Origin: Isoetes taiwanensis
Taxonomy: Eukaryota > Streptophyta > Lycopodiopsida > Isoetales > Isoetaceae
Length of the DNA stretch: 64,000 nucleotides
Assembly: GCA_021234155.1 (NCBI GenBank)
Contig: JAJEKV010000028.1
Location: 10,058,134-10,122,133 of the forward strand
Direction: 5' to 3'
In this document: piece after piece, positions 1-64,000 of the stretch
Position numbering within the stretch: position 1 is the first letter of the stretch
Layout: every line of letters starts with the position of its first letter
Notes under the pieces: generated by a model
Told to the model about the DNA's origin: nothing
The model's input: only the letters and a program-made list of their open reading frames with translations
The model's database searches: none
Translations under genes and position numbers: made by a program

Positions 1-309
1 ACCTATGAATTTTTCCAATGTTTTATCCCTCAAAAACTCAAGTAAAATTTCTTTCTTCATGCTATCCTCCATTCTTTTGGTCTGTTTATGGAAAGACGTT
101 AGCAAATTAAGGACAATACGGCGTTTACTGCTTGCACTTCTTGATGAACCGGATCCTTCTGCCAATTCTGCAAGCTCCAATTTTTCTTCTCTTCTTCTTT
201 TCCTCTGGCGTCTTTTCTTCAACATTTCTTGTTCCTTGGTTCTTCTTCGTTTTCTCCTGTCTGAAATGCCGGTTTGTGGACAGATTACCTCATTGACATC
301 CATATCCAT
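1..309 (-). CDS. Partial ORF, highly basic hypothetical protein (runs off left edge)
   Basis: An open frame on the minus strand starts at an ATG at 309 and stays open to the window edge (103 codons seen). Two ATGs lie six bases apart and I chose the first. After about 15 residues the protein becomes very rich in Arg and Lys (a run of RRKRRR, then KKRRQRKRRREEK), followed by a Gly/Ser stretch and a helical segment rich in Lys and Glu. The basic block could be a nuclear localisation or DNA-binding segment. No family is recognised. A TATA-like TATTTAAG lies upstream near 445-455, and a GGGTAAAAG terminus like those of the central transposon lies at 570. It may therefore be the first gene of a transposon that extends to the left, which I cannot confirm. 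Confidence 0.45.
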   Translation of the reverse strand, partial: MDMDVNEVICPQTGISDRRKRRRTKEQEMLKKRRQRKRRREEKLELAELAEGSGSSRSASSKRRIVLNLLTSFHKQTKRMEDSMKKEILLEFLRDKTLEKFIG

Positions 310-540
310 AATGGATTGGAGCTTGCAGCAGGGAGGGAGCTAAAGAACAAGACATAGGCAAAGAACAGGAAGGGGCCAAAGAATAGGAATTTGAATTTGA
401 ATTTTAGTTTTTGAAATTAGAATTTCCCCCACAAATTGGGACTCTATACTTAAATAACGGCAGCTGAGCGGTGCCATAATTATACTTTCATACCACAAAA
501 GTGGTGGATGCAACGCCACATTTTGGGGGGACAGGGGGGA

Positions 541-570
541 CAGCCGAATTGGATTACCGTGCTTTTACCC
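541..570 (-). repeat. Possible terminal inverted repeat of a transposon extending left
   Basis: Read on the minus strand from 570 the sequence begins GGGTAAAAGCACGGTAATCC. The first nine bases equal the first nine of the terminal repeats of the transposon at 41849-60292. The partner end is outside the window. A nine-base match is weak by itself, but its position upstream of the minus-strand ORF is right for an element end. Confidence 0.3.
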
Positions 571-859
571 GTTGATTCTGTTGCTCCTATGTATTAAGTA
601 TTTCTCTCACCTCATTATCTGCTTCTTAGTAAGATTTTTTTCTTTATGGCCACATGTTAAACCTGCCAAAGGCCAAAGTAAAGGAAAAGATAAGGATTTC
701 GTAAGTTCCCTGAATGAGACAGACTCTATATTCCTTCTTGTAGATTCATGGTAATTCCATGGGTCAAATCAAAAATGTGGAAGGAGACAATTATATCGCC
801 ACCAGTACGAAAATAACTTGTTTAACTTGGAATCACTAAAGCCATTTTCTTCCTTATCA
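571..859. other. No gene seen
   Basis: A 60-codon open frame at 572-754 has no recognisable similarity and reads like chance. No repeat structure is seen. Confidence 0.5.
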
Positions 860-1335
860 CTACAAAAATAAATCAGTATATCGACGCCTATATCGATGTC
901 TGGACGTCGTTGACACGTCAAGAACGATGCCACAACATCGTTCAACGACGTCTACAACGATGTTTAGACATCCTTCAACAATGTCGTGACGTCGAAATAC
1001 TCGTCGCAATCGCGCCATTGTTTAACAAGGTCGTGACGTCGTTAAATGACTTTATATACACGTGACAATGGCTATGCCAGTGTGGCCATCTGCCGATGCC
1101 AGTGCGGTGCAACATAGTCAACGTTGTTTAACAACATCAACTACGTAGAAAAAGTTATGCCAGCGCACCGGCATCGTCCACGCCACACGGATGGCAGTGT
1201 GGCGCCACGCTGTTTACGTCGTTGAACAAAGTGCCACATGGCAGCCATGCGCATGCCACGTAATCCCTAGTGTGGCAGTGATGCATCGTTGGAATGCGTG
1301 GCATGCCATGTAAGCGATGTCATTCAATGACGTTG
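860..1335. repeat. Degenerate CG-rich short repeat block (ACGTCGTT/AACAACATC)
   Basis: The block contains many imperfect repeats of GACGTCGTT, CAACGACGTC and AACAATGTCGTGACGTCG, with the palindrome GACGTC recurring. Later parts repeat GCCAGTGTGGC-like and GGCATGCCA words. It has far more CpG and palindromic words than its AT-rich surroundings. No reading frame is convincing. It looks like a decayed satellite or the subterminal region of a DNA transposon. Confidence 0.5.
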
Positions 1336-1689
1336 CTTAAATATATTAAATATAAAAATAAACTAGCAAAAGGCACACCAGAAGGTTGTGGTATAGGCAA
1401 AGTCAAACTTGTTAGGGAGCTATATTTTGTGGTCTGGTATGGTGATAAAATAATATGTAGAAAGCTATATTTAGTATGGTGATAAAATTCATCTTTTTCC
1501 AAACTTGTTGGAGATTGCTTCTTTAGTATAGTTATAAACTTCATCTTGCTTGTACAATATGACACATTGTAAAGCGGCAACATTTAAGTATACATCACTA
1601 AAGAGTACATCTTTTTGTGGTCTTTGAAAGATGTTAAATTACGTTATTTGCACTTCTAGGATTACTGAATAGTTGTTTTGGCTTGTAAG

Positions 1690-2086
1690 GTTTGTTTTCA
1701 TGCTTAAAAGTTCTTGTTTCTAACCGATATACAACAATAGAGCTAGGTGGTTCAAATGGAAGCAATCGAGACAATTGTATTGTTGCGAAACAAATATTAG
1801 TTAATTGCTTTCTTCATAAAGTAAAATAGTATGGGCATTTCCAATGTTTCTTAGTGCTAGGGTGCAAACATTCAAGATTTAATTGATCTTCCAAAAAGGA
1901 CCAAAGTGCTGCTGACAAGATCCCAATGGTACTAAACACAAGATATCTATCCAGAATAAATCCATATATGGAGTTTGTGTTCATGCTTAAAAGTTCTTGT
2001 TTCCAACACATATATCCCAATAGAGCTAAGTGGTTCAAAGCTGACGCATTTCCAATGTTTCTTAATACTAGGGTGCAAACATTCGA
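1690..2086. repeat. Direct duplication, first copy with a 70-bp insert
   Basis: The words CATGCTTAAAAGTTCTTGTT, AATAGAGCTA.GTGGTTCAAA and CATTTCCAATGTTTCTTA followed by CTAGGGTGCAAACATTC occur in order at about 1697-1875 and again at about 1982-2084. The first copy has about 70 extra bases between the second and third words. The insert starts with AAGCAAT and has ATTGCTT near its end, a possible tiny inverted-repeat insertion. A further imperfect duplication around CCATCAAACTC lies at 2208-2335. Confidence 0.6.
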
Positions 2087-2099
2087 TTGTCACGTTTTT

Positions 2100-3276
2100 C
2101 CATCCTCTGCATATGCCTCACTTAAAAAATTCCAAGAAAGTGCAGTATGCCTTTACATGTTTGTTGCAAAAGTTGATGAGCAATTGCCGGGGCATGAGCG
2201 GAGTTCCATCAAACTCCATTTCATGCAGACTGCTTGGCATCCAGTATATGTGGCAATTCTGGAATGAGCAGCAATTATTAAATTCCATCAAACTCTTGCA
2301 TTTTATGAATACCTGTTTAGCATCCAATATATATGCCAGTTCTGTTAGAACTCTTCTGGTGCAAGATTGGTTATAAAAAGGCCAAAAACAAAAGCTGTAT
2401 GTATCAAAAGATTGTCCTCATTTGCAACCTCATTTGCATAGTAACCAGCAACCATCCTGTAGAATAAAAGTCAAATGATCAGTCATGTTTGAAACAAAGT
2501 CTAAGCAGGATTGGAGCTCAAATCCTTACCTTTAAGAGCTTTGGCTGCAAAGGCGATTCTTCTTATCAATATGTAGGAAAATATCATATGTCTGCATTTG
2601 CGATGTCAAAATATTGCACGGCAAGAATAATTTGCCATGCTACCAGATGCCGCATTTTGGTAACAGATCATATACACAACAATAGCCCAAAGACTTTCCT
2701 GCCATAGCATGGTAGATTAAGTCAGCAATATATGTTATGTCTTTGCATAAACGCTCCAGCTCCTTAGATATCTAATTGATAAAATGACAGTCATTGAAAC
2801 TATTCAAAGAAGCAGTAGGAGGGCTTTCCTATGGAATGATATAATACTTTTCCTAGTGCGACAGTCTGGACTGAAGACCACCATCCTATTTTACAAGGTG
2901 TAGAAAACGTTCGAGCTTTGGAAATGATCAGGATCATGTTCTAAGACACCCCAAGAAATCTGAAGAATTTCGAGATCCTTCTACTGGATGAGGAAAAGAT
3001 AGTACATGGGGAATGCTAGTTGGTTCTCAGATTAATGGAGATGGTACGTTACCTGATAATTACCAGAAACATTTCCGGTAAGATCTTCTATATCTTCCTT
3101 CACTATGAAAATGGCAAATCCTTTTGGCCTACAATCTAGGAAACCATCCAGACTTTAAGATTCATATAAATCTTTCATTACATCAAGGTGAAATTTCCTC
3201 CTTGTTATAGAACTCTAATACTGGATAATCATCATTTTTCTTTGCAGATATGAATTATTCTGCGTTTTGGCATTTA
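2100..3276. other. No gene seen
   Basis: Short open frames occur on both strands but none has recognisable domains or splice-site support. There is a small internal duplication at 2208-2335. Confidence 0.45.
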
Positions 3277-5002
3277 TCAGAATGGAAAAAACATAAAATA
3301 GAAGCAGGCTACAAAAAAATACAAACAGATAATCTCTAACCTGACAATTGGTGCACCATTCTCAAATGCTGGCGCCGACCACTTTACTCGCACAACTGTT
3401 GGTGCGAGACAAATAAAGATTAGGAGGTTTGGAGCAGATGGTACCGTAGCCGCTGTCATTGCTAGCAGCTCTTTGCTGTGTGCAGAATAATCATGCTGGT
3501 TGTGTGCAGTCACCCTAAGATGATATTGCATAAATTGTAAGGCATATCAAATGAAAACAGAACCTAAACCAACGTCCATATAAGTGAACCACAAGCCTAC
3601 AGTACCAAAGTATTGAACTGCAGGGGTGCTTCGGGCAATCCCATCATAAATGGAGCTTTCCTTATAGAAAGCAAATTCAAATTTCCATCATCGGACTTAA
3701 CAAAGGCCCTCAGTTCTATCAAGCATAACATCCTTAATTGCGATGATCTCCATCTGTTCCCCAGATGGCATAGGTCTCTTCCATCATCATTCATGTACAG
3801 GCTCCTTGTAAAACTACTAAAACATGGAACAAGCATGGCAGATGAAGATGTCATTACCAGCATTACCTTGCTAGGTTGGCTTGTGCCAATAGAATTTAGA
3901 GCCTGTCCACAAAACCAAATATAAATTAATATTTTTTCCAACTGTGCTTGTTCAAAAATGGTGTAAAAGAGATAATATTAGTTTATTGCAATGGCTGAAT
4001 TTGAAGGTTATTGGATCATTCCAATGGATGAATTTGTAGCTTTTTAGTTTCTTCTTCCACTTAAAAAGGAGTTCGAGAATCAAGAATGCGTATGAAAAGT
4101 TAAGAAATAATAAATGAATGTTAAAGCAGATGAATGGCAAGTTTTTCCTTCATTTTCCTTAGTTGGCAAGTTTTTCCTTCATTTTCCTTAGTCCAATTAA
4201 GAACTCTGTTTTTCCATCATATAACACTGGAGCTATGATATGCCAATTCTTTTATCTGGCACACCTGCGTGAATAAATCTGGGAAACAAGCAACTAAACT
4301 TAAGAAATTTGTAGAACTAAGGTAGTCTATTAGAAGCAACCAAAGTAAACTCTCTCCCAGGATTGCCTTTTCAGAAAAAAGATACTTAGATACGATTCTC
4401 ACTTCGAACTAATAAAGACAGCATATCTACTTTGAAGTGGTAAGAGAATGAAAATCCAAACTCCTACAATATTATTTCGCATGATAAATATAATATTTCA
4501 AGTCAATATTTCAAGTTAATGACATAATCTATGGAATGACGAAAACTAAACATCAGCACCTGAAACGGCCTCTTCTGCAACTTTCGGATGCTGTTTGGCA
4601 ATATTTTCCTACTTAGTTATCTCAGATAGTGCCGCAGCTAAGCCTTTCGTTAAGGCGCCGGACTCTCTCTTCTGGCGACATAGAATCGTAACCCTCCTCT
4701 ATGGCCTTGGATAGATCATGGGCCTTCAAATAAAAACAAGTATTCCAATGTAATTAAAATTTTCGATCATTAAATCAAGCGACCATTTGATCTCCATACC
4801 TGATCATCAGATTGACGAGAAGAATAAGCCAGAGAAGACTCTGAGGATGACTCTGGAGCCGCTGCAATCTTGTCCGACTTTTTCTTCCAAAGCCAGCTTC
4901 TCCGATCCATGTTCTTTCAAGGAACTTAGCAAGGGGCTTCGTGCCTTCAAATTTGCACTTTGATGCACTACCGTAGGCATGTTTTGAATCACCATTGTGC
5001 AA
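3277..5002 (-). pseudogene. Remnant of a multi-exon fibronectin type III gene
   Basis: On the minus strand a segment at about 3343-3516 reads VTAHNQHDYSAHSKEL, then TVPSAP, then VRVKWSAPAFENGAPIV. These match the end of one FN3 domain and the start of the next (Pro-rich linker, conserved Trp, the NGAPI turn). It is followed by a good donor at AG|GTTAGAG. Upstream, about 3840-3941 reads ALNSIGTSQPSKVMLVMTSS, another FN3 G-strand. A 5' exon at about 4800-5000 ends in DDQ|GTATGG, and a next exon (about 4640-4735) reads AHDLSKAIEEGYDSMSPEER. Frames shift between and within these pieces and stops intervene, so I call it a pseudogene. FNDC3-like proteins are one possible source, but this is a guess. 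Confidence 0.5.
4136..4191. repeat. 28-bp tandem duplication
   Basis: The unit GGCAAGTTTTTCCTTCATTT plus eight bases is repeated twice back to back, with no change seen. Confidence 0.8.
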
Positions 5003-5214
5003 AACTAAAAACCCTTATCAGCATCAAGGACAACATCACACTGCCATTGCCGCTGCTACTATACACGAAAGCTCCAGAAGAAGAGGACTTTTTTTTGCCT
5101 TAACTGCGTACAAAAAGAGGTCCATCAAAATAAATTTCGATAGCTATGAAGAATCATGGCCATGACAAACGACCTGAGCGAAAGACGCCTGGGAAAGACA
5201 GGACGCGAAGCCGA

Positions 5215-6866
5215 GAAAAATCATCTAACCCTAAGCGCTTTTTAGGGCGGCGGCGGCGGCCGCCCATCTCGTGCAGGCATATCTGGAGCAAAAATGCTGG
5301 AAGAACAGCCGAAATGGCTGTTGCTGATCTGCCGCATCGCGTTGTGTGCTGCTCTGGTGGTCCTTGTATACAGGCTTCAAGGGTTCTGGTGCAAAAAGCT
5401 GGTATTCAGAGGTATAGCCGCTGCCCCTTGTATCTTCCTTTTGTAGCAGAGCTAGGCATGGTTATAAGTGACAATGGTGCTTCACCAAGCAATCGGGATC
5501 TGCATCAGAATTAGCAAGCAGTAAGGTTACTAAATTTCTTGGTTTTCTAGAACATGTGGCTACTGCCACGGGCTTATGGACTGTCCAGGATGTTCAGTTT
5601 TCTTGCGGTTGCTAGAGCCAAGTGAGCTGATTGTGGTTGCAATTTTTCAGTTCTGTATAAGCAGGTTACTCACAAGTTCCTTCTTGCTGTACTCATTGTA
5701 GCACAAAGACTGCACTCACTGCAGAATGGAGACCGCACTCATTGCGGTTTTTGGCAGGGCCACGCTTGTGTAGGATGCAGGGCAATGCCCCAGAGCTTTT
5801 CTGTTGTGCACCCAGTTTACTCACGGTTCTTAGGGATGCTAGTGCAGCACAATAGTGCTCTTAGTTCACCCTTTCCCTCCTCCATCCCAGCTGGAGAGGG
5901 AGTTAGAGTCTGGCATAGCAGATCAGGGGATGCTACTCTTCCGGTTTGCCTATATGGGACGGGAGGCCCATGGCAAACTGGTTGCCTAGTCTCTCCAAGG
6001 TTTGTTTTTGTCTACCTATCTCTTTGGGATGCAGTTTCTTGCTGGAGGCTGCTACTTGGGTGGTGTTTCTTGGAAATGTAACATGCTTTCTTCCATAGTA
6101 TCCGTGATTGTCTGAGATATGAGTCTTTACTTGTAGCTTCACGCGGAAAGGGAGAGCATGGCCTATAGTACTTTTGATTTGAAGAAGAGGTTGAGGCGTT
6201 GCAGGAGCAGGGTTGCAGGGAGCTCTAGGTGGAAGTGATTTTGAATGAACACCTATAGTATTCCACTAGCGGGAAGAAGATGGCTAGCTTTCTTGGTACA
6301 GGTGTATTCTGCCTAACACTTTTTGGTCTAGACTTCATGGTAGCAGAGTACACTCTGGAAAGGATTTTTAGCAGCTATAGTACTCTAGTGGAAGAAGACG
6401 GTAGATTTTCAGAAATTCTCTCAATTTGGAGCATTTTTGGTTGAGCATATCTTATTTTTCCAGGTATATTCTTCGGTTGTGCTTCTTAAGGTCTTGGGGA
6501 AATATTTGTTGCTTCACCCAACGATTGTCATTGCCTCCCATAGTACTCTCAGCAGATGGGAAGAAGGCCATGCCTACTTAGTACCGGGCAGTTTAAAAGA
6601 GGAGGCTCATACCCTCTTGCAATGATGAAGAAGAGGTTGAGGAAGTCTGGATCAAAGTACAAGGGCATCATTCAATGGTAGTCTGCTAGCTTGACGACTG
6701 TTATATGAGCTTCATCACTTAGGCATCTGGCTACTAGAGCCATTCATGTTACAATTCTTCCTATTTGGCCTTTATGGGGTCTAAATAAGGTCTTGTACCA
6801 TTACTTATATTATTAATAAAAATCTTGCCTTCAAAAAAAAAAAAAAAGAAAAAAAATCATCTAACC
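5215..6866 (+). mobile_element. Retroposed insertion with poly(A) tail and 15-16 bp target-site duplication
   Basis: GAAAAATCATCTAACC at 5215-5230 recurs after an A-rich tail at 6852-6866 (AAAAATCATCTAACC). The inserted sequence (about 5231-6850) ends with AATAAAAATCTTGCCTTC followed by a run of about 25 bases that is nearly all A. That is the hallmark of LINE-mediated retroposition: either a 5'-truncated LINE or a retrocopied transcript. The body has no introns and few long frames. It holds four imperfect repeats of a TATAGTACT / GGAAGAAG motif between 6160 and 6570, like a long 3' untranslated region. It sits just upstream of the FN3 remnant. Confidence 0.75.
5294..5446 (+). CDS. 50-residue ORF with one predicted membrane segment (inside the retroposed insertion)
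   Basis: The first ATG frame of the insertion encodes 50 residues. Residues 8-28 (WLLLICRIALCAALVVLVYRL) form a strongly hydrophobic segment suited to span a membrane. It is followed by a short basic tail with FWCKK. It starts 63 bases after the presumed 5' junction. If the insertion is a retrocopied transcript this could be the original small coding region, but chance is also possible. No family is recognised. Confidence 0.25.
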   Translation: MLEEQPKWLLLICRIALCAALVVLVYRLQGFWCKKLVFRGIAAAPCIFLL

Positions 6867-7489
6867 TGTCGTATCTCTTGAATTACATGGAATTTTGTAA
6901 GCCCTAAGATTAAAATCGAACGGTTTAGAATATAACACGTCAACTCCATGTCATAAATACTGATGTGGACATGCAACGTGGATAGGCTAGAATTTCAAGA
7001 AAGGCTATAGGCCCGGTAGGGCTGGTGTGCTAAAAATACGGCATAAATGAGAAAAATAAGATTAATACTACAAAACTAAATTAATCATAAAAAATTTCAA
7101 TTAATCATCGAAAAAAACCCTAAAAGAAAATAATTATCAGAGATTCGAGAAAATTATAATTAAGTATCAAAAATTTAAATCAATCATAAAAATTTCAATC
7201 AATCATAAAAATTCACATATATCATGAGAAATTCCAGAAAATTAGAATTTACCCTGGGGGCTTTGGGCGTACAAAACATGTGAGTTCAGCTATAGGGTGT
7301 TTTTTTGACCATTTTATGTAGGCATACTTACCATTAGGGGGTTTTTTCGCCCACTATTTGGGGTTAAATTAGTTTTCTTTCATAAGTCAGTATATCAAGG
7401 GCGTTTTTGGCCACCCCTTGAACATACGTGGCATATTCACTTTATTATAAGTGAATCCCCCAGGGAATTTACCACCAATTTTTTTTTTT
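6867..7489. other. AT-rich spacer with short repeats, no gene
   Basis: Around 7070-7220 the words AATTAATCATAAAAAATTTC and AATCATAAAAATT recur in degenerate form. No coding signal is seen. Confidence 0.5.
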
Positions 7490-8810
7490 GAGTCCAAATT
7501 CCTTTATACAATATAGTCTCCCCAATTGTTTTAAGCTAAATACATTAATCAATAAATTTACAAGTCAAAATAGTGAGCTAAGTCCCCGAACACCTAGTCC
7601 TCTCAAGATGGAGTCACCATGCCCTTGCCCAAGTCTCCCCAAATTTTGTTTAACCTAAATAAAGCATTAACAATTTATTAGCATATTAAAAATTAAATGC
7701 TTACCTGGAATACGTATGGGATATCAAAGTTGTTTTGCAATAACAATGCATTTTGTTAGGAGTGCACATGTAAAACAATAAATTCAATTGTTAGAAAAAT
7801 ATTGACATAAATAAACTTAAAGGGAAAAAATTAGAAAAACAAGGGGGATTTTGTTGTTTGGGGGGGTTGGGGGCAGTGTTGATTTTAGTGGCTATTTATC
7901 GCAAAATTGCTATATTTTTTTATTTTGGAGAATTTCGCTACTATGTTTAGTAGGCTTCCTTCAGTAAGAATATGAGATTAATTCGCCAAATTTTTCTGGA
8001 AAAGCCTTTCCTCTTCTACCACATTCACCAACTATATGAACTTAGTGAAGGAGCTTCTTCGCCTGTCTATCAATAATCTCAATTCTTAAATCTCTAACAG
8101 ATCGCCTATTTAAAAACCATTGAGTAATCAATTCCATATAGCCAGGGAGTACAAAGGTGCAGATTTTGAATTCTGATTTGTGCCATATTTATGCCTTAAA
8201 TGCATGATAAAGCCATACCATTTTATGTCTTTACCATGGGATATTGAGAAAATAGTGCTCTGAGATATAATCACCAAAACAAAATGGGAGCTTACAACAT
8301 TAGTTAGTGATACTTATGTATGTTATTATGTTGCACTCGTGACATGAATGATGTGGTAGGATTTTAGACATCGCCACAAGTACTACACATATACTTTAGT
8401 GATTAACATTTATCGCTATATGCACTACACAAATTCTTAAATGGGCAAAACTTATCGCCTTCCAAAAACATTTTGAATCTAAAATTATCGCCAGAATAGT
8501 TATACCCAAATTACGATATAGTGCCACTAAAATCATCACTGGTTGGGGGGGGGTTTCTTTCAACGACGTCCCCTTCTTGGATGGCAAAAAAAATAAGGAC
8601 GTCCACATATTTTGTTTAACCTAAATAAAGCATTAACAATAAAGTTCAAATTATTTCACAAGAATATAGTCTCCCCAAAATTTTTTAAAGCTAAATATAG
8701 TTCAAATTATTTAACAAGAAATTTGAATTCAAATTATTTCATAGAATATAGTCTCCCCAATTTATCTTTTAAGTTAAATACATTAATCAATAAATTTACA
8801 AGAGTAAACG
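7490..8810. repeat. Duplicated block around ATATAGTCTCCCCAA
   Basis: ATATAGTCTCCCCAAT, AAATACATTAATCAATAAAT and TTTGTTTAACCTAAATAAAG occur at about 7510-7680 and again at about 8606-8800, in the same orientation but different order. The intervening sequence is AT-rich. A run of nine G lies near 8545. These are likely remnants of one repeat family. No gene is seen between them. Confidence 0.55.
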
Positions 8811-8880
8811 GTTGGGCCCGGAACATCAAAGCATTATGTTGTTCATCCTTCCTCCAATTCTCTTTGTCACTATCAAAATC

Positions 8881-9209
8881 TGTCAAGATTGCACCAAGAA
8901 AGGGAGAGAAGGGGATGCACACCAATATCCGAGAGCGCAAGCTCCCAAAACAAAGGCAAATGGAATTGTATTCAATGTTGTGTGAGATACATGAAGTACA
9001 ATGATACAAACAAAACGGTGATGCTAATATTAGCCGTTCACCCACCGCCCACTAATAACAGCCGTTACTTAGTTAGGTCGGTGCTCAGTGCTGATAAGGT
9101 GCTGACTCTTTCAGTTCAGCACTTTCTCAGCACTACTGTGCTGAGTGCTGAGTCATTGCTTCAGCACGTCTAGCAAGATGGTGGTCTCGATATCACATAT
9201 ATGTTGACA
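8881..9209 (-). mobile_element. Copia-type LTR (3' LTR of a minus-strand element)
   Basis: The segment starts TGTCAAGATTGC and ends ATATGTTGACA, so both ends carry TGTCAA/TTGACA as inverted termini, typical of LTRs. Immediately outside the right end, read on the minus strand, is AAGGAGGAG. This is a good polypurine tract, so the internal part lies at 9210 onward. The LTR contains several CAGCACT/GTGCTGA repeats at 9085-9165. The partner LTR was not found. Confidence 0.6.
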
Positions 9210-10040
9210 CTCCTCCTTGATGAGAGATCGCCATCTCCATGTTCAGCCTCCTCCTCCTGGAGATAAGATCTGAATCTTGGTCAAGGCTTACTTAATCAGG
9301 TTCATCTAAAAAGCTCACAAACCAAGTTTGCATGAAGAGATCAGCTCTATTCTCTCTGGTAGGTAAATAGACCTGTTGATCAACCACTGTATCAAGAACA
9401 GTAAGTTGAGTAGGAAAATGAAGTTTGTCTTTGATATCTATAATTGTTTTGCCAAGAGGAGGATGAAAATTGTTTCCATGCATATCCTCGATGTAGGCAA
9501 TAGAAGTATCAAAGATGATTACTCCATTAAGGCTTGTGGATTCAATAACCACAAATGCAGCTACTCCAACGTTAGGTTGAAATTCTTAATGGAAATCAAA
9601 CCTTAATACCTTCGCTTGACCTTGATCAAGTGTTGCTAAAAGTAAAAAGTCAACTACTCCTCCTTGCTTTGGAATCATGATCATATATGATGCATATTCA
9701 ACTCCTTCATAATCAAGTGAATTAAGGTCTCCTCCTTGATCTGGAAACAGAATTGAGTTGAGTGCCATAACAGGTGCTGGAAGTGTTGGAAGTGCTGTAA
9801 GTGCTGGAAGTTTCTGTAATCCGAACAGAAAAATCAGTTGATCAGGTGTTAGAACCTGAATGCCTCCTTGCATAAACGCCGCCAAAGTATCAGAAATGAA
9901 TGCTACTTGATGAAGTATTGCGATATTGCTTGAAAATGGGAAGACGAAGGCCACATCAAGATATCCTAGCTCAATGGTTGAGATATCTATTAATCTTTGC
10001 TTGGAAGGTGCTGGAATATCAGAAATTGGCATCTATTTAT
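9210..10040 (-). pseudogene. Decayed copia pol 3' end
   Basis: On the minus strand a frame at 9292-9552 contains YLPTRENRADLF, which resembles the conserved (V/L)PTxENLADxFTK end of copia RNase H. Downstream comes a basic tail and then the polypurine tract and LTR. Upstream (9586-10032) a 148-codon open frame on the same strand has no clear motifs and may be diverged pol or unrelated. The assignment rests mainly on the LTR and polypurine context and on the short motif. Confidence 0.4.
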
Positions 10041-10152
10041 TGGGTGCTACTGCATCCTCTGATATCTAGAAAGTAGAAGGATCTAAATCCACTACTTCAT
10101 GCTTAATAGGAAGAGATAATCTGCTGCAAATGTGCTTCTCCTCCTCATCGTG

Positions 10153-10761
10153 TGTTAAAATAATAGTTAAAAAATAATCATGTCACAATGGAAATTTGAG
10201 GTGCATGATTTACACGTAATGGGACCAGGTGGAAATATCAGAAAACTTTGGATCATAGTATAGAGGCAATATCGAATCAATTGAAGATGCAGACAGGCGG
10301 ATTAGAAACCAGTGCGGTTAACTCAGACTTTTATTTTAACAAGTGCCGGATTGCTGTGAATCATGTCGGATTGCTGTGGATCATGCCGGATTGCTGTGAT
10401 TCATGCCGGATCTGCTGAGTAGACTTCCCGGAACCGGTTTTCTATTGCAGGTATAACGGGATTACTTTGAACAGCTAATCAATCCAACTTCAATTTCATG
10501 CTGCTACAGACCATGAGCTCAGGTTGCTCTGGCCTTTTTTGTCAGAAGATACTGAACTGCAGTGCATCGTTAAGTCTTGATTGCTCTGGCTTTTTCTAGC
10601 TAGAAGATACTGAATTGCAGTGAATCACTAAGCCTTGTTTGCTCTGGCTTCTTCTAGCCGGAATATATTTGCCGCAGTGGATCACTATTTATTTGCTAGT
10701 CTGCTGGAGAAGCATATGCACAGGTTATCAGAGCTCATACAGTCTTGCTGAAATATTATCA
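10153..10761 (+). mobile_element. 5' LTR of a copia element
   Basis: The right end is fixed by a ...TTATCA terminus one base before a primer binding site. The left end is placed at TGTTAAAAT by the TG rule and is less sure. Internal tandem repeats are typical of the U3 promoter region of LTRs: a roughly 19-bp unit CCGGATTGCTGTG.ATCATG four times at about 10345-10425, and a roughly 58-bp unit beginning TTGCTCTGGC three times at about 10513-10690. Confidence 0.6.
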
Positions 10762-10762
10762 G

Positions 10763-10774
10763 TGGTATCAGAGC
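10763..10774 (+). promoter_or_regulatory. Primer binding site (initiator tRNA-Met)
   Basis: TGGTATCAGAGC is the standard primer binding site of plant copia elements, complementary to the 3' end of initiator methionine tRNA. It lies one base after the LTR end. Confidence 0.85.
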
Positions 10775-10783
10775 AAAGTTTGT

Positions 10784-11143
10784 ATGCCTAGTCGGTTTGG
10801 AGCTTCCCTGCTGAATGCAGTGGATGTGTATAATGGTGGGTCTGGATTTCAAGTACGGAAATCCAAAATTAAGAGAATTTTGAAGGCTGAAGGAGTATGG
10901 GACATTGTGAAGCCTCCAAAGGGTGCAGATGAGCTGCACGAGGCAATGGCAAAACTCGAAAAGCTGAAACTGAGCGATGAGGAAGTAAAAAAGGAGAAGA
11001 AGGCCAAGGACAAAGCTGGAGCATCTGATATGTCTGCAAAAATAAATGAAGCAAAAGGTATCATTTGTAGCAAAGTTAGTTCCAGCATTTTGTTGAGACT
11101 GCAAGGTTTATCACCGCGAGAGATGTACGTTTTCAACTTGGTC
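10784..11143 (+). pseudogene. Truncated copia gag
   Basis: A frame beginning near MPSRFGASLLNAV continues with FQVRKSKIKRILKAEGVWDI, the hallmark start of plant copia gag (a usual F.W before the KxxxxxIL..EG.W block). It then has a Lys/Glu-rich helix and SSSILLRLQ. Homology stops after about 110 residues. No zinc knuckle, protease, integrase or reverse transcriptase follows, so the element is a 5' fragment. The usual Trp of the FxxW motif is replaced by Arg (FQVRK). Confidence 0.7.
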
Positions 11144-11146
11144 TAA

Positions 11147-12355
11147 TAAGCAAGTAATATTATGGCCACTATGGCTCTAAATTTACTATTTATTTGCCCA
11201 TAACAGCTCATTATGTTCTCTAGCATAGAGGATGCTGGATAGTAAGTGGCAGTAACTTTCTAGCCTTGCTGAAAAGGCCATTCAACTTTACATGAAGATG
11301 CAGATTTAGGCACCAATTATGTGTTTGATATATGGATAAGAGTTGAATATGGAAAACAGCATGCCAACCGTCCAAACTCATCCCTGGGAACCAAAACCAT
11401 CCCAATGGGGCAGATTGGAATGTACTCTAGCCTGGATTCCAAAGAGGAAGCTCCTTTTGCATGAGAGTAAAGTAGATATGGCCTATTTTGCAGATCACAT
11501 GGAAGAAACCCTTCCACAACAAAATACACAATGGAGCAAGTATACCATGCGCATGTAAGAGCCTACATGTCTTTATTTCTAGATTACGAAAAGGCAAGAC
11601 TCACCCTGATTTTTGCATATAAAGAAATGGAAAAAGATAGAGATGGAGCTCACGCAGTGTTTGATATCCAGACTCCTTTGGATCTATTTAAGATCAATGA
11701 GCTTGCTTTGGGTTTGGAAAGTAACCGAGGATCCTTCTTTAGCTAGCTTTGCTTGTGAAAGTATCTAGAACAATCACTATTTGTAGTGCAATACCTAGCC
11801 GTTTTTGTGGAAGTATCTCGGACAATCACTATTAGCATTGCATTGAGCCTTGCACTGTAATAAATTGTAGCCAATGAGAAAAAATGGTTGAGAAAGAATG
11901 GGAAGTAATCGAACATAAGCTGCTTCTTTTGCATTGTAGTGCAAGCCATCAAACAACTTAAAATTCCAGAGAAAGATCTTGCCACAAAGACCTTGCAGTT
12001 TCAATGCTGCAATTAAATATTTTGTGATGTTAAAATCATGGAGATAAATTGTTTTTGTAAAAAATTGGAAAGAGCAATGGACAATATGCAATTGCTAAAT
12101 GCCTCGTAAATGACTTATGTTTTGCCCAAGAAAAAATGATTCACAAATATATTAAAACATCAAACAAGTGTATCGATTGTGCAGGTTAGCTTGAAAGCCG
12201 CTAAAAATTACCCAACAACGTAGATTCTAGAAGTTGGCTTTTGTTTGAGTGATGTATCGGTCGAATAATCCAGAGATATAAAAGTTGCATTGTTATTTTA
12301 AATATAGCAGTAATAAGAGACAATTGTGACCATTGATTTTTCGCATTAATAATCC
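11147..12355. other. AT-rich spacer, probably Helitron body
   Basis: An open frame at 11531-11746 on the plus strand (70 codons) has no recognisable domain. A short imperfect duplication of GTATCT.GAACAATCACTATT lies at about 11760-11835. The region ends at a Helitron 3' terminus, so much of it may be a non-autonomous Helitron whose 5' end I cannot place. Confidence 0.35.
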
Positions 12356-12386
12356 TATGCCCAGCAAAGCTGGGCATAGAAACTAG
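12356..12386 (+). mobile_element. Helitron 3' terminus
   Basis: A perfect 10-bp hairpin (TATGCCCAGC, loop AAA, GCTGGGCATA) is followed after a 4-base spacer by CTAG and then T in the flank. This is the standard Helitron 3' end: GC-rich hairpin, short spacer, CTRR, insertion before T. It closely resembles the two other ends at 31619-31646 and 34499-34526. It ends 54 bases from the stop codon side of the LRR gene. Confidence 0.7.
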
Positions 12387-12439
12387 TAATTGTAGAAGAT
12401 GTGCTCTCTAGCCATGACTATTATTTTTTACAAGAGGCA

Positions 12440-14107
12440 TTAGCAAGCTTTAAGAGGATAACCACACAACCCTGCATTACCCTGGTAGCTAGAAGAATTA
12501 AACTTGGTCAATGCCTCACCTTGTGGAATCTTACCACTCAACCTGTTATAAGAGAGATCTAGGAAGTTTAGATATAGGTTCAAAAATGATTCAGGAATTG
12601 AACCAGTCAGCCTATTCCTAGACAAATCTAGAGACCCCAGATCTGTGAGATTTCCGAGACCAGCAGGAATGCCGCCTGCAATTTTGTTGTATGACAAATT
12701 TAAAGATCTTAACATCCAGAGCTTAGCCAATGAATCCGGGATCGATCCAGCGAGCTGATTCTTCGACAAATCAAGGCGTTTGAGGCCTGGCAGATTCCCC
12801 AGACTTGCTGGTATTATGCCTGTAATCTTGTTGTGGCCAAGGTAGAGGTAACCAAGATTTTCCATGTTGCCAAAATCTGCAGAAATAGTTCCTGTAATGG
12901 AATTAAATGACAAATCTATGTTAACTGATCCACCCTCTGCCTCAGGATCTCCTGCTGGATTCAATTTGCTTAGCCAACTTGGAATGGGACCTTTGAGACC
13001 ACATTTGCTCAGCTCAATCCTGTATAAAAGAGGAATTCCAGAAAGTGCTTTAACAGAATCAAAATTCTTGAGCGGATTACCACTTAATTTCAATGTGGAA
13101 AGAGTTTCCAGAGATCTTAAATCAGATGGCAGGCTTGTAAACTTGTTGTAGCTCAGATCTAACCATTGAAGATTGGTTAAATTGCTATATCCAATAGGAA
13201 AAGGACCAGACAATGAATTATTACTAGCATCCAAGTATGCAAGCTTGCCCTTGGGACTAAGAATCTTTGGGAATGTGCCGGTCAAGAAATTCTGCTGGAT
13301 TTGGAGGTCCCCTAGATCTGGCATGCCATTAAATATATCTGGAATGGAACCTGTGAGACCTGTGTTGGCAATTCTCATAGCGACCATTGCATGGAGGCCA
13401 CTAAAAGAAGAAGGAAGAGGACCTCTCAAGTTAGGGTTATTGCCAAGTTGGAGCAGAAAAAGCTTAGAAAGGCCACCTAAACTAGCAGGAATACTTCCAT
13501 GGAAATTATTATTGGACAAATCGAGATATTCAAGGTTGAGGAGATTACCAAGGGCAGGAGGAATAATGCCGCCAATTTTAGCGCCGCTCAATTGCAGATC
13601 TCGAAGCTTGCTAGATTTGGGGAAAGAATTTGGAAAAGAGCCAGAAATGGCAGAGCGGCAGTAGGAGCAAGATATATCGAGCTGCACCAAATTTGGAAGG
13701 CGGAAAAGAAAAGCAGGAAGGGAGCCATTGAGGCCAGGGTTATCAGAAAGGTAGAAAGACTGTAACCTGCTGAGGCGGGAAAGGGCGGTCGGAATGGGAC
13801 CTTGGAAGCTCTGCGACCGGCCATCGAGGGTCTGCAGATAGGGCAGACCGGCCAAAGCGGTGAGGATCGAGGTCGATTTCGGGCGGCTAGATTGGGGCAG
13901 ATAAACCCCGATTACCCTGCCGGTTGTTTCATCGCAGCTTACACCATTCCAGGCGCAGCAGTCAGTCCCATTCCAATACCAGTAATCTGGAAAATCCGGT
14001 ATCCCCGATTTGAGCTTCAAAAGCGCCTGCCTCTCCCCAGGAACACATTGCTTGGCTGTAGCTGTAGAAGTTAGGATCAAGGCTGCCAAAAATACTAGCA
14101 TCATCAT
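12440..14107 (-). CDS. Secreted leucine-rich repeat protein (no kinase, no membrane segment)
   Basis: An intronless frame encodes 555 residues from the ATG at 14107. An upstream in-frame ATG at 14233 would add 42 residues ahead of the hydrophobic signal, so I prefer MMMLVFLAALILTSTATA as the start, a clear signal peptide. An LRRNT cap follows (Cys21, the CC pair at 50-51, Cys58 in WNGVSC). Then come about sixteen plant-type LRRs of 24 residues with the LxGxIP signature, roughly residues 80-530, with one N-rich island near 390. The end is a GLCG...KAC cysteine pair as cap. There is no transmembrane or kinase domain, so it is a secreted LRR protein of the polygalacturonase-inhibitor or LRR-receptor-like-protein type. 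Its ligand is unknown. No stop or frameshift is seen, and it is the only intact-looking host gene in the window. Confidence 0.9.
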   Translation of the reverse strand: MMMLVFLAALILTSTATAKQCVPGERQALLKLKSGIPDFPDYWYWNGTDCCAWNGVSCDETTGRVIGVYLPQSSRPKSTSILTALAGLPYLQTLDGRSQSFQGPIPTALSRLSRLQSFYLSDNPGLNGSLPAFLFRLPNLVQLDISCSYCRSAISGSFPNSFPKSSKLRDLQLSGAKIGGIIPPALGNLLNLEYLDLSNNNFHGSIPASLGGLSKLFLLQLGNNPNLRGPLPSSFSGLHAMVAMRIANTGLTGSIPDIFNGMPDLGDLQIQQNFLTGTFPKILSPKGKLAYLDASNNSLSGPFPIGYSNLTNLQWLDLSYNKFTSLPSDLRSLETLSTLKLSGNPLKNFDSVKALSGIPLLYRIELSKCGLKGPIPSWLSKLNPAGDPEAEGGSVNIDLSFNSITGTISADFGNMENLGYLYLGHNKITGIIPASLGNLPGLKRLDLSKNQLAGSIPDSLAKLWMLRSLNLSYNKIAGGIPAGLGNLTDLGSLDLSRNRLTGSIPESFLNLYLNFLDLSYNRLSGKIPQGEALTKFNSSSYQGNAGLCGYPLKAC

Positions 14108-14164
14108 TTTTGGAAAGATGTGGATATGCAAAAGATAGAGTACGTTGAAACTGTTAAGGGCTTG

Positions 14165-14175
14165 CCTTATAAATT
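14165..14175 (-). promoter_or_regulatory. Putative TATA box of the LRR gene
   Basis: On the minus strand TTTATAAGG lies about 60 bases upstream of the chosen ATG, a suitable distance for a start site about 30 bases downstream and a short leader. This also supports the downstream ATG, since the upstream ATG at 14233 would lie before the TATA box. Confidence 0.5.
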
Positions 14176-14550
14176 GCTGGCCCGTTTGAGGTTCCAAGAA
14201 TCCTCCTCCAAGTCTATCCACAGAAGGGTGCATGCTGGACGTGCAAAACTGGCGGCTGCCTTACACTCAAGGACACCATTTTTGGTACCTGCCCACGAAA
14301 GTCCAGATAGGCGAGATCTACTTCATAAGGTCCACGGGATTTGCTGGCACGTTTGTTTGCTTCTGAACAAAGTATACACCCACTGCCTTTCAAATTTGCT
14401 TCTTCAAGAAGAAAGTCTTCCCCACCCATGTGGTGTTGGCGCCTGGTTCTAACACGCCTCTAGAATATGCCATGGATATGCCAAAATTTGCCATGGTCTA
14501 ACATGTCAATGGCCAATATTCACAAAGATTGCCCACTTACTAATACACGA

Positions 14551-14592
14551 AACTTATCGCGGCGGCCAAGGCCGCCACGAACGTTTCTCTTT
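14551..14592. repeat. Short palindromic element GGCGGCCAAGGCCGCC (copy 1)
   Basis: CTTATCGCGGCGGCC, AA, GGCCGCCACGAACG forms a near-perfect palindrome flanked by AAA/TTTCTC arms. Related copies lie at 17605-17672 and 40352-40398. Confidence 0.7.
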
Positions 14593-14687
14593 CCTAAATG
14601 CACTATGAGGGAGTTTGTGTCAACTTGGAATTGGGGTGAAAACCATCTCCAATTGGATCTCAAACCGAACATTTATCTTCCCTCTGG

Positions 14688-14850
14688 GCCCAAGAGTTTT
14701 GTGGTGTTTTCCATACAAACTAGGTGTTTATGGCCATTTGGCATAATAAACTAGGTGTTTATGCGCCCTCAATCTGTTACTGATGTAACACCACTGCAAA
14801 CAACTGAGATTTTATCTAACTGTAAAACTTGGGGACCAGTTTGTTAAGGA
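14688..14850 (+). repeat. Dispersed repeat B, copy 1
   Basis: It starts GGGCCCAAGAGTTTTGTGG and contains AAACTAGGTGTTTATG twice. It then has GTTACTG.TG.TAACAC and ends near CCAGTTTGTTAAGG. The same order of words, diverged, occurs at 38437-38617. It is non-coding. Confidence 0.65.
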
Positions 14851-14942
14851 GAATGGTTGTGTGATGATCGGCAAACATAGCATATATATATGTGGTATGC
14901 GAATATTTTTTTAGTTCAAGCCTATGCAGTTCGACCCATTAT

Positions 14943-15113
14943 ATTAGTGTCCAATATTTCACAATGCAATGTTTGCTCAAATCAACCACACGCAAATCTT
15001 GCAGCATCAAATCATTATACAAAAATCTTTCTGTATCAAATCATAATGTCTAACATTTGACAATGCAATGCATGCCTAAATCAACCACACAAATATAACA
15101 TCAAATAATATCT
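14943..15113 (+). repeat. Imperfect tandem repeat around ACAATGCAATG
   Basis: Two diverged units of about 95 bp share GTC.AA.ATTT.ACAATGCAATG and AAATCAACCACAC. A third copy with high identity to the second is at about 17674-17753, next to the palindromic element there. Confidence 0.65.
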
Positions 15114-15244
15114 AACTCATATAATTCTTATTGGCAAGATGCTTTGGCATAGGGGAGAAAAAAACACTCAGTGTCACGTTCTTTCTCTGATCTATCTCAT
15201 CGATTCTAGAGCCTCGGTGCTCCAGCCATCTATCACAACAATGT

Positions 15245-15300
15245 GGCGGATTTGCTTCCGGCATGGATATGTGGCGGATTTGCTTCCGGCATGGATATGT
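15245..15300. repeat. Exact 28-bp tandem duplication
   Basis: The unit GGCGGATTTGCTTCCGGCAT followed by GGATATGT is present twice without change. Confidence 0.9.
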
Positions 15301-17600
15301 GCAGATAGGTGGTAGGATCACAGACAGCCAGAACATGGTTGAATGAGCTGTAAGCTGTTTTCTTTGTCTATAAATAAGAAGAGCTCCTCCTCGTCATTCC
15401 TTATCTGCTTCAGAGGTATGTTTGAGCGCCATCATACTGTCTTTTTCTTTTGGATGATGCCAATATTGCAAATGTTAGATGCAGGCAACCAATCCGAGTC
15501 GCCACTGTTGAATTGAGGGCAACTCGATTGTTGCACTGGCGGCAGAGGCAGGCCAAATTTGGGGAAGCTGTTTTTTTTCATGGGGCTGTTGAGGCTTCCG
15601 CGCCTGTTCTATTTCCATCGCAATTAAGGTAAGGAAAGAAAAATTACAGGGCTTTGCCAGCATCAATATTTGTTTGCATGCAGAGGTGAGGCGGCATGGC
15701 CAGTACCTAGCTGTGGGCGATATCAAATATTATTTTGGAGTTTTGAAGTTTTTGAGATGTTCGTGACTTATTAGACCCTGTTAAGGGTCTGTTGTGTATT
15801 TATATCTGTCTGTTTAGGGGTCATAGTTAAAAGCTCTTTCACGCCTTTTGACAGAGAATAATGCCCTTAGGCTCCGAGCTTAGAGTCCGATTTGCAAATA
15901 CAGTGGGCAAAAGAATGGCAAGCATGCTTATTCTTATTGTAAGTATTCGCTCCTTGGAAATGAGTATCTCAAGATCTACAGTCATGCTTCATTAAGATTT
16001 ACCTAAATCTTAAAAATGACTTGCGGGAAGGAAATTTTTCATTCTAAAAAATGGCAAGAAATCATGCCTCTCCTTCACAACAGTCTTTTGCATTGGAAGC
16101 TTCCTCAGCTTCGAGGTTAAGCCCATCACAACATGGAAATCTCGCATCAAATACTTCTGCCAACCATGTCGCAGATAGAGACCCCACCTACCAATGTTAC
16201 AAAAGAAAGCTTCACAATCATACAACAGACTAAGAAGTCTCCAGTTGCATCTTATCAGGATAAAAAATCAGGGGTTTCTTCCTTCCGGTACTGCCCAACA
16301 ACAGGCTTTATTGCAACAAGCACCTTAGCACCCTTGGACGTAACAAGACTTCTATGTTGGGGACAAAAAAACATGTGGATCTAGCATAGAATGAGGGAAA
16401 GACATCTTCGTTGCCAACTCAGCTTTGGGTTCAGACAGAATGCCCAGAGAGGGAACAATCACTGATCCTAATGCACAACCTCCTGCAAGTGATGAAGAAG
16501 AAGTGGGCATCCTCCTTAATAACAGTTCAAAGACTATTGGCCAGGGACCTATCACAAGATTTCCATGTCTTTTGTGAATTCTCTTAAGGTTTCTACTAGT
16601 TATTTGACCTCATGAACGCATAAAAATTTGGGTAGATGTTCTCGTTGATGCATGTACATTACTTCCTTGCTGTCAGCTATGGCCAATCTGATACCACTAT
16701 AACCCACTAATTATAAATGCTTTTTGTAGTTTAACCTTGGTTTCTTCGGTGCAAGAAAACCATCAAGAACAGACAACATGACAGAACATTAAAAATATTA
16801 CCAAGATTATCATTGCCATAGTCCTGGATCCTGTGAATGCAAAAAGAAACGCAAAATGGATAAAATTTCTCGGAGAAGGGCTCAAAAGAGAGAAGATTTG
16901 GCAATTTATAACAGTACTAGAAGATCCATGCAAAACAAGAAGATATAAGAAGCAAAACGTTAAGGAAAGCGGGCCAAATATTTGGCTTGCCTAACTTAAG
17001 CCCCTTTTGCTATGATTGAGGGTTGAGTTAAAATTGCAATTTGCCATCTTGAATTTGCAAGGTATAAATGCCTATCCAACAGAAAAATATAAATGCCTTA
17101 AAAACGTTAAATTAGGCTTTTTGGCCTTTGCTTCTATCACCTATCAGTCCGTCAATACTGCAAAGATGGTAAATAGGCAAAAATAGATTCGGAAAGAAGC
17201 TTCCAGTCAAGACATAACAGGCCAAAATGGCATGCCATGGATTTGAGTCTTTGAATTATTCATTGGTCCACATAGACCAATAGTGCCCTTATGATAAGGG
17301 CCTTATCTCAATACCATGTATCGCAATAATTTTGGGGAATTAAGGATTACAAGTTGGAAATCATATAGGTTTGATAGCATAACATTGAAAGAATAAAAAC
17401 TCTTTGAGGTTGCGGCATAATGAAGGTTGTAGACCTAATTTGAAGATGCAAGGCTCAAGAAGAGAAACTTAAACGTATGAATTTAACTCTTAGCATCATC
17501 CTCATTTATCTAGAACCGTAGCATCCCACAACTTTGGAGCACACGCATTTGAAACCGGAGGGAAATGTTCTTGCCTTCAACACTGGAACATTGAGGGGTT
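15301..17600. other. No gene confirmed
   Basis: Several 60-80 codon open frames occur on both strands. One on the minus strand (16010-16225) has GRWGLYLRHGWQKYL, faintly like a B3 DNA-binding domain, but it is too short and unsupported. No repeats longer than 20 bp are seen in this stretch. Confidence 0.4.
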
Positions 17601-17672
17601 GATGAAGAGAAATATTCGCGGCGGCCAAGAGAAATATTCGCGGCGGCCAAGGCCGCCGCGATAAATTTCTTG
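17601..17672. repeat. Short palindromic element (copy 2, half duplicated)
   Basis: GAGAAATATTCGCGGCGGCC occurs twice in tandem. The second is followed by AAGGCCGCCGCGATAAATTT, completing the palindrome seen at 14551 and 40352. Confidence 0.75.
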
Positions 17673-17753
17673 TAAATCATAATGTCTAACATTTGACAAT
17701 GCAATGCCTGCTTAAATCAACCACACAAATATAACATCAAATAATATAACATA
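17673..17753 (+). repeat. Dispersed repeat (matches 15036-15113)
   Basis: About 75 bases beginning TCATAATGTCTAACATTTG are nearly identical to 15036-15113, including AAATCAACCACACAAATATA. Confidence 0.75.
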
Positions 17754-18348
17754 CACTGCTAGATTTTTGCTTGATAGACATGGAACATGAGCATTTCAAG
17801 AAGCTAGACTGTGCATGTCAATATTTAACCTACAAAGATAATGCTGTACTAAGGTTCACCATTCTATTAAGGTCTTAATCTATGGTGATAATGCTCGTAT
17901 GGTCAAATGGCCAAATTGCATATCATGTACTACGTCCACTTAATCTTGGACAAATTGCAAGCCCACATTGGCCATCCATCGTAATGGAGTAGCATCGAAA
18001 AGCGAGACAATACGTAGGGGCATGGACAATTTTCTTGACAATAATAACTTGGTAACGTTAGAATGACAAAGAAATGAAACGTTGAATGGGCAAACAAATA
18101 CAAAAAAATAAAAGTGGCATTTGATTCCTAGATCATTGAAAATGGGCGCCATGTGGCATGCAATGCATAAACGAACTTCTCCAAGTTGATAGGATAAGTC
18201 TAATACCAGTTCATCTTCTGAGATCTCGTGCAATCTATCAGCTCCCAAACATTTCGATCATGTTCCAATTGCACTCCTAAGGATGCTAAAGTCTATACCT
18301 AAGATCTCTTAAAATATCTAAAATCTTTTTCTGTGCACTATTGAATGT

Positions 18349-18465
18349 CTATGGTGCCAATATGGAAAGAAACCCACATCGAGCACCATATTACTGGTAT
18401 ATTGAGCTCCTGACACCAATGTGGAAAGAAACCCACCCACCAACATCATATTACTGGTATGTGTT
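18349..18465. repeat. Imperfect tandem duplication (about 60 bp)
   Basis: CACCAATRTGGAAAGAAACC and CATATTACTGGTAT occur in two adjacent diverged units. Confidence 0.6.
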
Positions 18466-18497
18466 TGAAAACACTTCACTGAACAAAATATACTATT

Positions 18498-18819
18498 GGG
18501 TGAAAGCATGCTACGGTGTACCACTTTTGGAACCCTCAAAAGTACCTACACTGGGTACTTTTAAAACTGGTACTTTTTGTTTTTTCTTACCATTAAAATC
18601 AATCCAAAAATTTTGAATTGAAGGTCAACAACATGTCAATCTATAGTACTAGAGGATAACAATACTCTTAGAGACTAAAATGAATGAACCAAGTCTCAAA
18701 CTTATTGTTTATTGAGGCATTTATGCAAGTTCTTAGTACCCAGTGCTGGGTACTTTTTTGGGTAGTTTTGCACTTCCTAAAAAGAACTTTAGATGGTACA
18801 CCCTAGCATGCTTTCACCC
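18498..18819. mobile_element. MITE with 26-bp inverted repeats and TATT target duplication
   Basis: Both ends read inward as GGGTGAAAGCATGCTA, then C or G, then GGTGTACCA: 25 of 26 positions agree. TATT flanks both sides (18494-18497 and 18820-18823). Subterminal words GGGTACTTTT and AAAAGTACC are also inverted. The 322-bp body has no coding capacity. The first 22 bases match 19 of 22 of the terminal repeat of the large transposon at 41849-60292, and the duplication length is the same, so it is probably a non-autonomous member of that superfamily. Confidence 0.85.
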
Positions 18820-18889
18820 TATTGGTTTAATTCTGAGATAGGCTTGTCATTCATCACAGCAGCAGCGTACAATGTTTAGAAAAAAGAGA

Positions 18890-19712
18890 GAGAGAGGGGT
18901 AGCCGACCATAGGAACAATATCAGACTACCCCATAAGAAAATATGCCAAGGCAATATAGGAGGGCAATGGCGACAACTTCTCATCGGGATAAAAAACCCC
19001 GCCCTTTCGGGTTTTCGAGGAAAACCCTAATGAGAAATGGTCGCCACCAACCTCGAATGTGGTGCCTGGAGAACAGAGAGAACGGACGAGAGCGAAGGCG
19101 AACATAGAGCACGACCCCCGACAATGGTGAAACTCCGAAGGTAACGAAGAGGAGGACGAACAGAAACGCGGCAGGACCCCAAGAACTGGCGTAATCTAAG
19201 AAACCTGCAAGACCAAAGAACTCCCAAAAAGCACCCGTAACGGTTAGAATCACAAAAATAGTCATAAAAACGGAACCCACAAAGGACCGAAGAGATGAGA
19301 AATAAAAATAGGTAGAAAAAGGAACACAACAGAAAAAGATAGCATCACCCCCAGGGTGGGAAAAACAGCACCCAGCGGGTGGAAAATCAAAATATGCTTC
19401 ACCCTCGAGGTGGAAAATTTAGCATCACCCACAGGTGGAGAATAGCATAGTAGAATGTAAAAGAAACGACAACATGGAAAAGCCACACTCATAAGTGGAG
19501 AACACGAAAAAATAAATAAAAAATATATATAAATGAAAAGGAGGTATATGCCTGCGCAACAGGGGGGGAAGGGGGGGAAGGTACGAGCACTAAGAAGGCT
19601 GCTGTGAGAAGACGCCGATAACCAGGCGGAAAACGACAATGGCCTCATATAGGCGCTCGTCCTTTCCCAGAATGACGATCCGATGGCTCGGATCGATGGG
19701 ATTCCAAGAGAT
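18890..19712 (-). repeat. Structured repeat family A, copy 1
   Basis: Read on the minus strand it begins with the palindrome CGATCCGAGCCATCGGATCG. It continues through four small hairpins of the form TTTCCACC...GGGTG(A/C)TG between 19330 and 19440. It then has a conserved stem-loop core at 18969-19045 and ends in a GGGTAG...CTACCC hairpin near 18895. The same order occurs at 30383-30990 on the opposite strand. No convincing protein is encoded, and no LTR, poly(A) tail or target duplication was identified. Confidence 0.6.
18969..19045 (-). other. Conserved stem-loop/pseudoknot-like core, copy 1
   Basis: The outer arms GGCGAC..CTTCTCAT and ATGAGAA...GTCGCC are complementary. The inside, on the minus strand, reads GGGTTTTCCTCGAAAACCC, then GAAA, then GGGCGGGGTTTTTT. 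The hairpin GGGTTTT/AAAACCC has the loop CCTCG, which can pair with the downstream CGGGG. Copies at 30805-30865 and 36911-36970 keep the inner part while the outer stem changes on both sides. Confidence 0.6.
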
Positions 19713-20189
19713 CCTCAATATTTAAAGCGACCAAAGATATCTAACTTAGCATTAATTGGAACTTTTTTTAATTGGGACTTTTTTTAATTAAGCAGAAACA
19801 ACAAAGTCAAGTGGAGTGCTTAAATCGCACCAATTCATTGAAATGTCTGAATCTAGTCCCAATTCTCCCTTTTCCACACTTTGGACAATCTTAGAAATGT
19901 AAACGAACATAGGCATACTGGTAGTTTCATAAACTACCACAACAATCAAAGCCAAGTCTAATGAAATACTGACAAAAAATGCGCAAGATGTGTCTCATAT
20001 ATTCTGCAACATCATTCAATAAAGCAACCTTTGGCTGCCCACCTGCATGCTATCATCAATCGATCCTTTGTTTTGAGTAAATTTCTTATCCCAACAATTT
20101 AGCAACAGAGATTCAAGACTGATATCATAAGTGTACACTGCTTATAACCTCAAGATTTGCAACCATTGCCTTAAAACGTAGTTACCTTT
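19713..20189. other. No gene seen
   Basis: AT-rich spacer with a duplicated TTGGGACTTTTTTTAATT near 19755-19790. Nothing else is recognised. Confidence 0.4.
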
Positions 20190-20926
20190 AGTTTAGCCTT
20201 GTGAAGAGACGTTTCTAATTCTTTTCCAAGACATCTACGTCGCATTGTTGCTTGTATTATTTTCTGCAAATTGTGCAACTGCACTTCAAACATTCCATGA
20301 ACAATATTGTTTGCAACAACTGCAGAAGGCTAATTTACGAAACAAAGCAGTGACAACTAAGATTTACCCTTTGGATGCTACTCTTTCACTATTTTGACAG
20401 AATTTTGAATCTATCTTTCTTTTCCAACCTGCTTCGCTCATAGCAACTTCACTGTACTCCATTGTCTGTTTAAAAGTTTAGAATCAAATATAATTTCAGT
20501 CATTCTCAAAGAAAAACACGAGAGGCAAATACACAAACCATGTCCCATGCAAGAATCGTGTTGCCTAGCACTATATCTTGTCAAAGCCTAAAGCACGACA
20601 AATAATATCTCAGATAAGAAATAATATCTTAGAGCTTCAGACAATTACAACTTCTTCAAATGTAAAGAAAATATATCAAACAACATAAGCTAACGCCCTC
20701 TGTACAGCCTCAATAAGACTAGAAGACCAAAGGCAGCTCAAGGATAAACCTCTTTGATCTGAATCAGTGACTTTAACATCTTAATTCCATCAATCGAAAG
20801 ATCCAAATCTGCAAAAATCGGCCTTAGAAGCTCCAGATTTGCACTTTCTTGGTCTTTAGCGCTCCGGATTTGCCCTTGCATACGGTTTGTTTCCCACAAG
20901 AGTTTCAGCACTGCAAAATCGTCCAT
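20190..20926 (-). pseudogene. Unassigned exon-like segments downstream of the FAS1-like exons
   Basis: Three minus-strand segments have acceptor-like or donor-like borders. About 20738-20915 (after TTTTGCAG) reads LKLLWETNRMQGQIRSAKDQ. About 20355-20460 (after TTTAAACAG) reads MEYSEVAMSEAGWKRKID. About 20187-20265 reads KIIQATMRRRCLGKELETSL and ends before GTAACT. They are on the strand of the FAS1-like exons and could be its 3' part or another gene. I do not recognise them. Confidence 0.25.
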
Positions 20927-21079
20927 AACATTTAGTTTTGCAGTAAAAAACCATCAGAAAGACCCCATGCCAGAAAGAAAGTTTACCAGAATGATGCCAT
21001 AGCCAGAGAGACGCAGCATAAAAACACAAAAAGTTTTGTTACCTGGGTTATGGCAGCGGTGTGCTACAGTAGAGCTCAC

Positions 21080-21552
21080 CTGGAAGGAATTTATCCATAA
21101 TAGTAGCTTGCTTTTGCAAGGACATCTGCTTCTTCTTTTTCTCGTCTTTTTTGCTCCTTTTCAATCTCTTTTAGTTCCTTTTCCTGGACAACAGTTGTAC
21201 AAAACAAAAGAACTTAATGACATAAATGATGCATTTTCAGCAACCTGCATTGTGTCACAGAAACCATTAAATGCCTTATAACTGTTTTATTATCAAACAA
21301 ATAAGCCTAATTATTGCAATCTACATCAATGTTACCCTTATGCTATTGGAATCGTGAAAAAAAAAAAAAACCTAAGATTTGCACAAGCATTATATTGCAA
21401 ATAAGAACTAGGGTTCTTAGTAAACATAATGTGTAAATGAGAATGCAAAAACCTACTTGACGTGTTGCTTCTTTCTGGAGCCTCATTTGTTCTTTCTTTG
21501 CCTCCTTTTCAGCCCTTTTAGCCTCCTTTTCTGCTTTCTCTTTCTCTTTCTC
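21080..21552 (-). pseudogene. CAF-1 large subunit (FAS1-like) exons, KER region
   Basis: Two exons lie on the minus strand. The one at 21457-21552 (after CTCTAG, ending before GTAGGT) reads EKEKEKAEKEAKRAEKEAKK and ends EQMRLQKEATRQ. The one at 21080-21183 reads EKELKEIEKEQKRREKE, then, in a shifted frame, KKQMSLQKQATIMDKFLP, before GTGAGC. Plant FAS1 proteins have such a Lys/Glu/Arg-rich stretch ending in LQKQAxIMxxFL. FAS1 is the large subunit of chromatin assembly factor 1, which deposits H3-H4 during replication. The frame change inside the second exon and the separation from the 5' exons by 13 kb point to a pseudogene or a badly interrupted gene. Confidence 0.55.
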
Positions 21553-22009
21553 CTAGAGAAGGAATAGTTGATATGTATAGAAGCATAGAAAAATGTCTCG
21601 AACGAGATTGCCATAAATTCATAATAGCATTGCTTACCTGTCGTTGCAATCAATCAATCTTGTTAATTTGGAAGTTTCCGGTTTGACTAAAACTATTTTG
21701 GATTTTTTTTTTTAGTCGATTTCCTATGATTTTAAGATTTGTGGTAGCCGAAAAACTTTACCGGTTTCCAAAAATCGTAGAAATTTTTCGTATGATTTTT
21801 TTCCTTGATTTCCACTCTTATCCGATAGAGGGCATGCCATAGAGGAGCCCGCATGCATTGCGCTGGCATCATGAGGAGGCTTTGAAAGGGATTTGCAATC
21901 CATGAGGATGTTTTCAGATGGATTTACAACTTGAGGCGATGCTTCATGCAACAGATTTGCTTTTTGGCTTTGATTCTGGCATCTCCAAAATTTTAGTTCA
22001 AAAAAGAAA

Positions 22010-22950
22010 ATGGTTTTTCAGATATTAGGGTTCGGACATGCTTTGCTTAGTCGGCATAGCCAAGCAGACCCGTTGAGTATCCTTCCAAATTTTTTTCCAG
22101 TTGTGCCCTGCATAGTTTTTTCAGATTTTCCTTTTTGTTTACTCTCTCACAGCACCTGTATGATGCAGTATTGTAAATGCCAGATCTATGTAACGTCATG
22201 GTTGGAGAAGGATTGGGAACGTGGACTAAAGATCCGTGAAAAAGTTATTGATCATTTTATAGAGCGCTTTGCTATGCATCATCCCAACAATTTGGCAAAG
22301 ATTGCCTTCTTTCTGAACTCGGAGCTTAGAAGGCATCTCAAAGTTTTTATTGCCTCCAATTTCTTTAAGGTTTCGAAATTCTTTAACATTAGAAAGACCC
22401 AATTCTCACTCTGAATGTCGATTAGCTGTGATTTGTCATTGAAGTTGGAATCATAATGCTTAGTGTGATTGGTTGGGGTCAGTTGGGTTGTCTGTCCAAT
22501 TAAGCTGCTATCTTTCTTTCAGGGTGCCTGATTATGTCTTTGATCGTGCAGAGATGATTTTAGCAATAAAATCGACTAGGTTTATTCATGGAAAGGATGG
22601 ACTATATGATGCCTTGAAGGTTACAAAAGCTCCAGTATTCTCAAGATGTTCCATCATGTATGCTATCAGAAGAATCTATTGGTAACTCAGCAGTCCCAGG
22701 ACTCTCACTGATCCGTGAATCCCAAGGAAGAATAAATATATCTCACTTTAACTTTTCCAGATTGAAACTCCAACCAGGATCAACCTGGGAATCGATTACA
22801 CATGCCATGGCACTTGGCGACACCAGTGGTAAGAACTTGGATAACATCCTAAACTGGGTCTATGATCATGATTTGATGAGTGTCTTTTTTTTAAGATTCT
22901 TGAAGGTTCGACACCTTCTTCTGCCCTTGCAGGGGGCAAGAAGAAGATGA
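22010..22950 (+). other. Unrecognised exon-like segments on the plus strand
   Basis: Possible coding pieces are 22198-22330 (WLEKDWERGLKIREKVIDHF and onward) and 22523-22681, which follows a TTCTTTCAG acceptor and ends before GTAACT (VPDYVFDRAEMILAIKSTRF). A third is 22683-22870 (SLIRESQGRINISHFNFSRL). Base composition and splice borders look gene-like, but I recognise no domain. It may be a gene fragment. The downstream region to 23600 has no clear continuation. Confidence 0.3.
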
Positions 22951-23699
22951 TGCGTAGAGCAGGCCGCCAGCCATAGAGGTATGGTCCGATTTTGCTGCCC
23001 CTTGCCTTTGATTCGGTCTTAATCTGTAAGCCATGAACAGCTCTGTTGCAGAAGAGCAGGCAGGGCATGATCAGGATGACCAAAGAGATGATGATGGCGG
23101 CATTTAAGAATGGTCTCCTAGATGATGGCGGAAGCAGCTTACTAAGCAGAGGAATATGTAGCCTACCACACCACACCCAGAGATGGAGTGGCACTTTGAA
23201 TATTGGTAAGGTTTGTTTATCATATTCAATTGTCTAGGTAACTTTGTCTGATCAAAAAATATATTTTCTACTTTCCAAGAACAGATGCCCAAAATCATGT
23301 GGAAAATTTATTGTGCACCACCCCTTGGGATCTTGCTTCGTTCATTGCTTTTAATGTTTCTTTCCACATCTCAATCAAATGCCATGTTATAAAGGATACC
23401 CATTTGTTATTTACTGCGGTTTCAACTTTACTATTTTTGTCCTGTATATACAGGGTACCAGTATGCATTTTCATGATGGCAAAGACACCAACTCTGGCGG
23501 GCACCAAATCTGGCTACACTTAAAGGTATGCCATGCTTTGCGTTCTGGTTTTTTACTACATCGTAAATATGATATTTGATGTAGCATTTTTAATGCTGCA
23601 TACTATGCTACAACATTTTCATCGAATCTCTGTTGTCTGAATCATCTACTCCCATGTCTTAATTTCCCATAATTTCAAAGATTTGCCTGTGCATCCTGT

Positions 23700-24440
23700 G
23701 ATTTTCCAAGAGTCTCGCTTGATACTTGGAAGCAAACTTGCCTTAAGAGTTTATTTGATACTTGGAACCAAGCTTGCCGTAGAAGTTTATTTGACATCCT
23801 AGAACTTAAGACGTCAGATCCGACATTGAATATTCCTCATGCTTCCATTTTATGCTTCATGTCCAAGTAGAACATTCCATCGTGCTTCCATTTGCTATCA
23901 AGTGCATTATGGAATAGAGTTAGATCATTCCCAGCAGTGATGAAAGATACAAATCATATCTAAGAAAAGGATCATGCTGCAAATGTAAGAAACGATTGTG
24001 ATGCAGATGTAGCAACAAATAATCCGCATGCTTCTATTCTATGCTTCAGGTCCTAAATCCAACATTCCATCATGCTTCCATTATATGCTTGCATTTGTGG
24101 CCTATTCCATGTCCTAAATCCAACATTCCATCATGCTCGCATTATATGCTTGCATTCATGGCCTATTCCATGTGAATATGCAATTTTGATTTCATTTGGG
24201 CTATCAAATGCATTATGGAAAAGAGCTATATCATTCTAAGCAGTGATTTATTATAACTCATTGATAAAAGGATCGTGCTGAAGATGTATCAGTGAATGTT
24301 GAGTTTTTTATACCACGGTAATGAACAGATCGTGTTAAACATGATGAATGCTGAGCTATTCATACCACTGCAATAAAAGGATCGCGTTGAAGATGTATCA
24401 ATAAATTTGAGTTACCAACGTGATATAATGGCGAAAGTCT
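23700..24440. repeat. Degenerate minisatellite-like region
   Basis: There are several interleaved imperfect repeats. TTTGATACTTGGAA.CAA.CT occurs at about 23727-23785. AATCCAACATTCCATCATGCT with CATTATATGCTTGCATT occurs twice at about 24055-24165. AAGGATCGTGCTGAAGATGT-like words occur at 24270-24400. No coding signal is seen. Confidence 0.6.
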
Positions 24441-24925
24441 ATGGTAAACTGAGATGTTTCTCATTTTGCAAAAGCAACTTGGTATTTATTTCTTATTTGT
24501 AGCCTAGCTATTACCCGTCTACCCGGAATTGAAATTGTTGTGCAGAGGCTCTCCCAGCATGTTTTTGCTACCTAGCTATTTATCTGTCTGCCATCTTCTA
24601 ACCTCTTATGCAGTCTGTCAACGCTGTGCAGAAAATGCAGCATGCTCAGTTGAATAAAGGTGTCGGGAACTGGATGCTGTCATGTGTTGCTTTGTAGCTT
24701 AGCACATTTGGTGTTAGGAATAGGGTGATGCCACGCTTCGCATTTCCTTCATTTGAATGCAATACTATTCATCATTTAGGTTATGCGCACCATCTCCTAC
24801 AATTATGAAGGACAGAGAAGGCAATAGTTAATTAATAATAATAATAATAATAATATATTAATCACGCCATTAAAGACCCTCAGGTCCAACTGGCGACAAA
24901 GTACATCGAGAGTTTTATTTATGAA

Positions 24926-26663
24926 CTATTCAAAGGCACCACTTGCCTCAAGGGTGCTCATGTTGTCATATAATTCCATAATTTCTGCTCTTTCTTTCCA
25001 CACCATCTTGATGTATGAGCTGAGTTTATTGTATGGGACATTCCAGAGATCTTTCAAGCTTGTGCAGTCTATATCAAAATTGGTTCTAATGCTCTCATAT
25101 GCTGGGCATTCTAAGAAAGTGTGCGGTTCAGTTTCTATCTTAGGATCCAGGCAACTGGGACAGTACCTTTGATGTCGTGGTGTGCCATACCAACGACCCG
25201 TTTCCACATGCAAATGATGAGAAGAAGTGCGTAGCTGAGAGATCATAACTCGACTGCGTCTACTAATGTTAGATGTCAAATATGGCTGCTCCACATAAGT
25301 AGACAGGTCACATATTTCAGCCCTATAAAATTGTTGTTTCACACTAGTATCCGCCCACAACAAGTTCAATACAACCCCTATGACTTTTTCCCTTACCTCT
25401 TTCAATTTTCTTGAAGAAGGCCATGACGGGCCGCTAAGATGCCAACTTTCAGCCCACTTGCATACTTGGTAGTACCACCCTTTGCTCTCAGAGCATAAGA
25501 TAGCTTGCACAGGGAGGCGGTCTTTTGAGAAGCTTTTCACACGATTGATATATGTGATTGTACAACAAAGGGCTTCAATCTCTAAAGGAAGCAATCCCGC
25601 TTCTGCTAGCATAATACAGTAAGGCGTTTGAGACTTTACTCCAAGTTCTTCCATCAAATATCTCTTCTGCACTTTTTCAATGGATGCCCAGCTTTGCTTG
25701 GATAGCCCAGGTCCCCATACTGGGCACCCGTATAGGACTACGGGTTTCACCATTACAGCATAAAGAAGTCTCCTAGTTTCCCAATGCCACAAATTATTAG
25801 TACGACATGAATGAAACATGCTATATAATGCTCTAAGCCCCCCAGAAGCACGCTTTGAGGCAGCCTTCTTCCAATTGTAATTGTCTGAGACCTCAATACC
25901 TAGATATTTGTAATCAGATACTTGTTCAATAGCTGTCCCTCCTACCAAAAAGCTGAATTTTTCTCGTGTGCCCAAGACCATTATTTTGGATTTTGAAGCG
26001 TTGATGGTCATTCTTTTATGAGTACAAAACTCATGTAAAACATCTAGGTGTCTTTGGAGTCCCTCAGCTGTCTTAGAAATCAGCACTATATCATCTGCAA
26101 ATAGGAGGACTTGGATCGTAGCATCCCAACCGAAATTAACTCCCCAATTTAGCAAGCCAGTTCTCTACCTCATCAATGTATAATCCAAATAATGTTGGCG
26201 AGCAGGGACAGCCCTGCTTCACTCCAATTGTGCTTAAGATCTTCTCTTCTCCCTCAAAGGGAAAGGAAAGTTCTATCAGGACTTGCCTATATAGACATGC
26301 TACTGCTTGTCTGAGTTCTAAGGGAACTTCTATAATTTCGAGTCTGGCTTCTAAATCGGCTCTGTCTACTCACAAATGCTTTAGCAAGATCAATAAAGCC
26401 ATGAACCTCCGGGTTGCCAAAGCCCTTTGCACCTTCAGCTATGACACGCAGGGGACACTAGGTGGTCAAGTGTTGAGTGTCCACGCCCTCAAGCCGCCTT
26501 GACCATAAGCCCGCACATCATTTACATCAGCCCACTCAAATCTTTTTTTTTCAAGCATTGCTGCTAATATTTTTGAAAAAATGGAACTAATCAAGATAGT
26601 TCTATAATTGCGTATGTCGCCTTTGTGTGGCTTTAAAGATTGAATTACTCGCTCAAGTACCAA
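24926..26663 (-). pseudogene. LINE ORF2, reverse transcriptase and C-terminal part
   Basis: The order of motifs is SSIFSKIL (motif 1 region), FIDLAKAF (motif A), GVKQGCPCSPTLFGLYIDE (motif B) and LLFADDIVLIS (motif C with the catalytic DD). Then come a KYLGI block and a C-terminal SRVMISQLRTSSHHLHVETG with a CCHC-like C..C...H....C cluster (CPSCL...HTFLEC). At least three frame changes break it: around 26540, around 26380 after motif A, and around 26160 after motif B. Confidence 0.85.
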
Positions 26664-26768
26664 TCTGCAGGAAATTCTCCATTTATTAGAGAATTATTGC
26701 ATAGGTCCAATAGTCTTTCATGTGTTGCATCACCCCCATTTAATGAGCTCGATGAGAGACACAGAACA

Positions 26769-28154
26769 TCAAAAGCCTTGCCATTCTCGAGTCCCCTGTA
26801 ATGCTTGCTTAAGATCGGATATAGAAAATAGTGATGCAGAGCTTTTGGGATCTAATGTCATGTTAGCGCAATCTGGGACATGATATAATTCTGAAATCCA
26901 GCCCAATAAGTCTTTTCTTGTGATGTTTCCGACCTCTGCCACCTTTGCAAGACGCTTCCAAAATAACCTTGGATAGATCGCAATCACGGACTCTGTTTTT
27001 TGGTGGTGTACACGTAGCCAATCCCGTTTCTTCCGTTTGACTAGCTTTTTATAATGTTTCATTGCCCCTTCCTTGTCTTGCACATTTTTCAAAGCAAATT
27101 TAGCCTGTGTGCATTCCTTGTCATACCATTTTTTATTAATATAGCCTGGTTTAAATGGTTTGGTATGTCCAAATACTTGACTTGCTGACTGTAGAAGGAC
27201 TTCTTTCAGTTTCTCATATCCATCCATCAGGTCCACTGGCCAACTTGTATTTTCAATAGTTTTTTCAACTGTCATTTCATATGTCTCTGCCAATGCATAA
27301 TCTACCTTTAGTTTTTGCTTGAAATTACAGTCTCTGTGAAGGCAGTTTACGTGCATATTCAATCCGAGTGCCAGAGGAGAATGATCTGAGTCACAACACA
27401 TCCCTTGAACCTCAAAGTCTTTGATATAATGCAAGTGTTCTGGGCTTCCAAGCAAGAGGTCTACTGTGCTGCTACCGTTTGGCTGGAAGCAAGTGTATCC
27501 ACAAGACTTTGGAAAAGTTTGAATGCCATTGTATACAATCAGGTCCAGCGATTCACACAAGGAGATCACATGGTTTCCCATCAAATTTGATCTTAGATCA
27601 AGGGTTTGCCGAGGCCAAGCATATGCAGGATCTGAATGTTCTAGCAGCCATAGGTCATTTCCTTCGCCACTCAACAAAGATGCCTGTCTATTCCCCAATC
27701 TTCCATTGAGGTCTCCAATCACAAATGCTGGCCCTTTTGTCTTGAAAACAGCAAGGTCTGACGCAAGAGCACAGAATGGATCATTGGCATCCAATCCTGG
27801 ATGACTATAAATGCGTGATGGGTAGGGATCTAACGGGGCAAAATAGGCAATGGCAATGTAAATTTTCCCCTGTAAGCATATCCAAATATATTGGTTTACT
27901 GAGCATTTCTTTACTACTACCACATTATGTAAAATGTCTTTTTTCACAAAGCATGCTATGCCACCCCAGCCTCGTTGACTACCATTCAATAAGTTCCAGG
28001 CAGATTCAAGCAAAATAAAGTTTGGGATATCAATCAAACGATTGGCTTCATGTTCCCATGTTTCTGTGAAAGTAAGCACATCAAATTGTTTAAAGAAGTC
28101 AATGTTACTGAGTACCTTGGACTCATTGAAGCCGTGAAGGTTCCAAGCCAGCAA
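26769..28154 (-). pseudogene. LINE ORF2, AP-endonuclease domain
   Basis: The start LAWNLHGF, FTETWEHE (catalytic Glu), VIGDLNGRLG (Asp and Asn), STVDLLLGSP and CDSDHSPLALG (catalytic Asp-His) give the full exonuclease/endonuclease/phosphatase signature of LINE target-nicking enzymes. The 461-codon frame is open but ends before the reverse transcriptase, where a functional ORF2 would continue. Confidence 0.85.
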
Positions 28155-28202
28155 GCTGAGGGTCTGGTCTCCCTATTTCATATTTCGTACCACCACTTTG
28201 TT

Positions 28203-28783
28203 GCCTGCAACATATGCAAATTTCCCTTCTAATCGTAACTTCTTCACTTCATCCAAGAGTTTCTTTCTTTCATGTTGCTGCTGGATGGTGAGGTCATCAT
28301 TCAACCATATCCTATGTCCTTTGAGATGAGCCCTATGCTGCATGACCCGTTCTCGAGCCTCATATTCGGATCAGCCAGATGCATAGTTGAGGTAAAGAAG
28401 TCACTAACTGTGTCTAGTGTGTTCTCTACTTCTTGCTCATTCAGTCCAGAAATTATAATATTCATAGCCCTGGATGCTCTGTCTTCTTGTTCAGCATGTC
28501 TTTGGTCGAGCATCGATGAGACTTGGTGTTCAATTTTGTGTGTAATCTTGTCTGCAATTTGTTCATGTTGAAAAGAAGAGGGTCGATCATAGCCCTCAAT
28601 CAGGTCTCTGATGTTTTTCTGGCCTTCTTTGTTCTCAAGTATCAATTGCTTGAGTTCACGGAATTGCATGAGGCATGATTCCTTAAGCTCCTGATGGGCT
28701 TGCAACATCAAATCACCTGTTCTTTTAAGGTCACCGAAGGTAGCTAACATGCATGTTTTCAGATCCTTGTTCTCTTCCTGCAA
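28203..28783 (-). pseudogene. LINE ORF1 (coiled coil, RRM, C-terminal domain)
   Basis: A long heptad-like helix leads to RAMNIIISGLNEQEVENTLD, the RNP-type strand of the LINE-1 ORF1 RRM. After a frameshift near 28340 the frame continues HRAHLKGHRIWLNDDLTIQQ and FAYVAGNKVVVRN, the C-terminal domain with the NDDLT motif typical of ORF1p. ORF1p is the RNA-binding chaperone of the LINE particle. A stop is located just before ORF2. Confidence 0.75.
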
Positions 28784-28800
28784 ATTCTAAGGTGTGAAGC

Positions 28801-30032
28801 TGTGATTTGTGCTTCCATTGTAGGTATTTACCACGCTGCACCTCATCTGAAGTATGTTTTCCTTTTGTTTTCTATTATCCATTTTTTTTTCTTTTTTTAG
28901 ATTTTGCGAATGCAAATAGACCTGTTAATCTAGGCCCATTTGAATCATGTTTAAGATACAATTTGGATGTTCTATTGTATCGTTTTATTTTGCATATTGG
29001 ATCACATGGTGCAAGGAATGACTAATTCTTTCTAGCAAGCTATGCGGCCTGGGTTGAATGCGGTCTAGGTTAAACACGTTGCTCCTCTAGGGCTTGGTCC
29101 ATTTGAAGTATGTTTCCCTTTTTCTATTTTCCATTGTCTTCTTTTCTTTCGTTCTTTTAATGTTTTGGGAATGTAAACAAATCTCTAGGTCCACTCCAGT
29201 CATGTTTAAGCTACAGTATTAGATCTTTAATTGTATTATATTACTTGCACATTATATTTTATCACATTCTGGATTGTTCCCATTAAATTTTGGATTACGC
29301 TATAATATTGGATGTTTTATTGGATCCTATTACTTGCATATTAGATCACCGCTCCGAATTGTGAAAGATCATGAATACAAGAATTCTAATGATCCTGTTA
29401 GTTTTGAGTCCGTGGGTCAAATCTGTTTATTCATTTTAAATATCTAATTTTCCATATAAAGGCAGTATTTTGATGCGTCCATTTCAATCTTTTACTCATT
29501 CATCCTATTTGCAGCTCGCTGTTCTTAATGTGTTTCTTTGTAACATGCCTATTTCATGGTTAAGTGGTTAAATAAATCATCTAATTGTGTTATATGCCTT
29601 GAAAATTTATAATAAGGTTAAACTTGCTCACTGCTATGGGCATTGCTTACTGAATGGTTTCTTTTATATTGTTATGGTACATATTTTATTAACCTATTTG
29701 GTCTGCCTTCTTGATGCTTATCATTCCCACATATTTGCAAATCTGATCAGTTTCCAGAATGGAATTTTGAATGTGAATTTTAATAGAATGTCTTAAGCTT
29801 GGGAAAAGGTAGAGTTGGCTGCTTCTGTGGCACGCGGCACCTCTCTGGCATCAAAGAACATGGATCAGTTCGAGAAGGGGACTGCAGCAACAATCTTACT
29901 CATAAGATGCTCTACCATGTGGCCTGTAGTGATGCATATTCCCAAATTGTTGATTTTGAACTTGCACATTAAAAACGGGCGAGCACATATAGAGCTTTGC
30001 CATTACATTGTTGCATCCCAACGGGGGTTGAC
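28801..30032. other. AT-rich spacer, no gene
   Basis: Two diverged copies of a unit with CATTTGAA.TATGTTT.CCTTTT lie at about 28845-28990 and 29100-29240. No coding evidence is seen. Confidence 0.45.
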
Positions 30033-30990
30033 ACGTTACAATCGCATCGATCCGAGACATCGGATCGCCATTCTAGAATGGGACGAGCATGCATGTCATG
30101 CATGCATGCGGGCGGCGCATGCCCGTTTTGGGTTGGGAGTTCGCTATTTCAGTGCTTCTTACGCATCCACGTCTCATCGGCTTCCTCTTCTCTCCAGCAT
30201 ACCTTATTCTCTTTGAATTGTTTCCAGGCGGGGAGGGGCTTCTTCTGCTGGTTTAGCCAATTTTGGCGTATCTTTCTTGCTATCCTTCTTGGCCTTTGGC
30301 CTCGTCCTCCGCGACCTCGTCCTTGATCCTAGTTTGTAAGGAAGTTCTCTACGGTAGTGAGCTTTGTTGGTTTTCTTGGTCCCATTCTAGAATCGCATCG
30401 ATCCGAGACATCGGATCGCCATTCTAGAATGGGACGAGCATGCATGTCATGCATGCATGCGGGCGGCGCATGCCCGTTTTGGGTTGGGAGTTCGCTATTT
30501 CAGGCGCGTTTCTGCATCCACGTCTCATCGGCGCTTCCTCTTCTCTCGGCATTACCTTATTCTCTTTGAACCCACCCTCCCCTTCTTTGTTTATTGTACA
30601 AGTTACGTTTTATCATGTTTTTCCACCCAATGGGTGATGCTTTTTTCCACCACCGGGTGATGCTATTCTCCGGTATGTTTCTCGTTTGTTGTGTTGGTGA
30701 TGTGCGTGTACGGGTTGGCGGCGGCATCCGTTTCGACTTCTCCATGCGGGGGTTTTTGGGAGCGATTCTATGCCTTACGTTTGTCTAAGCCCCTTGCCGT
30801 CAAGGCTTATCACTAGGGTTTTCCTCGAAAACCGAAGGGCGGGGTTTTTAATCCCTATGATAAGCTTTCGGGCGGTACATCAGCCACTCATCTATTAGCA
30901 TTGTATTTGTTTTGGGGTCCAAATGATATAATTGGATTTTCCCTTTATTTTTCGTGGGTAGTTCGCATGTGTGCGGCTACCCACTGTCCA
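30033..30990 (+). repeat. Structured repeat family A, copy 2, with partial 5' duplication
   Basis: The 5' part, from ATCGCATCGATCCGAGACAT through CATGCATGTCATGCATGCAT, occurs at about 30036-30205 and again, almost identical, at about 30388-30570. The second copy continues through two CCACC...GGGTGATGCT hairpins (30620-30670) and the conserved core (30805-30865) to the terminal GGGTAG...CTACCC hairpin near 30955-30985. GCTTTGTTGGTTTTCTTG followed by TCCCATTCTAGAAT precedes the second copy (30360-30395). It recurs with small changes at 31037-31068, so the copy may be flanked by a long direct repeat. Confidence 0.65.
30805..30865 (+). other. Conserved stem-loop/pseudoknot-like core, copy 2
   Basis: The outer stem is GCTTATCA.TAGGG against CCCTA.TGATAAGC. 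The inner sequence GGTTTTCCTCGAAAACC, GAAG, GGCGGGGTTTTT is almost the same as in copies 1 and 3. Confidence 0.6.
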
Positions 30991-31618
30991 CCATTGTAGA
31001 AAATCTGCTGAGATGAATGAGAAGCCTATCTATCGCTTTGTTGGTTTCTTGCGAGTCCCATTCTAGAATTTCCATTTCATTTCGTTATTAGCATCTCTAC
31101 CAAATTGGCACATCAGCTCCGGTTCAGTTTTCAAAACCTTATAATAATGAAATAGTAAACAGTATATAAAAGCCCATTTATTACATGTTCACCCTTCTAC
31201 CATATTGTTGTAAGACATTAGATAGGGTGCAGCATTTAATCAAGCGTATTCATCAGATTCACAAATGAATTGTATCGGGTACAGGGGCCTCTAGCATCCA
31301 AGTAATAATACACCATGAATAGAACTAAGAAAATGAATCTACAACATCAATGTATAACTTTTTCTTTTCCAATCAACAATCTGAACTTTTCTTTCCCAAT
31401 ATATAAATTTTATAATGTGGCAAGCTGTAGTAGCATTTACACCTTCATTAAGGCTATTGCAATGTCCACTCTACAATTTAATCATTTCAATGATTTTTCA
31501 CATCACCTATGCATTAAAGGTAATTGACTTCAAGGCAAACTTCTAATTTAGATAGAGTGCCCATGTATTTACGCTTGAAAAGACCATTAGATTGTCTTCT
31601 TCATTTCGATAGTCTATA

Positions 31619-34526
31619 CTAGTAATGGTACCCAGCCTTGCTGGGCATAAATTAGGAACCTTTAATTTCTTTCTTTTTTTATTCTCCCTTTTTTTTTTCT
31701 AACCCCGTTCTCCCTCCCTTTGCCTTCCCTTTCCCCTTTCCCTTTTTTTCTTTCTCTTTTTCTTATCAGCTTTTTCCCTTCCTTTTTATCTTTCCCCGCT
31801 CTTCCCATTTTTCCACTACTCTCTTTCCCTTTCCTTTTCCCCTTCCCTCTTCCTTTTCCTTTTCCTTTTCTCTTTCCCGTTTCTCATGCATTTTTTTCGT
31901 TCTCTTTTGCTTACATTTTCATGTGCCCTTTTCTTCCTTTCCCCACCCTCTTCCTCTTGATCACGTGCCCTTTTCCCCATCTCTTTTCCCATTTCTCTCT
32001 CCTCTTTTCCTCATGCTCTTTTTTGCTTTCCTTTCTCCTTTTTCCGCTTCCCTTTTCCTTTCAACTTTCCATTCCTTTTCATACTTTCCCCACCCTTTTG
32101 CTTTCTATGATGTTCCCTTTTTCCCTTTCCTTTCTCTTTCTTTACATTTTCCCTTTCCCGTTCCCTTTCGCTTTTCATATGCCTCTTTCCATTCCCTTTT
32201 CTCAACCTTTTTTATGTACCCTTTTTCCTTCTTTCCCCATCTTCTTCCCCTTTTTCCCCTTTCCACTTTCTCCTTTCTTGTTTCTTTTTTCTTTTCCCTT
32301 TCCCATACTCTTTTTCCCTTTCTTTCTTCTATTTCCTCACCCTTTCCCTCTTCCCTTTTTCTCGTGCCCTTTTCTCCTTCCTCTTTTCCTATTCCTTGCT
32401 CCCTACCCTTTGTCTATTCTAATTCCCCCACCTTTTTCCTCATTTTTCCATCCTTTCCCTCTTCCTTTTTCTCGATGCTCTTTTTGCTTTCCTTTTTCTC
32501 TTTCTTCACCCTTTCTCTTTTCCCCTTTTTTCACGCCCTTTCATTTTTTCTCTTTTTCTCGTTCCCTTTTCCCAAGTTCTCTTTTTCCCTTTTCCCCCTC
32601 TCTTTTCCTTTTTACTTTTCTTTTCCCATAGACTTTTGCAACCTTTTCTTATTTTCCCTTACCTTTTTCTCCTTTTCTCACCTTTACTTCTTACCTTCTC
32701 GCAAGATTGCTCTTTTCCGTTCCCTTTCCCCTCGCCTATTCTATTCTTTTCAATTTTTCTTTTATCTTTCCATTTTCTTTTCTCCTTCTCTTTCCTTTTC
32801 CTCTTACCTTTCCTTTATTCCTTTTTCCTTTTTCCTTTTCCCTTTTCCCTTTTCCCTTTCATACGTTTTCCTTTTCCCTTCTCCTCTTCCTTTTCCCTTT
32901 TCCTTTTTTTCCCTTTCATCGTTTTTCCTTTTCCCTTCCCTCTTCCTTTTCCCTTTCATCGTTTTTCCTTTTCCCTTCCCCTCTTCCTTTTCCCTTTTTC
33001 CCTTTTCATCGTTTTTCCTTTTCCTTTTCCCTTTTCCCTTTTCCTTTTCCCTTTCCCTTTTCCTTTTCCCTTTCATCGTTTTTTCTTTTTCCTTCCCCTT
33101 TTCCTTTTCCCTTTTCCCTTTTCCCTTTTCCCTTTTCCCTTTTCCCTTTCATCATTTTTCATTTTCCCTTCCCCTTTTCCGTTTCCTTTTCCCTTTCATT
33201 GTTTTTCCTTTTCCCGTCCCCTTTTCCTTTTCCCTTTTCCCTTTTCCCTTTTCCGTTTTCCATTTTCCCTTTTCCGTTTTCCCTTTTCCTTTCATCTTTT
33301 TTTCCTTTTCCTTCCCTTTTCCTTTTCCCTTTTCCTTTCATAGTTTTCCTTTTCCCTTTCATCGTTTTTTTCCTTTTCCCTTCCCCTTTTCTGTTTCCCT
33401 TTTCCCTTTTCCCTTTCATCATTTTTCCTTTTCCCTTCCCCTTCCCCTTCCCCTTTTCCCTTTTCCCTTTTCCCTTTTCCTTTTCCTTTTCCTTTTCCTT
33501 TTCCTTTTCCTTTTCCTTTTCCTTTTTCCTTTTCCCTTTCATATTGAAGCCATAGTCAAGATGAAATTTTAGTTGAAGACACGCACACATCATCTCCACC
33601 ATTGGTCAATCAAATCCTCGACCGTCCGATTTAGGGTGCGGTCCATTACACAACATTATAATATAAGATTACGTAACATTACTACAACCTAAGTCCCAAA
33701 CCAATGATTTCATAAATTGCTCTACGTTCTAACATTGGCCCATGTCCAAGTGCCACCCTATGCAATGTAGCAACGTCCTTTTTAAATGCCATTGGCAAGC
33801 CCAATGACGCTTTACAAATTCATTGTGGTTCTTTATATCACTGCAACATTGGACAACCATTTCTCCATAAATAAATATCGTAGGATGTCCATTATTATTG
33901 CATAGTTTCTATTTACGATGCCCATTATTATGTTAGAATTTCAACTAGCTTGATAGGTTTTTGTCGTAACTTTATCTACAGCTCCATGATTGCAAGTATT
34001 TCCATCTTATTAACGAACAATAATTCATTCAAATGGAAATGAATACACCATTGCAGAACACCCATTTCTTACAATTGTGAGTTGCTGCATTGCACCACAT
34101 AAATAGTATCCAATTATTTGAGATAAAACCGTTTCATAATGTCATACACGAATCTATGTCGTTTATTCTCATAATTTCCATGCTTATATTCCGAATTGAT
34201 TATGATGCTCTCACACCTCTTATAAACTCCCAACTTATTCTCAAATCGTATAAAGTCCCTCTTCTTCTTATTTTATCTTTAATTCATTTATGACAAACTA
34301 AAAATATCCCATCGGTAATACCCTTATGTTAGCTCGGGTACCAACTTCCATTCCAACTACACATAAGCGCTTTGTATTTTGATGCAAGTCGTTATTTTTG
34401 CATTTTCATGTAAGTCGATATTATTTGGTGAGTTCACTTTTCTACAAAAATCACACTACAAGCACAACATCCCCACGCGAATATAGCATATTACTAAAGC
34501 CCGGCAACGCCGGGCAATGTTACTAG
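31619..34526. mobile_element. Block bounded by two Helitron 3' ends in opposite orientation
   Basis: At the right, GCCCGGC, AAC, GCCGGGC is a perfect 7-bp hairpin followed by AATGTTACTAG and T (34499-34527), a Helitron 3' end on the plus strand. At the left, reading the minus strand, GCCCAGC, AAG, GCTGGG is followed by TACCATTACTAG and T (31646-31618), the same kind of end facing the other way. The two hairpins differ at paired positions yet remain complementary. Inside lie the polypyrimidine tract and an AT-rich 0.95-kb segment. No RepHel protein is encoded, so any Helitron here is non-autonomous. The 5' TC ends were not located. Confidence 0.6.
31660..33545. repeat. 1.9-kb polypyrimidine tract, (CCCTTTTCCTTTT)n with higher-order units
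   Basis: The plus strand is almost pure C and T, made of CCCTTTT, CCTTTT and CCCTTCCCC words. From about 32860 a higher-order unit marked by TTTCATCGTTTTTCCTTTTC recurs every 50-75 bases. The tract ends in a run of CCTTTT units at 33470-33530. Long open frames here (up to 549 codons, Phe/Pro/Ser/Leu only) are by-products of composition and not genes. Mirror symmetry makes it a candidate for triplex (H-DNA) formation. Confidence 0.9.
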
Positions 34527-34799
34527 TTCTTTTTGAGCTCTTAGTTGATCTCTCAAAGCCTGCTTTTCAACCCTCTCTCTTTCCTTTTCCTGCAAAAGTA
34601 ATCTAAAGCAGAATAAGTACGGGATAAACATGAGCAGAAGAAGTATGGAAATAAGTTATGTTACTCGGCGTTGTGCCTTCTTCTGGGCTCGAAGCTCGCT
34701 GATGCCCTTGGGCTGTTGCTCCAAATCCAAACGGCACTGCATGCTATCATTCTGAGCATGCCCGTCACATAATCCTTCTGAATCCCATTTCGTTCTTCC
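34527..34799 (-). pseudogene. FAS1-like 5' exons, cut by the Helitron end
   Basis: On the minus strand an exon at about 34665-34799 reads SEGLCDGHAQNDSMQCRLDL, then ISELRAQKKAQRR, and ends before GTAAC. The next, from 34589 after TTGCAG, reads EKERERVEKQALRDQLRAQK and runs straight into the Helitron terminus at 34527. The KER-type composition fits the FAS1 exons at 21.1-21.6 kb, which would follow on the same strand after 13 kb. The exon shows no donor before the Helitron, so the Helitron appears to have inserted in it. Confidence 0.5.
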
Positions 34800-34829
34800 C
34801 TACTGTAAACCGTAGGGTCCAATGACGTC

Positions 34830-35170
34830 ATCGTTTTTATAACAGGATTGGGTTGGATCTGGTTTTTATAACAGGATCATGGTAGGGTTGGAGGTTAAAA
34901 CAAAATACATCAAACAAATAGCTTAAGTGACAAAATACATCAAACAAATAGTTTAAGTGACAAAAAATGACACTGCTTTATATATGAGTGATACTTTCAA
35001 GAAATAGCATCTCACTTCGAAATTCCATAATACTACATTTTTTTCTTTTCAAGAATACAAATTTCGTTCCATTTTCTATATTCTAGAGGATATCATTCTA
35101 TGACACTATATTTATCTTTGGCATGTTATGGAACCCTTACGAGTCAATGGGGCGTTCTAGAAAATAAAAA
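34830..35170. repeat. Small tandem duplications, no gene
   Basis: AAAATACATCAAACAAATAG followed by (C/T)TTAAGTGAC is duplicated at about 34903-34965. GGTTTTTATAACAGGAT is duplicated near 34830-34880. Confidence 0.6.
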
Positions 35171-36100
35171 AATACAATTACAAAAACTCCCTTATGTTTT
35201 GACGAATTTCATCAAATGTCCTTAACTTCTAATAATTTCACCAAATGTCCTTAACTTCTCATAATTTCACCAAATGCCCTTGGTCAATGTATATCCTTTT
35301 GTAACATTTCAAGTTTCAAAAATTTCACCAAATGCCCTTAACTTCTCATAATTTCACCAAATGCCCCTGGTCAATGTATATCCTTCTGTAACATTTCAAG
35401 TTTCAAAAATGCCCTTCAATTTTCCGTATTTAGTGGAATGCCATTTCACAACGGATATGTTTTGGCACCGTTTTTGGATCGACGCCTATCTTTGTGCACA
35501 GTTTCTCAAAGAAAAAGGAAGGCACAAGAAGCTCTATCGAGTTTGCCTATGGTCGAAGCTCATTCTGCTCCATCAATGTTTGCTTGCTCCATCAATTTTT
35601 GCTCACATGCTCTCGCGATTCTGCATCGATTCTATTTTCTCAAAGTTTTTCTAAAGGATCAGTCTCTCAAAATTCTGAAGGCACGGGCTCTCATGGTTCT
35701 AGACGCTCGCCAAGCCTTTTTACTCACTTCCTACTCTACAACCTATAGGGAGAGTACGCACCATGTTATTGTTCCTAATGTTCTAAGTACGATGTTGCTT
35801 CCAACAACAATACAATGTTGTTCAAGGGCATTTATAATTTGCTTACAACTTAAGGGCATTTTGTGACTTTACAACTTTTAAAATTTGACAAAAAGCACAC
35901 GTTATAGGTCTCGCGGGCATTTTGGGAATTTAAAAGTAACATAAGGACATTTGAGGAATTAACGAAAATCTTAGGGGTATTTGAATAACTTCAAAAACTA
36001 CAAAATACATTATACGTTGATTAGGGGCATTTGGTGAAATTATAAAAAGTTAGGGACATCTGGTGAAACTCATTAAAACATAAAGGCATTTTGTAGCCCT
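35170..36100. mobile_element. Foldback element made of short repeated words
   Basis: The left arm (about 35170-35410) contains four copies of TAATTTCACCAAATG(T/C)CC and two of GGTCAATGTATATCCTT. The right arm (about 35930-36095) carries the reverse complement: GGGCATTTGGTGAAATTATA, AGGACATTTGAGGAATTA and AAAACATAAAGGCATTTTGT. The central 0.5 kb has one 142-codon open frame without known domains. Confidence 0.65.
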
Positions 36101-36814
36101 TTTAGAAATATGTATGATGTGGAATATGTTGATATGACGGTTCATATTTGGGCATCTATTCTCCTCCTCATGAATTTTCCTCCTTTTTTTTCCTTTTTTT
36201 TCTTACTTTGCTTTTGATTAATATAACATTCATCCTTCAATTTTTTATTTATTTAATTTGGGTTTGTTATGCCATGTTAGTAGATATACATAGCACCATA
36301 ATTGCGGAACTTGGTTGCATTCGATACAGGCCAACTGAACTATGGCATGTTGGCTCGACTTTATGATCTTAGTGGCATTTGAGAAAGGCATAAAATGAAT
36401 TTTGTTGAAATTACTACCAGATTATATTTTTTTTAAATCATGTAAAATTAATATTTCTAAAAGTCCATTTAAGTTTATGAAATGCCCTTGTGGGCTTTAT
36501 GCAATGTGGAAAGCTCGGCAGTGGACTCGTTGCCTCCACAGCTCTAAGGGGGATTCACATTATTGAACCTTAAAAAACATGTCAGTGATCGAGAGGGATT
36601 TTTTTACTATGTGTTGCATGTATATATAAGCCTTCATATAAGTGTTTTAAGTAAAAAAGTTGTAAATTTAAGGAGGGACAAAAAAAATAGCACAAGCTGT
36701 ATGATACTTAGCGCACTCTAGATGTACCAATTAGTACACCTTACGTAATACGACTGCCCTACGTCACCCCGTGTGAATATACACTCAAACCAAAGGGGGT
36801 TTAAGCGGGATTTT
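36100..36814. other. No gene seen
   Basis: AT-rich, without recognised repeats or coding signal. Confidence 0.4.
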
Positions 36815-37350
36815 AATTTAAATATAGAATATAGAATAGAATATGATTTTATCGTCCACGGAGACCAACTGGCCTATGGGACCCAAGTACAAAGAGAGAG
36901 CAGCAGGCGTATTACTACCAGGATTAAAAAACCCCGCTCGAAGGGTTTTCGGGGAAAACCTTAGTAGCAATAAGGATCTTTGACATACTTGCACGCTTAT
37001 ATACATAATCACAAGTACAAATGAGGTTAATGCCCGGACGGGGGGCATAACTGAGTCCGCGTATCCATTACCTCCCGGAGGTATGATCCCAACAAGCCTA
37101 CAGAGGCCGTGCTCAGTAGCTCATGCAAGGCCTGATGGGGCACAACTAACCGAGCATACCGAGCCCGGATATGCTCTACGCAGGACAGGCCTGGAGGGCG
37201 TGACTTTCATCCTCAATGGCGCCACGCTGCGGTAAAGACAGCGGCCAGACTCTGTCCTCACGCGGCTCCCGAATCCATCTCCCTGTCTCAATGCGGAGGT
37301 GGTGTGCACCTGTGCGAATGGAAGCAATCACCCTGCGCTTTTTCATGGGT
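36815..37350 (-). mobile_element. 5'-truncated LINE, 3' end with TATTC-type tail
   Basis: On the minus strand the frame near 37345-37190 reads RVIASIRTGAHHLRIETGRW, then EDESHALQACPA, matching the C-terminal domain of LINE ORF2 at 25.1 kb (SQLRTSSHHLHVETGRWY...HTFLECPAY). A GC-rich 3' untranslated part follows, holding the structured core at 36911-36970. The element ends with GGTCTCCGTGGACGATAAAA and a short ATATTCTATTC tail. The same terminal sequence occurs at 40700-40838. Confidence 0.7.
36911..36970 (-). other. Conserved stem-loop/pseudoknot-like core, copy 3 (LINE 3' UTR)
   Basis: On the minus strand the outer arms TTGCTACTAAGG and CCTGGTAGTAA pair. The inner part GGTTTTCCCCGAAAACCC, TTCGAG, CGGGGTTTTTTAA keeps the hairpin and a perfect CCCCG/CGGGG loop complement. 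Confidence 0.6.
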
Positions 37351-38315
37351 AGATGGGTGCGCAGGATGTGTTGGACCCAATGGTTGTGTTAATTAATGTC
37401 AATGATAGTTATGTGTTGGTTGTTAATGTCAATGGTTGTTATGTGTTGGTTGTTATGTGTTGGAGGATTTAATTTTTATATGTTGGATGTTAACAGTTTG
37501 TGTTGCCAAAAACATTTTTTGGCCCCTTTGGGGCCTTAGGGACGTCACCCCCTCCCTCCCCTTCCCCTGTGTGACAAAAATTTTACCGGGGGCCTTTGCC
37601 CCCCCAATTTTTTATCTATCTTCATATCAGGTTCCCTTCAGTGTCCTACCAAAGTGTGGAGATTAAAGGCATAAAAGGTTGTTTGTTAGACAAAATGTCT
37701 AGTGTAATTTGTCATCTTAATATTTTCCTACTATAAATGTGCCATCATGTTGTGGTTTATAGTGGAGATGCTCCTTTAGTTCCTGTAAAGGAAATTTTGG
37801 TCTGCCAACGACAAACCCAACCAGTCCCATTGAGTTCAATGAGGGTTTGCACAAATCTGCATTTCCCAAAGACTTTGTATTTGAGGTGGGAACATAAACA
37901 TTGCAAGTATACTCCCTTCTTGTACACAAATAAAATATGTAATTTACTGATATATATACATTACACAATGCCATAACGAAGGAAAGAAGCCGGGAAGAAT
38001 ACAAGTTTTCTTGCCATAGCTATCGTTATAGCCTATTCCGGCAGCCATATCCTTTTCTCCTATAGCCATAGCCATCGCCAAACTCCCTTCTGAATTTCTT
38101 TCTTCTGTGCTTTGCATTTTCGCTATTTCGCCCCCCATCCAAATCCAGCCCTATTCCTTTGTTATGAACCAAGCTTTCCTGCCATGGAGCCCGTTCGAGC
38201 TACCAGATTGAACCAACTTCGAGACCTCTGCCACAGCGACCCAAACCTGTTGGCTTAAGAAGCCAAGAAAACATCTGCTGGAGAGAAAGATGAATCTGAT
38301 AATGCATTATGAGAG
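37351..38315. other. No gene confirmed
   Basis: ATGTGTTGGTTGTTA-type words repeat at 37380-37490. Open frames of up to 95 codons lack domains. Confidence 0.4.
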
Positions 38316-38430
38316 GGATAACACCCTGGAACGAGGGTGTTATGCCCTATTATAACAAACGAGGGCTGGAGGCCCGAGTTTGTTATAGTAGGGCATAACA
38401 TCCCAGTTCTAGGGTGTTATCCGCCTTAAC
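38316..38430. repeat. Long nested palindrome (cruciform-capable)
   Basis: GGATAACACCCT at the left pairs with AGGGTGTTATCC at the right. Inside, TATGCCCTA.TATAACAAAC pairs with GTTTGTTATAGTAGGGCATA, and the centre GGGCTGGAGGCCC is itself a small hairpin. It directly precedes repeat B copy 2. It is probably a MITE or the subterminal part of one. Confidence 0.75.
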
Positions 38431-38436
38431 CACCTG

Positions 38437-38617
38437 GGCCCGAGAATTTTATAGTGGTTTTGTGGTGGTTTTCATAACAAGATAGGTATTTATAGCCATT
38501 TAGCATAACAAACTAGGTGTTTATGCACTTTTAAATGTGTTACTGGTGGGTAACACTCTTGCAACCAACGGCTGAGATCTGATCTCAGCCTTAAAACTTG
38601 AGGGCCAGGTTGTTAAG
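38437..38617 (+). repeat. Dispersed repeat B, copy 2
   Basis: It starts GGGCCCGAGAATTTTATAG and has AAACTAGGTGTTTATGCAC, GTTACTGGTGGGTAACAC and a final CCAGGTTGTTAAGG, in the same order as 14688-14850. Confidence 0.65.
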
Positions 38618-39400
38618 GCTCTATATGAAACTATTTAGTTCAAAACCATTGATGCTAAAATAATTAAAACAAAGGTGTAAGGAAAGAAGAAGAACTTACT
38701 ATTGCAAATCGAGAAAGAATCACTAAAATTGCAGTTGTGCAAGCGACTATTTGCTCAATCAACAGTGTGAGAAGTGTACTGGCTAATATCTCGGTTGCAA
38801 AAGCAGGAAGAAACAGTTTGGACAATACCGACAAGATTTTTTAAGCAGGTAGGCGAGGGGATGCTACATTATTATTGAAGAAAAGAGTCTGGCAATCTGT
38901 GAGAAGAGAAAACTCACAGGTGAGCGTTAAAGCCAGAGAAGAGCTTCATTTTGCCAAAACCAAAGATAGACTTGTCTTAGATGGAATTAAAGTTGGACAT
39001 GAGCTACTCTGACCACGGGAGGAGCATGCAGATATGGCCGTGTGAGCTTTTTATAGCAGTCCTTGCACTGGTCCGCAAGCAACAAAAGCAAAAAAGACCA
39101 CAAGCTATGGCAGCAGAGAAGCTATTGCACGGTTGCCACGTCTTTTATCTTTGTTTGGACGTTTGTTTTCTTTTGTTTTCTTTTTTTAGTCTCTCGTCTA
39201 TTTTTTTCCTCCATGGCTCGGGTAAGGCATGTAGGGAATCGGTTTTTCCCAAAAAGAATATATAAGACTTGAATATGTAGCATAATAACAGGGGGTTTTC
39301 TTTGTGTTTTTGTATGCTTTTCACTAAGGTTTTCCTATGATTTCGTGATGTATTCAAATGGATGTACTAATGCGTACATCTAGAGTGCACCATTTCTGAG
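38618..39400. other. No gene seen
   Basis: Open frames of up to 94 codons at 38981-39265 have no recognised domain. Confidence 0.4.
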
Positions 39401-39598
39401 CCATTGATTTTAGCCTTTTTTTTTCAATGGTCAACAACCAATGGCTCACAACAAAAGCCCTTTTTTTGTGCGTGTGGTGCATAATGGGCACATGAAGGGC
39501 CATTGATTTTAACCTTTTTTTTCAATGGTCAACAACCAATGGCTCACAACAAAAGCCCTCTTTTTGTGTGTGTGGTGCATAATGGGCACATGAAGGGC
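39401..39598. repeat. Tandem duplication of about 98 bp
   Basis: Two adjacent units share GCCATTGATTTTA.CCTTTT, TCAATGGTCAACAACCAATG, GCTCACAACAAAAGCCCT and TGTGGTGCATAATGGGCACA. Each begins with CCATTGA and has TCAATGG 20 bases on, a small inverted pair. Confidence 0.85.
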
Positions 39599-39600
39599 TT

Positions 39601-40351
39601 GAAGGGCGCATGTAGTGCAAGTTTCCCCGCCGGAAACACATTTCTTATCATAACTTTTGATCCAGAGCTCCGTTTGAGATGATTTTTATTGCGTTGGAAA
39701 GCTCTCTCCGAGATCTTTTTGATAGTGTATGATATGGATATGTTTGGTTAAGTTATCTATGCTAAAACAGCAATTTTTTGGCCGGGTTTGGTAGGCTTTT
39801 GCATCCTACCAGCTGATTAATACAGGATTGCGCTATTGGATATTGTTTTATGGCTCATTCCGAATAAAGCTTGCAAAAAATTACCATGCATTTTTAGATT
39901 TTGAGGCAGTTATTAAGCAAATTCCAAGGCTTCTAGATCCTTGTGCTAAACAAGCAGAAAAGTTTTCCACTTTGGTTTCTCACCACAAGAATCCATGGAG
40001 GCCAAAGGCTGCTGTTAAATTCCAGTTGAAAAATGTTTGTGTATGGGTGTTGCAAACTTTATGACTTTCAGAATAATGGGATCAATCTGCTCTATTTGTT
40101 TTATTGTGATCAAATTCAAAAGCTACAGGTAATGAAAGCCTCAAATGAATTCTAGTTTTTTTTCTGGTCTGAATTCTAAAATTTCCTAGGGGATTCACCT
40201 TTATAGTGTTGGAAAATGTTATGTAGATTCTTAAAGTTAGACAAAACCCTCCGTATCGAGTTTTATATTTTCTTAAGTTCTATACTCGTACCTTAGATTT
40301 ACTCAATGAGTTTTTCTTAATTATGCTACCTTATACCATTTATAGTCTACA
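39601..40351. other. No gene confirmed
   Basis: A 78-codon open frame at 39828-40064 on the plus strand has no known domain. Confidence 0.4.
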
Positions 40352-40398
40352 AGAAATTTATTGCGGTGGCCAAAGCCTGCCGTGAACATTTCTCTTTT
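40352..40398. repeat. Short palindromic element (copy 3, diverged)
   Basis: AGAAATTTATTGCGGTGGCC, then AAAGCCTGCC and GTGAACATTTCTC, is a decayed version of the palindromes at 14551 and 17601. Confidence 0.5.
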
Positions 40399-40544
40399 CC
40401 TACTTTGCTGTGTTTAGAAAGACGAGTCACGGTGAAGAGGAATGTAGAATAGAATAGAATAGTCTCCTCTCTTCTTCATCCTCTCCATCACAGGTTCCTC
40501 CAATGGCAATGCTTACATGCCAAGGTATTTAGAGTGCATAACCT

Positions 40545-40838
40545 TAATGCGCATCCCCCCCCCCCTCCCCCCCGGGTGTGGCTCACCCACCACCTCGCCC
40601 TTGTAGAGCGTAAAAGCCTACAAGGGCATTGAACATTTTCCCCCAACCAACCCTTAGGGGCGGGGGGGGGGGGGGTTGGTTAACCCGGACAATAATACGC
40701 TTGTTGCGCCTCCTGTTTGGGTCCCATGGGCCAATTGGTCTCCGTGAACGATAAAAATTCTATTCCATTCTATTCTATTCTATTCTATTCTATTCTATTC
40801 TATTCTATTCTATTCTATTCTATTCTATTCTATTTAAA
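40545..40838 (+). mobile_element. LINE-tail/SINE-like element with (TATTC)n tail
   Basis: The 3' part TTGGTCTCCGTGAACGATAA followed by AAATTCTATTC matches the 3' end of the LINE fragment at 36815. The tail is a (TATTC)n array at about 40767-40835. The 5' part contains a C-run interrupted by one T (about 40553-40572) and a run of about 14 G (40661-40675), which face each other as near-complements. It is either a short LINE 3' end or a SINE sharing its tail. Confidence 0.55.
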
Positions 40839-41300
40839 AGGTATTTATGATTCCTTCCCACTCCTACTTAATTGCCATTGTGTTTTTATCTTTTGATCCG
40901 TTTTCAATTTTGAGTTATGCTAACAAAGTGCCTTTTTTGGTTCACTTAAAGATATGCATTTCCTCATGGACGCTGCCAATACTATCCACCCATCCATCCT
41001 TTATAATCGTTAACAAGCAATATTAGAATTCCTTTTTGTACTTGGTAGTCTAACTAAAACTTCATCTTTTACTTTGTTTCCTTTAGCAGAAGATTTTAGA
41101 TGCTTTTACATCTCTTCATACAAACATTGTGATGATAACACCTCAAAATTTTAAGCTATATGTACATCATACCCTTTCATTTTACCTTTCGGTTTGAGAC
41201 AATTCCTGTTATGTTTTTGTATAGGTTTATACGTATGACTTTGTATAGGCATACATATGACTTGCAAAACAAAATATTCGAATTTGGACAATAAACCAAG
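40839..41300. other. AT-rich spacer, no gene
   Basis: No recognised features. Confidence 0.35.
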
Positions 41301-41689
41301 TCTAAAGCCACAAGATAGATTTTGAATGAAATAAGGACTCAACCATTAAAACATAGTCAATACTTGTATTTCAATGATATCTTGACAAACCCCCAACCAG
41401 TTCGCTGCAATAGCATCATCAAGACATTATTCCCGATTCAATCTGCTCTACTGTTGCATTCGGATCATGATGTCAATAAACTTCATGCTTCCAATACTTG
41501 TCGATTTAGGTATTATCCTTCTAAAACTGTCCGACTCCATTCAATTTGGCATGGCTAGACCAAGTGTACCATGTTCCAAATTTTCTATTCGTACCCCATT
41601 ATTCAATTGCAATAGTCCAATGGTTCACAAGTATTTCTTTTTCTTTTCACGTCCATATATTTCCCAAATGCCATGATTATTTCTTTACA
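41300..41689 (-). mobile_element. Copia LTR (3' LTR of the split minus-strand element)
   Basis: The right end (minus-strand start) is TGTAAAGAAATAATC, preceded on that strand by AAGGGGAGT, a polypurine tract. The left end is not fixed, so 41300 is approximate. The pol end next to it (41690-41848) is on the same strand. Confidence 0.45.
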
Positions 41690-41848
41690 ACTCCCCTTGC
41701 ATGGAATTCTCCTTCTGAATCTGCATTTGTGAACTCATTGCTGCTTGTAACAAATAATCTAGTTTTAGAAAACCAGAACTTTGTTTAATGAGCGCTTACA
41801 TGAGTACATCACCGTCTCAAGGTACTGTAACTGTAAACTTTTACCCAA
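41690..41848 (-). pseudogene. Copia pol, extreme C-terminal part (left of the DNA transposon)
   Basis: On the minus strand the frame reads KFTVTVP, then DGDVLM, then ALIKQSSGFLKLDYLLQ, resembling the copia tail YVPTxDxLADxLTKAL...F..L. It continues the pol segment found at 60293-60812 beyond the transposon. Two stops break it. Confidence 0.55.
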
Positions 41849-41872
41849 GGGTAAAAGAAAGCTAGGGCGTCC
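41849..41872. repeat. Left terminal inverted repeat
   Basis: It begins GGGTAAAAGAAAGCTAGGGC. The outside flank CTTTTACCCAA makes the junction itself palindromic. Confidence 0.9.
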
Positions 41873-42162
41873 TACATTTGGCCAAATGTAGAATAAGAGA
41901 TGTATCACATTTCAAATACATAACTGTTTTTTCAGTATGTACATAATAACTATATTAAGGAAGTTTTTTTTTTTGGAATTACTTGCCACGTCAATTAAAA
42001 CGCAATCATGAAGCAGATTTCATTCCCGCCGCTCTAACCACTCCAAGAAACGCCTGAACGTTAGGAGAATTTCCCACTTTCTGGCTAAAACTTCGCCCAG
42101 CTCCAGGATTTCCCTCCTTCTTGCCAGAATTCCTCCAGCAAACCTTAAACCATGCAAGAATC

Positions 42163-45100
42163 ATGATGAACAACGAAAAAACAGAAATGGCGCAAGAAGT
42201 TTGCAATATCGGGAATGTGACAAAGAGAATGAAGCGTAAGATTGATGAAATTGTTAAATTTACATATGATCGGGTTCAAGATTTACGTCATGTGCAAAGG
42301 AGAGCTTTAGCAGTGAAAACTGTTCGGGATGAAAGGCTGCACTTCTTTTTTGAACCTACCATTGGAAATCCAGCGAAAGCAATTGTGAAGGATACCATGC
42401 TACAAAATATCCGGGAAGGTCTGCAGGAAGTGAAACAAGCAAATAGCAATGATAAATTAGCAGCTAAGCATTCCCTGTTATCAATGATTGTTGGTGAGAA
42501 TGGAAAACTCAAGCAAAAAGGAGTAGCCTCCACAATTCTTCAAGTGCAAGCAAGAAACCTTACAAAAGCTGCAATTAGAAGAAAGCGCATGTCATTATCA
42601 GCATTAGGGTTTTTTTAGATTAAAAAAGGGCGTTCAAAATATGCCAACTAAGCCAAATGAAAATAAATGAACTGCCAATCAGAAATCAGAGCCTGACGGG
42701 TCCAGTCAGCAAAACTGTGATAACTAACTCATTGGATCACATTTTCTAGCATAACTATTGATAGAAAAGTCCAAATGAGCTCTCGTTTAGTGCAAAAGAT
42801 AGATCTCATTGAGATCGTTCCAACCTTAGATGCTTTGCACATATTTTAATCACTTATGATTGTCAAAACTCCAAAAAATATGATTTTTACCATTTTTTAC
42901 TATCCTACGGGGCTAAAAGATATGCAAACCCACCCAAGGTTGGAAAGATCTCAATGAGATCTATCTATTGCACCAAACAAGAGCTCATTTGGATGTTTCT
43001 ATCAACACTTATGCTAGAAAATGTGATTCAGTGAGTTAGTTATAACTGTTTTGCTGACTGGATTCCAGTTCTGTTTTCTGATTGGTAGCTTAGTCAGCAG
43101 TTCTTAGAAGGCCCTTTTATGATCTCAAAAAATCCCTAATGGTGCTAACATGTGGGCACTGGCAGAAAGGCAACCCAGGGCAGACATGCTTCCGGAATCA
43201 ACCAAACACTTGGTAAATGATTTTTTGTTAACCCACACCAAAACTTCTACCAAGTACAGGGATGAAGAAAAGGACACTTCCAATCCAGTTTTTGGACATG
43301 CACCAGGTCAGTTTTAAGGCACTGACTGAGCTATTCTTAACAGAAAAAGTACTTCGATGTACTTTCAATCACATCCAATGTGGCAGATGGCAGAAAATGT
43401 GCTGAAAGTCAGGCTGTATTTTTATAGTCTCGGTTTCTGTAGTTCCCAAGCGTATGCTAGTACATTCTGAGCTTTCCTGAACTCAAGATACTGTTGAAAG
43501 ATAGGGTTATACATAAAAGTATTTACATGTACTTCCCACGTACATCTATAACACAGTGGCACTGTGTGTGACCTGGTTACATATTGAGTTTTGTATGTAC
43601 ATCTGGAATGCGTTGGAGTACATTTTCTACATATTTATACATATCATGTACATATTATGTACGATGATGTGTTCTAGTAGTTGAATGTATATCAAATCAT
43701 GGCCTGACTGTCATAGAACTAATGCAATGTCTGCAACATCTTTGAATTCGTAAGTAGTTTTAATTTATGTTTTACTTATAATGCTGCTTTTTTCCTTGCA
43801 GAGTGAATTATATGAGATGTTCAAAGATGAACATCCTGAAGTGAAGATTAGCGTCAGAATATTCGAGCTGCTTAAGCCTACGTGTGTGAGAAGGTTGAAA
43901 GAGAGGGACACATGCTGTTGCGTGAAGCATGAACAAGTTGAGCTATACAAAAAAAGCATTTCGCATCCTAAGGAGCAAATTTCATGCCAATTGTACGTGT
44001 TCTTGCGGTGTTTGTGCAGCATATGAGAATGATGGTGTCTGCCAAGCTCCTTCTAAAACATTTCAAAATGTTAGTGCTATGTGGAAAGCTACGGTCTGTG
44101 ACAAGGAAGGTGAAGAGTGGCATAGTTTGGACTGTGTCAAGGGAGAGTGTCAGAGCTGTGGCACTGAAAGTATTCAAATCTGTCATAAGGAGAAAGAGTC
44201 GCATATTGAAAACATTGAATGGCAAGTTTACAAGTACGTGAACGAGCCTTCCAAAGTTGGCACTTCAAGGAGGCTGAAGCTTGTTACTGAAAGCGGGAGT
44301 CCAGGTACATTGCTTGACAAGATGTTTCATCACCTTACAAAGTTCACTATTCACAATTTTTCAGCAAGTTGGCAGAGCAAACAATTCAAGAAATCAGTGC
44401 AAAATTTGAAGGATGATTCTGTTTTGTTAGTAATGGACTTTGCAGAGAACTATACTTTGCAGCCACTCAGGGAGGTTCAGTCCGAGCATTGGAACAATGA
44501 CCAGATAACTATTTTGGTGCACATAACTATGATGAAAGTCAATGACGAGCTGAAAAAAACTGTTCATTTGTATGTTTCCGATGTTATGAAGCATGATGCT
44601 TTCTTTGTTCAGGCTCACTCAAGAAACACCAAACTTGGATGATGCAAAAAGGTTTTGGCCACATCAAATACCATGTCATGTGGTCTGATGGGTGTGCTGC
44701 TCAGTTTAAGTGTTCTCGAGCATTTTATTTGAATGTAGCCCAGTATTATAACAGATATAGAATTAGGATGCAGTGGAATTATTTTGGCTCAGGCCATGGG
44801 AAAGGAGAACATGACGGGCAGGCTGCTTTGGAGAAAAGGTTCCTTGCAGATGAGCAAAGGAAAGAGAATGGTATTCTGATTTTGGATGCCAACTCTGCTT
44901 GCAGTTTGCTCAGACAAAAGAAGTGCAAAATGGACAGAGTCATATGGAAGGTCATGGCAGAAGACATTAACAGGGACCCTCGTTCAGATTGTGAGACATT
45001 GCCTGGTACTCTAGCTATACATTGTGTATCTGCTATTAATCCAGCTGACCCAACACTTGTCATGTATAGATCCCTGTCATGTTTTTGCAATGATTGCTTG

Positions 45101-45619
45101 AATTTCAGATGGGGAGAATGTGAGAATCTCCAGCATTATGGTGCGTGGAAGCTGCACAAACTGGAGCCTAGTTCGGCCCAGGTTGATGAACAAGAAGAGC
45201 TAGTTGGTTTTTATGCAGCTGATGAGCAAGAACTATCCGAAGTACTCCAAATTGGAGACATATTTGCATCTTTTGCTGCTCCAGGGAATCATGAAAATGT
45301 TCCATACTTCGTCCTCCTATGCGTGAAGGAGATGCATACTCTTCAGGAAGATGTGATTGACGACTATGGAAATAGAATGCTTGCTGGTGACAGGGTTATA
45401 GCTTGTCATTACTATCAAATGCTACAAGGCACAAACCACAAGTACAAGTTGTTGGATGACAAAATAGTATTGGTACCAGCTGAATTTGTAATTGGAGCAA
45501 AGTTCACCATGCAGCAGGTCAAGCATAAGTTGAAGGGGGCACGTACAGCATATATGATCACACGAGAGGTGCATGACATGCTTATATCAAGCCTACCTAA
45601 GATTGTTGAGTGCATATGA
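42163..45619 (+). pseudogene. Transposase, DDE/D-like, with C-terminal BAH-like region
   Basis: Coding pieces are 42163-42601 (MNNEKTEMAQEVCNIG...), 43142-43306 (ANMWALAERQPRADMLPE, ending before GTCAGT), 43802 onward after TTCCTTGCAG, and up to 45619. A Cys-rich stretch (CTCSCGVC...CQSCG) precedes the core. The likely acidic residues are in VLLVMDFAENY, WSDGCAAQFKCSRAFY and FGSGHGKGEHDGQ. The SDGxxxQFK and HGKGxxDG motifs are shared by a widespread family of eukaryotic transposase-like proteins. A C-rich CFCNDC...GEC segment follows. The end region (DIFASFAAPGN...DRVIACHYYQML) resembles a BAH-type chromatin module. One-base frameshifts lie in the A7 run at about 43950 and near 44612, and a foldback element splits the first and second pieces. 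Confidence 0.8.
42602..43141. mobile_element. 540-bp foldback MITE inside the transposase gene
   Basis: Arms of about 200 bp pair with roughly 85 percent identity. Examples on the left are CATTAGGGTTTTTTAGATTA, CCAGTCAGCAAAACTGTGAT and TAGATCTCATTGAGATC. The reverse complements on the right are TAATCCC-type, ...AACTGTTTTGCTGACTGG and GATCTCAATGAGATCTA. The centre is about 42870-42900. No coding capacity. It separates two transposase coding segments. Confidence 0.8.
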
Positions 45620-46093
45620 CAAAGTTCTGTACAAAGAAACTTTCATATTTGCCATCATCTTCTGTTAAGTCTAGAAAACTAGTCGATTTCTGCAAGTTCT
45701 TTCTTACTTATTTTTTACTCTAAAGTACATTTTGATACTTCAATTTCAGTATCACACAATATCTTCTGTTTCCAAGCACAATGTAAATCAGAAAGTATAA
45801 AATGTTCATCAACTTTGCATCAAGAAGTTAAACTATTCTGTGAACTTGTTCTGTTATAAAGGATATCAATAGCTTTGTTCTGTGAATAGCTTTTCTTTTG
45901 ATTCATGAAACAAAGCAGAAAGTGCAACATATAGATCGATGTATGGAGACAAAAACTCTTGTATTAGATATCATAACAAGATATACAACCTGTTCACAGG
46001 AGATATGAAGCCAGTATATACAAGTCTGTTGTTCATGTTTTAACATAACATTAAATTACATTCAAAATCTGGCACAGTCGATGTGAGATTGTT

Positions 46094-46757
46094 TCAGTAT
46101 GTTACTTTCTTGCAGCTTTTCCATAGCCCGGACATGCCATCTCTATCCCTGTAGCCATCTGAAATCATTTGCCTCCATACAGCCGTTGTTAGTACGTCGA
46201 TTGGATTGCATAAAGGGTTCTGCTTCATATACTGTTGCAGGTCTGGTGCTAACAACAGGCCCTCTAGCCATGATTTCAAAATTGTCAAGAGACCTGTGTC
46301 TTCCACATCCTTTTCTTGCCATGAAGGTGGGCATATGCAATTTTCGGATGAATTGAAAAGCATCTTGTACTCGGAGTCGTCTACTATTAGTGTGTTACTC
46401 TCATTCCTGTCCGGATACTTCTCGTATATAAACTCAATTGGCTTCAGATACAAAGGTTTATCTTCAAAAGGTGCAATTCGGAAAGGCAGCTCCAAACAGT
46501 TGCTTCCATCAAAGGTGAATCTTAAGTCCCTTATCTGCGTCATTGTGAAGATTTTATCCAATACTCTTGATAGGTTCCATGGAGCTATTGATGACCATAT
46601 TCCTACTTCAAAGTGTTCAAATACAAATTCGAGGAATTCGTCTAGGTGGGGCCTTAAAAACAACTATGTCATAGTTTCCAACTAGCTGATCATCTGCTAC
46701 CAATGTCCTATGTAATTGTTTTGCCAAAACATTATTGATATCAAACACTATCAACAT
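46094..46757 (-). pseudogene. FCP1/SCP-like HAD-superfamily phosphatase ORF carried by the transposon
   Basis: From the ATG at 46757 the frame reads MLIVFDINNVLAKQL (HAD motif I, DxN instead of DxD). After a two-base frame slip in a short T run near 46655 it reads RPHLDEFLEFVFEHFEVGIW followed by SS (motif II). Next come LRFTFDGSNCLEL and then NTLIVDDSEYKMLF (motif III), ending at 46094 with a short basic tail. This is the FCP1-homology fold. A subgroup of plant FCP1-like HAD proteins has Asn at the second motif I position, so a captured host gene is likely. It is intronless here, lies between the transposase and the protease gene, and is downstream of and on the same strand as the latter. 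Its role in the transposon is unknown. The frame slip probably inactivates this copy. Confidence 0.7.
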
Positions 46758-47252
46758 TTTCTGTACACCTGCTATAAAAGAACATGCAATTTATCAATAA
46801 AGTATGGTGGAGTTGAATAAAAAGAAATTTTATTCATTAAAATTCAATGAAAACATGTATGTTTTACAATCGAATAGTGTTTAGCAGTGACAATGGGGAT
46901 AGGCTTTCTCAGCCTCAGTTACTAGTACCAGCTGGTCTAATAATTTCGGGAGCGATGTGAATGTGGTCTAACTCCTGAAGTAATGCTCGGATGAGAACAT
47001 CACGACGATCCTCCATACTTTGGCAAGAACCAGTTTCGGGTAATCTGCAAATGTGACAACCACACTTAGATATTGGAAACTATTTGTTTGCAATACAAAA
47101 GGCATGAGACACTCACATTGGTAGTTTTGCCACACACGATGGTGTCTACAAACTTCTGCATATAAGTTGTAATATAGAGGCCACATGAATCCCCATCTTT
47201 CTGCTGTGGACACTTATGAATCTTCACAACTGGTGAAGGGTTTTGTCCATGC

Positions 47253-47843
47253 TGTTTGGGGTCTGGGTTCGGGAACTCCTGCAAGACAGCCCTCTGTGAG
47301 GACCCTTGGATCAAACAAGAGAATCAGGTAGCTATATCACGGGGGATTTGCAAAAGAACAAAAGGAAGGAAAAAGAGAGAAGACAAAAGAAAAGACAAAT
47401 GAGAACACAATGATGATAATAGAACTCCTTGATATCAATGAGAATACATGAGCTCTCTCAATAGAGAGAAAAACAGAGTGGAGACAAGAACCAAAAACTC
47501 ATCTAGCCCTCGAATGTATATATAGTACAATGGCCTTTGGCCCAATATAGATACTCTGTCAGATCTCGGTGCCGACTCCTGGAAGGAGGCCTGATTTGCA
47601 GGAATGTTGGCGGTGCCTCTTGAGGTGCCTGAAATCATACTGACGCTGACGGCCCGTCACTTGTCTGTTCTCTGCCGCTTCTTTGGCATGGGCATGGCCT
47701 TCTGCGTGGCCTTTTGCTGAGCCTTCTGCTGGGTCTTCTGCGGGGCTTTTGACGGCTGACCTGGACCTGACTGTGGCTCCTTGTTCTTGACCTGGTCTGA
47801 GGTGTGCATGAATAGTCCTATACCAGAACGTACAGGACTAACA
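47253..47843 (-). repeat. 3' LTR of the gypsy element
   Basis: 591 bp. It differs from the right LTR by scattered substitutions and small indels (for example one has an extra GCCTTCTGCGTGGC-type unit near 47697-47730), so the insertion is not brand new. Confidence 0.9.
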
Positions 47844-47864
47844 CTCCCCCTACCAAACAACACT

Positions 47865-50864
47865 CAGGGATGAGAAAAGGGGGAAGAGTCTCTGAAGGTG
47901 GAAACCCAGCAACTTGAAAGTCACCCTGGCGTGTATGAGGGCGGTTGCCAGAGTGATAGTTGGCAATAAGATCTTGTCTTGACGTGAGAGCTTCAGGAGT
48001 GTTGAGACCTATTGCAGGATGAGCGTCAATGAGAAACCCAGAGTGCACCATTTCCTCAAGGGCACGGTGTGCTTCAGCAGGGACAAACTGGCATTCCATG
48101 AGAAGGCAGGTCTGAAGGCCGAAGGCACTGACGCTGGCATTCGGGTTGCAATAATAGATAGGATGTTGTCTGGCAAGAGAACTCAGCAGAAGGCACTTTA
48201 AAGCAACACAAAAACCTGCTTGGCGGAGAATAGATGGATCCCGGGAGGTGGCAGCACGCTCCAAAAAGAGATCAAGGCCAGAGACAACATGAGTGGGCGT
48301 ATGCCAACCATGCTCATTAGGGATGTAGATCAAATTTTCAGTGTGCTCCAAAGTAGCACCATTCTCCCAATTAGAGCGGCAAACAAAGCGTGGATCCCAG
48401 CGGAGATCTGTGGAGATCTGAGGAGGAGTCCACCCAGCATGGCCTTCCAGGACCTTAGTCCAAAAGGGAAGACACCAATCCGAGGTGAGATACCTGGGGC
48501 GTGGTGGTGCACCCAATGAAGCATACGGAGATTGAGCCATGCCCGTGGGCATGGGCTGCTGGGCCTGCTCCCTGAATTCACGAACAAGATCTGCATCAAG
48601 AGCACGGCACCACTGGTCCCAATCAGAGCCTGAGAGCATGTTATAAAGGGGCGGGGAGACCCAACCCGTGGGTATAGTCTGACTGTCCAGAAAGGCACGC
48701 AGCGTGTTGTAGCCACCCAAGTGCTGTAAGTAAACTTGAGCAAACGGGAGGTCCTCAGGATGAGCTAAGTTCTTCCGCACCTTGTGGGTGCGTCTCTGCT
48801 TGCCACAGAGGGAGGTGATGAGCAAGCTCAGGCATGTACCCAGTGCGTAGAGTGTTGGACCGAGCAGGATCCTGTAAATATGGATTGGTTTCTAATAACA
48901 ATCAGTGAGCATGAGGGTTGACTTGAAAAATTCGATGGGCCTCATCTAAGAATTTATCCTGTGTATCGGCCAGATAAAAATCATGAAAGATATAAGCCAT
49001 AGGCTGAACAACACGGAAGATGACCAAATCGGAATCCTCACAGTGGAGTTGATCAAAGACTAATAGGGCACAGAGTAAGCCTTTGTCTTCAATAGAAAGG
49101 TCCGGCCAGATCCGGAGAAAATCCTCGCTGCCCAGGGGCGCATTAAGCTTGCCGTTTGCCGAATACCACTTGAGAAGAAATAGATGGCGTCGAGCAACCA
49201 CATAATCCAGATAACTGGAAGGAGTAAAGAAGTCCGTAGGTATGCAGAGAGCAAGATCAATATATACCTCATGTTGACACTGGGCTTCGTCCGCAGATTG
49301 AACAGCTTGCTGGAGTTGATTCTCCAAGTCTCGGATCTGATTATCTTTATCAGCAAGAAGACGGGACTGATCACGGAACTTCCTGTGAGAGAGCGTGGCC
49401 TGTGAAGATGAAGGCACTTGAGTGGAGCTTTGAAGCCAAAGTGTGACAATTTCTGTATCATCAATGATCTTCTGCTTCTGGGCTTCAAGGAGTTGAGCCT
49501 GGAGAGGCGTGACCTGACTGTGCAGTGTGGAAAGTTGGTCTTCGAGAGAAGTGATGCGCACATTTCGCTCACCAAGTTCTTGGAGCTGGTTGTTGTAATT
49601 CTGAGAGAGCTCCATGTACATGGTTTGGAGATCTGCAAGGAGTTTATCCTTATCCTTGTTGGTAGCCAGTAATTCTCGAATAGTTGACTGTAACTGAGCC
49701 TGTTGATCAGCGAGCAGGCTAGTCTGTTCATGTTCAGTCTTGAGAGCTTCAAGGGCCTGTAAAAGAGCCGCGTGCTTTTGTTGAAGACTATCTTCAAGAG
49801 ATTGAATCTTGATGGTGGCAGCCTGGAAGTCCCTATGAAGTGCTTCCGTGGTCTCCATGTAACCTTGAATTCCGTTCATGAAAATTTCTTGAGAATCTTG
49901 AAGCTTGAGCATGACAGCTTGGACATCCTGTTGGTATTGATAAAGAGTTTGTCTGGACGGTGGATGTGCAGGGCCCGGTTGTCGATTAGACTGTGACGCC
50001 TGAGAAAGATGATGAGAACTGGAGTGTACAGTTTCAGTGGAGGAAGAGGAGACTGTCACAACAGGTTCTTGATGTTGAGCACGATGAGGAGGAGGAGAAG
50101 GCTGGGGATGTGAAGTGTCGACATGAAGGTTTTGGTCAACAGGAATGGGATTGGAGGGCTGTTTGGTGGATGCTCGAGACGTGGTATTTGGATGAGTGGG
50201 GGAACCCTGACTGGGGAGAGGGAGAGAATGACGGAGGATGGCCTGCAGTAGATTCAAGGCTCGAAGAAGGGGTTGCTCGGATGTGATCAATTTCATGAAG
50301 GAGGCGGAGGAACAAAATTTGAGGCCAATCAATAGAATGGGTGGAGTGGATGGCCAAGACAACAATGTTGAAAAACTGCTTATTTATGTGGGTATTCTTG
50401 ATGGAATAACCATAGAACTTTCGCCACAGAAATTTGACAAAAATATCATGGGATTTGGCAATGTTCGTGAGACGATGAGTGTTGGCCTGATAAGGAAGTT
50501 GGCCATACTTGGTGACATCCTGTTCCTGTAAAGCAGCCCAAGACAAAGAAGGCCTGCGAAGAGGTAAATGGAATACCTGAGAAAGAAGACCTGGAGTGAA
50601 TAAAATATCTGTCTGATCGACTCTGGTGGCATAGCCCGCTGTGGTGTTGACTATGTTAGCAACAAACTGCCTGAGTTGAGGCGGATTTGGGGCAGGGAGT
50701 TCCTGCCTAGAGAATTCATACAGCCCGTGGCGTTCTGCAACTTCTCGACTGGGACCTTCCAGGGCATCACGAAAAGTAGGAGTGGAAAAAGTAACAGACT
50801 CAAAAAGAGCTGGATCCCTGGGAGCAGCAACCTGAAGAGTAGGGAATTTTGGTGAAACAGCCAT
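47865..50864 (-). pseudogene. Extra coding region of the gypsy element (long coiled-coil protein)
   Basis: It starts at the ATG at 50864 (MAVSPKFPTLQVAAP). The frame changes near 50290, runs on through a Pro/Ser/His-rich linker (about 50000-50250) and a long Gln/Leu-rich coiled coil (about 49270-49920), stops at 48902, and resumes in the 48825-47865 frame (AHPEDLPFAQVYLQHLGGYN onward). The product would be near 1000 residues before decay. It sits where envelope-like or other additional ORFs lie in some plant LTR elements. However, the coding part has no signal peptide or membrane segment, so an envelope is unlikely. Function unknown. Confidence 0.6.
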
Positions 50865-51748
50865 GGCAAGAAACGAAAGAAGGAAGCGCGAGAGCAGATT
50901 GAAGGAAGCCGGAGGGCGGAGAGCGGAAGACGAAAACAAAGTAAGGCGAAAAGGCGTTATGGCACACGGCTGTGGCGAAGCGGCATGACGAAAGGGAAAA
51001 GGAGTCGTTGATGGGGCCAGATGGCAACAGATCAGAAAAGAGCGCTTGAGAGGCAAAATTTTGGCTGAGTCCCCGAGTAGTGAAGGAAAGACCAATGAAC
51101 GGTGGAGATGGAACGTGAATGAACGGTAGGATGTGACAGCTAGACGAAGGTACAAATAATAATGACAGACGGGTGTGAAAAGAAGGAAGAACATTTAATA
51201 CAGGCAACTCGAAGTGGGATATCATAAAAAGGAATTGTCAGACAGTACCATGGCTAGATATGCGGCGGGAGAAGAGATTCTAGATTTAGAAATAGCCTTG
51301 CATTGCAACCACCTGTTTTGATTGGTCCACGTCGGCAGAGCTCCAAGCAGTTGGGCTATATAAGACGAGCAGTGGGTGAAGCGGAGACACCAGTTTGCAG
51401 CGATGGAGCAGGAGTATACTATGCCGCGAAACTGCCAAGAGTGGGTAACCTGTAAGATGAACGCCCTCGACCTCTGGAAATGCCGCAATTGCGGTACCCT
51501 ATGGACGGCTGGTGTGGTGGGATGGCTGAGCATCCCGATCCGTTAACAAACGCTATGGAGGTGGTGTTGCATCTGCGCTGGGATCCTGAGCAAAACCTCT
51601 ACCATGTCCTCCGTATAACCTCTGCTCCAAACCCGGAGTAGGGGGACTGTTTACCTTAGGATTTTTTAAATAGGGCTCTGCCCATAGCGGATATATATGG
51701 GCAATGCCCACTTTTGTTTTGCGCCACTAATATAATATAAATATGCTT

Positions 51749-54297
51749 CTAGTCACTTTGTTCTGTTTCTGAATGTTGTTGTTGATCTTCTGAAGGAACT
51801 GTGGTAGCTTCTGTATGAAATTGTTTTAGTAAAAAACCATTAACCAGTGTAGGTAATGGAGTGCCATCTAATTCTGCCAGTTTGAAAACACTGGGTTGCA
51901 CTACTTGAATAATTTGATATGGAACCAACCAGCGAAACTTTAATTTACCCAAAAAATTTTTATAACGAGAGTCATAAAGCAGAACCAAATCACCTTCTGA
52001 AAGGTTTTGGCTTTAAGATGTTTGTCATGCAACGATTTCTGCAACTGTTGGCCATGAAGAACACGAATATAAGCATCTCTCCTAAGTTCATCTAACTGTT
52101 CGAGTTGATAAACCCTTTCTGTAAGAGCTGCATGTGGATTATGTGCTGTAGCAAGTTGGAAATGGAGAGTCGGAAGGATATATTCAAAGGGCACACAGCT
52201 GATTTTAGCAGGATCCGTGATGATGCCTTCTTTACTAACCACATGACCCAAAAGAACACCGGAGGTGACGCAAAAGGTGCATTTCTCAGGATTTAGACTG
52301 ATGCCAGACTCATCACATTTCTGAAAGACCAGCTCTAACTTCTCCAAGTGATCATCCATGGAGGTTATCCTTCATATAGTCTTGAAAGACCGAAAGCATG
52401 ATGCGCTGGAACGTGAATGGAGAGTTTGATAAACCAAAAGGAACCACCTTATAGGCAAAAGTGCCCCACGGGGTGGGATCTTCTGGCTTGATAAAAATTT
52501 GATTGTACCCTGAAAAGCCATCCATGAAAGAGTACATCTCATGACCAGCAACTTCTTCAAGAACCTGGTCTGTGAAGGGAAGCGGAAAGTGATCACGCTC
52601 CGTGGCCTGATTGAGTTTGCGGTAGTCCACACAAACGCGGATCTTACCATTGTGCTTGAGAGCAATGACGATGGGACTCACCCATTCAGAGTGTTTGACC
52701 TCATAAATCAAGCCAGCAGCTAAAAGTTTGTCAATTTCGGCCTTGACACAGTCTCGATAGTTTGGGTTGAGCCTGTACTGTCGTTGCTAGATTGGGCATG
52801 CGTCAGGTTTGGTAGGAATGGTGAGTTCCCCCAATTCCTTTTTGATACCTCTAAGGTCTTTGTAGCTCCAAGCAAAAATATGTTTGAATTTTTTGAACAG
52901 CGTCACAGCGCGTGCTTTATAAGTGGGTGGAAGATTAGCAGCTAGGCGGACGGGTTGATTGTTACCAATGTCCACGATTTCCACCTCAGGAGTTTGGATA
53001 TGTGGAACAACCTCCGTGTCCTGAACATGATGAGCAGGAGGGTGAAGCATGACAGGAGAAGCAGCATTTTGAGTAGTGAAGAAAAGGGGCTGCTGAGTGT
53101 CATCTAGCAATGGTTGCTTCATGACGGCATGAACATCCACTGTCTCTCGAGGAATTTTCGTGTCCGAAAAGTGGTCAAGACGTTGAATTCGATTACAAGG
53201 AGCCAGGTAAGGGTCAAGCAGGGCGGCCACAGCCTGATCCTGATCCAACTCATCTCACCCCAAGGATCAGCATACTCAGGGTAGGATGAGAGAGGTAGAC
53301 TCGCGGGTGGAGCCTGAACATGATAGATATTTTGTGCTTCTTCAGAATCAGTGTCTGAGATTAATGGTCCGGCATTCTCAACAGAGATCAATTTTCCAGT
53401 TTCCAAATCCATAGTGGCATTAAGATGTCCATCTGTAATGACAAGTTGGTCTGTGGCCCAGTAATGAATACTTTTAGCCTGGCGGAGAAAATGTCTGCCT
53501 ACAAGCATTTCATAGTCACCTGGATCTTCTCCAGCTTTCCAAACCCCAAATTCCAAGGGGAATTTGAGATCATCAATGCTGATGTGGAGGAGAGAAGTGA
53601 CGCCTTGAGGTCGTGTGATATGGTCATTGGCCAACTTGATGTCATAGGGGGCACGGTATAGTTGTTTGATCCTCAATTGTTTCCTGAGCTTATCAGTAAT
53701 AAGATTGACTGCACTGCCTCCATCAATTTGAACATGATTGATGTGGTGATTGCCCACCGTGGCATGCACCGTGGGAGTGGATGTTGCCACAGCTCCAACC
53801 AGATTAGTGGGAAGAGGCAACTGATTTATGAGAGCAGGACAGAGTTTCAAAATGGTGGCTAGGCTCAAAGGAATCTTGATCTTGGCAAGTTCTTCTTGAA
53901 GTTCCAATGGAACGTGAGAAAATGGATGAGCAGGATCCAAAGGAGCAGGAGTCTGTGGTAAAGAAGCGGAAACCTCTTTGAGAAGCTCCACCTCTGCAGC
54001 AATATTTAGATACGGCTGAGACCGTGTAGTTGTAGAGGACGATGGTGCCTCCTGACACTGCTGAGCTCGAGTTGTGGCATAAACATTTGCCAGTGTGCGG
54101 CCTTCCGCAGCCTGCATGAGTTTGAGAATACTCTGTCTCACCTTGGGCATGACGTGTGGCATGAGTTTATCTAGGTCAGGCGCGAAATGAACTTTTTTGT
54201 CATCTTCATGTGGTACCGTCTCTACAGCAAAAGCTGGTTGCGTGTCATAAGGGATGATGGTCAAGGGTCGTGAAGCCCGGGTCTGGCGTGAAACCAA
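51749..54297 (-). pseudogene. Gypsy protease, partial reverse transcriptase and integrase C-terminus
   Basis: The protease motif is QIDGGSAVNLI, with VGRHFLRQA downstream. Reverse transcriptase starts at FAWSYKDLRGI, then IRVCVDYRKLN, YSFMDGFSGYNQI and FGLSNSPFTFQRIM. The stretch that should carry YxDD is missing between KDNLHG and LEKLELVFQKC. After GIITDPAKI the frame jumps directly to an integrase tail (LDELRRDAYIRVLHGQQL, then the GDLVLLYDSRYKNFLGKLKF block and VNGFLLKQFH). RNase H and the integrase catalytic core are therefore deleted at about 52205. Several frame changes also occur. Confidence 0.85.
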
Positions 54298-54328
54298 ACC
54301 AACCCATTTGACGGCTGCACCGGAGGGT

Positions 54329-56100
54329 TTAGTGCCTGGTAGATTTCCTCTTGAGCTTGTTATCCAGAGGATTTGAGGTAGATGCTGGTTGCTGAGGTCT
54401 CTGTTGTTGAGGCGGTCGTTGAGGCTTTCTCAAAATAGGACGTGGGCCTTGTTTCCCATTAGCAACCCACAGTTGATAGGCCTTGAGGCGTACAGATGCA
54501 GGTTGATTCGTACCGGGAAGTTGGACTTGAACTTGGGGAAGTTGAGGGCACGCCGTGGTGGTATGACCCCATTCATGACAATGATAGCATTGAGTCTTGG
54601 AGGGATCAAAAGGAGGACGGGAGCTTTGTCCCCATGACTGCTGAGGTTGTTGCGTTTGTTGATACTGTTGCGGTTGTTGAGCTGGATACTGCTGAGGTTG
54701 TGGAGCGTGATACTGTTGAGTTTGGTGAGCTTGATACGGCTGAGACTGATATGGTTGTTGTTGCTGAGGCGTGGTCTGTACTTGAAAAACCATTTTATTC
54801 CAGAAGGGTGTAGGATGAGAACGAGTGCATTCCTCCGTGGCATGATTGCACATATTGCACCGTTTACAATGAGGAGGTCCGTTTGAGGAGTTGCATTCAT
54901 TGGCCAAATGTCCTTGATATTTATAGATATGGCACCAGATCTGAGAACGTTGTGGGTTGGTTTGTGGGGGTTGGACGACATTCTGAGGAACCATGACGGG
55001 GGGCATGAAAGGTAGTTCCGTGAGAGCAACACCTCGAGAGGAAACATTGACCGAGTGATTGACAAATTCAATCGCCTGCTCCAAAGACTTGGGACGCAGG
55101 TACTCCGCCATGAGACGAATGGCAGGAGGAAGGCCCTGCAGAAACCAGACAAGAATCTGGCTTTGCGTGGGGTACTCCTGGAGTTTACTGATGAGGATGT
55201 GAAGTCGGTCGGCAAAATCACGCGCAGACTCCGTGGGTTGCTGCTGAAGATCATTGAGTTGCTTGAGCAGGAGTTGATCATCATCTGTGGTGCCATAGTG
55301 AGAAAGGAATGCGGTTTTCATTTCTTGCCAATTTTGCTTCCAGTGGCTTTTGTTAGCCATGAGCCATTGATGAGGAGCGCCTCGCAGCGTTGTGGAAAAG
55401 ATATGAAACTTTAGTTGAGGTTGAGCATGACCATTGAGAATGGCCAAGGCCTCGAATTCCTCCATGTGTGCTTGAGCACTTTGGTCTAGAGGTTTACCTT
55501 TCGTGTTTCCAAAAGTAGGATATGTCAGCTTCAAATTGTGATTAGGAGATGAAGGCGGAACTGGCGCATAGATGGTGGTGTGGAACGGAAAAACCCGGAG
55601 GGCCAGAGAATGGGACTTCTTGTGGAAGGACCCTGAGATCCCGCCTCAGTGGGCTTGAGATCTGTGAGTTGGTAGACAGGAAGAGCATTCTGAAAAGATG
55701 GTGAAGCCTGAAATTCATGAACATGGGGAGGGCCAAAGGAAACTTGAGGGTAGCCCATCCCAGCAGGTGGTGAAGAAAGTTGCGAAGGTAGAGGGGTGTG
55801 GCCTGAAGGTATGGTAATATAGGTGCTGTCTGGAGTCTGGAAATAATGAGGCGTGGGCTGAACAGAGGTATGATGTGGCGACTGGGGTTGAGAACAATGC
55901 CGACACACAGGGGAAGACCCTGGTCGAGAATGAGCGCGAGGAGTAGGTGGTGCCGACTGAGCTCGTGAGCGGACACGACCTCCCTCAATGTCATAAGCAT
56001 TGTCATACATGTCCCGAACAGCCTCGCGACGTTGATGGCGCTCCAAACGAGCCGCCATTTGGCAAAGAAGGTCTTCAGGGGTGAAAGCACGATGAGACAT
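54329..56100 (-). pseudogene. Gypsy gag
   Basis: The N-terminal frame (MSHRAFTPEDLLCQMAARLE) is Arg- and Pro-rich. After a frame change near 55550 the frame 55534-54329 carries the retrotransposon gag core (FSTTLRGAPHQWLMANK, MKTAFLSHYG, LQQQPTESARDFADRLHILI). A Gln/Pro-rich linker follows, then the zinc knuckle CYHCHEWGHTTTAC (C-x2-C-x4-H-x4-C). An earlier C..C...H....C cluster (CKRCNMCNHATEEC) lies upstream. Gag would package element RNA. Confidence 0.85.
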
Positions 56101-56143
56101 GATGGAAAGAAAAAGGAAAAATTAGACCCGGCAGCGCCGACAG

Positions 56144-56716
56144 TGTTTGGGGTCTGGGTTCGGGAACTCTTGCAAGACAGCCCTCTGTGAGGACCCTTGG
56201 ATCAAACAGGAGAATCCGGTAGTTATGTCACGCGGGATTTGCAAAAGAACAAAAGGAAGGAAAAAGAGAGAAGACAAAAGAAAAGACAAATGAGAACACA
56301 ATGATGATAACAGAACTCCTTGATATCAATGAGAATACATGAGCTCTCTCAATAGAGAGAAAAACAGAGTGGAGACAAGAACCAAAAACTCATCTAGCCC
56401 TCGAATGCTAGCTCTACTCATATATATATACCTTTGGCCCAATATAGATACTTTGTCAGATCTCGGTGCCAACTCCTGGAAGGAGGCCTGATTTACAGGA
56501 ATGTTGGCGGTGCCTCTTGAGGTGCCTGAAATCACGCTGACGCTGACGGCCTGTCACTTGTCTGTTCTCTGCCGCTTCTTTGGCGTGGGCGTGGCCTTCT
56601 ACTGGGTCTTCTGCGGGGCTTTTGACGGCTGACCTGGACCTGACTGTGGCTCCTTGTTCTTGAACTGGTCCGAGGTGTGCATGAATAGTCCTGTACCAGA
56701 ACGTACAGGACTAACA
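56144..56716 (-). repeat. 5' LTR of the gypsy element
   Basis: 573 bp, paired with 47253-47843. The minus-strand start is TGTTAGTCCTGTACG. Confidence 0.9.
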
Positions 56717-59700
56717 CATGCTTCAAGAAAGTGGGACACTCGACACAACCGCATGCCATAGTGAGGATGTGGAGCCTGCAAAAGACCAGATCAACTCTAT
56801 AGCAAATGAATGAAAAAAGCTGCTAACATGGTATCCAATCTAGTCAATATACTTTAATAAAAGGAGATGTGAAATACAAAATACCTCTTAAGTGTAACCA
56901 TGTCAATGTCAATGTCCTCGGCAGAATTGAAGATCTGAATATTAATGGTGTTCTTACTCTTAGTAAGGGTCATGTTGAAGATGGCCAAAGTGTGATGTTC
57001 AGTAACAGCACATAGCATTGGAATCATAATCCATCTGCACTTGAGCCAATTTATCCCTGTAAGAGCTCCCTTTACAATATCTCTTCCATGCTCGGAGGCC
57101 GCCATAGATTTATCTTTTTCGCTTGCCTTGCAGTGTGCTGCAAATTCCATGAAGCTGTCCGGTGGGAAGAACCAGACGTCGGCCTTCTTATCTGCAGGAA
57201 CACAGAGCTGCAGGTACCTATAACAAGTTGAAAAAGATAAAATTACTAACATGACTTACATAAACAAATGCATAAGTTCAAAATTCAGCACCTGGCATAT
57301 ATATCCACATGCCGGTTGAAAAATTTTCCAACATCTAAGTCCAGCACATCTTGTTCAAATAGACAACACTCCATTTCAGGCAAAGATCCAAGAAATATCC
57401 TTGCCTTCTTCAGCTTCATCATTCAGTTGAGCAAAACATCATATGGCCTGTATTCAGAACTACAGTCTGGGTTCAATGACCAGTACATTTCACACAAATT
57501 CATCTACATTCGTCTGCTATTATCCACAGTATTTTTTAGTTTTTAACTTACATACTAGATGTAAATAAAAAAGTAAGATATGTAGATCAATTTACCTGTA
57601 GAGATCATTCCTATGCTGTTCTGATACTGTTTTCTCAAAGTCAGTATCCATTTCCTTCCCTTCTTCTTCGGTTTCCTCACTTTTCAGACTCTTCTTAGGT
57701 CCTGAATCCTCGTCTTCAACCTCTCCGGATCTCTCATTGTCATTAACTTCAACCTCCTTTACTATGTTAGAAGCAAGATTTGCCACATAGTCAAGAGTAT
57801 CCTGCTCTATATTTCCACGCTCGGGAGATTCCTCTTGATTAGGACCTGTAAACATGGATGGCATGGACTTCTCAAATGCTGTACCCTGAAATAAAATGCC
57901 TTCTTACCTGTTTCTATTGGTTTTATTTTCTTCTTCTGTGCCTTCTTAAGCGTGGACTTCTTCTTTGGAGTCACATTTTCTGCTGTTGCCTTAACTTTTT
58001 CAGATGTGGCCTTTGCCTGCTCTCTCAATCTCTCGAGTTCCTCGTCATAGTCTGGAATGTCACCATGCGCACTTGAAGTACCAGCTTCCTCAACCTGTAT
58101 CACGATAGGAATAGTGTGTTTGCTTTTTCCTTCAATCTTTCCCTCGGCTACATCTTCTTGCACCTCAATTTTTTTTGAAAGCTCCAAAACTGTGAAAACC
58201 GAACCAAGAATCAGAAATTGCTTCTTCCAACACAATGCAAAACAATTTCAATAAGCGCACCTGATCTGCGGTGTAGCTTCTGCTCAGATTTTTTTTGGCA
58301 CTTTGAAGCTCTAAAAATAAATCGCCATATAACAATCAGATATCAGTCTCTAACTATTCTGTTGAAAAATATCAGTACATATTATTAGAATTGATCTACA
58401 TTGAAGTACTATGAGTACATATACATGTAAACAGCTATTTATCTAGATGGAATGTACATGTAATTATCTAGATGGAATGTACATAAAATGTGCTCCAACA
58501 AAACTCAGTACACAACTCCTAATTTTATGTATTAATGTTCTACATCTATGACCCTACACTGTGAATATACAACATGTATGTAAGAAACACATATATGTAT
58601 GATATGCAAGCTATGGAACTATAAGTATAAATAACCAGTACACTCCTACATGCTATAGCAAAACCTTAAGTGCAGCAATGCACATGTAAATGGATTCTAC
58701 ATTGCAGTAATCCTGGGTGCAGCAAATTAAACATAGATTATGAAATACTGCTTACCTCCAGTGTACACACCCAAGATCTTTGAAATGTTTTCATCCCATT
58801 TGCATGCTTTTGGGCAGGATAGTCTAGCAAAAATAGAATATGAGAAACAGAAGACATGAAATGAATGCTCGCATGGAGCAACTAGGATAGGTTCATTATT
58901 AGCAAAGCCATTACTACAAAACACACATCCATGCACAGATATGAATTTTTCTTGAGCTAGAGAGATCACTAAGCTTGTTTTAGGCTGAAGGAGAATCGCT
59001 GCAGAATGCATCATGTACTTATGCATATCATCAAGCAAGCTGTCTGCAGCACTCAAACTGAACTTTATGAGCCTCCTCAAGTTCTGCAATCCCCTTTTCA
59101 CATAACTCCTTTTCCCGAATGGCTTTCTCCAATGGCTCCTGAATTCTCTTCAACATTTCTTCCTTCCTGGTTCTATTCCTCATCAAAAGGTCAATCTCCT
59201 GCTGCACATTCTTGATGTCCCTCTTGTTCTGCTTAGCGTCGTCAAGAACACTATCAATGTCTTGTTGAATCTGTGCTAGGTCCTCTTCATCTGCATCCTT
59301 TCTTCCTGAAAACTTATTTATGTTGTCACGTAGTTCTGCCTGCTGATTTTTCAGTTCTTCAACCTTGGAAGAGCTGCTAATTAACTGTCCATGGCACTGC
59401 TGCAACAGAGTTTCTGCAAATTGAAGGTCTTCCTTAGGGTAAAATTCTTGCTGCAATTTAAGAACCTTGGATGTGGATTTAGAGGTCCCAATTTCTTCTG
59501 TGATAGCAGATTCTTTTGCTCCTCCTTTGTCAAATCTTTGGCCAAAACTTTAAATATATCCCAATCTACTTTTTTACCTGTTAATTGAAGGGCAAAGGCA
59601 CGAGCAAAGTACTCAGGTACATGGCGATTGGTGACCTCCCGTTTACCAAAAACAATTCCATAATGCTTGTAGAAGTTCTCAGCCCACTCTGGCTTCACGC

Positions 59701-60268
59701 TAGATTCTTTGAACCCCCTAATGTCTTTAGGCCCCCACTGCTCGTGCATGATCTGTTGTAAATCTGGAAAAATTTCTTCTGCATTGACACATCTTACATG
59801 CTTTGCTTCCACAACAGCGGGTTCTTCAGAAATAAGTCTTCTTTTTTGATATGGTTCTTCAAATACATGAACCTTCCTCTTGTTTTTTTCGGCTTTCTTG
59901 CTAGAATCGACTGTTTTCAAATTCTTATTTAATCTGGGTGACTTCCGGGAGGCAAAGGCGTCCATTGCTTGGAAGGATTTCAAGGAAGAATAACAAAATG
60001 TTGTCCAATTGCTTCTCTGATCGCACAGAACACCAGAACTTGGAAGGGCGGCAATTTTTTTCCCAAAGAGGAAACACGTTGCGATCTCTCTCCAAAAAAT
60101 CGCAATGAACGTCTTTCCTGGTTGCCACTACCTCTCATAATTTTGAATTGATGACGTGGCAAATCCTGATGATTACATATCCCAACTAACTAAAATTCAA
60201 AAAACAAAAAACAAAAAACGGGTGCCTACATTGCCCTACATTATACATAATGTAAAGGCATTTTTTTT

Positions 60269-60292
60269 GGACACCCTAGCTTTCTTTTACCC
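60269..60292. repeat. Right terminal inverted repeat of the DNA transposon
   Basis: Reverse complement of the left terminus with one mismatch. Followed by CCAA. Confidence 0.9.
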
Positions 60293-60812
60293 CCAACACC
60301 AAATTTATGATAAAAGTGCATTTCCCATCTCAATATGTTTTGTCCTTTCATGATGTGTTCGGTTTTTGGCAATCGCTATGCAACTCATATTGTTTGAGTA
60401 CAATTTTGTTGGCGTCTTCTGCACAAAAACCAAGTTCTTTAAGCAGCCTGCTAAGCCACATAATTTATTTTGCTACTGAGACACATACAGCATATTCTGC
60501 TTCAGCTTAGAATGGAACAATTGAGGTCTGTTTCTTACTTCTCCAAGACGTTGGACAATCTGCAGGCATAACCACATATCCGGATGTTGACATTCTTGTG
60601 TCTATATCCCCTCCCCAATCTGCATCTACAAAAGCATTCAACTCAAGGGTACTGTTTTTACCAAAGTTGTTTGTTAAGCCATTATCCATTGTGCCTTTTA
60701 AATATCTGAGAACGTGTTTTGCAGCAAGCCAATGCATTCTTCCTGGATTATTGCAAAATGTTCTTAGCAGATTAACATCATATGCAATGTCAGGTCTGGT
60801 ATTATTTGATAC
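60293..60812 (-). pseudogene. Copia reverse transcriptase/RNase H fragment (right of the DNA transposon)
   Basis: On the minus strand: NTRPDIAYDVNLL, MHWLAAKHVLRYLKGT, LNAFVDADWGGDID, STSGYVVM and SWRSKKQ, then (frame broken) AEAEYAVC, MWLSRLLKELG and IAKNRTHHERTKHIE. These are the ordered hallmarks of copia RNase H. The sequence runs into the transposon end at 60292 and its continuation is at 41690-41848. Confidence 0.85.
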
Positions 60813-61145
60813 ATATAAATATAAATATAAATATATTGATCAAGCCATTTAGGGCCCCAGGCCTCTATGGCAAAAAGATACAAGATTTATTGTTCAAGAC
60901 GCTCAATCCAGAGCACATTCTAACTCAAAATCTTTCATGAACTCAAATAGATTCATTATGTCTTTTCTTTCTTGCCAAACAGCCTTCACATACGAGCTTA
61001 AACGATGTGCTGGTATATCAAAAAGATCTTTTAGAGAGGTTACCTGGATATAGACATCACGAATATGTGCATAAGAAGCACAAACAAGATTGCATATTAA
61101 ACGGGAGCAAATCATCGAAACGAGAGCAAAAGAAATATTCCTCAA
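60813..61145 (-). mobile_element. 5'-truncated LINE 3' end (same family as 24831-28800)
   Basis: The frame SLKDLFDIPAHRLSSYVKAV, then WQERKDIMNLFEFM, matches the ORF2 C-terminus at 24.97 kb (SLKDLWNVPYNKLSSYIKMV). The 3' end CCCTAAATGGCTTGATCAAT is followed by a (TTATAT)n tail at about 60813-60838, abutting copia pol. Confidence 0.8.
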
Positions 61146-61172
61146 AGATTCCCTTTTTTTTTTACAAAAAGG

Positions 61173-64000
61173 GGGTAAAACGAGGTTAAAAAAAAAGATG
61201 CATGAAATTCTATTTTGACCCCCCTCCCCAAATGACTAATTTTTTTGTGCAACGAAAGAATTGACTTTTTTAAAGTGTCACTTTTCTTAGCAAATAGAAT
61301 GTTCTTGAAGTATATTTTACGAGAGAAACTCTAATTTCAGAGGATAAAATATTTAACAAAAGATTGAAGTAAGTCTGTAACTGAAACTGTAGTATTCTCA
61401 AAATTTGAAGATAGAATCTTCATATTCACATGCAAAATTTATAGTCTTTTTCTAAGACTCAGTTATGTACAAAAGTGTGAGGAGTGATGAGAGAGGGATC
61501 CAGGACGTCATCATGTTCATTTATGCCATCCTCATCACCTTCACTTCTTTCACTGTCACTAGAGGAAGTGCTTGAGTTATCTTCCTCATCACTATCAACA
61601 GATAGTGAAGCATTGCCACCATCTTCTTCATCCTCTTCTTCGTAATTACAAGCTTTTTTAAGCAAATTGATAGTCCTCTGGCGTAGACGATTGTCAGATT
61701 TCAATTTAAAATCATAGCACAATATAGTCACGTCATTAAGGTTCAGCTCATCCCTACAACCCACCTTCTTGGACTTTCTCCCTTTTCCTTGGCTTCTCAT
61801 TTCTAACTCATATCTACCCTCAAAAGCATTTTCTGAGCGTGTTGCAAGCCAATGAATCTTGAGTTTAGTAACTAAGCCTTCCTTCTTGACTGTGTCAAGC
61901 ACTTTTGTTATCCAGAAAGGTCGACCTTTGTCATCCTCCTTAGTTGGAAGAGCAATTAGCATACCCTTGGTAATTTCTGTGATATTACCTTGAGGCTCAT
62001 TCCTGCGTCTTGTTCCGAGGTACATGACTCTATCCTCGTCTTTTTCTACTGCAGGTGCTAATGTAGCATTGCTTGGACCTGCTTGGTGCTGGGGTTGGTG
62101 GAAGGTGTTAGGCCATTGAAATGGTTCTTGCAACTGTTTTAGAGCTACATTTTGCACAACAATTTTCTGTTCGAGAAAGAAATTACTCCACCTGAGGAAA
62201 TTCCATTTTCAATGGCTTTTAAGGATGACACTGGGGTACTTTTCTTTTGCTTGGACTCCTTAGGATTTTTGAGAGGAAGTTGCTCAGCACGTTCTATGAA
62301 GGAAGTGTCTGGAATATATTTAGGAAGCGTAATCCCTCTGGTGGACTCCAGTCCTTAGTTGTGGTATACTTCTTTTCCTGTAAGAAGCTTTGGCCATCCT
62401 TCAAGTAGAACTTGATGTGATGTTGAAAGGTGAGATCATTCAACTTGTTCATAGCTTGTTCTCTGTTTGAACGTTGAGAGAAAACAAACTCTCTGAAATC
62501 AGCAGTCTCTTTAAGAAGATCGATCACTGGAGTGGGAGTGTAAGAGAATCTTCAATAATTCGAACTAAAGTAGGAAGAGAGAAAGCCTTCTTCCTTCTAA
62601 GGCACACAGAAAATCTGCTGAACATTTGATCAATCTGATCATGAGTGTGGCCTACAAGTAAGAAACCGAGCTTCATTTTTAACATGGCACAGTACGCAAA
62701 GAGTGTTTGATTCTTGTTCTCCCTTGTAGTATTGTCAAGTTGCAGGTAAAGCACTGATGGTAATTGCTCTTGCTCGCACAGGACCTTGTTAAGAATTGTA
62801 ATTGTGAGGTTCGGGTCACCATGCAAGTTTGGATATGTCAAAAATACTTTGCACTTTAGACTTCCTTTGAAGACCATAGCTCCTACAAGGTGGACCTTAA
62901 CAAAACATTCCTCTGGCACATCTTTAGGAATGTTCAAGAAATGCGGTAGAGTAGTTTTTTTTTTTTTGTCCATTCCATCAATCACAACAGACATATATTG
63001 CAGTGGACGTTCAAGAGCTTTTTTTCTGTGTTTGGCAAGCTTTCTTCTCTCTTATGCTTGTTGTTCACGATGTCTGGCAAGGTTCTGTTGCACAATATCT
63101 AAAGCATTTTCTTTAAAACAAGTGAGAGATTGGAGAACATGAGCTTACTTCTTTCGACCTCTGTCTTTCCAGTTTCTCGTTGACTCTTTAATTCTGCACA
63201 CCTTGAGCAAACAGACATTCTATGTCTCCTGGGAATTTTCACTAAACCGAATTCACTTTTCCACAGTCTGGTGAAGTATGAGTAAGAGATGTGCTGAAGC
63301 TGAGTGCAAGTCTCTTTGTACTCATTAAAAACATCTTTTTTGGTGATGTTATCAGTTAAATGATACATGTTGCTGTTAGGCAACTTCTCACATGTTTCTC
63401 TAAAATATTTCTCCACCATGACACAGCAGCAAGGGCATGCATGGTTACAACTCTTCTTGGATCAATTGCTGGATTTTTATCCAGTCTTTTATGTATTCTA
63501 GACATTCTGGTGGACCCTAAATGGTGGACAACCATAAAGCATTTCTAGCAAACTTCTTGACGGTTAATGTAGTGCAAGAAGGTGTTGCGGTCTGGTCTTA
63601 CATGATAGGCCAAGTAGGCATTCTGATCAGCCAATGCCATTGAACTGTAGTTGTCTCTAATTGCTCGTAATTTAGACATGTTAAATTTGTTGATGCAACC
63701 AAATGAGCAGCATTTACTTCTTAAAAGTCTTCTCATTTTATGCTCGTCCATAAGGTTTCTTCTTCTTACAGAGGAGCATGCTCTCAAACCATAATCCACC
63801 TTGAATTTCTTGGTGGACTGGCTAGAGAATGTGTAATCTCGTTGCACTTCGTTGGTGTCTTCATCTTCTGAAGAGAGTTCTACTCTGGGGGTGACCTCCT
63901 CTGCCCTTAGTGGTGTGCTTGTAGAGGAGAACAAACCACGTGAAGTTGTACCCAGATAAGGCGGAGGTGCAGTGTTGAATGAAGGAGATGGGCCACCATA
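61173..64000. mobile_element. Second DNA transposon, left end and transposase (continues past right edge)
   Basis: The likely left terminus GGGTAAAACGAGG at 61173 lies 286 bases beyond the stop of a minus-strand transposase, as expected for a transposon end. The first eight bases equal those of the 41849-60292 element. The other end is outside the window. Confidence 0.45.
61459..64000 (-). pseudogene. Transposase-like protein of the DUF7869 type, 5' part beyond the edge
   Basis: The N-terminal part (63545-64000) has a SKCCSFGCINKF Cys cluster and LADQNAYLAYHV. Next come FMVVHHLGSTRMSRIHKRLD, VEKYFRETCEKLPNS, and MSVCSRCAELK. The core follows with MSVVIDGMDKKK, LYLQLDNTTRENKN and VGHTHDQIDQMFSRFS, the three acidic motifs of this family. 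The C-terminal part (61459-62157) has GMLIALPTKEDDKGRPFWIT and IHWLATRSENAF, a chromatin-reader-like fold, then an acidic Ser/Glu/Asp tail. An in-frame TAG after EVC near 63555, a TAA near 63055 and frame slips near 63415 and 62525 show decay. The product may act as a transposase; family naming is from memory. Confidence 0.75.

Follow-up and report, generated by a model that had tools for sequence, protein, structure and literature searches.

The element at positions 41849–60292 of the 64,000-nucleotide stretch of Isoetes taiwanensis DNA analysed here (the window) very probably represents a multicopy family of DNA transposons of the cut-and-paste type, with a length of about 9 kb and with accessory genes that are under selection. 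Besides a predicted DDE-type transposase, the element encodes a NIF (FCP1/SCP-like HAD) domain protein and a protein combining a RING with a C48 part that resembles SUMO proteases. There is strong support for the accessory genes moving together with the element, and four lines of evidence indicate that they are both carried along and selected: the gene content of copies fetched by their termini, genome-wide linkage, dN/dS ratios, and the recurrence of gene pairs in sister families.

Architecture and condition of the window copy

The element is bounded by 24-bp terminal inverted repeats at 41849..41872 (plus strand) and 60269..60292 (minus strand), identified by repeat detection and a genome-wide terminus search. 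The two termini of the window copy are 96% complementary to each other, and the target-site duplication CCAA, read from the sequence, flanks them at 41845..41848 and 60293..60296, so that both the inverted termini and the flanking CCAA described in the first-pass annotation are present. The length of about 9 kb before a nested insertion, given in the same annotation, agrees with the 8,975 bp calculated from the coordinates once the retrotransposon is subtracted, and the proposed layout, with a plus-strand transposase convergent on two minus-strand genes, holds in the window and recurs in other copies. In the left flank (41838-41857), CTTTTACCC mirrors the terminus and creates a 20-bp palindrome. 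The mirror was rejected as a part of the element, since it was not seen in the 150 bases at either end of the 20 loci from the 16 other terminus pairs. A minus-strand frame at 60507-60839, beside the element, resembles by eye a Ty1/copia RNase H fragment and had no Pfam match.

The transposase gene (42163..45619, plus strand) consists of exons 42163-42601, 43141-43306 and 43802-45619, with an intron at about 43307-43801 and splice sites placed by eye. Its product contains the motif blocks MDFAENY, WSDGCAAQFK and GHGKGEHDG, the last two of which are kept in the transposase of a distant relative, L066. The assignment to the DDE-type transposases draws on such motifs read by eye, since the protein had no Pfam match above the cut-off (the best, with E 0.0045 in the N-terminal frame, was to TPR_Sec16, an unrelated family), nothing in the PDB matched it at E up to 10, and AlphaFold failed on the single sequence (mean pLDDT 35.8). 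Pfam includes models of DUF7869 and KDZ transposases, neither of which gave a match with E at or below 10. Viral contigs yielded no match in one search and no confirmed relative in another.

The NIF gene lies at 46094..46757 on the minus strand, a range that does not include its 5' exon, and has a frame break near 46663. The earlier reading of this gene as a HAD phosphatase is borne out by PF03031 (NIF) with 54.3 bits in the window and 44–67 bits across the sequences tested, against a cut-off of 21.8, and the relatives found in the PDB are UBLCP1 and CTD small phosphatases. In NIF/FCP1-SCP phosphatases the catalytic motif I is DxDx(T/V). The NIF of the element departs from this canonical form: its motif I is DINNVL both in the window and at 16 of the 19 other fetched loci scanned (it was not found in the remaining three, L048, L060 and L066), so that the first Asp is kept and the second is replaced by Asn. 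With DxN in place of DxD, the protein may have weak catalytic activity or may function in phospho-binding.

The RING-C48 gene, also on the minus strand, is divided into a 5' part (56717..59965), which encodes a basic N-terminus, a coiled coil, a RING-H2 (58796-58927), a charged linker and the C48 His exon (about 56857-57255), and a 3' part (46915..47252) with the Cys exon (CPQQKDGDSCGLY) and a predicted 3' end and splice sites. The RING matched zf-RING_11 (E 8.1e-6) with 25.9 bits, just below the cut-off of 27. PF02902 was matched with 20.3 bits, just below 20.7, by two exons spliced together from copy L064 rather than from the window; the previous identification of a RING together with a C48 protease agrees with these matches, which fall slightly short of the thresholds. 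The RING-H2 pattern is C-x2-C ... C-x-H-x2-H-x2-C ... C-x2-C. All eight ligands are present in the window and in L042, L050, L064 and L065, with the last pair spaced C-x3-C; the RING is damaged in L041 and L043, and the other loci scanned gave no match to the search pattern. The active site of C48/Ulp1 proteases is formed by His, Asp, Gln and Cys. The element retains His, Gln and Cys and has Asn (FNS) at the usual place of Asp, in both subfamilies described below.

Clusters of TACAT/ATGTA motifs are found in the left subterminal region (41870..41960), in the transposase intron (43310..43700) and in an intron of the RING-C48 gene (58250..58700), with a smaller cluster in non-coding parts of the latter gene (57250..57600) and weaker motifs in the right subterminal region (60190..60260). 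Dense TACAT clusters were not found in L066.

The window copy has been heavily damaged. A Ty3-type LTR retrotransposon of 9,464 bp (47253..56716, minus strand; gag PF03732 and RVT_1), which is not part of the transposon, is flanked by the 5-bp duplication CATGC (47248-47252 / 56717-56721) and splits the C48 part of the RING-C48 gene; its insertion site is uninterrupted in four other copies. Inside a transposase exon there is an insertion of about 539 bp with inverted repeats (42602..43140), which is absent from L042, L046 and L050; it carries CATTAGGGTTTTTTTAGATTAAAAAAGGGC at its left end, and no clear duplication was seen around it. Reading-frame breaks occur in all three genes, those in the last transposase exon near 43945 and 44640; neither these breaks nor the 539-bp insertion appear in the first-pass annotation. 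Given these frameshifts, the 539-bp insertion and the 9.5-kb retrotransposon that interrupts the protease gene, the copy in the window appears to be dead, and working proteins are probably no longer made from it. Among the copies fetched whole, none looked intact in all three genes, as judged from fragmented matches.

The terminus family and the linkage of the three genes

A search of the same genome (1.658 Gb, 1,110 contigs) with the 24-mer terminus, suggested as a check in the first-pass annotation, found 892 forward and 848 reverse places (1,740 in all) at up to three mismatches; the reversed pattern, used as a control, gave 1 and 0. When the best 100 of the 1,740 places were taken, fewest mismatches first, 19 facing pairs no more than 25 kb apart were found, the window included, and 62 of the 100 had no partner among the places listed. 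Twelve of the 18 pairs outside the window (those of up to 10 kb) were examined whole and four longer ones at their ends. Of these 16 pairs, 14 are flanked by exact 4-bp duplications, as are the window (CCAA), L064 (TAGA), L065 (GATA) and a miniature element, the MITE L036 (CTAC), which makes 18 of the 21 copies tested overall. The three without an exact duplication are L041 (GCAA/TTAA), L045 (GAAA/GAAG) and the 320-bp MITE L007.

The MITE L036 (L036:1501-1739) is 239 bp long and consists of both subterminal regions joined to each other; as it too is flanked by a duplication, the ends of the element appear to be sufficient in cis. The MITE-like L007 (L007:1501-1820), whose left end carries GGGTAAAAGCATGTTAGGGTGTACC, is a further relative. 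A tandem array of GGGTAAAAG, repeated six times every ~4.67 kb on contig C6:278319-301676, is apparently unrelated to the element.

Matches to the transposase, NIF, RING and C48 were found in all 11 copies of 8.7–9.1 kb fetched by their termini, which substantiates the earlier suggestion that the accessory genes move with the element. It had been allowed at that stage that the termini might never flank these genes elsewhere or that the accessory genes might occur at this locus only; the termini do flank them in other copies, and the accessory genes do occur beyond this locus. The twelve whole copies are 87.9–94.1% identical in nucleotide sequence to each other. The twelfth, L048 (5.4 kb), has matches to the transposase and the RING, and none to NIF and C48; it carries an exact duplication, and the gene loss may postdate its insertion. 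Two copies found through their NIF genes, L064 and L065, have both termini and all the genes, and L065 represents a second subfamily (B) with the terminus GGGTAAAAGAATGCTACGG. In L063 all three genes were matched, with only one of the termini seen within the fetched stretch.

These copies bear on the idea that two unrelated transposons, one nested in the other, merely mimic a single three-gene element. The locus does contain nested insertions; however, the gene set, its arrangement and the length of about 9 kb recur in 11 of 11 copies at other sites with other duplications, and the subfamily B copy L065 has the same structure. The idea was ruled out on the recurrence of the structure in all 11 copies, and we regard its likelihood as negligible.

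Linkage was also assessed genome-wide, from the best 150 of 4,724 NIF, 119 of 8,987 transposase and 150 of 794 C48 candidates. Among the matches listed, 83 transposase places with at least 58% identity were assigned to the family, and 36 more distant ones had 45–53%. NIF lies within 6 kb of 53 of the 83 family places and C48 within 8 kb of 39; both accompany 30 places and at least one accompanies 62, while 30 places lack NIF among these matches. The chance expectation is about 0.001 NIF per transposase. All 54 NIF-transposase pairs listed, L066 included, are convergent, and C48 occurs within 6 kb of 87 of the 150 NIF places, in all 87 cases upstream and on the same strand. Of the 36 distant transposases, only that of L066 had a NIF or C48 neighbour among the listed matches to the window queries.

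Selection and sister families

Gene segments were compared between subfamilies A and B by the Nei-Gojobori method with 200 bootstraps (95% intervals in brackets). The dN/dS values were 0.38 (0.24–0.67) and 0.48 (0.30–0.80) for NIF, 0.27 (0.14–0.56) and 0.19 (0.06–0.45) for the C48 exons, 0.16 (0.08–0.25) for the RING with the coil, and 0.11 (0.05–0.21), 0.34 (0.20–0.55), 0.26 (0.16–0.40) and 0.28 (0.16–0.49) for transposase segments. Shorter NIF pieces gave 0.40–0.52 in five A-B pairs, and 0.13–0.41 within subfamily A, with one pair at 0.78. Upper bounds were below 1 for all A-B segments tested, and the A-B values over both analyses range from 0.11 to 0.52; such pairwise ratios from damaged copies are likely to be biased towards 1. 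NIF and RING-C48 have descended together with the transposase in both subfamilies and were under purifying selection, which indicates that they serve the element.

Sister families were sought with the distant NIF and transposase of L066, which are 48–66% identical to those of the window in the matched pieces. After places taken for the window's own family had been removed by hand, the sister sets comprised 49 of the best 150 NIF places and 102 transposase places (157 matches, 149 candidates scored). Among these matches, six sister NIF-transposase pairs no more than 10 kb apart were found where 0.06 were expected, all of them convergent: L066 itself and two others form an L066-like group, and the remaining three are deeper (NIF 34–38%). 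The other 43 of the 49 sister NIF places had no transposase nearby among the matches listed. A search of the genome with the Pfam C48 profile identified 52 places. When these were compared with 114 sister transposase places, six had one at a distance of up to 20 kb (0.14 expected by chance) and four of the six had it within 6 kb (0.04 expected), again all convergent; 46 of the 52 had no sister transposase nearby among the 114 places listed. In L066 itself no C48 was found. NIF and C48 thus each recur beside deeper relatives of the transposase, perhaps in different combinations.

About 100 of the 150 scored PF03031 candidates have 61–80 bits; most have open frames of 200–430 aa, and they are scattered across many contigs. 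In a comparison with the 114 sister transposase places, not one of the 150 candidates was as near as 20 kb. The 61–80-bit candidates possibly represent another NIF-bearing mobile family.

The accessory genes could also be passengers, that is, pieces of host genes caught once by transduplication and copied without a role. Plant MULEs and CACTA elements are known to carry transduplicated ULP genes, according to the available text of PMC2528002 and PMC13317346; L048 has an exact duplication without NIF and C48, a loss that may have come after insertion; and the genome has other NIF genes, those PF03031 candidates above 100 bits being probably host genes. However, the dN/dS of the accessory segments is clearly below 1 between subfamilies, all 11 copies of 8.7–9.1 kb keep the three genes, and convergent pairs recur in sister families. 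We therefore consider mere passengers unlikely, and selected accessory genes remain the preferred explanation.

Affinities and possible roles

In the proposed transposition pathway the transposase would bind at the termini and at the TACAT motifs of the subterminal regions, excise the element, and insert it at weakly specified 4-bp sites. The 18 exact duplication sites have 35% G+C and no fixed base, and this composition bears on the classification of the element. Kolobok and piggyBac were rejected, as TTAA is found in none of the 18 exact duplications, and only the inexact L041 has it, on one side. In the parts of PMC9587614 at hand, Kolobok elements make 4-bp duplications, as here, and form several lineages with differing accessory genes, and in KolobokP a further gene lies downstream, encoded by the complementary strand, which can be likened to the present layout; nevertheless, Kolobok inserts at TTAA.

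Membership in the Sola superfamily, with an unusual cargo, is conceivable, although we would not call it probable. As outlined in the available text of PMC10741241, Sola elements encode DDD transposases, make 4-bp duplications, are mostly 2–9 kb long with variable inverted repeats, and have been reported in a moss, while they are not common among flowering plants; cargo, namely Fanzor1, can be present in Sola2 elements (PMC3627910, in part). The element resembles them in its duplications, size, inverted repeats and extra genes, a likeness by description only. On the other hand, the Sola2 elements in the same portion of PMC3627910 occupy AT-rich sites of the AWWT type, unlike the duplications found here, and the portions of both papers that describe Sola name neither NIF nor RING-C48 as cargo, both of which are present in this element.

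Genes for ULP1/C48 proteases in plant transposons are already known. Kaonashi MULEs and CACTA-ULP elements, the latter from grapevine, carry such a protease, as does the element described here, and in KI-MULEs the ULP gene is in reverse orientation, like C48 here (PMC2528002 and PMC13317346, in the available parts). KI-MULEs are non-TIR MULEs, in contrast to the present element with its 24-bp TIRs and 4-bp duplications. In comparison with the Kaonashi and CACTA-ULP elements as portrayed there, this element differs in that its protease protein bears a RING, in that it has a NIF gene, and in that Pfam recognises no Mutator or CACTA transposase in it. The word "phosphatase" does not occur in the available text of either source, and no precedent for NIF as transposon cargo was found in searches of the open-licence literature. 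The new features are NIF as cargo, its DxN motif, and the TACAT/ATGTA clusters, both subterminal and intronic.

We tentatively suggest, with less than even confidence, that the element belongs to a superfamily of its own, in which NIF and RING-C48 would form a selected, modular counter-silencing kit and the TGTACAT-type arrays (subterminal and in two introns, ~1–2 kb from each end) would be putative internal sites at which the transposase or a regulator binds. An action of NIF and RING-C48 on the host in trans is likewise a speculative proposal, possible and somewhat doubtful. The C48 protease might remove the SUMO attached to chromatin silencers or to the transposase, possibly accompanied by a RING-dependent ubiquitin or SUMO ligase activity, and NIF might act on or bind the phosphorylated tail of RNA polymerase II or a similar substrate, so that the element stays expressed.

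If the accessory genes counter silencing, this eukaryotic DNA transposon, present in high copy number, would come with a toolkit of its own for modifying proteins and would provide a natural source of proteins that disturb SUMO and transcription. The family offers a testable case of a phosphatase-like gene retained by selection within a transposon. It also cautions that, in such genomes, NIF and C48 "genes" may in many cases belong to transposons.
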